Made by a program: the position numbers and the translations under genes. DNA of 64,000 nucleotides, taken from Ruegeria sp. HKCCSA071. Lineage in GTDB: Bacteria; Pseudomonadota; Alphaproteobacteria; Rhodobacterales; Rhodobacteraceae. The stretch's first letter is position 1; the number at the start of each line of letters is the position of its first letter. The stretch lies in assembly GCF_017872555.1 (NCBI RefSeq), contig NZ_JAEDOX010000001.1, forward strand, positions 868,001 to 932,000, written 5' to 3'. The notes beneath the pieces were generated by a model. That model was not told the origin of the DNA, searched no databases, and saw only the letters and a program-made list of their open reading frames with translations. Positions 1-64,000 of this stretch are shown here, piece after piece.

Positions 1-450
1 TTCGCGTCGAAAGAAGCGATCCACACCGAATTGCTTTCGGGCTTGCTGGAAACCTGGCTGGCGCCCCTGCACGATCTGGATGAGACCGGTGATCCGATGG
101 AGGAAATGCTGGCCTATATTCGCCGGAAACTGCAAATGAGTCAGGAGCTACCACGGGAAAGCCGCCTTTTTGCCAATGAGCTTGTGCAAGGAGCGCCCCG
201 CATTCACGACGCTTTGTCCAATGATCTCAAACAACTGGTTGACGAAAAGGTCACCATTCTCACCAATTGGATGGATCAGGGCAAAATCGCGCGGTTGCAC
301 CCTTATCATCTGATGTTTTCGATCTGGGCGCTGACGCAGCATTATGCCGATTTCGACGTTCAGGTGCGGGCTATTCTGGGTGACGAAAACCCGTTTGAGG
401 GTGCAGAACCCTTTGTCGATACGCTGTACCGAAAGCTTCTGACGCCATGA
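1..450 (+). CDS. rutR: TetR-family regulator, RutR-like (5' end outside window)
   Basis: The reading frame is open from base 1 and ends in TGA at 448-450, so the N-terminal DNA-binding domain is mostly missing. The first visible residues (FASKEAIHTELL) match the end of a TetR helix-turn-helix, and the remaining 140 or so residues look like the helical ligand-binding domain of RutR, the uracil/thymine-responsive regulator of pyrimidine use. Two features nearby support that reading: preT and preA lie just downstream on the other strand, and RutR-like palindromes lie before preT (4095-4127). Identity as RutR rather than another TetR protein is inferred from context plus resemblance. Confidence 0.72.
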   Translation, partial: FASKEAIHTELLSGLLETWLAPLHDLDETGDPMEEMLAYIRRKLQMSQELPRESRLFANELVQGAPRIHDALSNDLKQLVDEKVTILTNWMDQGKIARLHPYHLMFSIWALTQHYADFDVQVRAILGDENPFEGAEPFVDTLYRKLLTP

Positions 451-455
451 ATGCA

Positions 456-475
456 GGGGCCGCGTCAGCGGCCCC
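456..475. terminator. GC-rich hairpin between convergent rutR and preA
   Basis: GGGGCCGC, a GTCA loop, then GCGGCCCC form a perfect 8-bp stem in the 47-base gap between the two convergent genes. It could serve both strands. There is no T-run on either side, so it is only a probable terminator. Confidence 0.5.
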
Positions 476-497
476 TCAGGGATATTCCCTGTCTCGA

Positions 498-1802
498 TCA
501 TTCCGCTGCTTTGGCCATCGGATTGTTCGGGTGCGTGGTCCAGTTCGCATAGGTCGGCTGAACCTTTTTCCCGGTGCGCGGATCGATTTCACCCGCCGCC
601 ATCGGCACCATCGAAATACAGCCTTCCACCGGGCAGACATCAACGCAGAGGTTACAGGCGACGCATTCGTCATCCATCACCTCGAACACACGGTCATCCG
701 ACATTGAAATCGCCTGATGGCTGGTATCTTCACAGGCGGCATAGCATCGGCCGCATTTGATGCACTGGTCCTGATCGATCTTGGCTTTGGCGATGTAGTT
801 CAGGTTCAGGTATTGCCAATCGGTGACATTGGGCACCGCGCGCCCGATCACCTCATCAATGCTGGTATACCCCTTTTCATCCATCCATTCCGACAGACCT
901 GCCGTCAATTCATCAATGATCTTGAACCCATAGGTCATCGCAGCGGTACAGACCTGCACCGTGCCACATCCCAGCGAGATAAACTCGGCCGCATCACGCC
1001 ACGTGGTGACACCCCCGATGCCCGAGATTGGCATGCCATGCGTCGCCTCGGCCCGAGCGATTTCGGACACCATCGACAGGGCGATCGGCTTCACGGCAGG
1101 GCCGCAATATCCTCCGTGGCTGCCCTTGCCATCGATCGAGGGTTCCGGGCTGAACGTATCCAGATTGACGCTGGTGATCGAATTGATCGTATTGATAAGC
1201 GACACCGCATCCGCGCCACCATTTCTGGCCGCCGCCGCAGGTTTCCGGATATCGGTGATATTCGGTGTCAGTTTCACGATGACCGGACGGTCATAGTATT
1301 GCTTGCACCAACGCGTGACCATCTCGATATATTCCGGCACCTGCCCTACGGCGGACCCCATACCGCGCTCGCTCATCCCGTGCGGGCAACCGAAGTTCAG
1401 TTCGATTCCGTCCGCGCCGGTTTCAGCCACGCTCGGCAGAATGGCTTTCCAGGCTTCTTCCTCGCAGGGCACCATGATCGAAGCGATCAGGGCGCGATCC
1501 GGATAGTCGGCCTTGACCCGCGCCATTTCCTCGAGGTTCACCTCAAGCGGGCGGTCGGTGATCAGTTCGATATTGTTCAGTCCCAGCAAACGGCGGTCGG
1601 CACCGTAGATCGCGCCATACCGCGGGCCGTTCACATTTACGACCGGCGGTCCCTCGGACCCCAGCGTCTTCCACACAACACCGCCCCAACCGGCCTCAAA
1701 CGCGCGACGAACATTGTATTCCTTGTCCGTCGGCGGCGCAGAGGCCAGCCAGTAAGGGTTGGGGCTGGAAATGCCCAGAAAGTTAGTCGTCAGATCGGCC
1801 AT
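498..1802 (-). CDS. preA: NAD-dependent dihydropyrimidine dehydrogenase subunit PreA
   Basis: This 434-residue protein should catalyse the first reductive step of uracil and thymine breakdown together with PreT. The first 310 or so residues form the FMN-binding TIM barrel typical of dihydroorotate dehydrogenase relatives. The NFGC motif places the expected catalytic Cys at residue 139, in the CPHGM loop known from dihydropyrimidine dehydrogenase. The C-terminus carries two ferredoxin-like 4Fe-4S motifs, with Cys 347/350/353/357 and 380/383/386/390. A GGGAGAAG ribosome-binding site precedes the ATG. The gene is the last of three on this strand, after preT and a methyltransferase gene. Confidence 0.95.
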   Translation of the reverse strand: MADLTTNFLGISSPNPYWLASAPPTDKEYNVRRAFEAGWGGVVWKTLGSEGPPVVNVNGPRYGAIYGADRRLLGLNNIELITDRPLEVNLEEMARVKADYPDRALIASIMVPCEEEAWKAILPSVAETGADGIELNFGCPHGMSERGMGSAVGQVPEYIEMVTRWCKQYYDRPVIVKLTPNITDIRKPAAAARNGGADAVSLINTINSITSVNLDTFSPEPSIDGKGSHGGYCGPAVKPIALSMVSEIARAEATHGMPISGIGGVTTWRDAAEFISLGCGTVQVCTAAMTYGFKIIDELTAGLSEWMDEKGYTSIDEVIGRAVPNVTDWQYLNLNYIAKAKIDQDQCIKCGRCYAACEDTSHQAISMSDDRVFEVMDDECVACNLCVDVCPVEGCISMVPMAAGEIDPRTGKKVQPTYANWTTHPNNPMAKAAE

Positions 1803-1820
1803 GGCTTCTCCCTTCCCGGC

Positions 1821-2657
1821 TCAGCCGGATTTTTTGAATATCATTTCGGTCGGACGTATGCGCCCGGCCTTGAGGTTTTTGACGTAGTTCTGGAACTTTT
1901 CGGGTGCCGTCTCGCCCATCATCAGATGAATGCCCAGCGGTGCCGGGCCGGATTCGGCAATCTTTGCAAAGACGTCCTCGAAGAACTGTATCGCGAATTC
2001 GGTGCGATCCGTTTCTTTCACCAGTTCAAAACCCGCGGCGCTTGCCGCAGACTTGTAAACATCCGGCGCATCCACGAACGAGGTTTCCGCAACAGTGGAC
2101 CACGGCAGAGGGAAAGCCAGCGGCTCGTCCACGTCTCCGGCCATCACATCGAACAGGGCAAAAGTGCCACCCTTGGCCAGCGCCCGCGACACTTCGGCGA
2201 ACAGCCCGGCCTTGTCCATAATGTTCATGCCCACATGCATCATGACAGCCAGATCGAACCCAGCATCCGGCACCGGCATGTCCAATGCGCTGCCCACATG
2301 AAAGCTGGTTTTCGAGGAATGCCCGACCATGTCGCTGAGTACCCTGGCGGTTTCAACGAATTCCGGTGTCAGATCGACTCCCGTTACCGTCGAGTCATAG
2401 CGATCCACAACATAGCGAGAGGTTCCGCCGATACCGCATCCAACATCCAGAACGCGCGTCGCATGGGTCGGCGACAACTGCGCAAACAGGTTGTTGGTCG
2501 CCAGAACGCCACCCGTGTGGAACTCGTCCCCTGCTTTCAGGTCTGCGACCGTGGCCGCATCCGGATCGATACCGCTGGCCTCAAGCGCCGCGCGGACGCG
2601 GTCGGTCAGAGCTCCGGTGGTGTAATGTTGCGCTACGGCTTGTTCGATCTGGGACAT
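1821..2657 (-). CDS. Class I SAM-dependent methyltransferase inside the preT-preA operon
   Basis: This 278-residue protein has the SAM-binding motif I (LDVGCGIGGTSRY) at about residues 90-102 and an acidic post-I motif (GVDLTPEF), so it is a Rossmann-fold methyltransferase. Its general look is that of UbiE/sarcosine-dimethylglycine N-methyltransferase relatives, but the substrate cannot be read from sequence. GAGG seven bases before the ATG is a good ribosome-binding site. It lies 46 bases after preT and 18 bases before preA, so it is very likely co-transcribed with both. That suggests a link to pyrimidine catabolism or to its end product beta-alanine, which is inference only. Confidence 0.88.
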   Translation of the reverse strand: MSQIEQAVAQHYTTGALTDRVRAALEASGIDPDAATVADLKAGDEFHTGGVLATNNLFAQLSPTHATRVLDVGCGIGGTSRYVVDRYDSTVTGVDLTPEFVETARVLSDMVGHSSKTSFHVGSALDMPVPDAGFDLAVMMHVGMNIMDKAGLFAEVSRALAKGGTFALFDVMAGDVDEPLAFPLPWSTVAETSFVDAPDVYKSAASAAGFELVKETDRTEFAIQFFEDVFAKIAESGPAPLGIHLMMGETAPEKFQNYVKNLKAGRIRPTEMIFKKSG

Positions 2658-2703
2658 GGGAATACCTCAGCAGCGAAAGGAATGGGGTGAATACCCCATC
2701 CTA

Positions 2704-4038
2704 TCACGAAACCAGCGTCGCGTGGATGTCCATTGCAGCATCCCTGCCTTCGGCAACAGCCGTGACTGTCAGGTCCTCGCCACCCGCCGCGCAATCTCCA
2801 CCTGCCCAGACACCGGCCACTGAAGTGCGTCCCGCACCGCTGACAGCGATCTTGTTGCCGTCCAGCTTCAGCCCTTCCGGCGCACCTTCCAGCGTCTGAC
2901 CGATGGCTTTGAGAACCTGGTCCGCCCGCAGCCGGACCATCTCACCGGTTCCGGTAAGCTGACCGTTCTGGCTCGAGGTATATTCCAGCTCAATCTCGGT
3001 GGCGGCTCCATTGCCGCGTACTGCCACCGGCTGCACGTTGGTCAAAATCTGAACCCCGTGCGAGGCTGCCAGATCCTGTTCGTACCGGCTGGCACCCATG
3101 GCGTCGCGGCCCCGGCGATAGGCAATGGTGACATTCTCGGCACCTAACAATTTGGACTTTATCGCCGCGTCCACGGCAGTCATGCCTCCGCCAATAACGA
3201 CGACGTTCCGCCCGACAGGAAGCTGTGCAAGATCACCAGCTTGCCGGACGTCCGAGATGAAATCGACGGCATCCCGCACCCCGTCCTTGTCAACACCATC
3301 CGCGTGCAGGGCATTGACCCCGGCAAGTCCGATGGACAGGAACACCGCGTCGTAATTTTCGACCAGACCATCCAGTGAGATGCTTTCACCCAGAACCGAC
3401 CCGGTTTCAACCGTGATACCACCGATTTTCAACAGCCAGTCGACCTCGGCCTGCGCAAAATTGTTGGTCGATTTATAGGCGGCAATCCCGTATTCGTTCA
3501 GACCGCCCGGTTTGGGCTTGCCTTCGTGGATCACCACGTCATGACCCAGCATGGCAAGACGATGCGCGCAGGCCAGACCGGCAGGCCCTGCCCCCACGAC
3601 AGCAACCGTCTTCCCGGTTGATGCCGCACGTTCAAACGGATGCGCGCCCGCGGACATAAGATCATCCGTCGCAAAGCGCTGTAGCCGCCCGATCTCGACC
3701 GGCTTGCCTTCTGCCGTCTCACGAACACAGGCCTCTTCGCACAGTGTTTCCGTCGGACAGACACGGGCGCACATTCCGCCCAAAATGTTCTGCTGAAAAA
3801 TCGTTCGCCCGGCTGCCTGCGGCTGTCCAGCCTGAATCTGACGGATGAATAGCGGAATATCGATGTCTGTCGGACACGCTGTCACGCAAGGTGCGTCATA
3901 GCAGAAATAACAACGGTCTGCTGCAACTGCGGCCTCATGCGGGGCCAATGGCGGATGCAGATCGGTGAAATTCGAGGTCAGCTCATCGCTTGAAAGCCGC
4001 CCGGCGACGATGCCGGGTGCCATCTGGCCCTGTGCCAT
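2704..4038 (-). CDS. preT: NAD(P)-dependent dihydropyrimidine dehydrogenase subunit PreT
   Basis: PreT is the electron-transfer subunit that passes electrons between NAD(P)H and PreA through FAD and FeS clusters. The N-terminal 130 residues hold the glutamate-synthase small-subunit type cysteine clusters (CYFCYDAPC, CARVCPTETLC). These are followed by an FAD-binding GAGPAG motif and, later, an NAD(P)-binding GGGMTA motif. I chose the ATG at 4038 (444 residues) because AGGGAG lies at the right distance. A longer frame to 4086 has no such site and would run into the putative operators. It heads the preT-methyltransferase-preA operon. Confidence 0.93.
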   Translation of the reverse strand: MAQGQMAPGIVAGRLSSDELTSNFTDLHPPLAPHEAAVAADRCYFCYDAPCVTACPTDIDIPLFIRQIQAGQPQAAGRTIFQQNILGGMCARVCPTETLCEEACVRETAEGKPVEIGRLQRFATDDLMSAGAHPFERAASTGKTVAVVGAGPAGLACAHRLAMLGHDVVIHEGKPKPGGLNEYGIAAYKSTNNFAQAEVDWLLKIGGITVETGSVLGESISLDGLVENYDAVFLSIGLAGVNALHADGVDKDGVRDAVDFISDVRQAGDLAQLPVGRNVVVIGGGMTAVDAAIKSKLLGAENVTIAYRRGRDAMGASRYEQDLAASHGVQILTNVQPVAVRGNGAATEIELEYTSSQNGQLTGTGEMVRLRADQVLKAIGQTLEGAPEGLKLDGNKIAVSGAGRTSVAGVWAGGDCAAGGEDLTVTAVAEGRDAAMDIHATLVS

Positions 4039-4094
4039 CACTCTACTCCCTGTAGATATGTTTGTTATGACCTCAGCTTGCCACAAATAAATTT

Positions 4095-4127
4095 TTTATC
4101 AATTGGTAAAATTTGCCAAATGGTCAA
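4095..4127. promoter_or_regulatory. Two adjacent RutR-like operators upstream of preT
   Basis: On the minus strand 4127-4112 reads TTGACCATTTGGCAAA, matching the published RutR box TTGACCANNTGGTCAA at 12 of 14 defined positions. The neighbouring 4110-4095 reads TTTACCAATTGATAAA, matching at 11 of 14. The centres are 17 bp apart, 63-74 bases or so before the preT start codon. RutR is encoded at the left edge of the window, so autoregulated control of this operon by uracil is the natural reading. Confidence 0.7.
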
Positions 4128-4197
4128 AAAATTGAAAATCCGGGCCGTAAAACCCGGATTCATTGGCATTTTGGTTAATTTCAGGGCCGAAAAGCTT

Positions 4198-4830
4198 TCA
4201 GACCATTTCGCCAAGATGGCGGGACTTGGTCCAAACCCGGGCGCCGTCAGGCCCTGCAACGGCCCGCGAGTGCGTTCCGGGCGGCAAGCGCAACCAGTCC
4301 CATGTCGAAAATTCCTCCCCCGATTCAGAGAAACTGCCGCTTATGACAAACACTTCCATTCCGTCGCGCGCATCCAGCTCGACCACGTCCCCCGCCGCCC
4401 ATGTCCGCACAAAAACGTCCTCATGATCATCTTTGAACAGTTGTACGTCAGAAACGCCATTTATCGAGCGGCGCACCTCGGTACGGTCTTGCGGGTCAAA
4501 CTGGTGCAGCTTGACCAGAATGGTCGCGCCTTCCGCTGCAGACGGAGTGTGCGAGGACGTCGGTGGATTGCGCACATAGCTGCCGATGGGGAAATCTCCG
4601 GTCTCGTCCTGAAACACGCCGTCCAGCACCAGATATTCCTCGCCGCCGTCATGGGTATGGGCAGAAAAAGCGCTGCCGGGCGCAAAGCGGACAATGGTCG
4701 TTGCGCGGGCCACCTCATCACCAATCCGGTCCAGCATTTTACGCTCGACGCCAGCCGCAGGGGAAGCGACCCATTCGCTATTGTCAAAATGAACTGCGAC
4801 CCGTTTTGTGAAATCCGCATTGATCCGCAT
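4198..4830 (-). CDS. Two-cupin protein of the ChrR cupin type
   Basis: This 210-residue protein holds two cupin barrels. The first (about residues 35-110) keeps the metal-binding pattern HTHDGGEEYLVLDG; the second (about 120-200) is degenerate at the His positions. It resembles the cupin domain of ChrR anti-sigma proteins, but there is no N-terminal anti-sigma zinc domain and no adjacent ECF sigma gene, so it is probably a free-standing cupin of unknown role. AAAGGG precedes the ATG. It is transcribed toward preT, ending 159 bases before the preT start, and may have its own promoter in the 143-base divergent gap before position 4974. Confidence 0.75.
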   Translation of the reverse strand: MRINADFTKRVAVHFDNSEWVASPAAGVERKMLDRIGDEVARATTIVRFAPGSAFSAHTHDGGEEYLVLDGVFQDETGDFPIGSYVRNPPTSSHTPSAAEGATILVKLHQFDPQDRTEVRRSINGVSDVQLFKDDHEDVFVRTWAAGDVVELDARDGMEVFVISGSFSESGEEFSTWDWLRLPPGTHSRAVAGPDGARVWTKSRHLGEMV

Positions 4831-4973
4831 GTGTAACCCTTTCTGCTGCGACCCCTGAAAGAAATGGGATCGCGTGATGAAATTTCAAATTTTCCGCTTT
4901 TGACGCCTTGGGCCGCTTGCTGTAATCCGAACTTCAAGGTGCACGGTCAAACACCTGTCGGGAACGGGCATAG

Positions 4974-5969
4974 ATGCAGGCAACGTCACAGACATTCAAC
5001 ATCGCGGTCGTCGGTCAAAACAACCGCCTGCAATACGAAGCCCTGTTGTTTGCGGCTTCACTGCGCCATTCTTCACCGCAATTCGAGGGCAAACTGTTTG
5101 TCGCCACACCCAATCCGGGGCCACGCTGGAAACAGGACCCACGCATTCAGGACGAAGAAGCTCTGAAAGCCCTGAAACAACTGGATGCCGAAATTCTGCC
5201 CTTCGACTCGCATGTATTCGGTGAAAGCTATCCCTACGGCAACAAGATCGAAGCGCTGATGGCCCTGCCGGAAGATGAGCCCTTTGTGTTCTTTGACACC
5301 GACACGCTGATCACTGGCGAGATCACATCTGTACCTTTTGACTTCGACCGCCCCTGCGCATCACTGAAGGTTGAAGGGACATGGCCCAAACCAACGCTGT
5401 ATGGCCCCGGCTTTGACGGTATCTGGCGCGCGCTTTACGCCCGGTTCGGGTTGGATTTCGAAAGCTCGCTGGACACCGATCAACCCCATGACCACTGGCG
5501 GCGGTACCTGTATTTCAATGCAGGCTATTTCTTCTATAAATGCCCGCGGAGATTTGGTGAGCGTTTTCTGGACTACGCTAGGACAATCCGCGACGAAAAC
5601 ATTCCGGAGCTGACTGGCCAAAGCCTTGACCCCTGGCTGGACCAGGCCGCCCTGCCCCTTGTCATTCACTCGTTCGGCGGTGGTCGTGATGTTTTGCCCC
5701 CCGGTTTGCTGGACGGGTCCGTCAGTTGCCACTATCGCCTGTTTCCCTTGCTTTACGCCCGTGAAAGCAACCATGTGATTGAGGTCTTGGAAACCGTCGT
5801 CGCTCCAAACAAGGTCAAGAAGGTTCTCAAGCAATTTGAGCCACTGAAAAAGATGGTTCTGCAGGGGAAAGGCGCAAAAGTCCGCGCCCTGTTTGACCAG
5901 GATCATCTGCCACGACGTGAACAGGCCATCCGCAACACGATCAAAAGCAAGGGCCTCTGGCTGCGCTGA
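4974..5969 (+). CDS. Glycosyltransferase-like protein (nucleotide-diphospho-sugar fold)
   Basis: The 331-residue product begins with a strand-like segment (FNIAVVGQNNRLQYEALLFAAS) and carries an FFDTDTLITG motif at about residues 106-115. That is the DXD-type metal and nucleotide-sugar site of GT-A enzymes such as GT8 and GT32. A later YLYFNAGYFFYKCP segment fits the same fold (NAG near the acceptor site). There is no signal peptide or membrane segment, so a cytosolic transferase is likely. Donor and acceptor are unknown. The gene stands alone, divergent from the bicupin gene. Confidence 0.65.
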   Translation: MQATSQTFNIAVVGQNNRLQYEALLFAASLRHSSPQFEGKLFVATPNPGPRWKQDPRIQDEEALKALKQLDAEILPFDSHVFGESYPYGNKIEALMALPEDEPFVFFDTDTLITGEITSVPFDFDRPCASLKVEGTWPKPTLYGPGFDGIWRALYARFGLDFESSLDTDQPHDHWRRYLYFNAGYFFYKCPRRFGERFLDYARTIRDENIPELTGQSLDPWLDQAALPLVIHSFGGGRDVLPPGLLDGSVSCHYRLFPLLYARESNHVIEVLETVVAPNKVKKVLKQFEPLKKMVLQGKGAKVRALFDQDHLPRREQAIRNTIKSKGLWLR

Positions 5970-6041
5970 CAGGATCGTTGTGCGCAGGCGGGCAATGGCC
6001 TACAGATTTCGCAAGACAAATTCCAACAGGAGATTTTCAAG

Positions 6042-7334
6042 ATGTCTGACGGCCCCACCTACGGTTTCGACACGTTGCAAATTCACGCGGGCGCCCGCCC
6101 CGACCCGGCGACCGGAGCGCGCCAGACACCGATCTATCAGACAACTGCCTATGTGTTCCGCGATGCGGACCACGCAGCGGCCCTGTTCAACCTGCAAGAG
6201 GTGGGCTTTATCTATTCCCGCCTGACCAACCCAACCGTCGCCGTTCTGCAGGAACGCGTGGCGACTCTTGAAGGCGGCGTTGGTGCCGTTTGCTGCTCGT
6301 CCGGGCACGCGGCCCAGATCATGGCGCTGTTCCCACTGATGGGTCCGGGTTGCAATGTGGTCGCCTCAACCCGTTTGTACGGCGGCACGGTCACCCAGTT
6401 CAGCCAGACAATCAAACGCTTTGGGTGGTCTGCCAAGTTTGTCGACACCGATGATCTGGACGCGGTGAAGGGCGCAATCGATGAGAACACCCGGGCGATT
6501 TTCTGCGAGTCCATCGCCAATCCCGGCGGCTATGTGACGGATATCCGTGCACTGGCAGATGTGGCCGATGCGGCGGGCATTCCGCTGATCGTCGATAACA
6601 CCTCGGCAACACCATATCTGTGCCGTCCGATCGATCACGGAGCGACGCTGGTGGTGCATTCAACCACCAAGTACCTGACCGGCAATGGCACCGTCACCGG
6701 CGGCTGCATCGTGGATTCGGGCAAGTTCGACTGGTCGGCAAACGACAAGTTCCCGTCACTCAGCCAACCCGAACCGGCCTATCACGGCCTGAAGTTCCAC
6801 GAAACGTTCGGACCTCTGGCCTTTACCTTCCACGGCATCGCCATCGGTCTGCGCGATCTGGGTATGACCATGAACCCGCAAGCTGCTCATTACACGCTGA
6901 TGGGGATCGAAACCCTGTCGCTGCGGATGGAGCGCCACGTAGAGAACGCCCAGAAAATCGCAGCGTGGTTGGAAGCGGATGACCGGGTGGACTACGTCAC
7001 CTATGCGGGATTGCCGTCTTCGCCTTACAAAGACCGGGTCAAATCGCAATATCCACGTGGCGCTGGCGCATTGTTCACCTTTGCAGTGAAGGGTGGCTAT
7101 GACGCCTGTATCAAACTGGTCAATGCGCTGGAGATTTTCAGCCACGTAGCCAATCTGGGCGACGCGCGTTCGCTGATCATTCATTCGGCATCGACCACAC
7201 ACCGTCAATTGACCCCGGAACAGCAGGAAGCCGCGGGCGCAGGTCCGGGCGTGGTGCGCGTATCCATCGGTATCGAAGATGCGAACGATCTGATTGCCGA
7301 CCTTGATCAGGCCCTGGCCAAAGCAACCGCCTGA
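6042..7334 (+). CDS. metY: O-acetylhomoserine aminocarboxypropyltransferase (sulfhydrylase)
   Basis: This PLP enzyme makes homocysteine from O-acetylhomoserine and sulfide, or a related acceptor, in methionine synthesis. The 430-residue length is right for MetY and longer than cystathionine gamma-synthase. The PLP lysine sits in VHSTTKYLTGNGT (about residues 206-218), and YSRLTNPT and SSGHAAQ segments match the family. AGGAG precedes the ATG. I looked in the 72-base leader for a SAM-type riboswitch and recognised none. A GNAT gene follows after two bases. Confidence 0.93.
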   Translation: MSDGPTYGFDTLQIHAGARPDPATGARQTPIYQTTAYVFRDADHAAALFNLQEVGFIYSRLTNPTVAVLQERVATLEGGVGAVCCSSGHAAQIMALFPLMGPGCNVVASTRLYGGTVTQFSQTIKRFGWSAKFVDTDDLDAVKGAIDENTRAIFCESIANPGGYVTDIRALADVADAAGIPLIVDNTSATPYLCRPIDHGATLVVHSTTKYLTGNGTVTGGCIVDSGKFDWSANDKFPSLSQPEPAYHGLKFHETFGPLAFTFHGIAIGLRDLGMTMNPQAAHYTLMGIETLSLRMERHVENAQKIAAWLEADDRVDYVTYAGLPSSPYKDRVKSQYPRGAGALFTFAVKGGYDACIKLVNALEIFSHVANLGDARSLIIHSASTTHRQLTPEQQEAAGAGPGVVRVSIGIEDANDLIADLDQALAKATA

Positions 7335-7336
7335 CC

Positions 7337-8047
7337 ATGACCCAGCACGACACAAACGATCTTGGCCAGCCCATCGGTTTACCGGTTTCGGGTGACTTTC
7401 CACGCCCGACACCACCATATACGCCGATGGTGGGCAGGTATTGTTCCGTCGTGCCCCTTGATGTGAACAGGCACGCGCCCGGACTGTTCCGGGCGTTTTC
7501 AATGGACACGGTTGGCCGCAACTGGACGTACCTGCCCTACGGCCCGTTTGCTGGCGAACCTGAGTTCGAAGACTGGACGCGCGCCAACTGCATGGACGCG
7601 GACCCGATGTTCCATACCGTTCTGGACGGTGATGACGTACCGTTGGGCATGGCCTCATATTTGCGGATCGAACCCGCTGCCGGAGCGATTGAGGTCGGGC
7701 ATATCCACTTTTCACCACTGCTTCAGCGCAAACCGCAATCAACCGAAGTCATGTATCTGATGATGCGGCGCGTGTTCGATGAACTGGGTTACCGGCGTTA
7801 CGAATGGAAATGCGACGCTCTGAATGGTCCGTCGCGCAGTGCGGCAGAGCGGCTTGGATTCACCTTCGAAGGCGTGTTTCGCCAAGCGACCCACTACAAA
7901 GGACGCAACCGCGACACAGCCTGGTATTCAATCATAGATACCGAATGGCCACGCATCCGCGATGCATTCGAGGCCTGGTTGTTACCCGAAAATTTCGACG
8001 CTTCGGGCCAACAACGAAAACCGCTGATGGCCCGCGCGAAGGGTTGA
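7337..8047 (+). CDS. GNAT N-acetyltransferase, RimJ/RimL type
   Basis: This 236-residue protein is typical of the large RimL-like acetyltransferases of alphaproteobacteria. It has a long N-terminal segment, a core with IEVGHIHFSPLLQRK (about 115-130), and a C-terminal NGPSRSAAERLGFTFEG motif that forms part of the acetyl-CoA site. The substrate is unknown. It starts two bases after the metY stop and is probably translated from the same message, although its product need not be linked to methionine synthesis. Confidence 0.85.
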   Translation: MTQHDTNDLGQPIGLPVSGDFPRPTPPYTPMVGRYCSVVPLDVNRHAPGLFRAFSMDTVGRNWTYLPYGPFAGEPEFEDWTRANCMDADPMFHTVLDGDDVPLGMASYLRIEPAAGAIEVGHIHFSPLLQRKPQSTEVMYLMMRRVFDELGYRRYEWKCDALNGPSRSAAERLGFTFEGVFRQATHYKGRNRDTAWYSIIDTEWPRIRDAFEAWLLPENFDASGQQRKPLMARAKG

Positions 8048-8049
8048 TT

Positions 8050-8745
8050 TCATTCCGAAATCTCGAACACCATCGAGACGCTGACAGACACCGAAACCTC
8101 ACCACCTGCCACAGGAACACCCCCTGCGTCAGCCATGCTCATCATGCGCATCTCGGGCATCGGGCGCACGCCCCCCGTTTGTTCCGAAATCGTTTGCACC
8201 GCGCCAAGGGTTACACCCGCGGCCTGCGCCAGCTGCTCGGCCTTGGCCATAGCTTCGCCGACAGCTTGCGCGCGCGCTTGGGCTTCGATTGGTTTGGTAT
8301 CCTGCACCCCAAAGCTCAATCCACCAAAATCGTTGGCGCCATCCTGAATGACCGCATCCATGATGCTTCCAAGTTTGGACAGATCACGCACACGTACAAA
8401 CACGCGGTTCGAGGCAGCGAATCCCGAGATTTCCGGTGTTTCTCCATTCTGCCCGTGCCGCCCGGACCAAACAGGGGAAAGCGACAGATCGCGGGTCTGA
8501 ATATCGCGGTCTTCAATCCCCATCCCGGTCAGGCGCGCAAGAACCTTCGCAACTGCATCCGAAGTGGCCTGCATCGCCGCCGAAGCCTCGGCATTTTCAT
8601 TTGTCACACCCAATGTGATCGTCGCCATATCGGGGGCAACCTCGATGGTTCCGGTTGCGCCAACGGTGATGCGACGTTCTTCCGCATGGGCAAGTCCAGC
8701 GGTCGTTGCGGCCATCATCGCGGCCAGAAAAGCGAATGTCTTCAA
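8050..8745 (-). CDS. Exported SIMPL (DUF541) domain protein
   Basis: A 231-residue periplasmic protein with a clear Sec signal peptide (MKTFAFLAAMMAATTAGLAHA) followed by a SIMPL/DUF541 domain. ITVGATGTIEVAPDMATITLGV is the diagnostic start of that domain. Members are linked to oxidative-stress resistance and outer-surface function, without an agreed molecular role. I prefer the TTG at 8745, because GGAG lies eight bases upstream and the signal peptide then begins MKT. A GTG at 8754 is the alternative. The gene is convergent with the GNAT gene, leaving only two bases between them. Confidence 0.85.
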   Translation of the reverse strand: MKTFAFLAAMMAATTAGLAHAEERRITVGATGTIEVAPDMATITLGVTNENAEASAAMQATSDAVAKVLARLTGMGIEDRDIQTRDLSLSPVWSGRHGQNGETPEISGFAASNRVFVRVRDLSKLGSIMDAVIQDGANDFGGLSFGVQDTKPIEAQARAQAVGEAMAKAEQLAQAAGVTLGAVQTISEQTGGVRPMPEMRMMSMADAGGVPVAGGEVSVSVSVSMVFEISE

Positions 8746-8909
8746 TGTTATCACTCCGATTTGCTTGCGTTAAAGATGGGTCGGCGATGCATTGCCATAC
8801 AAGAGGAGAGTTTGCCTTTTTCTTTCCCTCGGCAAGTTCCTGCTTTAATGTCGGTCTGCGAACGCCAAGGTGTTTGCATTGACGTTGATAATTATGGTTC
8901 CTGCGGATT

Positions 8910-10862
8910 ATGAAACCTGCCTTTGCGCTGTCTTTTTCTGCGACCGGAATATCACTGTATCATCACTCGGATGACGAATGGTTCGTTATCGGCTCGATTC
9001 CCTTGGATTCGCCGGACCTGTCCGGTCAGATGCAGGTTTTGCGGGAAAAAGCCTTTGCGTTGGAAAACGACCTGAGCTGCAAGCTTGTTTTGCCTTCCGA
9101 ACAGGTTCGATACCTTCAGGTTGCAACCGATGACTTACCCCCCGAAGACACGGTCGAACGTATTGAGAGAGCACTTGCCGACGCTACGCCTTACGCTTTG
9201 TCCGAACTCAGTTACGACTATCAGACCGAAGGCGGCACCACCTATGTTGCAGCTGTTGCGCAGGAAACGCTGAGCGAGGCGCGTACCTTTGCCTCGGACC
9301 ATGGTTTCGTGCCGGTTTTGTTTTGCGCCGAGGAAGACGCAGACGCATTCCCCCGAGAGGCATTGTTCACAGCGCGTTCGGGCGTATCGAAAACCCAACC
9401 AGCAGAGCCACCGCTGTCGGAAAAAAACTCTGACCTGCCCGAACCGGCAAAATCCACTGAGAAACCAGCGCATCCCATTGCAGGCACGGCAGCACCAAAC
9501 GTGTTTCTGACCCCCGAAACACCTGACAAAAAGTTTGCGAATACGAAAGCGCAGGCACCGCGCATTGCGATCCTGGCATTTGCCGCGACGGTTCTTCTTG
9601 GCGGCGTTTTCGGCGTTTGGCTGGCCTTGGACAGCGGTGGAGAAACAGATCAGGTCGCACTGAGCCCAACTCCAACCGAGATAGGTGTTTCCGCGCCGGA
9701 TATCGACGCCCTGCCACCGACAGTGCCCGAAGTTGCAGCAATTGCGCCTTCGGAAAACTTGCCACCCGAGCCTGCTCTGGACGGGGACGTGCCCCCTACA
9801 CCAGACCCCGCCGAGGCCGAAGCCGTAGAACAACCGGAACTCACCCCAACCGACGCGGCAATCCTTGAGGCACTCAAGGTGGCCCCGACCCCTGTTGAAT
9901 CTGTGGCTCAGGACCCCGAGGCAGATGAGGATATCAGCGCTGCCTCCGGTGTGAATGTAACGCCTCCAGCCGCTTTGGATGTGCCAGAAGCCCCGGAACC
10001 GGACGATCTTTATCTGACGTCGATTGACAAATCCGACCTGTCAAGCGATGCGGTTGCCCTGCCCCCGGCTTCCAGTTTCGATACCGACGAACCCTTCGTT
10101 CGGGACGTGCAACATGGCATAGCAGGAGCGCGGTTCAATCTGGATGACCGCGGGCTGGTAACGCCCACGCCGGAAGGGACGCTGAACCCGGATGGGATTG
10201 TCATTTATCAGGGCCGGCCGCCGAAGATTCCACCAGCGACGCCAGTGCGTTTCGAAGACGAACCCGTACTTGACGAGGTCGACGAAAGACTGGCCGGTCT
10301 TCGCCCCAAACCTCGCCCCGCAGATCTGGTCGAGAGCTTCGAGCGCGGGCAATTGGGGGGGCGGTCGCTGGCAGAGCTTTCGACGAAGCGACCCAAAGCA
10401 CGCCCGGACAGTTTACAAGCGCGCACAGAAATCGACGAGACGCCAACCGCATTGGCCGTTGTCCGCGTCCCGCGCCCCAGGTTGCGACCGGCGGGTTTGG
10501 ACACTGCAAAGGCACCTGTTTCTGGTAACTCCAATCTTGGATCAACGGCCGCAATGGACCAGAGTTCAGATGACGCCGGATCGTTTCAGCCGAAATCGGT
10601 TGCACCCAAGATTCCCTCAACCGCATCTGTAGCCCGCCAGGCCACGCTCGATAACGCGATCAATTTGCGCCGCCTGAATCTGATCGGCGTTTACGGCACA
10701 CCCGCAAACCGGCGCGCTTTGGTTCGGCTTCCCAGCGGGCGCTACAAAAAATTGAAAGTCGGCGACAATATTGACGGCGGCAAGGTTATTGCCATCAGTG
10801 ACAGCGAACTGCGTTATCAAAAGAAAGGTCGCAACGTGACCCTGGCGATGCCGCGCAGCTGA
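8910..10862 (+). CDS. Orphan GspL/PilM-like and PilP/GspC-like fusion with long disordered linker
   Basis: 650 residues. Residues 1-135 resemble the cytoplasmic actin-like half of GspL/PilM proteins (FALSFSATGISLY, then a VLPSEQVRYLQV strand). A single membrane helix lies near 217-237 (ILAFAATVLLGGVFGVWLAL). A Pro/Glu/Ala-rich low-complexity stretch follows, with three basic repeats of the form KPRP/KARP/RLRP (about 475-535). The last 65 residues (NLIGVYGTPANRRALVRL, then GYK-type beta strands) look like the PilP/GspC homology region. No other secretion or pilus gene is near. Relatives in public genomes are sometimes mislabelled as translation initiation factor 2. The domain assignments are by eye and moderate. 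Confidence 0.6.
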   Translation: MKPAFALSFSATGISLYHHSDDEWFVIGSIPLDSPDLSGQMQVLREKAFALENDLSCKLVLPSEQVRYLQVATDDLPPEDTVERIERALADATPYALSELSYDYQTEGGTTYVAAVAQETLSEARTFASDHGFVPVLFCAEEDADAFPREALFTARSGVSKTQPAEPPLSEKNSDLPEPAKSTEKPAHPIAGTAAPNVFLTPETPDKKFANTKAQAPRIAILAFAATVLLGGVFGVWLALDSGGETDQVALSPTPTEIGVSAPDIDALPPTVPEVAAIAPSENLPPEPALDGDVPPTPDPAEAEAVEQPELTPTDAAILEALKVAPTPVESVAQDPEADEDISAASGVNVTPPAALDVPEAPEPDDLYLTSIDKSDLSSDAVALPPASSFDTDEPFVRDVQHGIAGARFNLDDRGLVTPTPEGTLNPDGIVIYQGRPPKIPPATPVRFEDEPVLDEVDERLAGLRPKPRPADLVESFERGQLGGRSLAELSTKRPKARPDSLQARTEIDETPTALAVVRVPRPRLRPAGLDTAKAPVSGNSNLGSTAAMDQSSDDAGSFQPKSVAPKIPSTASVARQATLDNAINLRRLNLIGVYGTPANRRALVRLPSGRYKKLKVGDNIDGGKVIAISDSELRYQKKGRNVTLAMPRS

Positions 10863-10949
10863 CATAGGCGCTCAAAGCCGTGAGCGATCACCTGTAAACA
10901 GGCACGTCAGAGGCAGTAGAACCGCCCCCGACTTATTGGTTCATTTGGA

Positions 10950-12047
10950 TCAAGCCGCGGAAATCTCGCCGCTTTCGATCTGTTCGCGCTCGATGGATTC
11001 AAACAGCGCCTGGAAGTTCCCTTCGCCGAAACCATCATCACCCTTGCGCTGAATGAACTCGAAGAAGATCGGGCCGATCACCGTTTTCGAGAAGATCTGC
11101 AACAGAATGCGCGTCTCGCCCCCGTCAACGACACCTTCACCGTCGATCAGGATGCCGTGTTTCATCATCCGGTCCAGCGGCTCTTCATGACCGACCACGC
11201 GGGTCCTGGACATCTCGTAATAAGCTTCATTCGGACCCGGCATGAACTTCAGGCCGTTTTCAGCAATGGCATCGGTCGAGGCATAGATGTCATCGCTACC
11301 AACCGCGATATGCTGAATGCCTTCACCTTTGTATTTCTTCAGGTAAGACACGATCTGCCCGGTCTCACCGCGGTCCTCGTTGATCGGAATACGGATACGG
11401 CCACAGGGTGACGTCAGCGCGCGGCTGTAAAGGCCAGTGAATTTTCCCTGAATGTCAAAGAAACGAATTTCGCGGAAGTTGAACAGGTCGCCATAGAACT
11501 TGAACCACTTGTCCATGTTGCCCTTGTAGACATTGTGCGTCAGGTGATCGAGATAGAAGAACCCCTCGCCCCGAGGTTTTGATTCCTTGATCCATTTGAA
11601 TTCATGATTATAGGGCGAAGTGTCGTAGTACTGATCAATGAAATAGATCAGCGACCCGCCAATCCCCTTGATCGCAGGCACATTCATGGTTTTGTCAGCG
11701 TCGTCGTAAGGTTCCGCACCCTTTGACACGGCATGCTCGTACGCTTTTTGCGCGTCCACGACCCGCCAGCCCATCGAAGGCGCGCAGGGCCCATGTTCGG
11801 CTACGAATTTAGCTGCAAAACTGTCCGGGTTGGCATTCAGGATGTATGTGACATCCCCTTGCTGCCAAAGCTCGACGGCAGGATCTTCCTTGTGGCGGGC
11901 CACCAGATCAAACCCCATCTTTGCGAACAGATCACGCAGCTCCTGCGGTTCAGGATGAGCGAATTCGACGAATTCAAACCCATCTGTTCCGGTAGGGTTT
12001 TCTTCGCTGATCACGGATTTCGGGGCATTGTGCGGGAAAGGACCCAT
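10950..12047 (-). CDS. hppD: 4-hydroxyphenylpyruvate dioxygenase
   Basis: The enzyme converts 4-hydroxyphenylpyruvate to homogentisate in tyrosine breakdown. At 365 residues the length is standard. The three iron ligands are visible as His in YLDHLTHNV (near 171), His in IQHIAVGSDD (near 250) and Glu in FFEFIQRKG (near 333). AGGAGAC precedes the ATG. It is divergent from an AsnC-type regulator gene (12194), with 146 bases between them containing repeated TGCGCAT motifs, so that regulator is the likely controller. Confidence 0.96.
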   Translation of the reverse strand: MGPFPHNAPKSVISEENPTGTDGFEFVEFAHPEPQELRDLFAKMGFDLVARHKEDPAVELWQQGDVTYILNANPDSFAAKFVAEHGPCAPSMGWRVVDAQKAYEHAVSKGAEPYDDADKTMNVPAIKGIGGSLIYFIDQYYDTSPYNHEFKWIKESKPRGEGFFYLDHLTHNVYKGNMDKWFKFYGDLFNFREIRFFDIQGKFTGLYSRALTSPCGRIRIPINEDRGETGQIVSYLKKYKGEGIQHIAVGSDDIYASTDAIAENGLKFMPGPNEAYYEMSRTRVVGHEEPLDRMMKHGILIDGEGVVDGGETRILLQIFSKTVIGPIFFEFIQRKGDDGFGEGNFQALFESIEREQIESGEISAA

Positions 12048-12114
12048 GGGCGTCTCCTACGAAAACAGGAATTTCTTTGCTGATTCAAAAATACGACTTT
12101 TCTGACGCTGTTTC

Positions 12115-12162
12115 TGCGCATTGTTTTTGTATAAACTGCAAGATGACGCGCAAAATGCGCAT
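12115..12162. promoter_or_regulatory. Candidate AsnC-type operator in the hppD/regulator gap
   Basis: TGCGCAT occurs at 12115-12121 and again at 12156-12162, 41 bp apart (about four helical turns). The second copy is part of the inverted repeat GCGCA-AAA-TGCGC (12148-12160). Phased sites in a divergent gap fit the way Lrp/AsnC octamers bind DNA. This is sequence observation plus inference. Confidence 0.45.
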
Positions 12163-12193
12163 ATCAGTTAATAAAATCAGGATTTTTCCGCAC

Positions 12194-12649
12194 ATGTTGG
12201 ATGCAACCGACAAGCGACTGCTTTCCGCACTGCAAAAAGATGCACATCTGACGGCGCAACAACTGGGTGAAATGCTGAACCTGTCGCCCAGTCAAGCGGG
12301 TCGCCGCCGACAGCGGCTTGAAGTCGAAGGGTACATCACCGGATATGCTGCCCGGCTGGACCCGCTGAAACTGGGCTTACAGGTGCAGGGGTTCGTTCAG
12401 GTGCATCTGGGCACCCATGGCCCCGAGCAATCCGCAAGCTTTGCCCGCATGGTCGACACCCGACCCGAGATTACCAGTGCATGGACAATGACAGGTGAGG
12501 CAGACTATCTGCTGCACATCTACTGTGACGACCTGTCCGCCCTCAACAGCTTGCTACATCATGTGATCCTGCCGCATCCTGCCGTTGCAAGAGTACAAAG
12601 CCAGATCGTAATGGATCAACTTAAACGCGACGCCCCCCTTCCCACCTGA
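12194..12649 (+). CDS. Lrp/AsnC-family transcriptional regulator
   Basis: 151 residues: an N-terminal AsnC-type helix-turn-helix (LDATDKRLLSALQKDAHLT... QAGRRRQRLE) and a C-terminal RAM (regulation of amino acid metabolism) domain. I chose the ATG at 12194 because the family usually begins with LD.TD..LL. The frame stays open upstream to 12077, but that stretch is AT-rich, unlike protein-coding sequence here, and overlaps the putative operator. Divergence from hppD suggests it senses an aromatic amino acid or a breakdown product. Confidence 0.9.
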   Translation: MLDATDKRLLSALQKDAHLTAQQLGEMLNLSPSQAGRRRQRLEVEGYITGYAARLDPLKLGLQVQGFVQVHLGTHGPEQSASFARMVDTRPEITSAWTMTGEADYLLHIYCDDLSALNSLLHHVILPHPAVARVQSQIVMDQLKRDAPLPT

Positions 12650-12668
12650 AAAGGTTCTGAGGACACAC

Positions 12669-14549
12669 ATGGACGACTTTCTATATCAGGCTTCAATCTA
12701 TCTGGCAGCGGCAGTCATTGCCGTTCCCCTGTCTGCCAGACTGGGGTTGGGATCCGTGCTGGGTTATCTTGCCGCCGGGATCATTATCGGACCCGCACTG
12801 GGCCTTGTCGGAGCGGAAACCGAAAATCTTCAGCATGTGGCCGAATTTGGCGTGGTGATGATGCTGTTTCTCATTGGTCTGGAACTGGAGCCACGCGCCC
12901 TGTGGGACATGCGCGACAAGTTATTGGGTCTGGGCGGATTGCAGGTGTTGCTGTCAACAGTCGCGATAGCTGCTGTGGCCATGTACGCCAACCATCCCTG
13001 GTCGGTTGCCCTGGCGGTAGGGTTGACCCTTTCGCTTTCATCGACCGCGATCGTTCTTCAAACCCTGTCAGAAAAAGGCCTGATGCAGACAAACGGCGGC
13101 CGCGCGACATTTTCGGTTCTGTTGACGCAGGACATCGCGGTGATCCCAATTCTGGCTTTGTTGCCACTGCTGGCGCTGCCCGCCATGCCACGTTTCCAAG
13201 CAGATGGATCGATTGACCGGGGGGCAGGAGGATCACATGGCGCAGGCGATCACAGTTTGTCGCTGGTCGAAGGGCTGCCGGGCTGGGCCGTCACCCTTGT
13301 CACAATCGGCGTGGTGGTGTTTGTCATTCTGGCCGGTGTCTACCTGACAAGACCGTTGTTTCGCTTCATCCACGCAACCCGTCTGCGCGAGATGTACACC
13401 GCACTGGCACTGATGATTGTCGTGGGCATTTCGTTTCTGATGACACTGGTCGGCCTATCACCTGCCCTGGGCGCGTTCCTGGCAGGCGTTGTTCTGGCCA
13501 GTTCTGAATTCAGACATGAAATGGAAAGCGACCTTGAGCCGTTCAAAGGATTGTTTCTGGGGCTGTTTTTCATCACGGTCGGTGCCGGAATAGACTTCGG
13601 TTATTTTTTCAACGACCCGCTGGACCTGATTGGACTGGCGCTGCTTGTGATACTTGCCAAGGGGATCATCCTATTTCTGGTGGGCAAGGCCTTCAAACTG
13701 CGGGGGCGTGATCACTGGTTGTTCACCCTTGGGTTGGCGCAGGCTGGTGAGTTCGGTTTTGTCCTGCTGGCATTTTCGACGAAACAGAATGTCATTCCGC
13801 CCGACCTGTCGCAGAAACTGCTAATGATCGTTGCTCTGACGATGTTAATCACGCCTCTTCTTTTCATCGTCTACGATGCGTTGTCGCGGAAGATTGGCGA
13901 TTCCGCGGCCAGCCCTGAACCTGACGTGATCGACGAAAAGGGCCCCGTTATCATCGCCGGCATTGGTCGATTTGGTCAGATCGTCAACCGGCTGGTACGG
14001 GCCAGCGGTTTCAAGACAGTCGTTCTGGACCACAATATTGAAACGATTCAGCTGATGCGCCGATTTGGTGTCAAAGGCTTTCTGGGCGATCCCACTCGAC
14101 CGGAACTGCTGCGCGCGGCGGGGTTGGACAAAGCATCCGTTCTTGTCGCCGTTATGGATGATCACAAGCAAGTCACGCGGCTTGTCAGCTATGCCAGACG
14201 GCAGCGTCCTGACCTGCACATCATCGCCCGCGCCCGCGACCGGACCCATGTGTACGAGTTGTATCAGGCGGGTGCCAATGACATCGTGCGGGAAATGTTC
14301 GACAGTTCACTGCGCGCAGGTCGCTATGTTCTGGAGAATATTGGACTGAGTGAATACGAAGCAGCCCAGGCCGAGCAGACGTTTTACCACCATGACAGGA
14401 AGGCGGTGCGCGATCTGGCCGAGCTTTGGGTCCCCGGAATGCCAATCGCTGAAAACAGGAAATATATCGAACGTTCGCAGGCACTGGAAAAGGATCTGGA
14501 AACCGCGCTGCTGGAACTGGCTGAAGAGCACGCCAAGAAATCGGCCTGA
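12669..14549 (+). CDS. Kef-type (CPA2) monovalent cation:proton antiporter
   Basis: A 626-residue inner-membrane transporter. About twelve membrane helices cover residues 5-390 (Na_H exchanger fold, with FLIGLELEP and SLSSTAIVLQTL typical of Kef proteins). A TrkA-N (RCK) NAD-binding domain follows at about 415-535, starting IIAGIGRFGQIVNRL, and then a short helical tail. The family exports K+ in exchange for protons and is often gated by glutathione adducts or nucleotides. TGAGGAC precedes the ATG. It begins 19 bases after the Lrp gene. Confidence 0.92.
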   Translation: MDDFLYQASIYLAAAVIAVPLSARLGLGSVLGYLAAGIIIGPALGLVGAETENLQHVAEFGVVMMLFLIGLELEPRALWDMRDKLLGLGGLQVLLSTVAIAAVAMYANHPWSVALAVGLTLSLSSTAIVLQTLSEKGLMQTNGGRATFSVLLTQDIAVIPILALLPLLALPAMPRFQADGSIDRGAGGSHGAGDHSLSLVEGLPGWAVTLVTIGVVVFVILAGVYLTRPLFRFIHATRLREMYTALALMIVVGISFLMTLVGLSPALGAFLAGVVLASSEFRHEMESDLEPFKGLFLGLFFITVGAGIDFGYFFNDPLDLIGLALLVILAKGIILFLVGKAFKLRGRDHWLFTLGLAQAGEFGFVLLAFSTKQNVIPPDLSQKLLMIVALTMLITPLLFIVYDALSRKIGDSAASPEPDVIDEKGPVIIAGIGRFGQIVNRLVRASGFKTVVLDHNIETIQLMRRFGVKGFLGDPTRPELLRAAGLDKASVLVAVMDDHKQVTRLVSYARRQRPDLHIIARARDRTHVYELYQAGANDIVREMFDSSLRAGRYVLENIGLSEYEAAQAEQTFYHHDRKAVRDLAELWVPGMPIAENRKYIERSQALEKDLETALLELAEEHAKKSA

Positions 14550-14579
14550 CCCAAGCCTTTGCCCGGGTCAGGTGCGAGT

Positions 14580-15590
14580 TCAGCCGTCAGAAACCCCAGC
14601 TTCGGCAAAGGTTGCCATGCCGGAATGACAGGCGACCGCGCTTTTCAGAATGTTGATCGCCAACGCCCCGCCAGACCCTTCGCCCAACCGCAGGCCAAGG
14701 CTCAGCAACGGCTCTTTACCCAATTTTGCCAGCACGGCACCATGGGCTGCTTCGGCGCTTTGGTGGCCTGCCACAGCATGATCCAGCGCACCATCCGACA
14801 GCTTCCACAAGCAGGCTGCGGCAGCCGAACAGATGAACCCGTCCAGGATCACCGGGATGCGCAACACCCGCGCGGCGGCAATCGCGCCCGCCATTGCAGC
14901 AATCTCGCGCCCGCCAAGACAGCGCAGGATGTCCAGACCATCATCTGACGCGTGTTTGGCGACACCCTCGGCCACGACACGGGTTTTGTTGGCCAGACCG
15001 GCGTCATCCACACCGGTTCCGCGCCCTGTCCAATCGGACGCGTCGCCACCAAACAGCGCGCAGGCAATAGCCGCAGCCGGGGTGGTGTTGCCAATCCCCA
15101 TTTCGCCGACCACCAAAAGATCGGATTGCGGATCAACGGCCTGCCAGCCTGTGCGCAAAGCGGCCAGCAATTCATCCTCTGTCATGGCGGGGGTTTGGGT
15201 GAAATCCGCGGTCGGCTTGTCCAGATCCAGCGCGTGAACATCCATCTTCGCGCCTGCCGCCCTTGCCAACTGATTTATCGCCGCCCCGCCATGTTCGAAA
15301 TTCATCACCATCTGCACGGTCACTTCCGGCGGAAAGGCCGAAACACCCTGCGCGGTAACACCGTGATTCCCGGCAAACACAATGACCTGAGGCGCGCTGA
15401 TCTGTGGACGGGCGTCCCCTCGCCATCCTGCATACCAGACCGCAAGATCCTCAAGCCGACCAAGCGCGCCGGGGGGTTTGGTCAATTGTCCGTTTCGCTC
15501 GGCCGCGCCCTGCACCGCAGCAGCATCCGGGCCCGGCGCCCCCGCCAGGACAGCACGGAACGTGTTCAAATCATTCAGTTCAGGCAGCAT
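14580..15590 (-). CDS. cobT: Nicotinate-nucleotide--dimethylbenzimidazole phosphoribosyltransferase
   Basis: CobT activates dimethylbenzimidazole to alpha-ribazole phosphate for the lower ligand of cobalamin. The 336-residue protein shows [13 protein letters not shown] (about 180-192), the conserved phosphate and base-binding motif, plus [17 protein letters not shown] near 72-88. It is divergent from cobS, whose product uses the CobT product, with 78 bases between the starts. I looked there for a cobalamin riboswitch and saw none. Confidence 0.95.
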
Positions 15591-15668
15591 GAAAGCCTCA
15601 TTGCATCAGAGTGGTCCTGCGTGTTTAACCGAAGGATCGAAACCAACAAGACCCCGAAAGGCACGGGC

Positions 15669-16433
15669 GTGCATAAAAACGACACCAAACCGTTTTCCCT
15701 GTGGGATGTTCCGCTGGCCCTGGTGCTGTTGACCCGCCTGCCCCTGCCCCGTTTGCCCAAAGCCGTGTTTGCCCGGCAGGCACAATCGGTATGGGCATTT
15801 CCACTGGTTGGGCTGGTCGTTGGCGGGCTGGCATGCCTGACTGGTTGGCTGGCGATGGGGCTTCAACTGCCTCCGTTTGTGGCCGCCTCGTTGCTGGTCG
15901 CGGTACTGATCCTGTTGACGGGCGCCATGCACGAGGATGGTCTGGCCGACACGTTCGACGGGCTTTGGGGCGGTTTCACCCCTGAACGGCGGCTGGAGAT
16001 CATGAAGGACAGCCAGATTGGAACGTACGGCGTGCTTGCCTTGATGATCTCGCAGATTTTACGAATCTCGGCGATTTCCACTATGCTGGCTGTTGGTCCG
16101 ATCTGGATGGTTGTTGCAGCTTGCGTATTTTCCCGCGCCCTGATGCCAGCACTAATGGTTCTTCTTCCAAACGCCAGAAAGTCGGGCCTGAGCCATTCAG
16201 TTGGCACCCCCGGCGCAGGATCAGCCTGTATCGCCGTGGGCATCGCGATTCTGGTCGCTTACAGCTTGTGCGGAAGTCTGGCGCTTACCGCGATACTCTG
16301 CGCGGCTTTGATCGTTGCTGTTTTGGGGCTCGTCGCGAAGACCAAGATCGGCGGTCAAACCGGAGACATTCTGGGCGCATCACAACAATTGGCGGAAATC
16401 ACATTTCTGCTTGCCATCAGCGCCCAGATCTAA
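15669..16433 (+). CDS. cobS: Adenosylcobinamide-GDP ribazoletransferase (cobalamin synthase)
   Basis: CobS joins adenosylcobinamide-GDP and alpha-ribazole to give adenosylcobalamin, in the inner membrane. From the GTG at 15669 the product is 254 residues, the usual size, and begins VHKNDTKPFSLWDVPLALVLLTRLPL. The GAMHEDGLADTFDGLWGG motif near 79-96 is the family signature, and several hydrophobic helices follow. The frame is open further upstream across cobT, but that part is antisense shadow. The stop overlaps the end of the convergent channel gene by four bases. Confidence 0.93.
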   Translation: MHKNDTKPFSLWDVPLALVLLTRLPLPRLPKAVFARQAQSVWAFPLVGLVVGGLACLTGWLAMGLQLPPFVAASLLVAVLILLTGAMHEDGLADTFDGLWGGFTPERRLEIMKDSQIGTYGVLALMISQILRISAISTMLAVGPIWMVVAACVFSRALMPALMVLLPNARKSGLSHSVGTPGAGSACIAVGIAILVAYSLCGSLALTAILCAALIVAVLGLVAKTKIGGQTGDILGASQQLAEITFLLAISAQI

Positions 16434-17191
16434 GACGCGCCCCCGGTTTCAATTCGCAACGTATCGCCGCAATGTTTGCAATGCACGGCGTCGGGGTCGT
16501 GCCGGTACAGCCCGCAGCTGGGGCATTTGTGGCGGACCTTCTGTGGCGCGAAAATTGCCTGCGCCAGCCGGACGAACAGGGCCACGCCAACGACCATAAT
16601 AAAGACGGAAAACAGCTTGCCGCCCGGTGTGACCAAAGTGATGTCGCCAAACCCGGTCGTGGTGAGCGTCGCCATGGTAAAATACAGCGCGTCTATGTAA
16701 GGCGTTTGCGCGTCTTCGGGGATAAAAAATACCAAAACGGCCGTCGAGGTGGCAAAAACAAAGACCAGCAGGTTGATCGCCGCGATAACAGCGTCCTCGT
16801 GCGTGCGGAAAAAACGGCTGTCGCGCCGCAGATCCCAGAGCAGATGATATGAATGGATCAGACGCAGGGCACGCAAAATCCGCAGGAAAGCGAGGTTGCC
16901 TGTCAAAAACGGATCAAGCACCAGCGAGAGGATGACCACGATATCCGCCACTGTGTAAATCTGGCGCAAAAATCTCCAGCGGTCTTTTGAGATCCAGAGC
17001 CGCGCAGAGAAATCCAGAAAAATCAGCACACCGACCAGTTGGCTTGCAACGGTTAAGCCCGGCCCATGCGGGATGTGCGCCGTCCCGACAAAGAAAATGA
17101 TTGTCGCAACATCGAACAGGATCAGCGCATACCTAAACCAGACCGAAACAGGGTCGTGTCCGATGTACAGGTATTTCACAGTCTGCTTCAT
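16430..17191 (-). CDS. Voltage-gated-type K+ channel with C-terminal zinc ribbon
   Basis: 253 residues from the ATG at 17191 (MKQTVKYLYIG). Six membrane segments are visible, with a positively charged fourth segment (LRILRALRLIHSYHLL) typical of voltage sensors. The pore carries the selectivity filter TTTGFGDI (about 172-179), in which GFG replaces the usual GYG. The last 35 residues contain CPSCGLY and CKHCGDT, a two-CxxC zinc-ribbon-like element that is not a standard part of these channels. The gene ends within cobS on the other strand. Confidence 0.88.
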   Translation of the reverse strand: MKQTVKYLYIGHDPVSVWFRYALILFDVATIIFFVGTAHIPHGPGLTVASQLVGVLIFLDFSARLWISKDRWRFLRQIYTVADIVVILSLVLDPFLTGNLAFLRILRALRLIHSYHLLWDLRRDSRFFRTHEDAVIAAINLLVFVFATSTAVLVFFIPEDAQTPYIDALYFTMATLTTTGFGDITLVTPGGKLFSVFIMVVGVALFVRLAQAIFAPQKVRHKCPSCGLYRHDPDAVHCKHCGDTLRIETGGAS

Positions 17192-17257
17192 GTGCGTCCG
17201 GTAATCTGCTGCATACACAGTGAAATTAGCGCCACTTGAACAATTCACCAAGCCACG

Positions 17258-17286
17258 AAAAAGGCCGCCCCAAATTTGGAGCGGCC
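17258..17286 (-). terminator. Rho-independent terminator after carD
   Basis: On the minus strand GGCCGCTCC, an AAATTT loop, then GGGGCGGCC (one G-T pair) are followed by five Ts. It begins 23 bases after the carD stop. Confidence 0.9.
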
Positions 17287-17308
17287 CGTATTGTCAATGT
17301 ACCTTCGA

Positions 17309-17818
17309 TCAGGCAGCGCGTGAGGTCAGAACCTCGTCAACCTGTTTGGCGGCTGACACCTCGCCAGCGCCTGAAACAGCCGCGACCTCACGGGTCAGAC
17401 GCTCCAAGGCAGCTTCATACAGTTGGCGCTCGGAATAGCTCTGCTCGCGCTGATCATCGGTGCGGTGCAGGTCACGGACCACTTCGGCGATCGAGATCAG
17501 ATCACCCGAGTTGATCTTCTGTTCATATTCTTGTGCGCGACGGGACCACATGGCGCGTTTCACTTTGGCCTTGCCTTTCAGCGTTTTCATCGCCTGGCTG
17601 ATCACATCGGGCGAGCTGAGCGACCGCAGACCGGACTCGGTTACCTTGTTGGTCGGAACGCGCAACGTCATCTTGTCTTTCTCAAATGAGATGACGAACA
17701 GCTCAAGCGAGAATCCCGCGACATCCTGTTCCTCGATCGAGATAATCTGGCCCACGCCATGGGCGGGGTAGACAACATAGTCGTTCGGGCGGAACTCGAG
17801 CTTTTTCGACTTTGTCAT
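17309..17818 (-). CDS. carD: CarD-family transcription regulator
   Basis: A 169-residue protein of the CarD/CdnL type, which binds the RNA polymerase beta subunit and stabilises open complexes at rRNA and other promoters. The N-terminal Tudor-like RNA-polymerase-interacting domain is visible in NDYVVYPAHGVGQIISIE (about 9-26), followed by the helical DNA-binding half. It is flanked by its own terminator (17258-17286) and 280 bases of upstream non-coding sequence, so it appears to be a single-gene unit. Confidence 0.95.
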   Translation of the reverse strand: MTKSKKLEFRPNDYVVYPAHGVGQIISIEEQDVAGFSLELFVISFEKDKMTLRVPTNKVTESGLRSLSSPDVISQAMKTLKGKAKVKRAMWSRRAQEYEQKINSGDLISIAEVVRDLHRTDDQREQSYSERQLYEAALERLTREVAAVSGAGEVSAAKQVDEVLTSRAA

Positions 17819-18098
17819 TCAGTTTTTTCCTTGCTAGCGGACGGGACACGGACAACAAAAGCACCACATGCGGGGACTGTCTCAGCCCCGTCAGGCGGCG
17901 ATACTGTCACAAGTTCAGAACTCCAAAGTGAGCATACTTACGGAGCGCATCCCAATCTCGGTCATCATGTGGATATAGTATATCACAAATTTACGACGCC
18001 CGAAAGTTTACCTTACGGGAATCTTTTGTATTCAACCTTGATTCAACAGGTTGTACTGCGATCTTTATGTCCAAAACAGGCCGCTTGGAACGAATCAC

Positions 18099-18437
18099 TC
18101 AGCCGCCTTCGCCGGGCGCTTCCGAGAAATACTTCTTCATCTTGCCCTCTTCACCATCACGCTCCTCCGCATCGGGCAGCGGGTCTTTCTTGGTCACGAT
18201 CACCGGCCATTGTTCGGAATACTTGCGATTGAACTCGACCCACTCCTCCATGCCCGGCTCGGTATCGGGGCGGATCGCGTCAGCGGGGCACTCGGGCTCG
18301 CACACTCCGCAGTCAATGCATTCATCAGGATGGATGACCAGCGTATTTTCACCTTCATAGAAACAGTCCACCGGGCACACTTCGACACAGTCGGTGTATT
18401 TGCAGGCGATACAGTTTTCGGTGACTACATAGGTCAT
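18099..18437 (-). CDS. fdxA: Seven-iron ferredoxin FdxA
   Basis: A 112-residue ferredoxin with the two clusters of the 3Fe-4S/4Fe-4S type. [18 protein letters not shown] lies at residues 9-26, with the extra spacing of the 3Fe-4S site, and [12 protein letters not shown] at about 40-51. The acidic C-terminal extension ending in KKYF is normal for alphaproteobacterial FdxA. AGGAAT precedes the ATG. It lies 66 bases beyond the S4-domain gene start region and may be transcribed alone. Confidence 0.95.
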
Positions 18438-18503
18438 GGTCGGATTCCTGTTTGCGGTTTGAGCGACTAGCTAATTCAGTCTGGCCCGCTCTTCAAGACA
18501 GGA

Positions 18504-18869
18504 TCAGTGATCTTCCGGGCGAGAAAGATCAATAGCACGTCGATCTTTCTTGGTTGGCCGACCTTTTCCCTCGAAACCCGGATTTACCAGAGGCGCTTCC
18601 TGCTTTTCGGTCATATCAAAGTACAGCGTTTGCGCCTCGGGCGCCGGACCGCGGCGTTCCCCCAGTTTTTCCACACGTATGACGCGGACAATGCGGCCCT
18701 GCGAGAAGGTCAAAACGTCACCGGGGGCCACGGCTTGGGCCGGTTTCAGCACCCGGTTTCCATTCAGCCGGACATGGCCGCCACTGACCTGTTTGGCGGC
18801 AAGGCTGCGGGTCTTGAAGAACCGCGCCTGCCACAACCATTTGTCAATTCGCAGTTTGGCCTCGGCCAT
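18504..18869 (-). CDS. S4-domain RNA-binding protein (HslR/Hsp15-like)
   Basis: A 121-residue basic protein with an S4 domain (LRIDKWLWQARFFKTRSLAAK, residues 6-26, then HVRLNG). Hsp15 in enterobacteria binds stalled 50S subunits that carry nascent chains. The start lies six bases after the stop of the helicase gene, so the two are co-transcribed, which fits a shared RNA role. Confidence 0.9.
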   Translation of the reverse strand: MAEAKLRIDKWLWQARFFKTRSLAAKQVSGGHVRLNGNRVLKPAQAVAPGDVLTFSQGRIVRVIRVEKLGERRGPAPEAQTLYFDMTEKQEAPLVNPGFEGKGRPTKKDRRAIDLSRPEDH

Positions 18870-18875
18870 CTTGCG

Positions 18876-21701
18876 TCAATTGCCGTCCTTCAGACCCATA
18901 AGCGCTGCGGCGAACGGGTTGTCGGGATCAATGGCCTTTTCCTTCTTCGGTGGACGTGACGAGAAGGTCTTGGCTCCTTGCGGTTTTCCGCCCTTCTTGC
19001 CATGCGGTTTGCCACGGCCCTCCTGCGGTTTGCCCCGTGGTTTCCCCTTGCCCTGCCCCGGCTCGCGGCGCGGTCCACGGTTCGGCTGGCGCTGGCGACC
19101 CCATGTGAAGGTGTAATACACTTCAACCTCGGGTTCATCCGACGCAGGTTCCGCAACCTGACCTTCCGTGGCGGCCTCGTCTGCAACCTCAGTGCTTTCG
19201 GTGGCCTCGGTTGTCGCTTCGGCGGGCGCGGCGACCTCTTCTGATGCCGCATCGGGTGCAGGCGTCTCGTCGATAACAGCTTGTTCCGCCGCCTCTGTCA
19301 CAGGCTGCTCTACCGGGGCCGGTTTGACCTTGTCACGCTCGCCGCGTTCGGCTTTGTAGCCCAGCCCCTGCATCAGGTCAGCAAACTGTTCAAGCGTCAT
19401 ACCGGTGATCGACAGCATATCCGGCTTGGCTTCGAACCCGCCACGGCTGTCCTCCGCACGAAGCATGTCCGCCAGACGTTCCAACATGTCGATCCGGATC
19501 GACCGGTCACCCGCATCGCGGTAGCCGCACATGGTGTCATAGCCCTGCGGTGCATCCTTGGCGACCGGCACAGTCACCAACCCCGGAGGCGGTGCTTCGG
19601 GGAATTCCTGCAAACCGCTGGACAGCGCCCAAAGCACGAGACGCAGACGCGTGGGAGCAGGTTTCAGCAGCAGCGGCATAAAGATGGTGAACTGGCCAAA
19701 CCGGATACCATGCTTGCGCAAGGCGCCGCGGGCGTCCTGATCCAGATCCTTAACTTCTTGTGCGACCCCCGCACGGGGCAGTACGCCCAGCGCCTCGACC
19801 ATGCGGAAGGCAAACCCTTTCGCCAGACCGTTGAGTTCCTCATCGCGCGACAGATTAAGCAGCGGCTCGAACAGCGCAGCGATTTTGCGGTCGATGAAGT
19901 GCTGCAACCGGCGCCGCACCTTCTGTTCAACATCCGGACCGGCGGCTTCGTCCACAAAAACCTCGACCACGGGCTTGAGAGGCTCGGCCCCGGCAACCAG
20001 TTTGCCAACGGCATATTCGCCCCACATCAGGCCGCCCTGATCGGTGAAATCAATTTCGGTATCGGGCGCATTGTAGAAGCGATCGGCACGCAGATGGAAT
20101 TGCGGCGCGAGTGCTTGCAGGGATGCCGATTTGAGCGCTTTCGCCTCGGTTCCTTGCGCGCTTTTGTCCGGGCTGAACCGGAACCCTTCCAGACGACCGA
20201 CGAATTCGCCTTCGACGGTCACTTCACCCTTGTCATTTACTTCGGCCAAAAGGGCCTCCTTCTGCTTGAGCCGCCGCAACAAAACCGATGTACGCCGGTC
20301 CACAAATCTTTGAGTCAGTCGCTCATGTAGTGCGTCAGACAGCCTGTCTTCTACAGTGCGCGTTTCGTCACGCCAATGTGATTCGTCACGCACCCAACCG
20401 TTTCGTTGCGCAACATATGTCCAGGTGCGAATATATGCCAACCTTTTGGATAACGCATCGATATCCCCATGGGTTTGGTCAATCCGCCGTATCTGCCGGG
20501 CCATGAAATCATCGGGAATACTGCCGCGTTCGTGCAGGTGGCCATAGATCACTTCCAGCAGGCTGGCGTGCTCTGCATGGCTGATGCCGCGAAAATCAGG
20601 GATTCTGCACACATCCCAAAGCAATCGAATGGATGGACCGTCACTTGCGCGGGCGGCAATCTCGGCCTGTTGTGACAGCGATTTCAACACATTCAGGTCG
20701 TCAGCAGGGCGGGCTTTGACCAGGTGTTCGTCACTCGGACTGACCTCAAGCGAGTTGATCAGCGCGTCAATCGAGCCAAACCGGAGGGCGGCATTCCGCC
20801 AGTTCAACTTTTTCATCGGCGTAAACCGGCTGTCCATGATTGCCTGCGCGACACCTTCGTCCAGCGGCGGCGCCTCGCCGGTCACGCCAAAGGTGCCGTC
20901 CGACATGCCACGCCCGGCCCGGCCTGCGATCTGGGCCAGCTCATTCGGGGCCAGCGGGCGCATCCGCCGCCCGTCGAATTTGGTAAGGGATGAAAATGCA
21001 ACGTGGTTTACATCCAGGTTCAAGCCCATACCGATGGCATCTGTGGCGACCAGGTAATCGACCTCGCCATTCTGATAAAGCTCCACCTGAGCATTCCGCG
21101 TCCGCGGGCTGAGGGCACCCATGACCACCGCCGCGCCACCTTTCAGACGGCGCAAAAGCTCCGCGATGGCATACACATTCTCAACCGAAAACCCGACAAT
21201 AGCGCTGCGGGCAGGCATCCGGCTGAGTTTCTTCGAACCGGAATAGACCAACTGTGACATCCGCTCGCGCCGGACAAACTGCGCCTCGGGTACCAGCGCG
21301 GCAATCGGGCCGCGCATGGTGTCAGAGCCAAGGAAAAGTGTCTCGTTTGTTCCGCGCGACCGAAGCAGGCGATCCGTAAAGACATGGCCGCGCTCGGGAT
21401 CGGCACACAGCTGGATTTCATCAATTGCCACGAAATCCGCGCCCATACCTTCGGGCATCGCTTCGACCGTGCAGACCCAATACTGGGTCCGGGGCGGCAC
21501 GATCCTCTCTTCGCCGGTAACTAAAGCAACAACCGATGGCCCGCGGATGGCGACGATCTTGTCATAGACCTCGCGCGCAAGCAGACGCAGCGGCAGACCG
21601 ATGACACCTGTGCGGTATCCCAGCATCCGTTCGATTGCGTAATGGGTTTTACCTGTATTCGTAGGGCCCAAAACGGCCACTATTCGGGATGACCCGCTCA
21701 C
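18876..21701 (-). CDS. Suv3-like DExH RNA/DNA helicase
   Basis: A 941-residue superfamily 2 helicase. Walker A is GPTNTGKTH (residues 12-20), the DExH-like box is AIDEIQL (about 95-101), and GRAGRG of motif VI follows near 258-263. This order and the Suv3-type C-terminal helical region match the mitochondrial degradosome helicase family seen across alphaproteobacteria. The last 170 residues are low complexity, first acidic and Ala-rich, then Lys/Gly/Pro-rich (GKPRGKPQEG), a likely disordered RNA-binding tail. It starts with GTG. Confidence 0.9.
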   Translation of the reverse strand: MSGSSRIVAVLGPTNTGKTHYAIERMLGYRTGVIGLPLRLLAREVYDKIVAIRGPSVVALVTGEERIVPPRTQYWVCTVEAMPEGMGADFVAIDEIQLCADPERGHVFTDRLLRSRGTNETLFLGSDTMRGPIAALVPEAQFVRRERMSQLVYSGSKKLSRMPARSAIVGFSVENVYAIAELLRRLKGGAAVVMGALSPRTRNAQVELYQNGEVDYLVATDAIGMGLNLDVNHVAFSSLTKFDGRRMRPLAPNELAQIAGRAGRGMSDGTFGVTGEAPPLDEGVAQAIMDSRFTPMKKLNWRNAALRFGSIDALINSLEVSPSDEHLVKARPADDLNVLKSLSQQAEIAARASDGPSIRLLWDVCRIPDFRGISHAEHASLLEVIYGHLHERGSIPDDFMARQIRRIDQTHGDIDALSKRLAYIRTWTYVAQRNGWVRDESHWRDETRTVEDRLSDALHERLTQRFVDRRTSVLLRRLKQKEALLAEVNDKGEVTVEGEFVGRLEGFRFSPDKSAQGTEAKALKSASLQALAPQFHLRADRFYNAPDTEIDFTDQGGLMWGEYAVGKLVAGAEPLKPVVEVFVDEAAGPDVEQKVRRRLQHFIDRKIAALFEPLLNLSRDEELNGLAKGFAFRMVEALGVLPRAGVAQEVKDLDQDARGALRKHGIRFGQFTIFMPLLLKPAPTRLRLVLWALSSGLQEFPEAPPPGLVTVPVAKDAPQGYDTMCGYRDAGDRSIRIDMLERLADMLRAEDSRGGFEAKPDMLSITGMTLEQFADLMQGLGYKAERGERDKVKPAPVEQPVTEAAEQAVIDETPAPDAASEEVAAPAEATTEATESTEVADEAATEGQVAEPASDEPEVEVYYTFTWGRQRQPNRGPRREPGQGKGKPRGKPQEGRGKPHGKKGGKPQGAKTFSSRPPKKEKAIDPDNPFAAALMGLKDGN

Positions 21702-21721
21702 CTTTGCCCCCTGCCCGGACC

Positions 21722-22291
21722 TTACAGCGCTGCGCCGTCAATCTGCGGCTTCAGTCGATTCACCGCATTGGTTACTTCTTCGTGGTGGGGATGTATAGCC
21801 AATGCCCGTGAATAGGCCTCGTAGGCTTTGTCGGGTTGTCCGATAATCTCAAAGATCAGGCCCAGACCGTAGATTGCCTCGTAATTGTTGGGGTTCAGGG
21901 TCAGGGCATGTTCCAGATCGGCAGCGGCCATGCCAAACCGTTCGATCCCAAAAAAAGCCGAAGCGCGTAGGTGCCAGCCTTCAGCAAAATCGGGCGCATG
22001 GTCCGTCAGGGCGGTCAGATGTTCCAGTGCCGCACCTACGTCACCGTCATCCAGCGCTTCACGGCCACGTTCCAGCAGCAGATCGGCCGATGCTGAACCG
22101 GACTGGGCCCACAGAGCTTGCAACTGCCGATCCAGAGCAATGGCCTGCTCGGGCGTCGATTGGCCAAGTTTTTGCAGCAATTCGCCCTCATCGCGCAAAT
22201 CCGCCTGTTGCGCGAGGCAAGTGGAGGAAATCGTGACTAGGACAAAAAGTGCCGCGACGATACCTTTGAGATTGTAGATTGCAATGCTCAT
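21722..22291 (-). CDS. Exported tetratricopeptide-repeat protein
   Basis: 189 residues from the ATG at 22291. An N-terminal hydrophobic signal segment (IVAALFVLVTISSTCLAQ) is followed by three TPR units (about 75-180), with the typical A..YEAIYGLGLIFE and A..AYSRALAIHP spacing. It probably acts as a periplasmic scaffold with an unknown partner. A start at 22330 would add 13 residues but would leave only 18 bases to the divergent start region. The cysteine near the cleavage site does not form a proper lipobox. Confidence 0.8.
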   Translation of the reverse strand: MSIAIYNLKGIVAALFVLVTISSTCLAQQADLRDEGELLQKLGQSTPEQAIALDRQLQALWAQSGSASADLLLERGREALDDGDVGAALEHLTALTDHAPDFAEGWHLRASAFFGIERFGMAAADLEHALTLNPNNYEAIYGLGLIFEIIGQPDKAYEAYSRALAIHPHHEEVTNAVNRLKPQIDGAAL

Positions 22292-22360
22292 AACAATAGT
22301 CAGTGTAGCGTTGCGACCGGGGATGTCCATTCACGGCGCACTAACAATATGAGGAAAATC

Positions 22361-22651
22361 ATGAGCGAGACTCTTGAAAAGGCAGCCGCCGCTTTGAATG
22401 AAAAACTGGAAGGCGGCGCGTTTGATGCCTCGGCCAAGTTTGATATCGCCGATCTGGGTGCCATTGTCCTGGATTCCAATGGCGCTCGGGTCAGCGACGA
22501 TGATGCTGATGTCACCCTCAGCGCGGATGCCGACACGTTCGAACAAATCCTCAGCGGTGAATTGAACCCAACAGGTGCGTTCATGTCCGGCAAGCTGAGC
22601 ATTGATGGCGACATGGGTGTTGCCATGAAACTTGCATCGGTACTGGCCTGA
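22361..22651 (+). CDS. SCP2 sterol-carrier-type protein
   Basis: A 96-residue single-domain SCP2 protein (MSETLEKAAAALNEKL...; FMSGKLSIDGDMGVAMKLASVL at the end). The family binds lipids or acyl-CoA-like ligands. GAGGAAAATC before this ATG makes it a better start than the one 12 bases upstream. The stop overlaps the start of the following hydrolase gene by one base (TGATG), so the two are translationally coupled and probably act on related lipids. Confidence 0.9.
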   Translation: MSETLEKAAAALNEKLEGGAFDASAKFDIADLGAIVLDSNGARVSDDDADVTLSADADTFEQILSGELNPTGAFMSGKLSIDGDMGVAMKLASVLA

Positions 22652-23625
22652 TGGAGTTCTCGCCGGCCCCCCTGTTTGAAGACGTGGCCGGCGGCCCCGC
22701 CGGTGGAAAGGCCCACTGGTTGACGACGTCGGATCAAAAACGCATCCGCGTTGCTCACTGGCTTCCGGGCGGAAAGGCACATGGCACTGTCATGATGTTT
22801 CCGGGACGCACGGAATACATTGAAAAATACGGCAATACTGCCAGCGAATTCGTAGAGCGTGGGTTCGCCATGCTGGCTGTCGACTGGCGCGGTCAGGGTC
22901 TTGCAGATCGGTTGCTGGACGATGCTCGGGTCGGACATGTCGATCAGTTCACCGATTACCAGCAGGACGTCCAGGTCACCCTGAAACTTACAAGCGCGCT
23001 GGACCTGCCAAAACCATGGTACGTGGTCGGGCATTCGATGGGCGGTGCAATCGGGTTGCGTGCCGTCATCGAGAATGGCTGCTTTGCCGCGTGTGCCTTC
23101 ACGGGCCCGATGTGGGGAATTTTCTTCACCCCGGTCATGAAACCCCTAAGCCGCGTTACAGCCTATTGGGGCACAGCACTTGGCCTGGGCGAGCGGACGC
23201 CCCCCACCACGACGCTCAAAAGTTATGTCCTGTCGCAACCTTTCGAGGGCAATATGCTGACCCGTGATCCGGACATGTACCGGATGATGCAGGTTCAGTT
23301 GAATGCGCATCCTGAACTAGCGTTGGGTGCCCCATCAAATCTGTGGCTGCGTGAGTCGCTGGATGAATGTGCTTGGTTGATGGAGCAGGCCGCCCCAAAA
23401 ACACCCTGCCTGACATTTCTGGGCAGCCATGAGCAAATCGTTGACCGCAAGGCAATTCGTGCGCGCATGGCCAATTGGCCCAACGGAACGCTGATCGAAA
23501 TCCCGGATGGTGAACACGAGGTGCTGATGGAAGCACCCGAGGTTCGAGGGCCGGTTCTGGACAAGATTGCGGCGCATTTTCTGGCCAATCAGGCCAATGG
23601 CGCATCCGAGCTGGTTTCCTCGTAA
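22651..23625 (+). CDS. Alpha/beta hydrolase, monoacylglycerol lipase/lysophospholipase type
   Basis: 324 residues. The nucleophile elbow GHSMGG lies near residues 128-133, an oxyanion-hole FPGRTEYIEKYG motif near 51-62, and the late GSHEQIVD and DGEHEVLMEA segments hold the acidic and His members of the triad. This fits the Hydrolase_4 (PldB-like) family, which removes acyl chains from lysolipids or monoglycerides. It is coupled to the upstream SCP2 gene. Confidence 0.9.
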   Translation: MEFSPAPLFEDVAGGPAGGKAHWLTTSDQKRIRVAHWLPGGKAHGTVMMFPGRTEYIEKYGNTASEFVERGFAMLAVDWRGQGLADRLLDDARVGHVDQFTDYQQDVQVTLKLTSALDLPKPWYVVGHSMGGAIGLRAVIENGCFAACAFTGPMWGIFFTPVMKPLSRVTAYWGTALGLGERTPPTTTLKSYVLSQPFEGNMLTRDPDMYRMMQVQLNAHPELALGAPSNLWLRESLDECAWLMEQAAPKTPCLTFLGSHEQIVDRKAIRARMANWPNGTLIEIPDGEHEVLMEAPEVRGPVLDKIAAHFLANQANGASELVSS

Positions 23626-23710
23626 ACCCTTTCACCTTTGGAATTGGCCGCTTGTGATCCGGGCGCGCCAGCCCTAGATGTTTGCAAAAGCAGTCTACTA
23701 AAGGTGATCC

Positions 23711-25531
23711 ATGCGCGACCTCCCCTTCCCTGTCCGTGACGCGAACGCAATCGGTGGCTCCGGCAATCTGGGCAATCTTCCGGAATGGGATCTGAGCGAT
23801 CTCTATACCGCGGAAGACGCACCCGAGTTAGCGCGCGATCTGGATTGGCTGGAAGGCGAATGTGCCGCATTTGCTGCTGATTACGAAGGCAAACTGGCCG
23901 ATCTGGATGATGCAGACCTGCTGGCCTGTGTGCATCGCAACGAAAAGATCAACGCCATCGCCGGGCGTATCATGTCCTTCGCTGGTCTGCGCTATTACCA
24001 ACTGACCACTGATGCAGAGCGCGCCAAATTCCTGTCGGATATGCAGGAAAAGATCACGATCTTCACCACTCCGCTTGTGTTCTTCACGCTCGAGATCAAC
24101 CGGATCGAAGACGACGTTCTGAAGGCGCATTTTGCGGCCAACAAAGATCTTGCCCGATACGAACCTGTGTTCCGCCGCATCCGCGCAATGAAGCCCTACC
24201 AGCTGTCTGACGAGCTGGAAAAATTCCTTCACGATCTGGGGGTTGTCGGCGACGCGTGGGAACGTCTGTTCGACGAAACGATTGCCGGACTGGCATTTCA
24301 TGTCGACGGTGAAGAACTGAACATCGAAGGCACCCTGAATCTGCTGACGGAACAGGACCGCGCGAAACGTGAGGCTGCGGCGCGCGAACTGGCATCGGTC
24401 TTTCAGGACAACGTAAAAACCTTCGCCCGAGTCCACAACACGCAGGCCAAAGAGAAAGAAATCGTTGATCGCTGGCGCAAGATGCCGACCGCTCAGACCG
24501 GGCGTCACCTGTCGAACGATGTCGAGCCCGAGGTGGTCGAGGCCCTGCGTGAGGCAGTCGTGGCCGCCTACCCCAAGCTGAGTCATCGCTATTATGAGCT
24601 GAAGCGCAAGTGGCTTGGACTGGACGTCATGCAGGTCTGGGACCGCAACGCGCCCCTGCCCATGGAAGACACGCGTATCGTGAATTGGGAAGAGGCCCAA
24701 AAGACGGTGATGAACGCGTATGATGCCTTTGATCCCCGGATGGGTGAAATCGCGGCGCCTTTCTTCTCAAAAGGATGGATCGACGCTGCGGTGAAACCGG
24801 GCAAAGCGCCGGGGGCCTTCGCCCATCCGACAGTGACCGATGTCCACCCCTATGTGATGCTCAACTATCTGGGTAAACCGCGCGATGTGATGACGCTTGC
24901 CCATGAACTGGGACACGGCGTCCATCAGGTGCTGGCCGCCGGTCAGGGCGAGATGCTGTCATCCACCCCGCTGACGCTGGCGGAAACCGCCTCGGTCTTT
25001 GGTGAGATGCTGACTTTCCGCAAGATGCTGGAACAGGCCGAAACCCCGGAACAGCGCAAGGTTCTGCTGGCTGGTAAGGTCGAAGATATGATCAACACGG
25101 TGGTCCGCCAGATCGCCTTCTACGACTTTGAATGCAAGTTGCACGCCGCCCGACGTGAGGGCGAGCTGACCCCGGATGACATCAACGCCCTGTGGATGAG
25201 TGTTCAGGCCGAAAGTCTTGGCCCCGCATTTGAATTCATGGACGGGTACGAGACCTTCTGGGCCTATATCCCCCACTTCGTTCACTCGCCCTTTTATGTC
25301 TATGCCTATGCCTTCGGCGACGGCCTCGTGAACGCGCTTTATTCTGTATACGAAAACGGCTCGGATGGGTTTGAGGACAAGTATTTCGACATGCTGCGCG
25401 CTGGTGGTTCAATGCACCACAAGGAACTGCTGGCCCCGTTCGGCCTGGACGCCAGCGACCCCAAGTTCTGGGACAAGGGCCTGTCGATGATCTCGGGCTT
25501 TATTGATGAGCTGGAAGCGATGGAGGGCTGA
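23711..25531 (+). CDS. pepF: M3-family oligoendopeptidase F
   Basis: A 606-residue cytosolic metallopeptidase that trims oligopeptides. The zinc motif HELGH lies at about residues 398-402 (LAHELGHGVHQVL), with the third ligand Glu in SVFGEML about 30 residues later. An AAGGTG site precedes the ATG. The gene is a single-gene unit: 85 bases separate it from the hydrolase, and a gene of opposite strand follows. Confidence 0.95.
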   Translation: MRDLPFPVRDANAIGGSGNLGNLPEWDLSDLYTAEDAPELARDLDWLEGECAAFAADYEGKLADLDDADLLACVHRNEKINAIAGRIMSFAGLRYYQLTTDAERAKFLSDMQEKITIFTTPLVFFTLEINRIEDDVLKAHFAANKDLARYEPVFRRIRAMKPYQLSDELEKFLHDLGVVGDAWERLFDETIAGLAFHVDGEELNIEGTLNLLTEQDRAKREAAARELASVFQDNVKTFARVHNTQAKEKEIVDRWRKMPTAQTGRHLSNDVEPEVVEALREAVVAAYPKLSHRYYELKRKWLGLDVMQVWDRNAPLPMEDTRIVNWEEAQKTVMNAYDAFDPRMGEIAAPFFSKGWIDAAVKPGKAPGAFAHPTVTDVHPYVMLNYLGKPRDVMTLAHELGHGVHQVLAAGQGEMLSSTPLTLAETASVFGEMLTFRKMLEQAETPEQRKVLLAGKVEDMINTVVRQIAFYDFECKLHAARREGELTPDDINALWMSVQAESLGPAFEFMDGYETFWAYIPHFVHSPFYVYAYAFGDGLVNALYSVYENGSDGFEDKYFDMLRAGGSMHHKELLAPFGLDASDPKFWDKGLSMISGFIDELEAMEG

Positions 25532-25619
25532 GACGCCCTCGACAGAGGGTGGCGACATCTGCCTTGCGGAAAGAACCTGCCATGCCCGGGAATGTCACGC
25601 CCAAGGGGCTACTGAATGC

Positions 25620-25637
25620 CCGCTACGCGGGACGAAG
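25620..25637. repeat. Short dispersed repeat, copy 1
   Basis: CCGCTACGCGGGACGAAG here matches 38956-38973 (CCGCTGCGCGGGACGAAG) at 17 of 18 positions. Both copies sit just past the 3' end of a minus-strand gene. CCGC..GCGG inside it can form a short hairpin. Confidence 0.55.
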
Positions 25638-25655
25638 CTGGCGTTTGAACTATCG

Positions 25656-26228
25656 CTATTGGGCGGCTCGAAACATTGGAAACAGCGGTGGGGCTTGGTC
25701 CGCTTTGATTAGTCCCATCTCTTGAAAACCATAGCGCTTATACAGCGATAGATTTGTGGGGTTTGTCGACTCTAAGTAAGCAGGTCTTCCATCTTCGTCA
25801 CAACGTTTGAGGCAGCATTCAAGCAATGCGGACCCCAACCCTTTTCCTTGGCGAAATGGATCAACCGCAATAAAAGCTAAATGCCAGCAGTCCTCATCGG
25901 GATGATAATTGTCCATCTGCCCAAAGGTTTCGAACAACGCATTATGCTTCTCTGGTGAGACCGTCTGCTCAAAACAGGCGACAAGCCGTTCTTCATCAGG
26001 GTAAATGCCTGGCGGAAGCCAAAGTGCGCCAGCGGTGAATTCATCGTTTCGAAAAGCGCTGCCCTGTTCAAACGCACGCCCTCCAAAGAAGTCCATTACT
26101 CGCGGGAAGTTGGAGAGGAATTCGGCAGGTTCAGGATACAGCCAACGCATGAAAGGGTCCGCAGAAAATCCAAGAGCAAGTCCGCTTAACAAACTTTCTG
26201 CTTCACTTCGGGTTGATGATCTAAACAT
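25656..26228 (-). CDS. GNAT-family N-acetyltransferase
   Basis: 190 residues from the ATG at 26228 (MFRSSTRSEAE), chosen over 26273 because AAAGGTAA lies nearby. A typical C-terminal GNAT core is present: the acetyl-CoA loop FRQGKGLGSALLECCL at about 127-142, then YLESTNPTNLSLYKRYGFQ. Codon use looks more AT-rich than neighbouring genes, and a short repeat lies just past the 3' end, so it may be a recent arrival. The substrate is unknown. Confidence 0.85.
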   Translation of the reverse strand: MFRSSTRSEAESLLSGLALGFSADPFMRWLYPEPAEFLSNFPRVMDFFGGRAFEQGSAFRNDEFTAGALWLPPGIYPDEERLVACFEQTVSPEKHNALFETFGQMDNYHPDEDCWHLAFIAVDPFRQGKGLGSALLECCLKRCDEDGRPAYLESTNPTNLSLYKRYGFQEMGLIKADQAPPLFPMFRAAQ

Positions 26229-26369
26229 GAAATTACCTTTGGTCGCTCCACCTCGATTTCCAAGTTTTAGCATGAGCGCCGTAAATACTTGTTGTCAAAT
26301 GCGCAATTAATTGTCCTGCCCAAGCAACGTTGGATGACTGCTCCAGGGTCTCAGCAGCCGTACCTGAGA

Positions 26370-26639
26370 TCACTTCAACTGGCTGTCTTTTGACCCACGC
26401 CGATTGACGCCGCCACGTGCCTTGAACGCACTATCGCGTTCCTGCTGGCAATCAAGGCACAGCTTCACGCCCGGCAAAGCAACGCGGCGTTTTTCAGGGA
26501 TCGGCTCTTCGCATTCGGCGCAATGGGTCAGGCTTTCACCAACAGGCCGCTTTTGCGCCTGCATCCGCGCCAGTTCATCCGAAATCGACGCTTCGATCTG
26601 TTCGCTCACTGCGCCGTCGCGCGCCCAGCCTCCGGCCAT
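26370..26639 (-). CDS. DksA/TraR-type C4 zinc-finger protein
   Basis: An 89-residue protein with the DksA/TraR zinc finger CAECEEPIPEKRR... LCLDCQQERD (Cys pairs near 41/44 and 62/65). It lacks the long coiled coil of full DksA, so it resembles the short TraR-like members that can bind the RNA polymerase secondary channel. AGGAGAT precedes the ATG. Confidence 0.87.
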   Translation of the reverse strand: MAGGWARDGAVSEQIEASISDELARMQAQKRPVGESLTHCAECEEPIPEKRRVALPGVKLCLDCQQERDSAFKARGGVNRRGSKDSQLK

Positions 26640-26698
26640 GGGTCATCTCCTGCTAAACGTAAGCAAAAGGATAGCCGAGCCCGCGCGCAAAGGGCAAG

Positions 26699-27673
26699 TT
26701 ACAGCGAAACTGCGCCCTCGAACACGCGGTCAATCACCTCTTGCGTCCCTCGAGAAAACTCCAGCGGACAGGGATACTCTGCCCCTTCCCGGGCCGAGCG
26801 GCAGAAGGCCTCGACCTGAAGCTTGTAATGGTCTGCGCCGGGGAACCGGGTGACCAGCACCTCAAGCCCCGGGCGATGCAACTCGACCCGGGCTTCACCA
26901 AACACACGCGCATTAAACGGAGTTGTCAGACAGATCAGGCCATTTTCCCCGTGAAACACCATTTCCTGGTGGGGATGCATCCGAATGGATACGTAGCTTG
27001 AGTAGGTAAAACCGGTGAACTGCGCGCGAATTTCGGTGAAGATGTCGATATCATCCTGCCAACGGATGGCTGACTGTATCGCCACCGGTTCCTGCCCCGT
27101 TGCAAAGCGCGCTCCGCCGATCACGTAAACCCCGATATCACGCAATCCGCCGCCGCCCGTTTCAGCCCGGTTACGAATATTCTGGGTATCTGCCCGATTG
27201 TCGAAACTGAACGCCCCGGTTACATGCACCAGATTTCCGATTGCACCATCCGCAATCAGTTTACGTGCCAGTTGCCATTGGGGGTGATGCACGATCATGT
27301 ACGCCTCGGCAGCAAGCAGGCCGCTTTCGTCGCGCTTTTGGATCAATGCGTCAAACTCATCCGCCTTCATTGTCATCGGCTTTTCGCACAGCACATGCTT
27401 GCCGGCATCCAGCGCTTTCAGGCTCCATTCCACATGAAGGTGGTTCGGCAAAGGTATGTAGACCGCATCGATACCGGGGTCCGCCAACATCGCATCATAG
27501 CTTTCGAACACTTTCAGATCGGGACAGAACGACAAAAAAGGTTCAGCCTTTACAGCATCTGACGTCGCCAGCGCAGCCAGTCGCGCCCCGTTGGCGGCAT
27601 GTATCGCCGGTGCCATGTATTCACGCGCGAATTTCGCGGCCCCCAACACGCCAAACTGAACCGGTTTTTGCAT
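26699..27673 (-). CDS. Gfo/Idh/MocA-family oxidoreductase
   Basis: 324 residues from the ATG at 27673, which has GGAGAG at good spacing. An N-terminal Rossmann domain (QFGVLGAAKFAREYMAPAI) and the family's EKPM motif (CEKPMTMK, near 93-100) are followed by an alpha/beta C-terminal domain. These enzymes oxidise or reduce sugars, inositols or related compounds with NAD(P). The substrate is not evident and no sugar transporter genes are adjacent. Confidence 0.88.
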   Translation of the reverse strand: MQKPVQFGVLGAAKFAREYMAPAIHAANGARLAALATSDAVKAEPFLSFCPDLKVFESYDAMLADPGIDAVYIPLPNHLHVEWSLKALDAGKHVLCEKPMTMKADEFDALIQKRDESGLLAAEAYMIVHHPQWQLARKLIADGAIGNLVHVTGAFSFDNRADTQNIRNRAETGGGGLRDIGVYVIGGARFATGQEPVAIQSAIRWQDDIDIFTEIRAQFTGFTYSSYVSIRMHPHQEMVFHGENGLICLTTPFNARVFGEARVELHRPGLEVLVTRFPGADHYKLQVEAFCRSAREGAEYPCPLEFSRGTQEVIDRVFEGAVSL

Positions 27674-27907
27674 CACGCTCTCCATAGATTTCCGAACCCC
27701 AAAGGGTTCGCTCCCCTGCGAGGTCCGCAGGATCGACCTGTCACACCGTCATCGAAATGAAACGCGTCTTTGCCGTACCATAGCTTTGGCCCTGCGGCCA
27801 TTCTTTTGGCTTCACAGTTTGGATAGCGGCCGCAGACGTTCAGCAGGTGATGATCTGCCAGAACGCGCCGGGCATTTGCGCGAAGAGGAGGTTTCTTCGC
27901 ACAGATG

Positions 27908-27938
27908 AAAAACCAACCCGCAGCTATTGCAGGCTGGT
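27908..27938 (-). terminator. Rho-independent terminator after rpoH
   Basis: On the minus strand ACCAGCCTGCA, a five-base loop, then TGCGGGTTGGT (11-bp stem with two G-T pairs) are followed by a T-run. It lies eight bases past the rpoH stop. Confidence 0.85.
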
Positions 27939-27945
27939 ATTGTGG

Positions 27946-28842
27946 TCAGCTGACACCCAGCATCCCTTTTTCACGTGCCAGATCCCGCATTTTCTTCTGC
28001 AGCTTCTCGAACGCGCGAACTTCGATCTGACGGATCCGCTCGCGGCTGACATTGTACTGCGTGCTAAGGTCCTCCAGCGTCACCGGCTGATCCAGCAAGC
28101 GGCGCTGGGTCAGGATGTCCTTTTCACGGTCGTTCAACACGTCCAGCGCCGCAGCCAGCAACTCGCGACGCGCTTCCAGTTCATCACGCGCTTCATAGTC
28201 TCCGGCCTGGTCGGCGTCTTCATCCTCAAGCCAGTCCTGCCATTGCATCGTCCCTTCGCCTTCGGACCCGACCGTGGCGTTCAGAGACGCGTCCCCGCCT
28301 GACATACGGCGGTTCATGCTGATCACTTCCTCTTCGGTCACGCCAAGATCATTGGCAATCTGCGCGACGTTTTCGGGGCGCAAGTCGCCCTCTTCCAGTG
28401 CGCCGATGCGCGCCTTGGCTTTGCGCAGGTTGAAGAACAGTTTCTTCTGCGCCGAAGTTGTGCCCAGTTTAACCAGCGACCATGACCGCAGGATATATTC
28501 CTGAATCGAGGCGCGGATCCACCACATGGCATAGGTGGCAAGGCGGAAGCCTTTTTCAGGGTCAAAACGTTTGACCGCCTGCATCAGGCCCACATTGGCT
28601 TCGGAAATCACTTCGGCTTGCGGCAGACCGTAACCGCGATATCCCATGGCAATCTTGGCCGCCAATCGCAGGTGCGATGTCACCATCTTATGCGCGGCTT
28701 CTGTGTCCTGCTCTTCGACCCAGCGTTTGGCCAGCATGTATTCTTCTTCTGGCTCGAGCAGGGGAAATTTGCGAATCTCCTGCATATAGCGGTTGAGGCC
28801 GCCCTCGGGCGTCGGCGCGGGGAGATTTGCGTAATTTGCCAT
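27946..28842 (-). CDS. rpoH: RNA polymerase heat-shock sigma factor RpoH
   Basis: 298 residues from the ATG at 28842, which has a GGAGGGA site five to nine bases upstream. It has sigma-70 region 2 (YMLAKRWVEEQD... ISEANVGLMQAVKRFDPEKGFRLATYAMWWIRASIQEYIL) and region 4 (LSTQYNVSRERIRQIE), with the short RpoH spacing and no region 1.1. The QKKLFFNLR segment (RpoH box) separates it from housekeeping sigma factors. Roseobacters often carry two RpoH proteins; I cannot tell which this is. Confidence 0.95.
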   Translation of the reverse strand: MANYANLPAPTPEGGLNRYMQEIRKFPLLEPEEEYMLAKRWVEEQDTEAAHKMVTSHLRLAAKIAMGYRGYGLPQAEVISEANVGLMQAVKRFDPEKGFRLATYAMWWIRASIQEYILRSWSLVKLGTTSAQKKLFFNLRKAKARIGALEEGDLRPENVAQIANDLGVTEEEVISMNRRMSGGDASLNATVGSEGEGTMQWQDWLEDEDADQAGDYEARDELEARRELLAAALDVLNDREKDILTQRRLLDQPVTLEDLSTQYNVSRERIRQIEVRAFEKLQKKMRDLAREKGMLGVS

Positions 28843-28882
28843 TATGATGTCCCTCCGACAAATGTTTAAGTCTTTAACATGG

Positions 28883-28912
28883 GATATGGGTAAGGAACCC
28901 ATCCTGTTCAAG
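28883..28912 (-). promoter_or_regulatory. Candidate rpoH promoter with palindromic spacer
   Basis: On the minus strand TTGAAC, a 17-base spacer and CATATC form a fair sigma-70 promoter. CTTGAA with CCCATAT could also be read as a sigma-32-like site with a long spacer. The spacer contains ATGGGT-N5-ACCCAT (28886-28902). About 40 bases separate it from the rpoH start. Confidence 0.45.
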
Positions 28913-28987
28913 AGGTGCTGCTAACAGTCTGAAATTAATCTTTCATGAAGGAAAGATAAGAAACTCTTACTCACAGGACTTTGCTTA

Positions 28988-30022
28988 TTATGTCAGCGGT
29001 GCGCGAAGCGCGGCAATCAGGTTCTCCATATCTTGCGGCAGTTCGGCTTCAAACCGCAGGTTTTCGCCCGTCACCGGGTGCTCGAACCCCAATACGGCAG
29101 CGTGAAGCGCCTGCCGGGTAAAGCCGTACACGCATTCGGCAGCGGCAGGCGCAAACGCCTTGATGGCCAATTTCCGCTTTCCACCATAGACCGGGTCCCC
29201 GACAAGCCCATGCCCGGCATGGGCCATATGAACGCGGATCTGGTGCGTTCGCCCGGTCTCGAGCCAGCATTCGATCAAAGCCAGACCAGCAGGCGCGCCA
29301 AATTTTTCAACAACCCGCGCACGCGTCACCGCGTGGCGCCCGCCATGAAACAACACCGCCTGCCTTTGACGGTCGGTCTTATGCCGCGCAAGCTGGGTCG
29401 TCACACGCATGATGTTGCCCGGCTCAAAGCTGACACCTTTGACGCCGCGCAAACGAGGATCACTTGCATCCGGAACCCCGTAACACACAGCACGGTAATA
29501 GCGCTCGACGCTATGTGCTGCGAATTGCTCGGCCAGCCCGTGATGCGCGGCGTCCGTTTTGGCGACCACCAGAAGACCGCTGGTTTCCTTATCGATCCGG
29601 TGAACGATACCGGGGCGTTTCACCCCCCCAACACCTGACAAAGCGTCACCGCAATGGTGTAGCAAGGCGTTGACCAGCGTACCCCCGGGCGAGCTTGGCG
29701 CGGGGTGCACCACCATGCCTGCTGGCTTGTTGACGACGATCACGTCTGCGTCTTCGAAAACAACCTCAAGCGGGATGTCTTCAGCACCGATATGACTGTC
29801 TTCCGCTTCGGCTACAGTTATGGCGACCTGCGCCCCTTCGGACACTTTGGCCTTTGGGTCCTGAATCCGGGTCCCGTCGATCCGAACCGCGCCATCCTCG
29901 ATCAGGCGCGCCAACCGCGTGCGCGACAGGTTTTCACCGTCTGGCACATCCCGCGAAAGCGCCTTATCAAGGCGAGGCGGCGGATCGGCCGCGATCTGAA
30001 ACTCAATCTGGCGGGTGCCCAT
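28988..30022 (-). CDS. rluD: RluA-family 23S rRNA pseudouridine synthase (RluD-like)
   Basis: 344 residues from the ATG at 30022. An N-terminal S4 domain (RLDKALSRDVPD... LARLIEDGAVRIDG) precedes the catalytic domain, with HRIDKETSGLLVVAKTD (near 137-153) holding the catalytic Asp. This layout matches RluD/RluC, which modify helix 69 or other sites of 23S rRNA. Symbol choice between rluD and rluC is uncertain. The start codon overlaps the start codon of a gene on the opposite strand. Confidence 0.88.
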   Translation of the reverse strand: MGTRQIEFQIAADPPPRLDKALSRDVPDGENLSRTRLARLIEDGAVRIDGTRIQDPKAKVSEGAQVAITVAEAEDSHIGAEDIPLEVVFEDADVIVVNKPAGMVVHPAPSSPGGTLVNALLHHCGDALSGVGGVKRPGIVHRIDKETSGLLVVAKTDAAHHGLAEQFAAHSVERYYRAVCYGVPDASDPRLRGVKGVSFEPGNIMRVTTQLARHKTDRQRQAVLFHGGRHAVTRARVVEKFGAPAGLALIECWLETGRTHQIRVHMAHAGHGLVGDPVYGGKRKLAIKAFAPAAAECVYGFTRQALHAAVLGFEHPVTGENLRFEAELPQDMENLIAALRAPLT

Positions 30023-30323
30023 GACTGTCCCTTCCGAACCCCAAGAACCGCAGGAAACCCCGCAGCTACGATTGCTGCGGCGGATGGTCATGCTGCTGAC
30101 CGCGGTGATGATTGGCGGGGTTCTAGTGACATTCGCCCTGATTGTCATCCGCCTATCAGACCGCACCCCCACCCTGCCGGATCAGATCGACTTACCCGAT
30201 GGTGCCCGGGCGCAGGCCCTGACCATTGGATCCAACTGGTATGCGGTCGTTACCGACGACAACCGCGTCCTGATCTATGACAAGACAACAGGAAAGCTGC
30301 GTCAGGAAATCGCCGTCGAGTAA
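30021..30323 (+). CDS. Small single-pass membrane protein (DUF6476-like)
   Basis: About 100 residues. A short Pro/Gln-rich N-terminus is followed by one membrane helix (MVMLLTAVMIGGVLVTFALIVI, near 23-44) and a C-terminal domain with DDNRVLIYDKTTGK, resembling one blade of a quinoprotein-like repeat. I recall conserved small proteins of this type next to pseudouridine synthases in Rhodobacterales, but the function is unknown. Its ATG (30021-30023) shares two base pairs with the opposite-strand ATG of the pseudouridine synthase. An in-frame GTG at 30015 is an alternative. Confidence 0.75.
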   Translation: MTVPSEPQEPQETPQLRLLRRMVMLLTAVMIGGVLVTFALIVIRLSDRTPTLPDQIDLPDGARAQALTIGSNWYAVVTDDNRVLIYDKTTGKLRQEIAVE

Positions 30324-30328
30324 CCGGA

Positions 30329-32236
30329 TCAGTTCGGGAACAGACGGGTGCCGACCCAGGCCTCACCCATCTGCACATCCAGTTCGGGCGTACGCATCTT
30401 GCGTTTTCCGCCAAACGGGCAGAGCGTGATTTCGCCCAGATAAATCTTGTCGCCAATTACATAAAGGTCCACCCGCGCAAACTCGACACGTTGCCCGACG
30501 GCTTCGGCAATTGCGACCATATCGTCAAACACCTCTGGCTTGGGCTCGGTGTCATCGCTTGTCTGGAAATACAACTCTTTCGGGATGAAGTTGAAATCCC
30601 GGTCGTGGATCATCTGCACATGTCCACGAGAGCGGTCCCGGTCGACCTGAACAATCTGGACCTTTCCGGCGACAACCCAGAATTTCCAGTCGATGATATC
30701 CTGACCTTCTGCCGCCAGATCCTCTTCAAGGAAATAGCGCGTTTCGATCGTGGAATACCACCATTCTGCCGCCCAGAAGCCGTGGGGAATGGGTTTATTG
30801 CTCCAATTGGTAAGCTTTTCCTGGGCCAGGTTGCGGTCTTCTGTGTTCATGGGCCAGGTGATCCTGTGGTTTTGCCCCTGCCCGTTATTGCATTTGAGCC
30901 AATAGCTGCCGGGCTCTAGGTCGAGGTCTTCCGGCAACTCAGGCGACGATGAAACCCAATAGCGCTTCACCGGTGTAACAAGGTTCCTGGCTGGTTCTGG
31001 GATATAACTTTCCGCCGTCAACTTATCCGCCGCCGACACTTCGGGCATCTCGGCAAACAGCTTCATGACCAGCATCTTCTCAGTCACGGTCTTGGGGTTG
31101 CTCAAGTCAGGCAAATAGCGCTGATTGTTGGCAAACCTCGACAATGACATAGACATGGCATTCAACCGCAATGCGTCATTGGCATAGTGATCCCAACCTC
31201 GCTGATGACCCGATTGGGGTTTGTCATTCACCCCATAAAGCCCTTTGTCTTTTATCTTATCCAATTCAACCTGGGCCAATTTGAAGAATTGCTCAGAATT
31301 TGCGACCTGAGCTACAGACATCACGCCGTTGGTGGCCTCACTGATTTCCTCTTTGCTGATCCGCAAGTCCGGAAGCGAGTCGGGAAACTCGATTTTCTGC
31401 GGCGCGCCCCGCCCTCTGCGCGGCAAAGGTGCATTGGCAGGACTGATCCCCAAACCGCGCAGCCTTCGATCCAGAAATGAATGACGTTTTACACCCTTGG
31501 CAATCCACCAACGCATCCGACGGCCCCAAAGATGGACGGCCTGCGTCTGATCCGTAAGGTACTTTTTTCGAAACTCCCGCGCTGGAATGTCGTTCGCCTG
31601 CCCCGTTTGCCGAAACGGCAACGGGTAAAACACCGGGGGTGGGCTGGCGTGTTCTATCTCGCCATGATGTCGCAGAAACCACGTCATGACACCGGGTCCG
31701 TAAACACTGTGTGCCTGATCCGAGGCATGAGGCAACTCACCGGCCTTTTTCTGGCGTTCCAGATTCTCGCGTTCCTCACCTTCTACCCAAGGACGGATCG
31801 GGAATGGATCAAGGCTGTATTCCGTATACGCTTTCAGCGCGGGGCTGTCGGACGGCAACCGCATGATCGCATTGCAGATCGTATTGCGATTGAAGAAGCC
31901 GAAAATATGATCCGCTTTCGGGATCGGTTTCAAAGAAATCACATCCGTATCGCACCAGAGAAAATCGGTTTTTTGCATTAGCTGCAGCCTGAAAATATCA
32001 GATTGCGGAACCGGTGTTTTAAACTGGTTGTTCATAATGAACCGCTGCGGTTCGTGAATTTCGTTCGCCGAAACCAGTTCGATACCTTCGGGTACATTCT
32101 CGACTTCGTCATAGTGGAACAGCACGACCCTGTGTCCGTTCGCGACAAAAGACAAAAGGCACATCTGTTCCAGAAAACTGAGAGGACCTTCCAACCAGAG
32201 CATTCCGATTGTGGGAAGAGTATTTTCCGCGGCCAT
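30329..32236 (-). CDS. Glycosyltransferase (GT32-like) fused to TupA-like ATP-grasp ligase
   Basis: 635 residues in two parts. Residues 1-265 form a GT-A sugar transferase with the DXD site WCDTDVISL (D96-D98) and a late HLWGRRMRWW motif, as in GT32-type enzymes. Residues 360-635 match the TupA-like ATP-grasp family: NPKTVTEKMLVMKLF (380-394), a Gly-rich nucleotide loop KCNNGQGQNH (448-457), an acidic pair EE (504-505), DWKFWVV (516-522), and the metal-binding GEIT (601-604). TupA is known from teichuronopeptide synthesis. The protein may thus add a sugar and ligate an amino acid or carboxylate on the same polymer. Substrates are unknown. It is the last gene of a four-gene run. Confidence 0.75.
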   Translation of the reverse strand: MAAENTLPTIGMLWLEGPLSFLEQMCLLSFVANGHRVVLFHYDEVENVPEGIELVSANEIHEPQRFIMNNQFKTPVPQSDIFRLQLMQKTDFLWCDTDVISLKPIPKADHIFGFFNRNTICNAIMRLPSDSPALKAYTEYSLDPFPIRPWVEGEERENLERQKKAGELPHASDQAHSVYGPGVMTWFLRHHGEIEHASPPPVFYPLPFRQTGQANDIPAREFRKKYLTDQTQAVHLWGRRMRWWIAKGVKRHSFLDRRLRGLGISPANAPLPRRGRGAPQKIEFPDSLPDLRISKEEISEATNGVMSVAQVANSEQFFKLAQVELDKIKDKGLYGVNDKPQSGHQRGWDHYANDALRLNAMSMSLSRFANNQRYLPDLSNPKTVTEKMLVMKLFAEMPEVSAADKLTAESYIPEPARNLVTPVKRYWVSSSPELPEDLDLEPGSYWLKCNNGQGQNHRITWPMNTEDRNLAQEKLTNWSNKPIPHGFWAAEWWYSTIETRYFLEEDLAAEGQDIIDWKFWVVAGKVQIVQVDRDRSRGHVQMIHDRDFNFIPKELYFQTSDDTEPKPEVFDDMVAIAEAVGQRVEFARVDLYVIGDKIYLGEITLCPFGGKRKMRTPELDVQMGEAWVGTRLFPN

Positions 32237-32262
32237 ATGCAGTTTCTCCGAAGGCGGGTTTT

Positions 32263-33324
32263 TCAGGATTCAGGCTGTTTTTCGCTGGAAGACGGTTGCT
32301 TGTCTGCCGAAAGACGCGCGTGCAATCCGCGGTCTTTAGCAACAAATTCTACAGCCGGCTTATTAACAAGCGTCTGGTAAAGCGCGTTGTATTCTGGCTG
32401 TTTGAGAAGGTCTTCGATCAACGCCTTGTGCCACAGGAATGCTTTTCGGTGCAGCCGAGCTAGCCGCCCATCGGACTGAAACTCCGCCATCAGTGCGTCA
32501 ACTTCGCCCTTGTACCTGAGGATCGTCTCATCCGTCGCACCACCCCGGTTCCAACGGTCCCAGTATTCCGTTCCCAGCGTCTGGGAGGAGTGGTTGGCCC
32601 GCCCACGGCTGCGCTTGGCCAGATAGGCTTGTGTGGAGCGGACCGCATAGTGATTGATCTGTGCAATCTCAAATCCATAAGGCGGTGCAACATGGTTACC
32701 AAAAGGTGCGGGCTCTTTCGCGTGTCCCCCGGGAACGGACCGGAATACACCTGCCTCAAACTCGGACTTGGGGTGCGGGTTGTGCATACCATAGCGGAGA
32801 TAGACTTCACCCTGCCGGAAAAGCGATTTGACGAACCGGCGCCCCGCCCCGCCCTGCTCATACTCCAACTCACCATCGAAAAACTGCTGCGTCACTGGCG
32901 CGTCGCGCAACACATGGCGACCGCTGTTCGAGAATATCTTCCATGGAATGGAAATGACATCCACGCCCGGTGTGGCCTCGATCAGGTCGTCCACCTTATG
33001 GTTTCCGACATGAATATTCAGAAACTCATCCGCATCGCAGACATAGACCCACTTGGCTTCTTTCACTACGGGCAAACGGCGGGCCTGCCTCAGAGCTGAT
33101 CTGTGAATCCCGCCTGTTCCCACGCGGTTTCTGTGAAACTCAACATGACCCAGGGCCTCAAGACGGCGCAAAATTCTGTTCGTACCGTCCGTGCAATCGT
33201 TGGTGTAAACAATGATCCTGTCGAAGCCCAACACCTTATGATGAGCCACCCATTCCAGAATATATGGGCCCTCATTTTTCATCGCAGAGATGAGGATTTT
33301 TTCAGGCTTGTTCGTCACTGCCAT
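32263..33324 (-). CDS. GT2-type glycosyltransferase (Glyco_tranf_2_4 family)
   Basis: A 353-residue soluble transferase. The N-terminus ILISAMKNEGPYILEWVAHH (10-29) with VYTNDCTDGTNRIL is the signature of the Glyco_tranf_2_4/GT92-like group. The metal and nucleotide-sugar motif is CDADEFL (D97-D99), and HYAVRS follows near residue 223. It is clearly paralogous to residues 1-320 of the 626-residue fusion protein encoded upstream (34104-35984). Only 26 bases separate it from the next gene, so it is part of the run. Confidence 0.82.
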   Translation of the reverse strand: MAVTNKPEKILISAMKNEGPYILEWVAHHKVLGFDRIIVYTNDCTDGTNRILRRLEALGHVEFHRNRVGTGGIHRSALRQARRLPVVKEAKWVYVCDADEFLNIHVGNHKVDDLIEATPGVDVISIPWKIFSNSGRHVLRDAPVTQQFFDGELEYEQGGAGRRFVKSLFRQGEVYLRYGMHNPHPKSEFEAGVFRSVPGGHAKEPAPFGNHVAPPYGFEIAQINHYAVRSTQAYLAKRSRGRANHSSQTLGTEYWDRWNRGGATDETILRYKGEVDALMAEFQSDGRLARLHRKAFLWHKALIEDLLKQPEYNALYQTLVNKPAVEFVAKDRGLHARLSADKQPSSSEKQPES

Positions 33325-33337
33325 TCACCCCAGACGC

Positions 33338-34009
33338 TTAGTCGCCCTGTTTCTTGCTGTCGTCTTGCGGAGTGATTTTTTCTATAGCGATCTGCGCACC
33401 AGCAATTGCCCGGATACGCAATTCACGGGGGTGTTTGCCCAGAAACTCGTTGACGGCCCGGATCACCCCGTCGCCCCACCAACCGCGACGGTGGTAATCA
33501 TCAAACGCCATGATCCCACCCGCTTTGATCTTGGGAAACAACGCCTCCAGGTCCGCAGTTACTCCTTCGTAAGAATGATCCCCATCGACATAGGCAAATG
33601 AAATGCTCTCATCGTCAAAGAGCTTTAATGCCGGCACCGAGAAATCGCGAATGATGCCAACCTTGCCTTCTTCGATCTCTTTTTCGAAGGACGCGACGAC
33701 CTTCTGGAAGATGGCTTCCATCTTTTCGTCTTCGGTCCGGCCGACAAACGCCGTTGTATGCGTTTCCTCGCCAATATGTTTCCAGGGATCGATCAGAAAC
33801 AACTGACTGGGTTCAAGCAATTTCAGGATTGTCGGAGAAAACTCGCCCTGCCAGACACCGATCTCAACAGCCACGCCACCCTTGGGAAGGCGCGTCAGGA
33901 ACGTACGACGGATCGCGTCTTTTGTATTCTTGCGCTTGGTTGCCTTGTCTGCGTTCGGTTTATTCTGGCTGCCGGGAACAGCACCGATCACTCTGGGTTC
34001 GTTTGACAT
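33338..34009 (-). CDS. Class I SAM methyltransferase of the TylF/CmcI (Methyltransf_24) type
   Basis: 223 residues. SAM-binding motif EIGVWQG (49-55), the acidic motif FLIDPW (71-76), the catalytic metal-binding VDGDHSYEGV (141-150) and DDYHR (170-174) all match the metal-dependent small-molecule or sugar O-methyltransferase family. The whole domain aligns with the C-terminal 185 residues of the fusion protein encoded next door, which has lost these catalytic motifs. It starts 94 bases after the fusion gene and ends 13 bases before the GT2 gene. A sugar-methylating role in a surface glycan is inferred. Confidence 0.87.
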   Translation of the reverse strand: MSNEPRVIGAVPGSQNKPNADKATKRKNTKDAIRRTFLTRLPKGGVAVEIGVWQGEFSPTILKLLEPSQLFLIDPWKHIGEETHTTAFVGRTEDEKMEAIFQKVVASFEKEIEEGKVGIIRDFSVPALKLFDDESISFAYVDGDHSYEGVTADLEALFPKIKAGGIMAFDDYHRRGWWGDGVIRAVNEFLGKHPRELRIRAIAGAQIAIEKITPQDDSKKQGD

Positions 34010-34103
34010 CTCGACCTCACTTGCAGACGGGTATTGAATTCACACGAAACCCGTTTTGTTTATTGGGCAATGGCTAACATGTCGTTGCTTCAAGAACCAG
34101 AAG

Positions 34104-35984
34104 CTATGTGTCGTTTTTGGGAAGTGGTGGCAACTTGTCGATACCAAGCCATGGAGGCTCGAGGCTTGTAATCCGATAGTCACTCGCTTTACTCGCAAGA
34201 AAACGGTTAATAGCCGAAGACATTCCGGAATAAGACCCTTTGCCCCGCCTGTAGGATGTAAAAGCGATACTTCCGCCCGGAGCCAGAACCCTGTCGATCC
34301 GGTTCAGCAATTGCAACATGACACGCTCGGCGCGAACGCCGCGTATGATCACGACGCCCACACTTTGATCCTGAAACAGCTTCAGCATCAAAGGCGGCAG
34401 CGCCCGGTAGACCCTCAAACGCCCCGCAATGATCGGTTCGCGGAAGTACTCCAGCAATGCATAGAACGTGCGATCCAGGGCCTGTAGATTACTGTCTTGC
34501 GTCGTATCCTTGCAGGCGAATGTATCCCACGACAGCCCCCATGGCCCGATGATCGTCAATTGAGCAACTGCATCCAATGCGAGTATTTCTTCTACAATTT
34601 CGGTTTCGACATGCCCGATCAAAACCCAGTTCTTCTTGCCGCTGATTGACCGCAAGAACCGCTGTCGCTGCTCTTTCGTTCTTTCAACCTCCGGAGACAC
34701 TGGCGGCAGGAAAGATGGGTCCTTCGGATCGAACGGCAAGTCCACCTGTTTTGCATTAGTGATTAATGCATGCTGCGCCGCCGCTTCTTCGTACTCCATG
34801 GCCGTTCCCAGAGAATCCAGCCGGGTAAACCAAGGGTAGTTATTGGGTTTTGAGTTTTCAGGTTTGGACATCTTGCCCAAGCGCGTCCATTTCGCAACTT
34901 GCGCGAAAGAAACTTCGGGGTCTTTGTAGGTCTCGGCATCAAAGGAAAGATCGCCTTCTTCCATCACGCCCAGATCCAGCGCCTTGATATATCGCCCCCC
35001 GGCAAAATTCTTGTACCGAGTTATGAATCCCTGCGCGGCCTCTGTTTCACGTATCTCCGAGATACGGCGCTTGTGATAAGCAACAGCTTTTTCGTGCAAA
35101 TCTCCCAGAATACGATCCGCACGTAGTTCATCATACGATTTTCCAAGGCGGTCCAATTTGGAAAGGATCGATAATTCTTCAACCTTGTTGAAGCAATGCA
35201 TGTGCCAATAGGCTTGTCCCGTTGCCTCCATCTTGGGATGAAACGCGGTTGTGTTTACATCCCCCCGCAGCCGCTTCATCAGATAACTCTCAATGGACCG
35301 GACGGCATAGTGGTTCATCCTGAAAAACTGCTGCCCAAAGGCCGCGCCAGTCGTGGAATGAGACCAACCGTTTCGCCGCATTGCAGGTGGCAAGGGATCT
35401 CCGTCACCATCGATCCATGCAAAGCTTTCAGCCTTGCCGGCGATTGGGCCACGTGGACGGTGTGTGTTGATTGCCCGATAAGACCCGTTGTTTCTGACAA
35501 GCGATTTGAAGGCACGCACATTCTGCGGCGTAACCACCCCCAACTCTGCTGCAGATGTGAATTGTTCGATCACAAACTTGTCTTCAAACTCGACAATCCC
35601 ATTGTGCCCGAACATCTGCCATATCGCGGCAAAGCCATCTGCTTGTGGAAAGGTGCGAAACAGATCGTCCAGCGTGCCGTCCCCAACACGGATATCGAGA
35701 AATTCATCGACATCACAAACCAGAATCCACTCGGCCTCAGCGTACCAGGGTTGTTCCATAGCGTTCGCATAGGCCGACGCCTGCGGCCCATGCTTCCAGG
35801 GACCGGGGTTATCGATATGCACCAGAAAACCCAGTTCCTCGCATCTTTTCAGGATCGCGTCGGTGCCATCAGAACAGTCATTCGAATTGACTATGAAATG
35901 CGTGAACCCGATCGAAAGGTAATAGGCGATCCATTCAAGGATGAACGGCCCCTCGTCTTTCATCGTTGATATGACAAGTCTCAT
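34104..35984 (-). CDS. GT2-type glycosyltransferase fused to a degenerate methyltransferase domain
   Basis: 626 residues from the ATG at 35984; a TTG five codons earlier is less likely. Residues 1-320 are a Glyco_tranf_2_4 transferase (VISTMKDEGPFILEWIAYY, then CDVDEFLDI with D91-D93). Residues 442-626 align end to end with the neighbouring methyltransferase, for example LKLFQDQS versus LKLFDDES and INRFLASK versus VNEFLGKH. The SAM loop EIGVWQG has become LIGHVET, VDGDHSYEGV has become IRGVRAERVM, and DDYHR has become TSYRR, so this half is probably not catalytic and may bind a partner or glycan. It is the first gene of the run, next to tRNA-Leu. Confidence 0.8.
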   Translation of the reverse strand: MRLVISTMKDEGPFILEWIAYYLSIGFTHFIVNSNDCSDGTDAILKRCEELGFLVHIDNPGPWKHGPQASAYANAMEQPWYAEAEWILVCDVDEFLDIRVGDGTLDDLFRTFPQADGFAAIWQMFGHNGIVEFEDKFVIEQFTSAAELGVVTPQNVRAFKSLVRNNGSYRAINTHRPRGPIAGKAESFAWIDGDGDPLPPAMRRNGWSHSTTGAAFGQQFFRMNHYAVRSIESYLMKRLRGDVNTTAFHPKMEATGQAYWHMHCFNKVEELSILSKLDRLGKSYDELRADRILGDLHEKAVAYHKRRISEIRETEAAQGFITRYKNFAGGRYIKALDLGVMEEGDLSFDAETYKDPEVSFAQVAKWTRLGKMSKPENSKPNNYPWFTRLDSLGTAMEYEEAAAQHALITNAKQVDLPFDPKDPSFLPPVSPEVERTKEQRQRFLRSISGKKNWVLIGHVETEIVEEILALDAVAQLTIIGPWGLSWDTFACKDTTQDSNLQALDRTFYALLEYFREPIIAGRLRVYRALPPLMLKLFQDQSVGVVIIRGVRAERVMLQLLNRIDRVLAPGGSIAFTSYRRGKGSYSGMSSAINRFLASKASDYRITSLEPPWLGIDKLPPLPKNDT

Positions 35985-36174
35985 CGCACCTACCCGCAAC
36001 CTTGGCTCGCAAACTCAGGACGAAGGGAAAAATCGCATCATTGCAGAGGTATCGCGCGCTTCCCGACACCTGGCTTAGTTACGGGCCACGGATTTGCAAT
36101 GCAAGAGAACAGACCAGAACGGCAAAGCCTGCTTCGCGTATGTCAATTTGAATATCACAAGATACGAGAAGATT

Positions 36175-36261
36175 TGGTGCGGTCGAGAAGACTCGAACTT
36201 CCACGGGTGTTACCCCACAGCGACCTCAACGCTGCGCGTCTACCAATTCCGCCACGACCGC
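36175..36261 (-). tRNA. tRNA-Leu (anticodon GAG)
   Basis: 87 bases including an encoded CCA. The acceptor stem pairs GCGGTCG with CGACCGC, the T-loop has GTTCGAGTC, and a long class II variable arm with a GTAA-type loop (TGTGGGGTAACACCC region) is present. The anticodon stem CAGCG/CGCTG encloses TTGAGGT, giving anticodon GAG for Leu codons CUC/CUU. Confidence 0.97.
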
Positions 36262-36285
36262 ACTGCCAGTGACTTGGTAGAGCGG

Positions 36286-36314
36286 CGTATAGACGTTGGC
36301 GCGCGCGATGTGAA
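36286..36314 (-). promoter_or_regulatory. Candidate tRNA-Leu promoter
   Basis: On the minus strand TTCACA, a 17-base spacer and TATACG stand about 25 bases before the tRNA 5' end, the usual arrangement of a sigma-70 promoter for a stable RNA. Confidence 0.5.
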
Positions 36315-36402
36315 GAGGCAAAAACACACTGGTTTAAAAACCTTCGCAGCAGTCTTATCTAAGCCGATGCACAGCGCAGTTTCGATCTGACAGGAGCCTA
36401 AG

Positions 36403-37062
36403 ATGACCTCGACAGACACCCACCCCATCATACAGATCGATATCGTGTCGGACGTTGTGTGCCCATGGTGTATAGTCGGGTTTCGTCAGCTTGATGTGGC
36501 AATGAAACAGCAGGGCATCCAAGCCCAACTTCGCTGGCACCCGTTCGAATTGAACCCGAACATGCCGCCTGAAGGGCAGAACCTTCGGGAACACATCACG
36601 GAGAAATATGGCTCGACCCCTGAACAGAGCCAGCAGGCCCGCGAAAGGCTAACGGCGATCGGGGCGGAATTGGGGTTCACCTTCAACTTTGATGAAGACA
36701 GCCGGATCGTGAATACATTCAAGGCGCATCAGTTGCTGGATTGGGCCGAAGGTCAGGGCCTGCAACATCAATTGAAGCTTGCGCTATTCGACGCGTATTT
36801 CACCCGGCAACAGGATGTTTCCGACACTGAGGTTCTGTTGCAGGCAGTCACTTCTGCAGGGCTGAACCCTGATACCGCACGGCAGGTGCTTGAGACCGGG
36901 GAGCATATCGCTTTGGTGCGAGAGAAACAGCAGTTCTGGACCAGCCGGGGGATCTCTGGTGTGCCGTCCATGGTATTTGGCGGAAAATACCTGCTGACCG
37001 GAGCGCAAGGGGTCGACACCTATTCTCGGGTGCTGCAACAGTGTTTGGCCGAAGCGGCCTGA
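36403..37062 (+). CDS. DsbA-family (FrnE-like) oxidoreductase
   Basis: A 219-residue cytosolic thioredoxin-fold protein with a CPWC motif in [12 protein letters not shown] (residues 15-26), followed by the helical insertion and the conserved cis-Pro region [15 protein letters not shown] (near 186-200). FrnE-type proteins are thiol oxidoreductases; some isomerise polyketides. The substrate is unknown. It ends 41 bases before lipB on the same strand. Confidence 0.9.
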
Positions 37063-37103
37063 CCCCTCTTCCCCTGCCCGCTTTGGGCGGATATGAGGCC
37101 GCC

Positions 37104-37760
37104 ATGGAATGGAAAATCACCGATGGTCTGACCAGTTATGACGACGCCACCGCCTTTATGGAGGCGCGCGTCGCCGGGATTGCGCGCGGCGACGCGGAGG
37201 AGTGCATCTGGTTGCTGGAACACCCGCCGCTTTATACAGCAGGCACGTCGGCAAAGATCGAAGACCTGACCGATCCTGGCCGCTTTCCGGTTTATGCAAG
37301 CAAACGGGGCGGCGAGTACACCTATCACGGGCCCGGTCAGCGTGTGGCCTATGTCATGCTGGACCTGAATAAGCGCGGGCGTGACGTGCGCCAATTTGTG
37401 AAGCAGCTGGAAAACTGGGTGATATCGGCGCTGGCTGAATTCAACGTACACGGCGAAATACGCGACGGACGCGTTGGTGTCTGGGTGCGACGCGACGACA
37501 AACCGCTGACGGTGACTGGCAAACCGGCAGAGGACAAGATCGCGGCAATTGGCCTGCGTTTGCGAAAGTGGGTCAGCTTTCACGGCATTTCGATCAATGT
37601 CGAACCGAATCTGGAGCATTTCTCGGGCATCGTTCCCTGCGGGATCAGCGAATATGGCGTGACTTCGTTGGTGGATCTGGGGCTTCCGGTCACTATGGAT
37701 GATCTTGATGCGGCCCTGAAAAAAACCTTCTCGGACGTTTTTGGTGCCTCTGATCTCTGA
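37104..37760 (+). CDS. lipB: Octanoyl-[acyl carrier protein]:protein octanoyltransferase
   Basis: LipB moves octanoyl groups from ACP to lipoyl domains of 2-oxoacid dehydrogenases and the glycine cleavage system. From the ATG at 37104 the protein has 218 residues. The family motifs [12 protein letters not shown] (about 68-79) and [22 protein letters not shown], with the active-site Cys near 178 and Lys of the [16 protein letters not shown] region, are present. Confidence 0.95.
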
Positions 37761-38253
37761 TTCTATTTCGTCAGAGAATCAGCTTCAGCTGTGCTTGGTT
37801 ACAACAATATGCATGTGTGGAAGGCTCTGTTTCCGAAACACGTTGCAATTTACCAAGAACTATTCAGTTTTACGTTATTCTTTAGGCAATTTTTAATTCT
37901 CTAGGATACATCGGTGTTGTTAACGAGTAATATGAAACTGCCAATCAAGAGTGAGTGGTATGTTAAACCGGTGATCAAGGGCTCGCCCTCGAAATCCGAG
38001 AAGTGTTTGGTTACGAGTCTGCCGTTCCGACCCCAAATCGGAACGGCAATTCATTTCCCCCTTCACGCTGAAACCCGTGCTCAAGCCGTATTGGCTCGGA
38101 GCAGGCGATTTCTGCGTTGTCAAGCCGTTGAGACACTTCACCTGTCCCGAGGCGGTCTTTCGGGTATTCTTATTTCCGGCTGCAACGGCATGAGCGGGTG
38201 AATGTGGGCTATTGTCCGGCCTGGAACTTAATAAACACCCACAAAGCTATTGA
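37761..38253. other. 493-base gene-free stretch with a hairpin
   Basis: I find no convincing gene. Two overlapping frames (37914-38201 on plus, 37920-38141 on minus) have no family resemblance or good ribosome-binding site. The sequence is more AT-rich than its surroundings at the left and contains the perfect inverted repeat described at 38020-38048. Confidence 0.6.
38020..38048. repeat. Perfect 11-bp inverted repeat
   Basis: TGCCGTTCCGA, loop CCCCAAA, then TCGGAACGGCA form a perfect stem. There is no T-run on either strand, so it is not a standard terminator. It could be part of a small RNA, a protein-binding palindrome or a mobile-element remnant. Confidence 0.75.
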
Positions 38254-38667
38254 TTATGAATACCTTTTTATCGTTTCGGCATGTTGTGCGATCAGGTCGA
38301 AATCACCCATTTTACCAGGTGGGCGCATCGACACGCCGTCATGGCGCGGCAGGACGTGAAAATGCAGGTGAAAAACCTCCTGCCCGCCTGCGGCTTCGTT
38401 GAATTGCTGAATGGTTACACCGTCCGCGTCGAAGGCTTTCATTACTGCACGGGCCATCTTTTGAACGGTGTTCATGACCGCCGCCAGTTGGTCGGGCGTG
38501 GCATCCAGCACATTGCGGCAGGGTGTTTTGGGGATCACCAGCAAATGCCCATCAGCGCGCGGCATGATGTCCATGAATGCCAATGTTTCGGCGTCTTCGT
38601 AAACTTTTGACGAAGGTATCTCGCCGCGCAGAATTTTGGCGAAGATGTTGTCGGGATCATAATCCAT
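38254..38667 (-). CDS. HIT-family nucleotide-binding protein
   Basis: 137 residues from the ATG at 38667, which has AAGGAACGG upstream. The histidine triad HLHFHVLPRH (near 98-107) and FAKILRGEIPSSKVYED at the N-terminus place it in the HINT/PKCI branch, which hydrolyses AMP-linked phosphoramidates. Two GTACAA-type palindromes lie 90-135 bases before its start and may control it. Confidence 0.93.
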   Translation of the reverse strand: MDYDPDNIFAKILRGEIPSSKVYEDAETLAFMDIMPRADGHLLVIPKTPCRNVLDATPDQLAAVMNTVQKMARAVMKAFDADGVTIQQFNEAAGGQEVFHLHFHVLPRHDGVSMRPPGKMGDFDLIAQHAETIKRYS

Positions 38668-38755
38668 GGTTGACCATCCGTTCCTTGAGGGGCTTTTGAC
38701 CGAGTTGTGGTCCACCCGCCCCGCCGGGTCAAGCCGGGGGATTGAACCCTGAAAT

Positions 38756-38802
38756 GTACAAATTGTACCGGGTTTTCAGAGGGGGTTGTACGTTTTGTAC
38801 AA
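38756..38802. promoter_or_regulatory. Paired GTACAA/TTGTAC palindromes before the HIT gene
   Basis: GTACAAATTGTAC (38756-38768) and TTGTACGTTTTGTACAA (38786-38802) are two perfect palindromes built from the same GTACAA half-site in opposite arrangement. Such a four-half-site array is typical of a specific repressor or activator, which I cannot identify. Confidence 0.55.
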
Positions 38803-38955
38803 ACCGCTTGGCATGAGATCACTTCGTCAGAGACAGACGGTGGACGTTCCCGACATGTGTTATCTGTCTGCGCCGCAGAGCACAGGTTTCGCATCTCTTA
38901 ACTTGGCTAAAACTGGTTAAGTTTTTGAATACTTCATCCAACTCAAGTCAAAGGT

Positions 38956-38973
38956 CCGCTGCGCGGGACGAAG
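38956..38973. repeat. Short dispersed repeat, copy 2
   Basis: CCGCTGCGCGGGACGAAG, 17 of 18 identical to 25620-25637, again past the 3' end of a minus-strand gene. Confidence 0.55.
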
Positions 38974-39021
38974 TCAGCTTTCGCCACATCTACTCCAATG
39001 GCTGCTTTCAGAACGGCGACT

Positions 39022-39819
39022 TTATGCGGATTTTCTGGCGCTAACCACGAACTGTGTTATGGAAAAGAAAAAACGTCCATTCCGGGAAAGCTCGATCTGC
39101 TCATCAAACCAAGCGTTAGCGATGTCGGGATCAACGTGCTTGTTAGCAGTCGCGTACTGCCTCATGAGTTGCATCATCATGATCGCAAGACCGTCAGGTT
39201 TCAGAACATGATCGACGAGCGTGACCGGTGCGACATTTTCCACATGATGACCTTGCTCTTTCAAGATGCCCGGCAAGCGTTCAGGGACGTCGCCAGCCAC
39301 GAAGTGCCTATCCCACGAAGCCTTAATTTTTGCCATTCGTTCGGGGTCCTCGCTGAACCAGATGAAACTCCCGAAGTGCAAATCACTGACAACCAGACGC
39401 CCACCGGGTTTCAGGCAACGCATCGCTTCGGAAATCGCACCCTCGATACCATCGACATATTCGAACACCTGAACCGAGACGGCTTTGTCGGCTATCGCGT
39501 CGACCAGAGGTAGCGAATTGGCGAGACCCTCCACAAACTCGACGTTAGGATAGTCTTGGCATCGCTTTTCTCCGACGGACCGCATATCTCTACTTGGGTC
39601 GATGCCGATGACACGACCTTCAGGCCCGACCGCACGGGCTAATTCTGCAGTCAGCAAGCCGTTGCCGCACCCGATGTCAACAATGGTTTCTCCGGGATTT
39701 GGTCGAAGCGCGTCGAACGAGGCTTGGCGCCGGCGCGTAATGTCTGCGCCTTGATAGGCAATATCAAGCAATCTTGTCGTCTCTGAATCGAAAGCAAGCA
39801 CTTCTCTCCCCCGGGGCAC
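39022..39819 (-). CDS. Class I SAM-dependent methyltransferase (UbiE-like)
   Basis: A 265-residue methyltransferase with motif I VDIGCGNGLLTAELA (about 47-61), post-I GIDPSRDM and motif LKPGGRLVVSDLHFG. The start is probably the GTG at 39819 with AAGGTAG upstream; another GTG six codons in is possible. There are no informative neighbours. It sits between two long non-coding gaps and ends near a dispersed repeat, which hints at insertion as a single-gene cassette. Confidence 0.85.
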   Translation of the reverse strand: MPRGREVLAFDSETTRLLDIAYQGADITRRRQASFDALRPNPGETIVDIGCGNGLLTAELARAVGPEGRVIGIDPSRDMRSVGEKRCQDYPNVEFVEGLANSLPLVDAIADKAVSVQVFEYVDGIEGAISEAMRCLKPGGRLVVSDLHFGSFIWFSEDPERMAKIKASWDRHFVAGDVPERLPGILKEQGHHVENVAPVTLVDHVLKPDGLAIMMMQLMRQYATANKHVDPDIANAWFDEQIELSRNGRFFFSITQFVVSARKSA

Positions 39820-40203
39820 TACCTTGACAATCTCTTTATCCTATCGATTCACAGCCAATCCACCAACCGCTACAATTCTAGCAGGATCGCGGACGCCGAC
39901 ATTCGCGCGTTACGCAGCATCCAACAATATGGGTTCACCCCCCCTTCCCTGCCCTCGATCCTGCGGAGTGGGCCGACGGCAGGCGGCATGATGACAGGTA
40001 CCAGATCCGCAGTGTCACCAGCCCCCGAACGCTGAGATTCCGGCTTCTCGAACACCCGTTTTCAAGGGGGGTGCGGCCATTTATCTTGATCCAGATCAAA
40101 CTCGGCCATTGAAGGTCGCCCCTACGCATTCTAAAACCAGCAGGAATCCCGCGCGTTGGAGAGGTCCGGCTGCGCGGTGTAGTTGCAACAGGAGGCACCT
40201 ATA
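39820..40203. other. 384-base non-coding gap upstream of ctaD
   Basis: I see no convincing gene in this stretch. It must contain the ctaD promoter, and it includes a perfect FNR-type box (40086-40099) and an AGGAGG ribosome-binding site at its right end. Confidence 0.6.
40086..40099. promoter_or_regulatory. FNR/FnrL-type box upstream of ctaD
   Basis: TTGATCCAGATCAA is a perfect match to the TTGAT-N4-ATCAA consensus of FNR-family oxygen sensors. It is centred about 111 bases before the ctaD start codon, so oxygen-dependent control of this oxidase subunit is likely. Confidence 0.75.
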
Positions 40204-41862
40204 ATGGCAGACGCAGCCATTCATGGTCACGACCATGAAGACCAGCGCAGCTTTTTCCAGCGCTGGTTCATGTCGACCAACCACAAGGACATCGGGATTC
40301 TGTACCTGATCGTTTCGGCTCTGGCCGGTCTGATCTCGGTTCTGATGACCGTTTACATGCGGCTTGAACTGATGCACCCCGGTGTTCAGTACATGTGCCT
40401 GGAAGGCTTCATGGCCGACCCGTGTACACCCAACGGGCATCTGTGGAACGTGATGATCACCTATCACGGTGTTCTGATGATGTTCTTCGTTGTCATCCCT
40501 GCCCTGTTCGGCGGATTTGGCAACTATTTCATGCCGTTGCAGATCGGCGCGCCGGATATGGCGTTCCCGCGGATGAACAACCTGTCCTTCTGGCTTTATG
40601 TTGCCGGTACCTCGCTGGGTGTAGCCTCGCTGCTGAGCCCGGGTGGGAACGATCAGATGGGTTCGGGCGTGGGCTGGGTTCTGTACCCGCCGCTGTCCAC
40701 GACCGAGGGCGGCATGTCCATGGACCTTGCGATCTTTGCCGTGCACGTATCGGGCGCCTCCTCGATCCTCGGCGCGATCAACATGATCACCACCTTCCTG
40801 AACATGCGTGCCCCCGGCATGACCCTGTTCAAGGTGCCGCTGTTCAGCTGGTCGATCTTCGTCACCTCGTGGCTGATTCTGCTGTCGCTGCCGGTTCTGG
40901 CGGGCGCGATCACCATGTTGCTGATGGACCGCAACTTTGGCTTTACCTTCTTTGATCCGGCCGGTGGCGGCGATCCGATCCTGTATCAGCACATCCTGTG
41001 GTTCTTTGGCCACCCGGAAGTGTATATCGTGATCCTGCCCGGTTTCGGCATCATCAGCCATGTCATCGCGACCTTCTCGCGCAAGCCGATCTTTGGCTAT
41101 CTGCCGATGGTCTGGGCGATTATCGCAATCGGTGTGCTGGGCTTTGTCGTGTGGGCGCACCACATGTACACCGTTGGCATGTCGCTGCGTCAGCAGGCCT
41201 ATTTCATGCTGGCCACGATGGTCATCGCGGTTCCGACAGGTGTTAAGGTCTTCTCGTGGATCGCGACCATGTGGGGCGGTTCCATCGAGTTCAAGACACC
41301 GATGCTGTTTGCCTTTGGCTTCCTGTTCCTGTTCACCGTTGGCGGTGTGACCGGTGTGGTGCTGTCGCAGGCTGGCGTGGACCGCGCCTATCACGACACC
41401 TACTATGTGGTGGCACATTTCCACTATGTGATGAGCTTGGGTGCCGTGTTTGCGATCTTCGCTGGTGTGTACTTCTACTTCGCCAAGATGACAGGGCGTC
41501 AGTATTCCGAGTTCTGGGGCAAGGTTCACTTCTGGCTGTTCTTCATCGGCGCCAACCTGACCTTCTTCCCGCAGCACTTCCTGGGTCGTCAGGGGATGCC
41601 GCGCCGCTACATCGACTATCCCGAAGCGTTCGCGCAGTGGAACTATGTTTCGTCGATTGGTGCGTTCATCTCGTTCGCCTCGTTCCTGCTGTTCTTCGGC
41701 ATCGTGATCTACGCCCTGCTGCGTGGCGCACGCGAGACACGGCCCAACTACTGGAACGAGTATGCGGATACGCTGGAATGGACCCTGCCCACCCCGCCGC
41801 CCGAACACACGTTCGAGCAGCTGCCCAAGCAGGAAGACTGGGACAAGGGCCACGCGCACTGA
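40204..41862 (+). CDS. ctaD: Cytochrome c oxidase subunit I (aa3 type)
   Basis: 552 residues with twelve membrane helices. The binuclear-centre motif HPEVY (in [18 protein letters not shown], with the His-Tyr pair), the HH copper ligands in [10 protein letters not shown], and VAHFHYVMS for the haem ligands are all present. The N-terminal [13 protein letters not shown] segment is typical of aa3 subunit I. AGGAGG stands nine bases before the ATG. Subunits II and III are not in the window, as in Paracoccus-type genomes where ctaD is separate. A strong terminator follows. Confidence 0.97.
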
Positions 41863-41882
41863 TCCCGACCTGATCCAAGAAA

Positions 41883-41906
41883 CCCCGCCCTGGTGGCGGG
41901 GTTTTT
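41883..41906 (+). terminator. Rho-independent terminator after ctaD
   Basis: CCCCGCC, loop CTGGT, GGCGGGG, then TTTTT: a perfect 7-bp stem with T-run, 20 bases past the stop. Confidence 0.95.
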
Positions 41907-41983
41907 CTTTGCCCTCACCCTGCGTTCGCCAAGTGCGACGAAATCGGCTATGATGTGCGGACGGAACAGTCGGAGGGTCGGCA

Positions 41984-42583
41984 ATGCCCGAGATCGACTT
42001 TTGGTATTCCATTGGCAGCACGTACAGCTTCCTGACCGTGATGCGTCTGGAGGAATGGTGCGCCCAGCATGACGCCACGGTGAACTGGCGCCCGTTCAAC
42101 GTGCGCACGGTGATGTCGGCCCAGCAGAATATCCCTTTTGCCGGAAAGCCTGTGAAATCGGCTTACATGTGGCGCGATATCGAACGCCGCTGTGCCAAGT
42201 ACCACATCCACGCCAACCTGCCTGCGCCCTATCCGATTTCCAATCTGCCACTGGCCAATCAGGTTGCGTTGCTTGGAATGATGGATGGCTGGGGCGTGAC
42301 GTTCACCCAAACGCTCTATCGCATCTGGTTCGAGGAAGGGGTGGAAGCCGGGCGCGAAAGTGCGCTGTCCGAGGCGCTTTTGCGGTGTCAGCAAGACCCC
42401 CGACTGACCCTGGCACGCGCACAAGGCGACGACATCGTCGCGGCCCTTGAGGCGGAAACCGAAACCGCCGTCAAACTGGGTGTTTTCGGCGCCCCCAGCT
42501 TTGTTGTCCGGCAGGAGGTGTTCTGGGGTGACGATCGTCTGGATGACGCCCTGTCCTGGTCTCGGGTCGGCCACGTCGTCTGA
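41984..42583 (+). CDS. 2-hydroxychromene-2-carboxylate isomerase/GST-kappa-like protein
   Basis: 199 residues with a DsbA-like thioredoxin fold in which the catalytic CxxC is replaced by serine (FWYSIGSTYSFL, residues 6-17), as in HCCA isomerases and kappa-class glutathione transferases. The C-terminal VFGAPSFVVRQEVFWGDDRL is the family signature. It likely acts with glutathione on an aromatic intermediate, but no aromatic degradation genes surround it. Confidence 0.88.
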   Translation: MPEIDFWYSIGSTYSFLTVMRLEEWCAQHDATVNWRPFNVRTVMSAQQNIPFAGKPVKSAYMWRDIERRCAKYHIHANLPAPYPISNLPLANQVALLGMMDGWGVTFTQTLYRIWFEEGVEAGRESALSEALLRCQQDPRLTLARAQGDDIVAALEAETETAVKLGVFGAPSFVVRQEVFWGDDRLDDALSWSRVGHVV

Positions 42584-42627
42584 TCAAAACCCGTCGACAT
42601 GAGGCGGCGCTGCGCTATGTTCGCGGT

Positions 42628-43119
42628 ATGCCCTATACGTGGAATCAGACCTCGGAAACCGAACAGGAACTGCGGCTTTGGCCGCATAACTCGCTGCCGC
42701 CGCGGGGCGCGATGATCACGATCCTGTCGGTGTTCCTGTTTGGCCTGATCCCGCTGCTGGCCACGCTTGGTTCCGTGATCCTGTGGGGGTTGCTGCCGTT
42801 TCTGCTGATCACTGTGCTGGGGCTGTGGCTGGCCATCAAGACCAACTACCGCGCCCGCAGTGTGTTCGAGGTACTGACCCTGTCGGGCACACATGCGCGG
42901 CTGGTGCACCACACCCCCGGCAAAGAGCAGCACGAATGGTCTTGCAACCGTTATTGGGCGCGGCCGGCGATGCACGAGAAAGGCGGCCCGGTTCCGCATT
43001 ATGTCACCCTTGTCGGAGACGGGCGCGAGGTCGAAATCGGGGCGTTTCTGTCCGAAGATGAGCGGATCACGCTTTATGACGAGCTGGTCCTAAGACTGCG
43101 CGAGCCGGTCGCGCAGTAG
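42628..43119 (+). CDS. DUF2244 membrane protein
   Basis: 163 residues. A short N-terminal beta segment is followed by two close membrane helices (near 27-70) and a C-terminal soluble domain with HEWSCNRYWARPAMHEKGG. This is the DUF2244 layout, common near cytochrome oxidase genes in alphaproteobacteria. The function is unknown. It lies 44 bases after the isomerase gene. Confidence 0.85.
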   Translation: MPYTWNQTSETEQELRLWPHNSLPPRGAMITILSVFLFGLIPLLATLGSVILWGLLPFLLITVLGLWLAIKTNYRARSVFEVLTLSGTHARLVHHTPGKEQHEWSCNRYWARPAMHEKGGPVPHYVTLVGDGREVEIGAFLSEDERITLYDELVLRLREPVAQ

Positions 43120-43140
43120 TGTTTTCCGGGGCTCGGTGCC

Positions 43141-43626
43141 TCAGCAATCGCCGTTTGAGGCTGCGCACAGGTGATCCTTGACCATAGGACCGACCTTGCC
43201 GAAATCCATCTGGCCAGTATAGCGCGTTTTCAACTCGCCCATCACCTTGCCCATATCGCGGATCGAACCCGCGCCGGTTGCCGTGATGGCGGTTTGAATG
43301 GCCTTGCTGACCTCATCGTCATCCAGCTGTTTTGGCAGAAATTCCTCGATCACCTCAACTTCGCGAATCTCGCGTTCGGCCAGATCCAGGCGACCGCCCT
43401 CTTCGTAGGCGCGGGCGCTTTCCTTGCGCTGCTTGGTCATTTTCCCAAGGATTTCAAGAACCTCTGCGTCGCTGCATCCCTTTGCTTCTTCATTGCTGGA
43501 CGCACGTGCCGCGATGTCGCGGTCTTTGATGGCGGCGTTGATCAACCGCAGTGTCGACAGACGCTCGGCTGCTTTGTCTTTCATTGCTTGCTTCAGGGCG
43601 GCATTCACCCGTGATCGCATGTCCAT
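43141..43626 (-). CDS. GatB/YqeY domain protein
   Basis: 161 residues from the ATG at 43626 (another ATG lies two codons in). The all-helical YqeY domain is clear: LRLINAAIKDRDI, EVLEILGKMTKQRKESARAYEEGGR, and the tail MGKVMGELKTRY. Its tail domain is shared with the GatB tRNA-dependent amidotransferase subunit. The exact role is unknown. It is divergent from carA, with 183 bases between them. Confidence 0.93.
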   Translation of the reverse strand: MDMRSRVNAALKQAMKDKAAERLSTLRLINAAIKDRDIAARASSNEEAKGCSDAEVLEILGKMTKQRKESARAYEEGGRLDLAEREIREVEVIEEFLPKQLDDDEVSKAIQTAITATGAGSIRDMGKVMGELKTRYTGQMDFGKVGPMVKDHLCAASNGDC

Positions 43627-43809
43627 TTGGTTTGTCCATCCCCATGACAACGGAACCCCGACCATATAGAAACAAAAAGCCTGATACAACCGGGGGTCGA
43701 TCCATCTAACCCATTGAAAAACAACAACAGCCTAAAAATTGAACAGACTTGACCCAGACGCCCAACCCCCTTAGGTATGCGCCGATTTACCCTACAGGAG
43801 AGTCGCGCC

Positions 43810-44976
43810 ATGGCCCCAAATGCCCCGTCCAAGCCCACCGCATGTCTGGCTTTGGCCGATGGAACCCTGTTTTACGGCGCAGGCTTCGGCGCGACCGGGC
43901 AAACCGTGGCCGAGCTGTGCTTTAACACGGCGATGACCGGATATCAGGAGATCATGACCGACCCGTCTTATGCCGGGCAGATCGTGACCTTCACCTTCCC
44001 TCATATCGGCAATGTCGGCGTGAACCCCGAGGATGACGAAACCGGTGATCCGGTCGCCGCTGGCATGGTTGTGAAATGGGATCCGACCGAGCCATCGAAC
44101 TGGCGCTCGGCCGAGGAGCTCAAGGGCTGGCTGGCGCGTCGGGGGCGCATCGCCATCGGTGGCGTTGATACCCGCCGCCTGACCCGGGCCATCCGCCAGC
44201 AAGGTGCGCCGCATGTGGCGCTGGCCCATGATCCCGAGGGAAATTTCGACATCGAGGCGCTGGTCGCCGCCGCGCGCGGTTTTGCCGGGCTGGAGGGCAT
44301 GGATCTGGCCAAGGAAGTCACCTGCGCCCAAAGCTATCGCTGGGACGAGATGCGGTGGGCCTGGCCGGATGGGTACCAGCGTCAGAAGGCCCCTGCCCAC
44401 AAGGTTGTTGCCGTTGACTATGGCGCCAAGCGCAACATCCTGCGCTGCCTCGCATCCGCCGGATGTGATGTTACCGTTCTGCCCGCAACCGCGACCGCAG
44501 CCGACGTGCTGGCACATCAGCCCGACGGTGTGTTCCTGTCGAACGGTCCCGGCGATCCGGCAGCAACAGGCGAATACGCCGTGCCGATGATCAAAGAGAT
44601 TCTGGAGACGACAGACCTGCCTGTGTTCGGCATCTGCCTTGGACACCAGATGCTGGCGCTGGCGCTGGGTGGTCAGACGGTCAAAATGAACCACGGCCAC
44701 CATGGCGCAAACCACCCGGTCAAGGATCTGGACACCGGCAAAGTCGAGATCACGTCGATGAACCACGGTTTTGCTGTCGATGCGCAATCCCTGCCGGATG
44801 GCGTCGTAGAAACCCACCGGTCGCTGTTTGACGGTTCGAACTGCGGTATCCGCATGGCGGATAGGCCGGTTTATTCGGTGCAATACCACCCCGAGGCATC
44901 GCCCGGACCGCAGGACAGTTTCTATTTGTTCGAGCGCTTCGCCGAGGCCATGGAGAAGAAGAAAATTCAGGCATAA
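43810..44976 (+). CDS. carA: Carbamoyl-phosphate synthase small subunit
   Basis: The glutaminase subunit that feeds ammonia to CarB for arginine and pyrimidine synthesis. 388 residues from the ATG at 43810, with AGGAGAG upstream. The class I amidotransferase domain shows FGICLGHQMLALALGG, with the nucleophile Cys near 275, and YHPEASPGPQD with the catalytic His and Glu. carB is not in the window, so carA stands alone here. Confidence 0.96.
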   Translation: MAPNAPSKPTACLALADGTLFYGAGFGATGQTVAELCFNTAMTGYQEIMTDPSYAGQIVTFTFPHIGNVGVNPEDDETGDPVAAGMVVKWDPTEPSNWRSAEELKGWLARRGRIAIGGVDTRRLTRAIRQQGAPHVALAHDPEGNFDIEALVAAARGFAGLEGMDLAKEVTCAQSYRWDEMRWAWPDGYQRQKAPAHKVVAVDYGAKRNILRCLASAGCDVTVLPATATAADVLAHQPDGVFLSNGPGDPAATGEYAVPMIKEILETTDLPVFGICLGHQMLALALGGQTVKMNHGHHGANHPVKDLDTGKVEITSMNHGFAVDAQSLPDGVVETHRSLFDGSNCGIRMADRPVYSVQYHPEASPGPQDSFYLFERFAEAMEKKKIQA

Positions 44977-44994
44977 CTGCTTGTCTGTGCAGTG

Positions 44995-45009
44995 TTAACC
45001 GGGTGTTAA
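44995..45009. promoter_or_regulatory. CtrA-type box (TTAA-N7-TTAA)
   Basis: TTAACCGGGTGTTAA exactly matches the CtrA consensus TTAA-N7-TTAA and is followed by C. It overlaps a GTGTTAACC direct repeat and sits 48 bases before the start of the MshEN-GT2 gene, in the right place to act on its promoter. Confidence 0.7.
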
Positions 45010-45057
45010 CCCTGATCGAACAACCCTGAGCACAGGTAACTGCGCCAGGGTTTTGTT

Positions 45058-46935
45058 TTGGCTGAGCTTGATCTTCTGGATTTCACGTCCGCCGCACCGA
45101 TCCCCGCGCCCGGGCATCGGAAGCCGCTGGGCACCTGCCTGCTGGAAATCGGGGCCATCACCCGATCCCAGTTGGACCATGCGCTGAGCCAGCAAACCAG
45201 ACAGAACGCACCGCTGGGAGAGATATTGGTCGGCGAAGGCTATGCCACCCGGCAGGACGTGTTGAGCGCTCTGTCCGCGCAATCCGGCTGGCAGATTGCC
45301 GATCTTGAACAGATCCCGCCGATGCCGGAACTGAGCGGGTTGATGCCGGTCGACTTCTGGCTGAAACACAATGTCATCCCTTGGATGCGGATTGGCCCCC
45401 TTGTTCTGGTGGCCACCGCCCGGCCCGACCGGTTCGCAACCGTGACCGCCGAAATGCGCGAATGCGAATATGCCGTGATCCCGGTGCTGGCGGCATCCGA
45501 TCAGATCGACCGCACAATTGCGCGGCAATTCTCGGGGTCTTTGGCCAGATCGGCGGAAACCCGGGTTGATCCCGCACAAAGCTGCCGCAACTGGACCCTT
45601 AGGTCACGCGTGGGACCTTCGGTGGCCCTGTTGTGTGTGCTGGGGCTGTTTGCCATGTTCCCGGCGTTTGGCCTGCTGGCGGTGCTGGGCATGGCTGTGG
45701 GAACTCTGTCGCTTTTTGCAGCCTTTCGGATGGCTGGCACGCTGGCTTACCTTTGGCATCGCCTGAGAACGCAGCCGGACCACACCGAAGCTGCCATCAC
45801 ATTGCGGCAACCCTGCGTATCGATCATGGTGCCATTGTACAAGGAGCGCGAGATCGCGAACGCTCTGGTACAGAGACTACAGCGGCTGACCTATCCCAAG
45901 GCGTTGCTGGATGTCATCCTTGTGCTTGAGGAAAAGGATGACGTGACGCGCAATGCCCTTGCGCAGGTGAGCCTGCCCAGCTGGATTCGCATCGTCGAGG
46001 TGCCCGAGTTGAACGGGTTGACCACCAAGCCGCGCGCCATGAATTACGCGCTGGATTTCTGCCGGGGCGACTTCGTCGGCGTCTGGGATGCCGAGGACGC
46101 CCCACAACCGGATCAGATCGAGCGCGTGGTGGCGCATTTCACCCAGGCCGCGCCGGATGTGGTGTGCCTGCAAGGGGTTCTGGATTACTACAACCCGCGC
46201 ACCAACTGGCGGTCACGCTGCTTTACCATCGAATACAACAGCTGGTTCCGCGTGATCCTGCCGGGGATCGCCCGCATGGGGCTGGTGGTGCCACTTGGGG
46301 GCACCACGTTCTTTTTCCGTCGCGACAAGCTGTTGGAACTGGGCGGCTGGGATGCCCATAACGTCACCGAGGATGCTGATCTGGGCGTAAGGCTGTACCG
46401 GGCCGGGTACCGGACCGAAATGGTGGATACCACAACATATGAAGAGGCGAATTTCCGGGCCTGGCCCTGGGTCAAACAGCGCTCGCGCTGGCTCAAGGGG
46501 TTCATGGTCACGTATCTGGTGCATATGCGCAGCCCGCAAAAGCTGTGGCGTGACCTTGGAGGTGCCAGATTTCTGGGCCTTCAGGCGTTCTTTCTGGGCA
46601 CGTTGGGGCAATTTCTGCTGGCGCCCGTTCTCTGGGTATTCTGGCTGTCAAGCCTGGGGCTGGCCAATCCGATGGATAATATCGTGCCGCATTCAACCTC
46701 TACCGCGCTGATCGGGCTGTTTTTGATGGCAGAGGGGCTGAGTATCGGTGTTGGTCTGATCGCCGTATCCGCACGCGAGCGGCGGTTTCTTTTGCCTTGG
46801 GTTCCGACGATGTTTCTATATTTCCCGCTGGGCGTGATTGCCGGTTACAAGGCGCTGTGGGAATTGGCGACCAACCCGTTTTTCTGGGACAAGACCCAGC
46901 ACGGACAGGCCAGCGAAGACGAGCCGCTGGCCTGA
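45058..46935 (+). CDS. Membrane GT2 glycan synthase with N-terminal MshEN domain
   Basis: 625 residues from a TTG start (stop codon lies seven codons upstream; AGGG is the ribosome-binding site). Residues 22-80 hold two tandem MshEN motifs (PLGTCLLEIGAITRSQL and PLGEILVGEGYATRQDV), the known c-di-GMP-binding element of type II secretion ATPases. Two or three membrane helices (185-235) lead to a processive GT2 domain with DAED (344-347), TED (437-439) and QRSRW (474-478), then C-terminal membrane helices. The layout is that of NfrB-like and related polysaccharide synthases. It likely makes an exopolysaccharide under c-di-GMP control. Confidence 0.85.
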   Translation: MAELDLLDFTSAAPIPAPGHRKPLGTCLLEIGAITRSQLDHALSQQTRQNAPLGEILVGEGYATRQDVLSALSAQSGWQIADLEQIPPMPELSGLMPVDFWLKHNVIPWMRIGPLVLVATARPDRFATVTAEMRECEYAVIPVLAASDQIDRTIARQFSGSLARSAETRVDPAQSCRNWTLRSRVGPSVALLCVLGLFAMFPAFGLLAVLGMAVGTLSLFAAFRMAGTLAYLWHRLRTQPDHTEAAITLRQPCVSIMVPLYKEREIANALVQRLQRLTYPKALLDVILVLEEKDDVTRNALAQVSLPSWIRIVEVPELNGLTTKPRAMNYALDFCRGDFVGVWDAEDAPQPDQIERVVAHFTQAAPDVVCLQGVLDYYNPRTNWRSRCFTIEYNSWFRVILPGIARMGLVVPLGGTTFFFRRDKLLELGGWDAHNVTEDADLGVRLYRAGYRTEMVDTTTYEEANFRAWPWVKQRSRWLKGFMVTYLVHMRSPQKLWRDLGGARFLGLQAFFLGTLGQFLLAPVLWVFWLSSLGLANPMDNIVPHSTSTALIGLFLMAEGLSIGVGLIAVSARERRFLLPWVPTMFLYFPLGVIAGYKALWELATNPFFWDKTQHGQASEDEPLA

Positions 46936-46938
46936 CAA

Positions 46939-47586
46939 TCACTTGTCGCGGCGGCTTGCGTCCTGCTTCAGGCGCGTCATGAATGCGATCGAGATATGGT
47001 CCTTGAGCGCCCGCCCCGCCGCCTCTTCATCGCGCGCGGCAATGGCTTCGACGATGCCTTTATGTTCGCTCTGGGCAATTTCTCCGCGCCCCTGCACGGC
47101 CAGCGACGTGGTCGCCATCAAGGCCATAGTCCGGTGCACCAGATCAAGCTGTTGGACAAGGTAGCGGTTGTGCGAGGCCAGATGGATCTGTTCGTGAAAG
47201 CGCCGGTTGGCACGTGACAGCGCCATCGGATCACCCACCAGCTTGTCATCTTCGAGGACCATGTCGTGAAGAACCCTGATCTCTTCTTCGGTGGCGTGTT
47301 TGGCAGCCAGCCGCGCGGCGAGCCCTTCCAGTTCGCGGCGCACGATATAAAGCTCGGCCATCTGGTTGTGGTCCAGCGACGCCACGATCAGCGACCGTCC
47401 GTCCCGTTCCAGCAGAGACTGGGTTTCCAGACGTTGCAGCGCTTCGCGGATCGGGGTGCGCGACACTCCGAACCGTTCTGCCAGCTCGCTTTCAACCAGA
47501 CGATCGCCGGGCTTGTAGACGCCGACATCAATGGCTTCGAGTATCAGGCTATAGGCATCCTTGGTGGGGGATCGGGTCTGGCTCAT
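46939..47586 (-). CDS. GntR-family regulator, FCD (FadR) type
   Basis: 215 residues. A winged helix-turn-helix (LVESELAERFGVSRTPIREALQRLE, near 27-51) precedes an all-helical FCD ligand domain with the usual metal-binding His and Asp positions (RRFHEQIHLASHN). Such proteins usually control use of organic acids or sugar acids. No obvious target lies next to it; the neighbours are convergent on one side and a HAD gene on the other. The stop comes three bases after the GT2 gene end. Confidence 0.92.
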   Translation of the reverse strand: MSQTRSPTKDAYSLILEAIDVGVYKPGDRLVESELAERFGVSRTPIREALQRLETQSLLERDGRSLIVASLDHNQMAELYIVRRELEGLAARLAAKHATEEEIRVLHDMVLEDDKLVGDPMALSRANRRFHEQIHLASHNRYLVQQLDLVHRTMALMATTSLAVQGRGEIAQSEHKGIVEAIAARDEEAAGRALKDHISIAFMTRLKQDASRRDK

Positions 47587-47686
47587 GGGGTATTCTGTCT
47601 CCTCGTTCGGACATGTCTATCCGTCTCTGGGGGCGGCAATCAAGTACGGCATTGAAAACACCCCGCCCGCGCCCTAAACCCAAGCC

Positions 47687-48331
47687 ATGGTCAAACCGTC
47701 CTTCAGTCATGTCACGCAATGGGTGTTCGATCTGGATAACACCCTCTATCCGCCGCATATGCAGCTGTTCGATCAGATCGAAGTTCTGATGACGGATTAC
47801 GTGGTGCAGGCCATCGGCGTGGACCGGGCCGAGGCCGACAGGCTGCGCGGGCAGTACTGGCGCCAATACGGCACCACGCTGGCCGGGCTAATGGCCGAAC
47901 ATGATCTGGACCCCGAGCCTTATCTGCACGCGGTGCATCAGGTGGACATGAGCCATATGGACCCGGATGCAGCGCTGGCCGATCACATTCGCGCCCTGCC
48001 CGGACGGCGCATTGTCTACACCAATGGCAGCGCGCCCTACGCCGAGCGGGTTTTGCAGGCGCGCGGGCTTTCGGGGCTGTTTGATGCAATCTATGGCGTC
48101 GAACATGCCGGGTATCGGCCAAAGCCCGAGAAAGCCGCCTTTGAAGCCATCTTTGCACAGGATGGCATTCAGGCTGACAAGGCCGCCATGTTCGAGGATG
48201 ACCCGCGTAATCTGGCCGCCCCGCATGAGATGGGCATGCGCACGGTTCACGTCGCCCCGGACCCGCATGAGGCCGATCACATCCACCATCACACGGACGA
48301 TCTGACCGCGTTTCTGGCCCGCCTGCGGTAG
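47687..48331 (+). CDS. HAD-type pyrimidine 5'-nucleotidase
   Basis: A 214-residue soluble phosphatase with all four HAD motifs: VFDLDNTLYPP (12-22), YTNGS (about 107), a conserved KPEKAAFE Lys (near 146) and FEDDPRNL (near 166-173). The family (Sdt1/YjjG-like) dephosphorylates pyrimidine nucleotides. Divergent from the GntR gene with 100 bases between them. Confidence 0.9.
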   Translation: MVKPSFSHVTQWVFDLDNTLYPPHMQLFDQIEVLMTDYVVQAIGVDRAEADRLRGQYWRQYGTTLAGLMAEHDLDPEPYLHAVHQVDMSHMDPDAALADHIRALPGRRIVYTNGSAPYAERVLQARGLSGLFDAIYGVEHAGYRPKPEKAAFEAIFAQDGIQADKAAMFEDDPRNLAAPHEMGMRTVHVAPDPHEADHIHHHTDDLTAFLARLR

Positions 48332-48417
48332 CCTGTCACACTGCGACGATCCGCACGTTCTGCACCCGAATGCGCAGCCCTATATGCGCTGGAGCGACGA
48401 ACAGAACGGAGAGCCCC

Positions 48418-48666
48418 ATGAGCGCGATCGAGATGCCCGGACGCCTGCCGGTTTGGCAGCGCCTATTCTTTGCAATTCCGGTTTTCGGGTGGCTGGCCCG
48501 CGACGCCGCCAACGCCAAGGCGGAGGACCTGTATTATACCGTCGGCGCGGTCCTCAGCATGTGGGGCTGTTCCGCCATGGTATTCGGCCTTCCCGGCCTT
48601 TACATCCCTGCCCTGATGATGGTGCCGGTGATGTTCCTTGTCCTGATCCTGATCTCACGCGGCTGA
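48418..48666 (+). CDS. Small two-helix membrane protein
   Basis: 82 residues from the ATG at 48418, with GGAGAG upstream. An amphipathic N-terminus (PVWQRLFFAIPVFGWLARD) is followed by two hydrophobic helices (about 32-75). I do not recognise the family. It begins 86 bases after the nucleotidase gene and may be a roseobacter-specific small inner-membrane protein. Confidence 0.6.
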   Translation: MSAIEMPGRLPVWQRLFFAIPVFGWLARDAANAKAEDLYYTVGAVLSMWGCSAMVFGLPGLYIPALMMVPVMFLVLILISRG

Positions 48667-48740
48667 GATACGGGACAGGATGTCACTTGGCGCAGGGGGT
48701 GGAACCGAACTAGGGTCTGCCCGAGATGATGAGAGGCGCC

Positions 48741-49937
48741 ATGACTGACAGTTGTGACATCCTGATTTCCGGCGGTGGAATCGCCGGTCTGACCGCAGCG
48801 GCGGCGTTTGGAACCGCCGGGTTTGACGTGGTGTGTGTAGATCCCGCGCCACCGATCACCGAACGGGATGTGGACGGGTCTGACCTGCGCACCACCGCCT
48901 TTCTGCAACCTGCGCGCGGCCTGCTGGAGCAATGCGGCCTGTGGGCGCGGCTGGATGCCCATGCGGCCCCCTTGCAGATCATGCGTATTGTCGATGCCGG
49001 GGGAGACGTGCCCGAACCCCGCGTCATACGCGATTTCAACGCAGCCGACATTTCCGAGCAACCGTTTGGCTGGAACCTGCCCAACTGGCTGTTGCGCCGG
49101 GAGATGGTCGCACGGCTGGCAGAGCTGCCGAATGTCGATTTCCGCCCCGGCACCGGGACCGTCAGCCTGTTCACCCGCACTGCCGAAGCCCGCGTTGGCC
49201 TGAGCGACGGCAGCCGCATCCGCTGCAAGCTGGTGCTGGCCGCAGATGGGCGCAACTCTCCCATGCGCGCGGCCGCCGGTATCAACGTGCATACAACACG
49301 GTATGGACAGAAAGCACTGGCGTTTGCGGTGACGCATCCTATTCCGCACGAGAATGTCTCGACCGAGATACACAGGTCTGGCGGGCCGTTCACATTGGTT
49401 CCGCTGCCAGATTGGCAGGGGCAGCCCTCGTCCGCCATCGTCTGGATGGAGCGCGGCCCGAAGGCCGTTGACCTTTTAACCCTTGATGCCGAAGCATTTG
49501 AGGCTGCGATGACGGAACGGTCCTGTGGCCTGTTTGGCCCCTTGAAGCTGGCATCGCGCCGGACCATCTGGCCGATCATCAGCCAGTCCGCGGAACGGTT
49601 GGCGGGTGAGCGTATTGCCCTGATGGCCGAAGCCGCGCATGTGGTGCCCCCCATTGGCGCGCAAGGGCTGAACATGTCATTGGGCGATCTGCGCTGCCTG
49701 CTGGATCTGGCGCAGTCCCGGCCCGAAGGTCTGGGCGACGCGCAGATGCTGGACGCCTATCACAAGGCGCGCCACACCGAGATCGAGATGCGGGTCAAGG
49801 GGATCGATTTGCTGAACCGCGCCTCGATGATCGAGGCGCGCCCGCTGCGGGATGCGCGCGCAATGGGGCTGAGCGCGCTGTATTCCCTGCCGCCTGTGCG
49901 CAAGACGTTGATGCAGATGGGCCTTGGCGTTCGCTAA
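48741..49937 (+). CDS. UbiH/UbiF/COQ6-type FAD monooxygenase
   Basis: 398 residues from the ATG at 48741, with GAGAGG upstream. The FAD-binding GGGIAGLTAA motif (10-19), a middle DGSRIRCKLVLAADGRNSPMR segment with the DG motif, and a late MAEAAHVVPPIGAQGLNMSL motif (near 293-312) place it in the ubiquinone-hydroxylase family. It probably hydroxylates an aromatic ring in ubiquinone synthesis, though secondary-metabolite hydroxylases look similar. Confidence 0.88.
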   Translation: MTDSCDILISGGGIAGLTAAAAFGTAGFDVVCVDPAPPITERDVDGSDLRTTAFLQPARGLLEQCGLWARLDAHAAPLQIMRIVDAGGDVPEPRVIRDFNAADISEQPFGWNLPNWLLRREMVARLAELPNVDFRPGTGTVSLFTRTAEARVGLSDGSRIRCKLVLAADGRNSPMRAAAGINVHTTRYGQKALAFAVTHPIPHENVSTEIHRSGGPFTLVPLPDWQGQPSSAIVWMERGPKAVDLLTLDAEAFEAAMTERSCGLFGPLKLASRRTIWPIISQSAERLAGERIALMAEAAHVVPPIGAQGLNMSLGDLRCLLDLAQSRPEGLGDAQMLDAYHKARHTEIEMRVKGIDLLNRASMIEARPLRDARAMGLSALYSLPPVRKTLMQMGLGVR

Positions 49938-49949
49938 GGCCCGACCCGT

Positions 49950-51077
49950 TTACAGAACCTGATCCAGCACACGCTTCAGGCGCGCGATGGTGGCGTCCAC
50001 ATCATAAAGCTTGTCCAATCCGAACAGGCCCAGACGGAAGGTGCTGAAACCTTCGGGTTCATCACATTGCAGCGGCACCCCGGCCGCGATCTGCATCCCC
50101 AGAGCGGCAAATTTCTTGCCGTTCTGGATTTCGGGGTCCGAGGTGTAGCTGACCACAACGCCGGGTGCGCCGAAACCGTCAGCCGCCACCGAGACAATGC
50201 CATAGTCCTTTAACATCGCCCGCACGCCGTCGCCCAGTGCCCATTGTGCCTTGCGCAGCTTTTCGAACCCGTATCCCCTAGTTTCTGCCATGGTATCGCG
50301 GAAGGCCAGCAGCGCATCGGTGGGCATCGTGGCGTGATAGGCGTGGCCACCATTTTCATAGGCCTGCATGATCTGGCGCCACTTCTTCAGGTCGATGGCG
50401 AAACTGTCCGAGCTTGTCTGTTCCAGACGCGCCTCGCCCCGTTCGGACAGCATGACCAGACCGGCGCAAGGCGATGCGCTCCAGCCCTTTTGCGGGGCCG
50501 AGATCAGGACGTCGACACCGGTGGCTTTCATATCCACCCAGGCACACCCGGATGCGATGCAATCCAGCACCATCAATGCACCCACCTCATGCGCCGCGCT
50601 GGCCAGGGCGGTCACATAGTCATCCGGCAGAATGACACCCGCCGCCGTTTCAACATGGGGAGCGAACACAACGCCGGGTTTCTGTTCGCGAATCGTTGCG
50701 ACGACCTCGTCAATCGGTGCGGGCGCAAAGGGGGACGGGCTGGAATTTCCAGTCTCGCGCGCCTTCATCACGGTGGTTGAGCTGGTCAGGACACCGCTTT
50801 CAATGATCTGGCTCCAGCGGTATGAAAACCACCCGTTCCGAACCACAAGAACATCCGCCCCGCGCGCGAACTGCCGGGCGACCGCCTCCATCGCATAGGT
50901 GCCGCCGCCCGGAATGACGGCCACCCCGTCTGCCTTGTACACCTCTTTCAGCATGGCCGAGATATCGCGCATCACCCCCTGAAACTTTTGGGACATGTGG
51001 TTCAGCGAGCGATCGGTGAATACGACCGAGAATTCTTCGAGCCCGTTCGGGTCAACGTTTTTCAGCAAGGCAGGCAT
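49950..51077 (-). CDS. Class V aminotransferase (alanine/serine-glyoxylate aminotransferase family)
   Basis: 375 residues from the ATG at 51077, with AAAGGACG upstream. The PLP lysine sits in SAPQKGWSASPCAG (near 193-206), and VLDCIASGCAWVDMKATGVD matches the family. Such enzymes use glyoxylate as amino acceptor. The gene is divergent from a GntR/UTRA regulator across 230 bases that contain phased TGACGCY repeats, which suggests dedicated regulation. The amino donor is unknown. Confidence 0.85.
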   Translation of the reverse strand: MPALLKNVDPNGLEEFSVVFTDRSLNHMSQKFQGVMRDISAMLKEVYKADGVAVIPGGGTYAMEAVARQFARGADVLVVRNGWFSYRWSQIIESGVLTSSTTVMKARETGNSSPSPFAPAPIDEVVATIREQKPGVVFAPHVETAAGVILPDDYVTALASAAHEVGALMVLDCIASGCAWVDMKATGVDVLISAPQKGWSASPCAGLVMLSERGEARLEQTSSDSFAIDLKKWRQIMQAYENGGHAYHATMPTDALLAFRDTMAETRGYGFEKLRKAQWALGDGVRAMLKDYGIVSVAADGFGAPGVVVSYTSDPEIQNGKKFAALGMQIAAGVPLQCDEPEGFSTFRLGLFGLDKLYDVDATIARLKRVLDQVL

Positions 51078-51153
51078 ATGGCGTCCTTTCAATATCGTCA
51101 GTGCAGTCTTGGTCTGTTTCCCTTGGCCAGTAAAGCCGTTTCCCAACAAAAAG

Positions 51154-51226
51154 TGACGCCACGGAACGCAGGCAAAACCGGCCTGTTCGGTGCTGTATGA
51201 CGCTGGGAACACGAGAAAATGACGCC
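51154..51226. promoter_or_regulatory. Phased TGACGCY direct repeats
   Basis: TGACGCC (51154-51160), TGACGCT (51198-51204) and TGACGCC (51220-51226) start 44 and 22 bases apart, all on one face of the helix. They lie in the divergent gap between the aminotransferase gene and the GntR gene. Also present is AGTGT-N12-ACACT (51231-51252). Confidence 0.4.
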
Positions 51227-51307
51227 AATCAGTGTCACTTCCCCTTTACACTTCTGCTTGCTTCTGAACAGATGCGCACACTTTTTACTTGAAGGGATAT
51301 TTTTCCT

Positions 51308-52009
51308 GTGACGATACAAAAGCGTATTAACTTTCAGTCCGTTCGAGATGAAGTAAAACGACGTATTGAAAGCCGCGTGTGGCCTCAGGGATCATTGCTG
51401 CCGACCGAAACGCAACTGGCCGAAGAATTCAATTGCGCCCGCGCGACGGTGAACCGTGCCCTCAGGGAACTGGCCGATCAGGGTTTCATCGAACGCAAGC
51501 GCAAAAGCGGCACGCGGGTCAAGAAAGAGCCCAGCAAACACGCCAAGCTGGAATTCTCGCTGGCGCGGCAGATGGTCGAAAGCCAGAATGCCGTCTATCG
51601 CTATGCGCTGGTGGAACGGACTGTCGAGGCCTGCCCCCGCTGGCTGTCCTCTCAGCTTGATGTCCCCGCCGAGACGCGGGTTCTGCATGTCGTCTGTATG
51701 CATTACGCGGACAACCGCCCTTTCCAGCTTGAAGAGCGCTGGATCAATATCGAAACCGTCCCCGATGTGGAAAACGCCGACCTGACCCAGCACGGACCGC
51801 ATGAGTGGCTGCTGAATGCCGCTCCGTTCAACGATGCCGAGGTTGCGTTCTGTGCGATTTCCGCTGACGCAAGGCTGGCGGAATTCATGGGCACCACGGC
51901 GGGCGCGTCGATGATCCAGATGGAGCGCACCACCTGGAAAGAAGACAAACCGATCACGTTTGCCCGCCTGACCCATCATCCCGGATACTACATCCGCACC
52001 AGATATTAA
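51308..52009 (+). CDS. GntR/HutC-family regulator with UTRA domain
   Basis: 233 residues from a GTG start. The GntR winged helix (GSLLPTETQLAEEFNCARATVNRALREL, near 28-55) is followed by a chorismate-lyase-like UTRA sensing domain that ends in RLTHHPGYYIRTRY. HutC proteins of this kind often sense amino-acid breakdown products. Position next to the aminotransferase gene suggests that gene as the target. Confidence 0.9.
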   Translation: MTIQKRINFQSVRDEVKRRIESRVWPQGSLLPTETQLAEEFNCARATVNRALRELADQGFIERKRKSGTRVKKEPSKHAKLEFSLARQMVESQNAVYRYALVERTVEACPRWLSSQLDVPAETRVLHVVCMHYADNRPFQLEERWINIETVPDVENADLTQHGPHEWLLNAAPFNDAEVAFCAISADARLAEFMGTTAGASMIQMERTTWKEDKPITFARLTHHPGYYIRTRY

Positions 52010-52015
52010 GGCACG

Positions 52016-52474
52016 TCACCCAATCGGACCGGGCAGCCGTTCCTCGCTCAGCAGGACGTTCGCCTCGACATCGCCTGCGCCGGGCAGCGTCATGATCCGG
52101 CGCCGCAACACGCGTTCGAAATCGGACAGGTCCCGCGCCACGACGCGCAAACGGTAGTCGTACAGACCCAGAACATGCTCGACGGTCTGTACTTCGGGGA
52201 TGGCGCTGACGGCGCGTTCGAAATCCTCAAGGCTGATCTGGCCCTTGCGCGCCAGCTTGACCCCCAGAAACACGGTCACGCCGAACCCCAGCGCCTCGGC
52301 ATTCAGACGCAGCCTTCGGCCCTTGATGATCCCGGCGTCCTCCAACCTGCGGATACGCCGCCAGGTGGCGGGCTGAGACAGATTGAACCTGCGACCCAGG
52401 GCACCTGCGCTTTGGGTGGCGTCCTGTTGCAACGCGCGCAGCAGACGGCGGTCAATCTCGTCCAGCTCGATCAT
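52016..52474 (-). CDS. Lrp/AsnC-family regulator (second of a tandem pair)
   Basis: 152 residues: helix-turn-helix (DEIDRRLLRALQQDATQS... NLSQPATWRRIRRLE) and RAM domain with GLYDYRLRVVARDL, the usual ligand-binding pattern. Its start overlaps the stop of the upstream Lrp gene by four bases, so the two are translationally coupled. They may form mixed oligomers. Confidence 0.93.
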   Translation of the reverse strand: MIELDEIDRRLLRALQQDATQSAGALGRRFNLSQPATWRRIRRLEDAGIIKGRRLRLNAEALGFGVTVFLGVKLARKGQISLEDFERAVSAIPEVQTVEHVLGLYDYRLRVVARDLSDFERVLRRRIMTLPGAGDVEANVLLSEERLPGPIG

Positions 52475-52926
52475 ACCGGTAACACCTCGTCCCGTTTGAC
52501 CCGCGCGATATGCATCAGCGCTTCGATATCGGCGATATGCGGCAGGGTCAGGATCCGGTCCCGATAAAGCTGCTGATAGTGCTTCATATCCCGCGCTATC
52601 ACCGACAGGCGGACATCCACCCGGCCCAGAAATGTCTGGATTTCGATCACCTCGGCCACGTTGCGGGCCTCTTCCATAAACTCGTCAAAGGCGCGGGCCT
52701 GTGTCTTGTCCAGGGTGATCCGAAGCGAGACTTCGACCGCATAGCCCACCGCGGCCCAGTCGATCACCGCCTCCTGCCCTTCGATAATCCCGGCCACCTG
52801 CATCTTTTCCAGCCTGCGCCAACAGACACCTGCGCTGATCCGGCACAGATCGGCCAGTTCCGCAGTGGTCAGGCTGGGGTTCGCCTGAAAGTGGCGCAAA
52901 ATGCGCCGGTCGATATCGTCAAGCAT
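52471..52926 (-). CDS. Lrp/AsnC-family regulator (first of a tandem pair)
   Basis: 151 residues. The helix-turn-helix (DDIDRRILRHFQANPSLT... RISAGVCWRRLEKMQ) and RAM domain are intact. It is divergent from ilvC with 131 bases between them, so ilvC is the most likely target, with branched-chain amino acids the likely signal. Confidence 0.93.
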   Translation of the reverse strand: MLDDIDRRILRHFQANPSLTTAELADLCRISAGVCWRRLEKMQVAGIIEGQEAVIDWAAVGYAVEVSLRITLDKTQARAFDEFMEEARNVAEVIEIQTFLGRVDVRLSVIARDMKHYQQLYRDRILTLPHIADIEALMHIARVKRDEVLPV

Positions 52927-52928
52927 GA

Positions 52929-54080
<1,152 letters not shown>

Positions 54081-54100
54081 ACCTGACGGATGTCAGTCAA

Positions 54101-54127
54101 AGGGCGGCCTAAGCGGTCGCCCTTTTT
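54101..54127 (+). terminator. Rho-independent terminator after ilvC
   Basis: AGGGCGGCC, loop TAAGC, GGTCGCCCT (one G-T pair), then TTTT, 20 bases past the stop. Confidence 0.93.
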
Positions 54128-54132
54128 CGTTT

Positions 54133-54581
54133 CTAGACCGTATTGGCAAAGCATTCGCCCAGTACGAAATCCCATCCCGTATCGTAGCCGCCGCGCTTTT
54201 CGGGCGCTTCATCTGCCCAGACATCCCAGCCGGAATGCGTCAGGGTGACTTTTGCCTGCCCCGAACCGCAATCCTCAAAACGCACATCGACGCGCGTAGG
54301 AGACCCCTTGTTGGTGCCCGGATGCCAGGTGAATGCCACGGATCGGCGGGGTCAATCGCCAGCACCTGACCCCAGTCGGCACGGGTTCCGTCGAACATGA
54401 CCTCATAAACCGCGCCACCGATCCGGGGTTCAATAACCACGTCCCTTGCCGGTTGTCCCTGCGATGCGGAAACCGCGTGGCTGTCCAGCGGCCACCATGT
54501 CCCGATGCGGTTGACGAAGATGTCGAAAGCACGCGCAGCTGAGGCACTTACGGCAATTGTTTTGACAATCGGGTCTGTCAT
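54133..54581 (-). pseudogene. Frameshifted SRPBCC (AHSA1-type) protein
   Basis: Two reading frames join into one SRPBCC protein of about 148 residues. The N-terminal 76 residues (MTDPIVKTIAVSASAARAF... ADWGQVLAIDP) are read from 54581. The rest (VAFTWHPGTNKGSPTRVDV... GWDFVLGECFANTV) lies one frame away. The break is near 54340-54352; restoring one base would give the expected family sequence, so a single-base deletion is the simplest cause. A sequencing error is possible. The start overlaps the ArsR stop by four bases, the usual ArsR-SRPBCC operon. Confidence 0.85.
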
Positions 54582-54889
54582 GGCCTCTCTCCCGCTCTGG
54601 TCACCTCATCTGCAAAGCTGTTCATCACGTCGGTCCAGTACCGGTCGAGCCATCTGCGCAGCTCTGCCAGCCCCTCGGGGCGCACCGCATAGATCCGGCG
54701 CGTCCCTTTCGCGTGGCATGTCACCAGCCCGGCATCCGACAGCACCTTGAGATGTTGCGAGACGGCCGGTCGGCTTACCGGCAGCTTTGACGCAAGTTCG
54801 CCCACTGCCTGAGGCTGGCTGGCGACGGCTTCGAACACCTGCCTGCGGGTTGCATCGCCTAAGGCTGAAAATGTCATTTCGTAAGTCAT
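54578..54889 (-). CDS. ArsR-family winged-helix repressor
   Basis: 103 residues: LGDATRRQVFEAVASQPQAVGELASKLPVSRPAVSQHLKVL is the ArsR fold. It lacks the paired Cys of metal-sensing members, as is normal for those paired with SRPBCC proteins. An inverted repeat spans its start codon (54881-54896), likely for autoregulation. Its partner gene downstream is frameshifted. Confidence 0.92.
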   Translation of the reverse strand: MTYEMTFSALGDATRRQVFEAVASQPQAVGELASKLPVSRPAVSQHLKVLSDAGLVTCHAKGTRRIYAVRPEGLAELRRWLDRYWTDVMNSFADEVTRAGERP

Positions 54890-54896
54890 TGCTTAC
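54881..54896. promoter_or_regulatory. Inverted repeat over the ArsR start codon
   Basis: GTAAG-TCATTG-CTTAC is a perfect palindrome overlapping the ArsR initiation codon (54887-54889). Further TAAGT/CTTAA-like half-sites follow up to 54920. It is a good candidate autorepression site. Confidence 0.5.
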
Positions 54897-54967
54897 GGTA
54901 AGTACAAACTAACGTTAAGTCAAGATCAGCCCGTGACACCGGCGCGCACGCGGGATAAGGGGATGGA

Positions 54968-55870
54968 ATGGTTGAACAACCCACGAAGCAGGACTGGAGC
55001 GGCGTTTTCACGCTGGGGCTTATTTGGGGCGGCACATTCATGGTCGTCGCGATGGCTTTGGAAGGCTATGGCCCGATTACCGTGGCGACATCGCGCACCA
55101 CATTGGGGGCGGTGACGTTGCTTGTCCTGATGCGGATCACCGGGCGCCGCATGCCGGTTTTGACACCCGCGCTGACTACATCAATCCTGCTGATTGGCGT
55201 GCTGTCGACTGCGGTGCCTTTCATGCTGCTCAGCTGGGGGCAGCAATATGTACCCTCGGCTTTTGCAGGGTTGTCCATGGCTGCAATTCCGCTGATGGTG
55301 TTGCCGCTGGCGCATTTCTTTTCAGATGAGCCGCTGAACCTGCGTCGGTTTCTGGGCGTGTGCCTTGGGTTTTCCGGCGCATTGGTCCTGATCGGACCCG
55401 GTCTGGCAAAGCTGGGTCAAGGAACCGAGCCGCTGGCGCAGCTGGCCTGTGTCTCGGCTGCCCTCTGTTATGCGTCGACATCGATCCTGACGCGGCGCTG
55501 CCCGCCGGTCGAGCCGCTGGCGCTGGCCGCGCTGACCCTGCTGGTCGGCGCTGTTCTGCTGGTGCCCATCATGCTGCTGATCGAAGGTGTTCCCACGTGG
55601 CAGGGCAACCGCCCATCGCTGGCCCTGATCGTGCTTGGCCTGATCCCCACAGCATTCGCCAACTTACTGCGGGTTTCGATCACCCGCAGCGCCGGATCGG
55701 TGTTTTTGACACTGGTGAATTATCAGGTGCCGATCTGGTCGATGGTGTTCGGGGCCTGGATCCTGTCGGAGGCCCTGCCCCTGCGGTTCTACGTCGCCCT
55801 GGCCCTGATCCTGACGGGCATGGCCATCAGCCAGTGGTTCAGCCTGCGCAAGGTTCTGTTCGGGCACTAG
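54968..55870 (+). CDS. EamA (DMT-family) transporter
   Basis: A 300-residue inner-membrane exporter with ten predicted helices in two EamA repeats ([20 protein letters not shown] at the start; [19 protein letters not shown] in the second). Members export amino acids or other metabolites. The substrate is unknown. The last four bases overlap the end of glmM on the other strand. Confidence 0.92.
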
Positions 55871-57210
55871 CCTGTGGCGGCTTCGACCTCGGCCACGATG
55901 CTGTCGACGACCTGTACCAGCAGCGCGTCATCCTCGCATTCGGCCATAACACGGATCAGCGGTTCGGTGCCGGATTTGCGGATCAGCAACCGGCCCTGCC
56001 CGTTCAGCCGCGCCTCGGCATCGGCAATGGCGGCTTTAACGCTTTGAACTTCAAGCGGAGTTTGGCCGCTGGCATAGCGGACGTTCTTCAGCAGCTGCGG
56101 CACGGTTTCGAATTGCTTGGACAAGTCCGAGGCTTTGCGACCGGACAGAACCATCTCGGCCAGGAAATGCAGACCGGCCATCAGGCCATCGCCGGTGGTG
56201 GCATAATCGCTCATCACGATATGACCGGATTGTTCACCGCCCAGGTTGAAGCCACCTTCGCGCATACGTTCGACCACATAGCGGTCGCCGACGGCTGTGC
56301 GTTCCAGCCGCATACCGTGTGACGAGAGGTGCCGTTCGAGCCCCAGATTGGACATCACGGTGGCCACAAGGGCATTGCCTTTCAACTGCCCGGATTTTTT
56401 CCAGGCCGTCGCCAGCAACGCCATAAGCTGATCGCCATCGGCGACCTGACCGGTTTCGTCGACGATAACGACCCGATCCGCGTCGCCGTCCAGACAGACA
56501 CCAACGTCAGCGCCATGCGCCACGACGGTTTCGGCGGCCAGCTGCGGCTTGGTCGATCCGCAGTTGAGGTTGATGTTCTTCCCGTTGGGCGAAATCCCGA
56601 TCGGGATCACGTCTGCGCCCAGTTCCCAAAGAACCTCGGGCGCGGTGCGGTGGGCGGCGCCGTTGGCACAGTCGATCACCACCTTCAGTCCATCCAGACG
56701 CACATCGCGCGGCAGCGAGGATTTCACACGCTCGCCATATCTGAACCGGGCGTCATCAACACGACGCGCCCGTCCGATATTCTGGGCCTGAGCAGGCCGG
56801 ACACCTTCGTCGATCAGCTTTTCGATGTCGATCTCGGCCTGATCGGACAGTTTATAGCCGTCGGGGCCAAAGAACTTGATGCCGTTGTCCTCTGCCGGGT
56901 TGTGGCTGGCCGAGATCATGACACCCAGATCGGCCCGCATCGACCGGGTCATCAGACCCACCGCAGGCGTGGGGACCGGCCCCAGCAACAGCACATTCAT
57001 TCCCGTCGACGTCAAACCGGCGGTCAGCGCGTTTTCCAGCATATAGCCGGACAGGCGCGTGTCCTTGCCGATGACGACCCGGTGCACACCGGTCGCGTCA
57101 CGCCGGAAATAGCGCCCCACCGCAGCCCCGATGCGCAACGCCATTTCCGCCGTCATCGGATGCGTGTTGGCCGTGCCCCGCACCCCGTCGGTTCCGAACA
57201 GCTTGCGCAT
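55867..57210 (-). CDS. glmM: Phosphoglucosamine mutase
   Basis: GlmM converts glucosamine-6-phosphate to the 1-phosphate for peptidoglycan and lipopolysaccharide synthesis. 447 residues from the ATG at 57210 ([15 protein letters not shown]). The phosphoserine loop is [14 protein letters not shown] (near 100-113), the metal site is DGDADR (near 241-246), and the sugar loop is GGEQSGH (near 324-330). It is the third gene of the folB-folP-glmM unit, as in many roseobacters. Confidence 0.97.
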
Positions 57211-57243
57211 TGGTGTCACTCCGTGATTTTCCGTGAGACCGGA

Positions 57244-58242
57244 TTACCGGACAGCAGCCCATAGGCGCAAGGCCTGAGCGGTCTCGGCGACGTCGTGAAC
57301 GCGAATGATCTGCACGCCCTGAGACAATCCGGCCAAAGCCACGGCAATTGAACCCGGCGCGCGGGCAGTCTTGTCAGGCTCCCGTCCAATCGTTCCGATA
57401 AAGCCCTTGCGGGACACACCCAGCAGGATCGGGCAGCCAAGCCCGTGAAACAGGCTGAGATTGCGCAGCAAGGTCAGGTTATGATCCTCGGTCTTGCCGA
57501 AACCGATGCCCGGATCGACCATGATCAGGTCGCGCCGAAGCCCCAGGTTCTCCAGCAGAGCGATCTGGGTTTCGAGGACGTCGTAAACATCCAGCAACAC
57601 GTTGTCGTAGCTGGGGTTTTCCTGCATCGTGGCCGGATCGCCCTGCATATGCATGACGCAAACTGGTGTGCCCTTGGCGGCGCAAAACGGCGCCAGTTCG
57701 GGATCGAAGGTGAACCCCGAGACGTCGTTGACCAACCCCGCGCCCGCCGCACACGCCGCTTTTGCGACGCTGGCTTTGCGGGTGTCGATTGAAATCAGGG
57801 CATCCGTTTGAGCGCGAATCGCCTCGATCACTGGGCGGGTGCGGGCAATTTCCTGATCTGCCGGAATGAAATCCGCACCCGGGCGCGTTGATTCCCCGCC
57901 GATATCCAGAATGGTGGCCCCATGCGCCACCATCCTTGCAGCGGCATCGCGGGCGGCCTCGACCGAGCTGTGAACACCCCCGTCCGAGAAACTGTCAGGC
58001 GTGGTGTTGAGAATGCCCATGATATGCGGCACCTGCATATCCAGCCCGGCGATGGGTGCGCGCGGGCCGGTCAATCGCGCCAGCGCCCCACCGGGAATAT
58101 CCGATGCCGCCATGATCTGCGGTGCGGTTTCGCGCCCAAGCGCTTCGACATGGGTAAACCACAGGGGCTGACCGGCCAGAGAGTACGCGCCAGCGGGCCG
58201 GGTCTGGCCGTGCTGAACCAGCGGTCTGAAATAGATGCTCAC
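57244..58242 (-). CDS. folP: Dihydropteroate synthase
   Basis: FolP joins p-aminobenzoate to the pterin for folate. The 332-residue protein starts with a GTG that overlaps the folB stop by four bases. ILNTTPDSFSDGG (near 76-88) and ILDIGGESTRPGAD (near 111-124) are the two signature motifs. The N-terminal 65-residue extension before the TIM barrel is long compared with E. coli FolP but typical of Rhodobacterales. Confidence 0.96.
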   Translation of the reverse strand: MSIYFRPLVQHGQTRPAGAYSLAGQPLWFTHVEALGRETAPQIMAASDIPGGALARLTGPRAPIAGLDMQVPHIMGILNTTPDSFSDGGVHSSVEAARDAAARMVAHGATILDIGGESTRPGADFIPADQEIARTRPVIEAIRAQTDALISIDTRKASVAKAACAAGAGLVNDVSGFTFDPELAPFCAAKGTPVCVMHMQGDPATMQENPSYDNVLLDVYDVLETQIALLENLGLRRDLIMVDPGIGFGKTEDHNLTLLRNLSLFHGLGCPILLGVSRKGFIGTIGREPDKTARAPGSIAVALAGLSQGVQIIRVHDVAETAQALRLWAAVR

Positions 58243-59159
58243 AATTGGGCCTGATCCACGGCCACAGCCCGCAAGGGGGTTTTGGGCGCTTTCGGCAATT
58301 CGCCGCCGATAACCATCATTTCACTGGCTTCAAAGGTCGCGGCAAACCATGCGGCCAAAGCCACGGCGTCGGAGGGCGCGGCGGACGGACCATCCACCGC
58401 GTCCAGAACGATCTTGGACGGGGCCCAGACGCAGATCTGGCCGTTCTTCATGGCCCAGTCCAGTTCCGTCCGGGTTGAAACCACCTTGCAGCGGTGATCG
58501 CGCGCGGCCAGAACCCACGCGTTTTGCTCGATCGCAAGCAGGTCAATCCGGCGCTGTGTCATTGCGTGGCCGGTTTGCGGCGCAGCCAGGTCTGACGCCC
58601 CCACACACAGGATCAGCGGGCGCTGGCGGTTCTGCAACTGGTCGATCCACCCGGTCAGATTGTCCGAGGCGATGGCGTCATTCGACAGGTAGACCAGACG
58701 GGGATGCGGGCGGTCTTCCTCGGTCACGTCGTGATGAACCGAGTCTTTCCCGCGCACGATCTCGACCCCCAGAGCGCCCGGACCACGATCCAGTTTTTCG
58801 ATGCGAACAAAGACCCTTACAGCCTGAGGTTCATGCAAGATACGTTCGGCCACACGTTCGGCAAGGGTTTCAAGCAGGTTCAGACGTTCGGCCGCGAGCT
58901 CATAGGCAATGGATTCCGTCACCCGGTCATAAGACAGGATGCGATCCACATCGTCGTCAATCGGGTCGGTCAGAGGCCGGACTTCGACCACGATATTGAA
59001 ACAGATCCGCTGGGTTGTTCCCCGCTCGGCCTGAAACGCACCGATTTCAACCTCGACAATATGGTCGCGCAGGGAAATGCGGTCCAGCGGCCCTCGGGGC
59101 GAGGTCGCCTCGGACCGTTCGGACGGGTGCGCAAATGCCAGTCGGATTTCAGAACTCAT
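58239..59159 (-). CDS. folB: Dihydroneopterin aldolase with long C-terminal domain
   Basis: 306 residues from the ATG at 59159. Residues 20-135 form the tunnelling-fold FolB domain (VEIGAFQAERGTTQRI, then DYDRVTE-like SYDRVTESIAYELAAERLNLLETLAERVAERIL). FolB is usually about 120 residues. The extra 170 residues have WVLAARD, CVWAPSKIVLDAVDG and a PSDAVALAAWFAATFEASEMMVIGG run, which resembles the late part of amino-acid-kinase-fold domains. Its function here is unknown. First gene of the folB-folP-glmM unit. Confidence 0.88.
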   Translation of the reverse strand: MSSEIRLAFAHPSERSEATSPRGPLDRISLRDHIVEVEIGAFQAERGTTQRICFNIVVEVRPLTDPIDDDVDRILSYDRVTESIAYELAAERLNLLETLAERVAERILHEPQAVRVFVRIEKLDRGPGALGVEIVRGKDSVHHDVTEEDRPHPRLVYLSNDAIASDNLTGWIDQLQNRQRPLILCVGASDLAAPQTGHAMTQRRIDLLAIEQNAWVLAARDHRCKVVSTRTELDWAMKNGQICVWAPSKIVLDAVDGPSAAPSDAVALAAWFAATFEASEMMVIGGELPKAPKTPLRAVAVDQAQL

Positions 59160-59259
59160 GGGTCCGGCCTTTTCGGCTTGTTGCAGGGCTTGCCCACTAT
59201 AGGCGTTGCAAGGGCCTATAACATTCAAACAAACGCCATTCCAACCGCCGAATGCGGCG

Positions 59260-60633
59260 TCATGTGACGCGAAACCAGCTCATCATACCCGAAGCGGCAT
59301 GGCCCAGCATATGGCAATGCAACAGCCAGTCCCCCGGATTATCCGCGACCAGCGCGATCTGGCGGGTTTGTCCCCGATCAACCAAAACAGTGTCGCGCCA
59401 CGGGCCAAGCGATCCGTCCGGCTGGATCAGTCGGAAGTGGTGGCCGTGCAAATGCATGGCATGTGGAAAGACTGTTTCATTGACGAACTCGATCCTGTGA
59501 AGGCCGCCGGTCCGCGCGTCCAGAAACGGGTCGGACGGGCGTTCCGCATAACCGTTCAGGGCCCAGAACCGGCCCAACTGCGCCAGTTCCTGGCCTGACA
59601 ATTCAGTGTCCCCGATCCGGGCGCTGTCCAGCCAGCGCATCGCCCCGCCTTGCAGGGACATCCGGTGCAATGGCGCGGATGAGATATCCTCGATGACCGG
59701 CAAAGGGTTGGGCGGCAACGCTGCCACGCCTTGTCGTGGCGCGGGTGCGAGAGGTTCGTCGATATCGAACCGAACGATGCCAAAGGCACCGTCGCGTTCA
59801 ACACTCACCAGACTTGCCGTATCACCCCCAGCCACGACATCCACAACAAGATCGATGCGTTGTGCAGGGGCGATTGGGAAAGCCCCCGACATTGGGATCG
59901 GCGTTTCCAGTGGCATACCGTCAAGGGCGACGATCCACCCTGACAACCCATCGAGATTCAGGTCAAAAATCCGCGCGTTGGAGGCGTTGATCAGGCGTAG
60001 CCGGAGACGGTCGTTCCGTCGCGCCTGAACGCGCGGGTCAAGGGATCCGTTGACAGTGATGATATTGCCCAGTCGGCCAGCGTGGCTGAGATCATGGCCA
60101 TTGTCGAAATCATCCGTGATCTGGGCGGTTTCAGGATCAAGCCTCCAGTCGTCCAGCATCAGCACCAGATCCTGATCCACATCGGGGGCAGCGGTTTCTT
60201 CGACGATCAGCGGCCCGTAAAGCCCGCGCGCAACCTGTTCCATCGACTGGTTATGCGCATGATACCAATAGGTCCCTGCGTCGGGAACGACGAAGGAGTA
60301 ATCAAAGCTTGCGCCCGTCTCGACCGCGTCCTGTGTCAGGCCGGGCACGCCGTCCATGGTGTTTTCAATGCGAATGCCGTGCCAATGGACCGACGTGGCT
60401 TGCGGAAGCTGGTTCATCAGGGTGCGCTGGATGCGGTCGCCCTGCCTGACACGCAGTTCAACGCCGGGGACAGACCCGTCATATGTCCAGACTTCCGTTT
60501 CAGGATAACTTGCAGGCGCGATCGGGTGTTTGGTTACACGCGCATTAAGCGGTGCAAAACCCGCGCTGGCCACACGCGGCATCAGCAATGCTGCTGCAGC
60601 CGTTTGCAAAAGGTGTCTGCGGTTCAAAATCAT
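59260..60633 (-). CDS. Tat-exported multicopper oxidase
   Basis: 457 residues from the ATG at 60633. The N-terminus NRRHLLQTAAAALLMPRVASA is a twin-arginine signal. Copper ligands are clear: HWHGIR (near 83) and YWYHAHNQS (near 120) in the first domain, HAMHLHGHHF (near 394) and HCHMLGHAASGMM (near 440-452) in the last, with the Cys-His pair and axial Met of a type 1 copper site. This is the CueO/laccase layout. A role in copper resistance or phenol oxidation is inferred. A run of Met-rich loops like that of E. coli CueO is not seen. Confidence 0.92.
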   Translation of the reverse strand: MILNRRHLLQTAAAALLMPRVASAGFAPLNARVTKHPIAPASYPETEVWTYDGSVPGVELRVRQGDRIQRTLMNQLPQATSVHWHGIRIENTMDGVPGLTQDAVETGASFDYSFVVPDAGTYWYHAHNQSMEQVARGLYGPLIVEETAAPDVDQDLVLMLDDWRLDPETAQITDDFDNGHDLSHAGRLGNIITVNGSLDPRVQARRNDRLRLRLINASNARIFDLNLDGLSGWIVALDGMPLETPIPMSGAFPIAPAQRIDLVVDVVAGGDTASLVSVERDGAFGIVRFDIDEPLAPAPRQGVAALPPNPLPVIEDISSAPLHRMSLQGGAMRWLDSARIGDTELSGQELAQLGRFWALNGYAERPSDPFLDARTGGLHRIEFVNETVFPHAMHLHGHHFRLIQPDGSLGPWRDTVLVDRGQTRQIALVADNPGDWLLHCHMLGHAASGMMSWFRVT

Positions 60634-60706
60634 TACGGGCCTCCTGGCCCGCAATATAGGGTGCAACCTGCCCCACGCCAGCAAGCTTCCAGCGCGGGTG
60701 CGTCAA

Positions 60707-61348
60707 TCAGTTGCTCGCTGTCCGGTAGTTGTGGCGGTAAAAAACATGCACGCCGATTTTCGCCGTCTGTTTATAGACCCGCGACCAGGATGGGCGAACC
60801 GACGTCGTGTGATAGTGCGTCGCCCCTTCGGTCAACTCATCCGCCACACCATCAATGGCTGCCCGCGCGACTTTTGCCACACGCTCATACGCCGTTTTCT
60901 CGTGGATGACCTCTTTGCGGCCATCGCAGGTGTATGTGAACTGGCACTGGTATTTCTTGCCGGTCCCCTGATGGATCACCCCGCACAGGGAATCCGGGAA
61001 ACGGCTGCTTTTGACCCGGTTCAGGATCACCTCGGCAACCGCGAACTGGCCGCGCACGCTTTCGCCGCGCGCCTCGAAGTACAGGGCTTCGGACAGGCAT
61101 TCCCAGTTTTCGCCGCCCGTGGCCTTTGGTTGCTGGTCAAGCCAGTCTTTGGAGAAGGACACTTCGACAGGTTCGGCCGCCTTGCGGGGCTGGAACAGCT
61201 TGAAATAGTCCCGAAAACTTTGCGCCGGCAGCTCGCTGCGGGCGACAAGTTCTTGCTTTGCAGTATCAGTCGCTTCCTTCTCGGCGAAGGACGCACTCGG
61301 CAGCACGGTTGCCGCCACTGCGGCAACAGCCAATATGTAACGTAGCAT
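60707..61348 (-). CDS. Exported SleB-type cell wall hydrolase
   Basis: 213 residues from the ATG at 61348, with GAGG upstream. The signal peptide is MLRYILAVAAVAATVLPSASFA, followed by a Hydrolase_2 (SleB/CwlJ) domain at about 95-205: CLSEALYFEARGESVRGQFAVAEVILNRV with the catalytic Glu, then QCQFTYTCDG. SleB proteins are lytic transglycosylases in spore formers. In alphaproteobacteria the domain serves general peptidoglycan turnover. Confidence 0.92.
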   Translation of the reverse strand: MLRYILAVAAVAATVLPSASFAEKEATDTAKQELVARSELPAQSFRDYFKLFQPRKAAEPVEVSFSKDWLDQQPKATGGENWECLSEALYFEARGESVRGQFAVAEVILNRVKSSRFPDSLCGVIHQGTGKKYQCQFTYTCDGRKEVIHEKTAYERVAKVARAAIDGVADELTEGATHYHTTSVRPSWSRVYKQTAKIGVHVFYRHNYRTASN

Positions 61349-61535
61349 CAGATAACCTCGCACAGGCACATCACGCGCCATACCCTCCCCCGGCGGGCGC
61401 GACGAGGCTGATACCCCAGACTGGCGCAAAGGTCCAGTATCTAGAAAAAAGCAAGTGGAAAATCGCCCGTGGCGAAAATATTTTTCGCCTACGAGTGACC
61501 GTATAACCCACTATTCCTTGGGGTTCGGCGCAGTG

Positions 61536-64000
61536 TCAACCCCCAAGTCTGGAGGAAATCGCCAGTTGAGCGGCAGCCAGCCGAGCGACCGGAACCCGGA
61601 ACGGTGAGCATGACACATAGTCGAACCCAAGATCGCGACAGATGGCGATTGATTCGGGGTTCCCGCCGTGTTCGCCACAGACCGAAAGGGTCACATCCGG
61701 CTTCGCGGCACGCCCGCGTTCTGCCCCGAGTTTCAGCAACTCGCCCACCCCGTCCGGATCAAGAACGTGGAACGGATCTTCGGTAAAGACCCCCTGTCGC
61801 ACGTAAGCGGACATGAAACGACCGGCATCGTCGCGGGACAGGCCGTAAGTCATCTGTGTCAAGTCGTTTGTACCAAAACTCATGAAGGCGGTCTGCGGCG
61901 CGATCTCTTCCGCGCGCAGACAGGCGCGTGGCGTTTCGACCATGACGCCCAGCCGGTATTCGAACTTCTGCCCCCGTTCCGATTCAACGGCGGCGGCAAC
62001 CGAGTCGATGCGGGATTTGACAAGTTCAACCTCGCGCTTGGCGGAAACCAGCGGGATCATCACTTCGGGTACCACCGGGGCACCGTTTTTTCGGGCCTCA
62101 AGCGTGGCTTCGAAAATCGCACGCGCCTGCATGTCGTAGATCTCGGGCACGGTGACACCCAGACGAACGCCGCGCAGGCCAAGCATGGGGTTGTATTCTG
62201 TCATCGCCTCGACCCGGCGTTCGACGTCGGACACGGGCAGGTCCAGCGCCTCGGCCAGTTCCCGTTGCCCGGTGCGCGTTGTCGGCAGGAATTCATGCAA
62301 GGGGGGATCGAACAGGCGGATGCAGACAGGCTGGCCTTCCATGATCCTGAACAGCTGAACAAAATCCTCGCGCTGCATCGGAAGCAGGCGTGCCAGCACT
62401 GCCGCCCTGCCCGCCGAGGTTTGCGCAAAGATCATTTCGCGCATCACGATCAGACGACCGGGATCAAAGAACATATGTTCGGTCCGGCAAAGACCGATCC
62501 CCTGAGCCTGAAAGTTCCGGGCCGTCTGCGCGTCAGCCGGTGTGTCAGCATTGGCGCGGATGTCAATGTCACGCTCGGCATCGGCCCAGCCCATCAGCGT
62601 CTGGAAACAGTCATCCAATGCGGCCTCGAGCATGGCGGGCTGGCCGGCCAGCACCTGCCCAGAGCTGCCATCAATGGTGACAATATCGCCGGTTTTGAAC
62701 ACGCGCCCATCCGGTGCAGTCAGCATCTTGTCTTTCGTCTGAAACCGCATTTCCGAGGCCCCGACGATACAGGGCAGGCCCAATCCGCGCCCGATCACGG
62801 CCGCGTGGCTGGTCATGCCGCCCTTTTCCGTCAGAACCGCTACAGCGGCGTGCATCCCGCGCACATCCTCGGGCGAGGTTTCCCGGCGCACCAGAACACA
62901 CGCCTCGCCCCGAGCGGCACTGGCCTGTGCTTCGGCCGAGGTGAACACGATCTTGCCGGTCGAGGCACCGGGGCTGGCACCAATGGCCGTGGTCAGCACA
63001 TCGCGGCGCGCATCGGGGTGGACCTGACGGTGCAGAAGTTCGTTCAGCGCGTGCGGGTCGACACGCATCACCGCCTCTTGCGGCGGTATGATACCGTCTT
63101 CGGCAAGACGTACGGCAATGCGCATGGCCGCGCGGGCCGATCTCTGCACCCGGACGCCATCCAGAATATGCACAGTGCCATCCTGAATGACGAATTCGAC
63201 CTGCATCTCTTCGCGCAGTTTCTGGCGCATCAGGGCGGCATGCGCTTTGACATCGGCAAAAGCTTTGGGCGCGACCTCTTCCAGCGAGGGGCCGCGCGGG
63301 TCTTTTTCCAGAAACAGGGCTGCCACATCTTTGCCCAGCGCATCGCGCCCCTGGCTCTGACTTAGGTAGCGACCGGTGATCTGTGGCATTCCGGTTGTGG
63401 AATCAACCAGTTGCAGAACACCCGATCCGCATTCCCCTTTGCCGACGCCGGGGATCATCTCTTGGATGACCAACCCAAGCCCGGCATCAGCGGGTGCCCC
63501 CTTGGCCTGCCGCAGCAAGCGCGCGGACGTCCCGTCCCATGCACGTGCCATCGAGCGCAGAACACCGATCAACTGTTCGCCCCTGTCCTGCGGAAAGACC
63601 TCGTCGGTTTCGTCCTCGTAGGCGCGCAGCGAATGGCGCAGCCCTTCGCGGCCGTCGGCGTCAATGTCATCAAACACATCCGCATCCAGCCGCGCCACGT
63701 GGATCGCATAGCTTTGAACGAACCTCAGATACAGGGCTGCGGCGGCCTCGGCCCCCATGGTGTCGGACAGGTCGACATAACGGGCATCGTTCATTCCGAT
63801 ATTGAGAACCGCGCCGGGACCGCCCCAATCGGGATCTTCGGAACTGGGCCGGACGCATAGCAACGAGGTCGGATCGAACTGTTCGAGGATCGCCGCAATA
63901 TCCGGGGTTGTCCCTTCGGCGATCTGGTGAACGGCATCAAATGACAGCGCAACGGTTCGGGGCACGGGCAGGTTCAGCCGGACCAGACGTTGCAGACATT
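61536..64000 (-). CDS. ppdK: Pyruvate, phosphate dikinase-like PEP-utilising enzyme (5' end outside window)
   Basis: The frame is open from 64000, so a few N-terminal residues are missing; a GTG at 63965 is in frame but not a likely start. The ATP-grasp domain (RPSSEDPDWGG near the start) is followed by the phosphohistidine swivel domain GGMTSHAAVIGRGLGLPC (His near residue 390) and the PEP/pyruvate TIM barrel with FGTNDLTQMTYGLSRDD and CGEHGGNPESI. About 820 residues are visible, slightly short of the usual 880. Conversion between pyruvate and PEP is expected. Some roseobacter members may be PEP synthase-like instead. Confidence 0.87.
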   Translation of the reverse strand, partial: CLQRLVRLNLPVPRTVALSFDAVHQIAEGTTPDIAAILEQFDPTSLLCVRPSSEDPDWGGPGAVLNIGMNDARYVDLSDTMGAEAAAALYLRFVQSYAIHVARLDADVFDDIDADGREGLRHSLRAYEDETDEVFPQDRGEQLIGVLRSMARAWDGTSARLLRQAKGAPADAGLGLVIQEMIPGVGKGECGSGVLQLVDSTTGMPQITGRYLSQSQGRDALGKDVAALFLEKDPRGPSLEEVAPKAFADVKAHAALMRQKLREEMQVEFVIQDGTVHILDGVRVQRSARAAMRIAVRLAEDGIIPPQEAVMRVDPHALNELLHRQVHPDARRDVLTTAIGASPGASTGKIVFTSAEAQASAARGEACVLVRRETSPEDVRGMHAAVAVLTEKGGMTSHAAVIGRGLGLPCIVGASEMRFQTKDKMLTAPDGRVFKTGDIVTIDGSSGQVLAGQPAMLEAALDDCFQTLMGWADAERDIDIRANADTPADAQTARNFQAQGIGLCRTEHMFFDPGRLIVMREMIFAQTSAGRAAVLARLLPMQREDFVQLFRIMEGQPVCIRLFDPPLHEFLPTTRTGQRELAEALDLPVSDVERRVEAMTEYNPMLGLRGVRLGVTVPEIYDMQARAIFEATLEARKNGAPVVPEVMIPLVSAKREVELVKSRIDSVAAAVESERGQKFEYRLGVMVETPRACLRAEEIAPQTAFMSFGTNDLTQMTYGLSRDDAGRFMSAYVRQGVFTEDPFHVLDPDGVGELLKLGAERGRAAKPDVTLSVCGEHGGNPESIAICRDLGFDYVSCSPFRVPVARLAAAQLAISSRLGG

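Follow-up and report, generated by a model that had tools for sequence, protein, structure and literature searches.

What a methyltransferase domain stripped of its catalytic residues does on a glycosyltransferase, when an intact homolog of that domain is encoded immediately beside it, is the question raised by a gene cluster of Ruegeria sp. HKCCSA071. The cluster lies within the window analyzed here, the whole stretch of 64,000 nucleotides from contig NZ_JAEDOX010000001.1 (positions 868,001 to 932,000). Numbered by position in the window, its parts are:

34104..35984, minus strand: fusion protein (P0001), GT2 - linker - pseudo-methyltransferase, 626 aa
34995..35984, minus strand: GT2 domain of the fusion, residues 1-330 (PF13704); NDCSDGT, CDVDEF, and NHYAVRS motifs present
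34692..34994, minus strand: linker of the fusion, residues 331-431, rich in proline
34107..34691, minus strand: pseudo-methyltransferase domain (MT_A), residues 432-626; predicted methyltransferase fold, SAM and metal motifs absent
33338..34009, minus strand: free O-methyltransferase (MT_B), 223 aa, PF13578/TylF-like; catalytic residues present
32263..33324, minus strand: free GT2, 353 aa (PF13704), distant paralog of the fused GT2
30329..32236, minus strand: 635-aa protein with a C-terminal TupA-like ATP-grasp domain (PF14305) and an N-terminal half bearing a GT-like FLWCDTDV motif

From the fusion onward, the four genes are separated by gaps of 94, 13, and 26 bp, and a scan of the 94-bp gap between the fusion and MT_B found no terminator-like site. 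A preliminary description of this DNA had proposed the order GT2-dead methyltransferase, live methyltransferase, GT2, and GT-ligase, which the window bears out (the last gene being GT-TupA), together with the existence of both modules as free genes beside the fusion (MT_B and the 353-aa GT2). The span it gave for the fusion, 33338-35984, does contain the fusion gene at 34104-35984 but also includes the free methyltransferase (33338-34009). Since the NDCSDGT, CDVDEF, and NHYAVRS motifs are kept, the GT2 domain of the fusion is presumably active; it scores 81.2 bits against PF13704 (cut-off 27.5), contains the DxD motif, and has D91, D93, and E94 unchanged in an alignment of fusion homologs. A sequence search of the PDB with the full fusion as query returned no match, and the GT half of a full-length model was uninformative (pLDDT about 30). 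The linker is the part of the protein that evolves fastest. The fused and free GT2 domains are paralogous, as had been suggested, with 35% identity over 312 aa, but they fall in different, well-separated clades of a GT2 tree and therefore do not stem from a recent duplication; a recent local duplication of both halves of the fusion was rejected on the same ground.

Pairwise alignment, put forward in the preliminary description as a check and made here with BLASTP, showed that the two methyltransferase domains are homologous: residues 440-620 of the fusion match residues 34-214 of MT_B with 27% identity (E 2e-15). The alignment thus covers most of the neighboring methyltransferase but not, as had been claimed, the whole of it, its first 33 residues being unaligned. 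A whole-genome search with a profile of the fused domain likewise matched the free methyltransferase gene (E 1.8e-14). Sequence comparison confirmed that the SAM loop, the metal motif, and the DDYHR motif have all been lost. EIGVWQGEFS of the live SAM motif corresponds to LIGHVETEIV in the fused domain, LFLIDPW to LTIIGPW, AYVDGDHSYEGV of the metal motif to VIIRGVRAERV, and FDDYHR to FTSYRR. In all 11 genomes that carry the fusion, the SAM positions E49, G51, G55, and D74 of the live gene correspond to L, G (unchanged), T/P/V, and A/G, and its metal acids and catalytic base (D142, D144, H145, D170, and D171) are replaced by R, V, R, T, and S/T. The Pfam methyltransferase score of the fused domain is 14.0 bits, under the cut-off of 26.3. 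Judged by its sequence, the domain should lack both the usual mode of SAM binding and the ability to hold a catalytic metal, and the loss of these motifs supports the original reading of a catalytically dead methyltransferase domain attached to a GT2 beside its live homolog.

The fold appears to have outlasted the active site. A 210-aa model of the isolated C-terminal domain, built from 47 sequences, reached a pLDDT of 87 and a pTM of 0.85, and the domain is predicted to fold as a SAM methyltransferase; the alignment behind this model included live relatives, so the model supports the fold and not the details of the pocket. The PDB structures nearest to it belong to methyltransferases and to related enzymes of the SAM fold, including MeT1 (TM by query 0.63-0.70) and MycF (0.59), and by sequence profile the nearest are NovP, MycF, and related O-methyltransferases. 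Assignment to the class I methyltransferase fold and family thus draws on the homology to the neighbor (E 2e-15), the model confidence, and the PDB methyltransferases found nearest. Conservation is highest in the core of the fold, with 8 of 9 residues of beta-5 and 6 of 6 of beta-7 invariant.

Of the 54 species of the Ruegeria genus, 10 carry the fusion, as does one more genome from a species collection (L043), giving the 11 genomes considered here; L044, which has the same coordinates as G016, was left out. The proteins are 73-79% identical to the window copy, and close relatives of the locus occur in Ruegeria sp. EL01, HKCCD7303, and an uncultured Ruegeria. The proposed survey of fusions and gene order in related genomes revealed the same four-gene order (fusion, live methyltransferase, GT2, GT/TupA) in 11/11. 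Within-clade pairwise dN/dS for the close pairs listed was about 0.03-0.10 (0.032-0.104) in the dead domain versus 0.016-0.068 in the live gene. The term "decayed," applied to the domain in the preliminary description, is therefore misleading for a domain that is under purifying selection and whose losses are common to 11 genomes. The motif losses were fixed before these genomes diverged, and R-V-R-T at the former active site, identical in 11/11, is held rather than drifting.

The cassette is flanked by an RluD gene on one side and a tRNA-Leu(gag)/FrnE pair on the other (window 30172-36403), and it occupies this interval in 10 sampled species of the genus. The same flanks enclose other GT2 genes in at least 15 further species, and in one genome (G011) a cassette of quite different gene content. 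The interval appears to be a site at which surface-glycan genes are swapped in the genus, which is consistent with a role for the cassette in a variable surface polymer. Several further observations concern the cassette itself. The N-terminal half of the 635-aa protein (31337-32236) has no Pfam match and no PDB sequence match, and its DxD-like FLWCDTDV motif makes it a possible candidate for an unclassified glycosyltransferase. In relatives this half is 75-85% identical, while the TupA half shows a bimodal identity (74-81% or 45-50%), a pattern suggestive of a domain swap. Between L116 and L119 (G029 and G027), dN is only about 0.03 for the free GT2 and for the live methyltransferase, whereas the fused GT2 (dN 0.14) and linker (dN 0.39) are distant, a contrast that points to mosaic inheritance within the cassette.

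Beyond Ruegeria, a family profile was run on 397 genomes of the taxonomic family, nearly all from different genera, and the matching loci were read. Among 58 free methyltransferase entries, the metal site is kept in 57 and the SAM motifs in 57; the exceptions are overlapping pieces of one locus (L144), and all complete entries are intact. Fusion of GT2 to methyltransferase has arisen repeatedly, and five genomes (G034, G211, G352, G366, and G388) carry live fusions of the two that share the Ruegeria domain order. A second dead type, with the methyltransferase before the GT2, comprises 20 proteins in 19 genomes of three other genera; its carriers are G377, G473, G372 and its genus (16/21 species), and G283, the last of which encodes two such fusions in tandem (L133:4535-7707), the second also lacking SAM motifs. 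In these reverse-order fusions the DD pair has become GG, AG, CG, or SG throughout and the base-position His has become Lys in 19/20, while both SAM motifs look intact in 19/20. Acids have been lost and a base gained at the former metal site in both dead families. Two reverse-order domains that were checked score above the Pfam methyltransferase cut-off even though the metal site is gone, and automatic annotation would label such domains methyltransferases.

When 79 methyltransferase domains were placed in a tree, the dead domains of Ruegeria grouped with its live genes (support 97/98 in the best tree), on a very long stem of 6-7 changes per site; the dead domains of the reverse-order type joined other live genes. 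AU tests retained both the placement of the dead domain outside the live and X-type genes (p 0.37) and a tree in which every dead domain belongs to a single clade (p 0.077). Two separate origins are probably a better reading than one, though unproven, on account of the opposite domain order, the different lesions, and the distinct GT2 clades.

The reverse-order fusions bear on whether a dead domain serves its own GT2 or the live enzyme. In the 18 reverse-order genomes analyzed for rates, 6-12 kb was read, and a live methyltransferase lies directly downstream in nine and is lacking there in nine; whole-genome searches of G372 and G283 found no other strong relative. The median ratio of dN in the dead domain to dN in the GT2, calculated in the large reverse-order genus, was 1.52 with the live gene and 1.62 without it, in a coarse test for relaxation that uses pairwise counts from non-independent pairs within that one genus. 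The absence of clear relaxation argues against a role that solely serves the live enzyme: within that genus the dead domain persists to much the same degree where no live neighbor is present, and the action on the live enzyme proposed in the preliminary description is at most a possibility. These results argue for a domain that works with its own GT2, at least in the reverse-order family. They may not transfer to Ruegeria, where the domain order is opposite; in the reverse-order proteins the SAM site is mostly kept.

The reading tentatively favored, at somewhat less than an even chance, is that the pseudo-methyltransferase is a non-catalytic accessory of the GT2 to which it is fused, possibly also docking the live methyltransferase. 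Its most likely task would be to hold or recognize the glycan acceptor, using the pocket that once received acceptor and metal; this pocket is predicted to be basic instead of acidic, with R548 and R551 at the sites of the former metal acids. Such a pocket could hold an anionic glycan or a phosphate-linked acceptor for the GT2, and would thereby let the GT2 act on the right chain end, while the live methyltransferase and the GT2 encoded as free genes would act on the same surface glycan. Docking of the live methyltransferase by the dead domain may be an additional function; the live gene lies directly downstream in 11/11 Ruegeria-type genomes, an arrangement not needed for action in cis, and this speaks against a role in cis only. 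A bolder extension, that two lineages independently made a glycan-reading domain by converting an acidic metal site to a basic one, the domain sensing whether the acceptor end carries a methyl group or is anionic and gating elongation by the GT2, is quite improbable at present.

A real but doubtful contender is a prozyme-like partnership, in which the dead domain and the free methyltransferase would form a heteromer, tethered to the glycosyltransferase, with the live enzyme activated or restrained. The downstream live homolog (11/11 Ruegeria-type and 9/18 analyzed reverse-order genomes), the grouping of dead and live domains in the best tree (97/98), the oligomeric state of fold relatives (a dimer in NovP and a decamer of dimers in CalS11; PMC4760980), and the precedent of a dead-paralog activator in the trypanosome AdoMetDC prozyme (PMC6221367) all fit a complex of this kind. 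However, the analogous reverse-order family retains its dead domain equally well without a live neighbor, a four-gene cassette inherited jointly would also give perfect co-occurrence in Ruegeria with no contact needed, and survival of a homodimer interface is not assured at 27% identity and along so long a branch. It is unlikely that the domain is purely structural, stabilizing or dimerizing the GT2 with no ligand: the invariant residues of beta-5 (8/9) and beta-7 (6/6) and an apparently intact GT2 domain speak for such a module, but the identical R-V-R-T in 11/11 suggests continued selection on the pocket itself, and many PF13704 GT2 genes of the same genus manage without such a domain. Repurposed chemistry, a metal-independent activity with Lys or Arg replacing the catalytic His, draws on the SAM motifs (19/20) and conserved Lys at the base position of the reverse-order family; the Ruegeria domain, however, lacks the acid and second glycine of motif I and the motif II acid, so that SAM binding is unexpected there. 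The idea is very improbable. Neutral decay, with the domain a degenerate remnant heading for loss, has the motif loss and the long stem branch in its favor and nothing else; strong purifying selection (dN/dS about 0.03-0.10 in the dead domain, far below 1) and a frame open in 11 genomes rule it out, leaving it with scarcely any probability.

A non-catalytic accessory of the GT2 can be set beside three known systems. The first consists of the metal-dependent sugar O-methyltransferases of the TylF/MycF/NovP type (PF13578, PF05711) together with MeT1, an enzyme that methylates the precursor of a mannose polysaccharide (PMC9883506). These share the fold of the fused domain and are linked to it by homology through the free live gene, but the fused domain differs: it has neither SAM motif (I or II), is without the metal acids and the base, and scores below the Pfam cut-off. 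WbdD and Klebsiella O7 ORF6 (PMC11231755, PMC3482155) also bring glycosyltransferase and methyltransferase together, within a protein or a complex, to assemble surface glycans, but there an active methyltransferase is held apart by a coiled-coil ruler, whereas the Ruegeria domain is dead and its linker short and proline-rich. Neither an extended coiled-coil spacer nor an active terminating methyltransferase (11/11 dead) was found in the Ruegeria fusion: no coiled coil was seen in the linker of about 100 aa, where the full-length model, of low confidence in this region, has helices of at most about 13 residues. The glycan-length ruler of the preliminary description, if of WbdD type, is accordingly unsupported, and a coiled-coil ruler was rejected for this proline-rich linker with no long helix in the low-confidence model.

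It is already known that a dead enzyme copy can regulate a live one, although the literature searched yielded no earlier account of a bacterial glycosyltransferase with a pseudo-methyltransferase among its domains. With two fusion families of opposite order and 30 genomes together, cis and trans roles should be separable by comparison and experiment. As in Ruegeria, the dead paralog of trypanosome AdoMetDC (PMC6221367) is encoded alongside the live one; that prozyme activates its partner, as the Ruegeria dead copy might. Unlike the prozyme, the Ruegeria dead copy is fused to another enzyme and has an analogous family that keeps it without a live neighbor.
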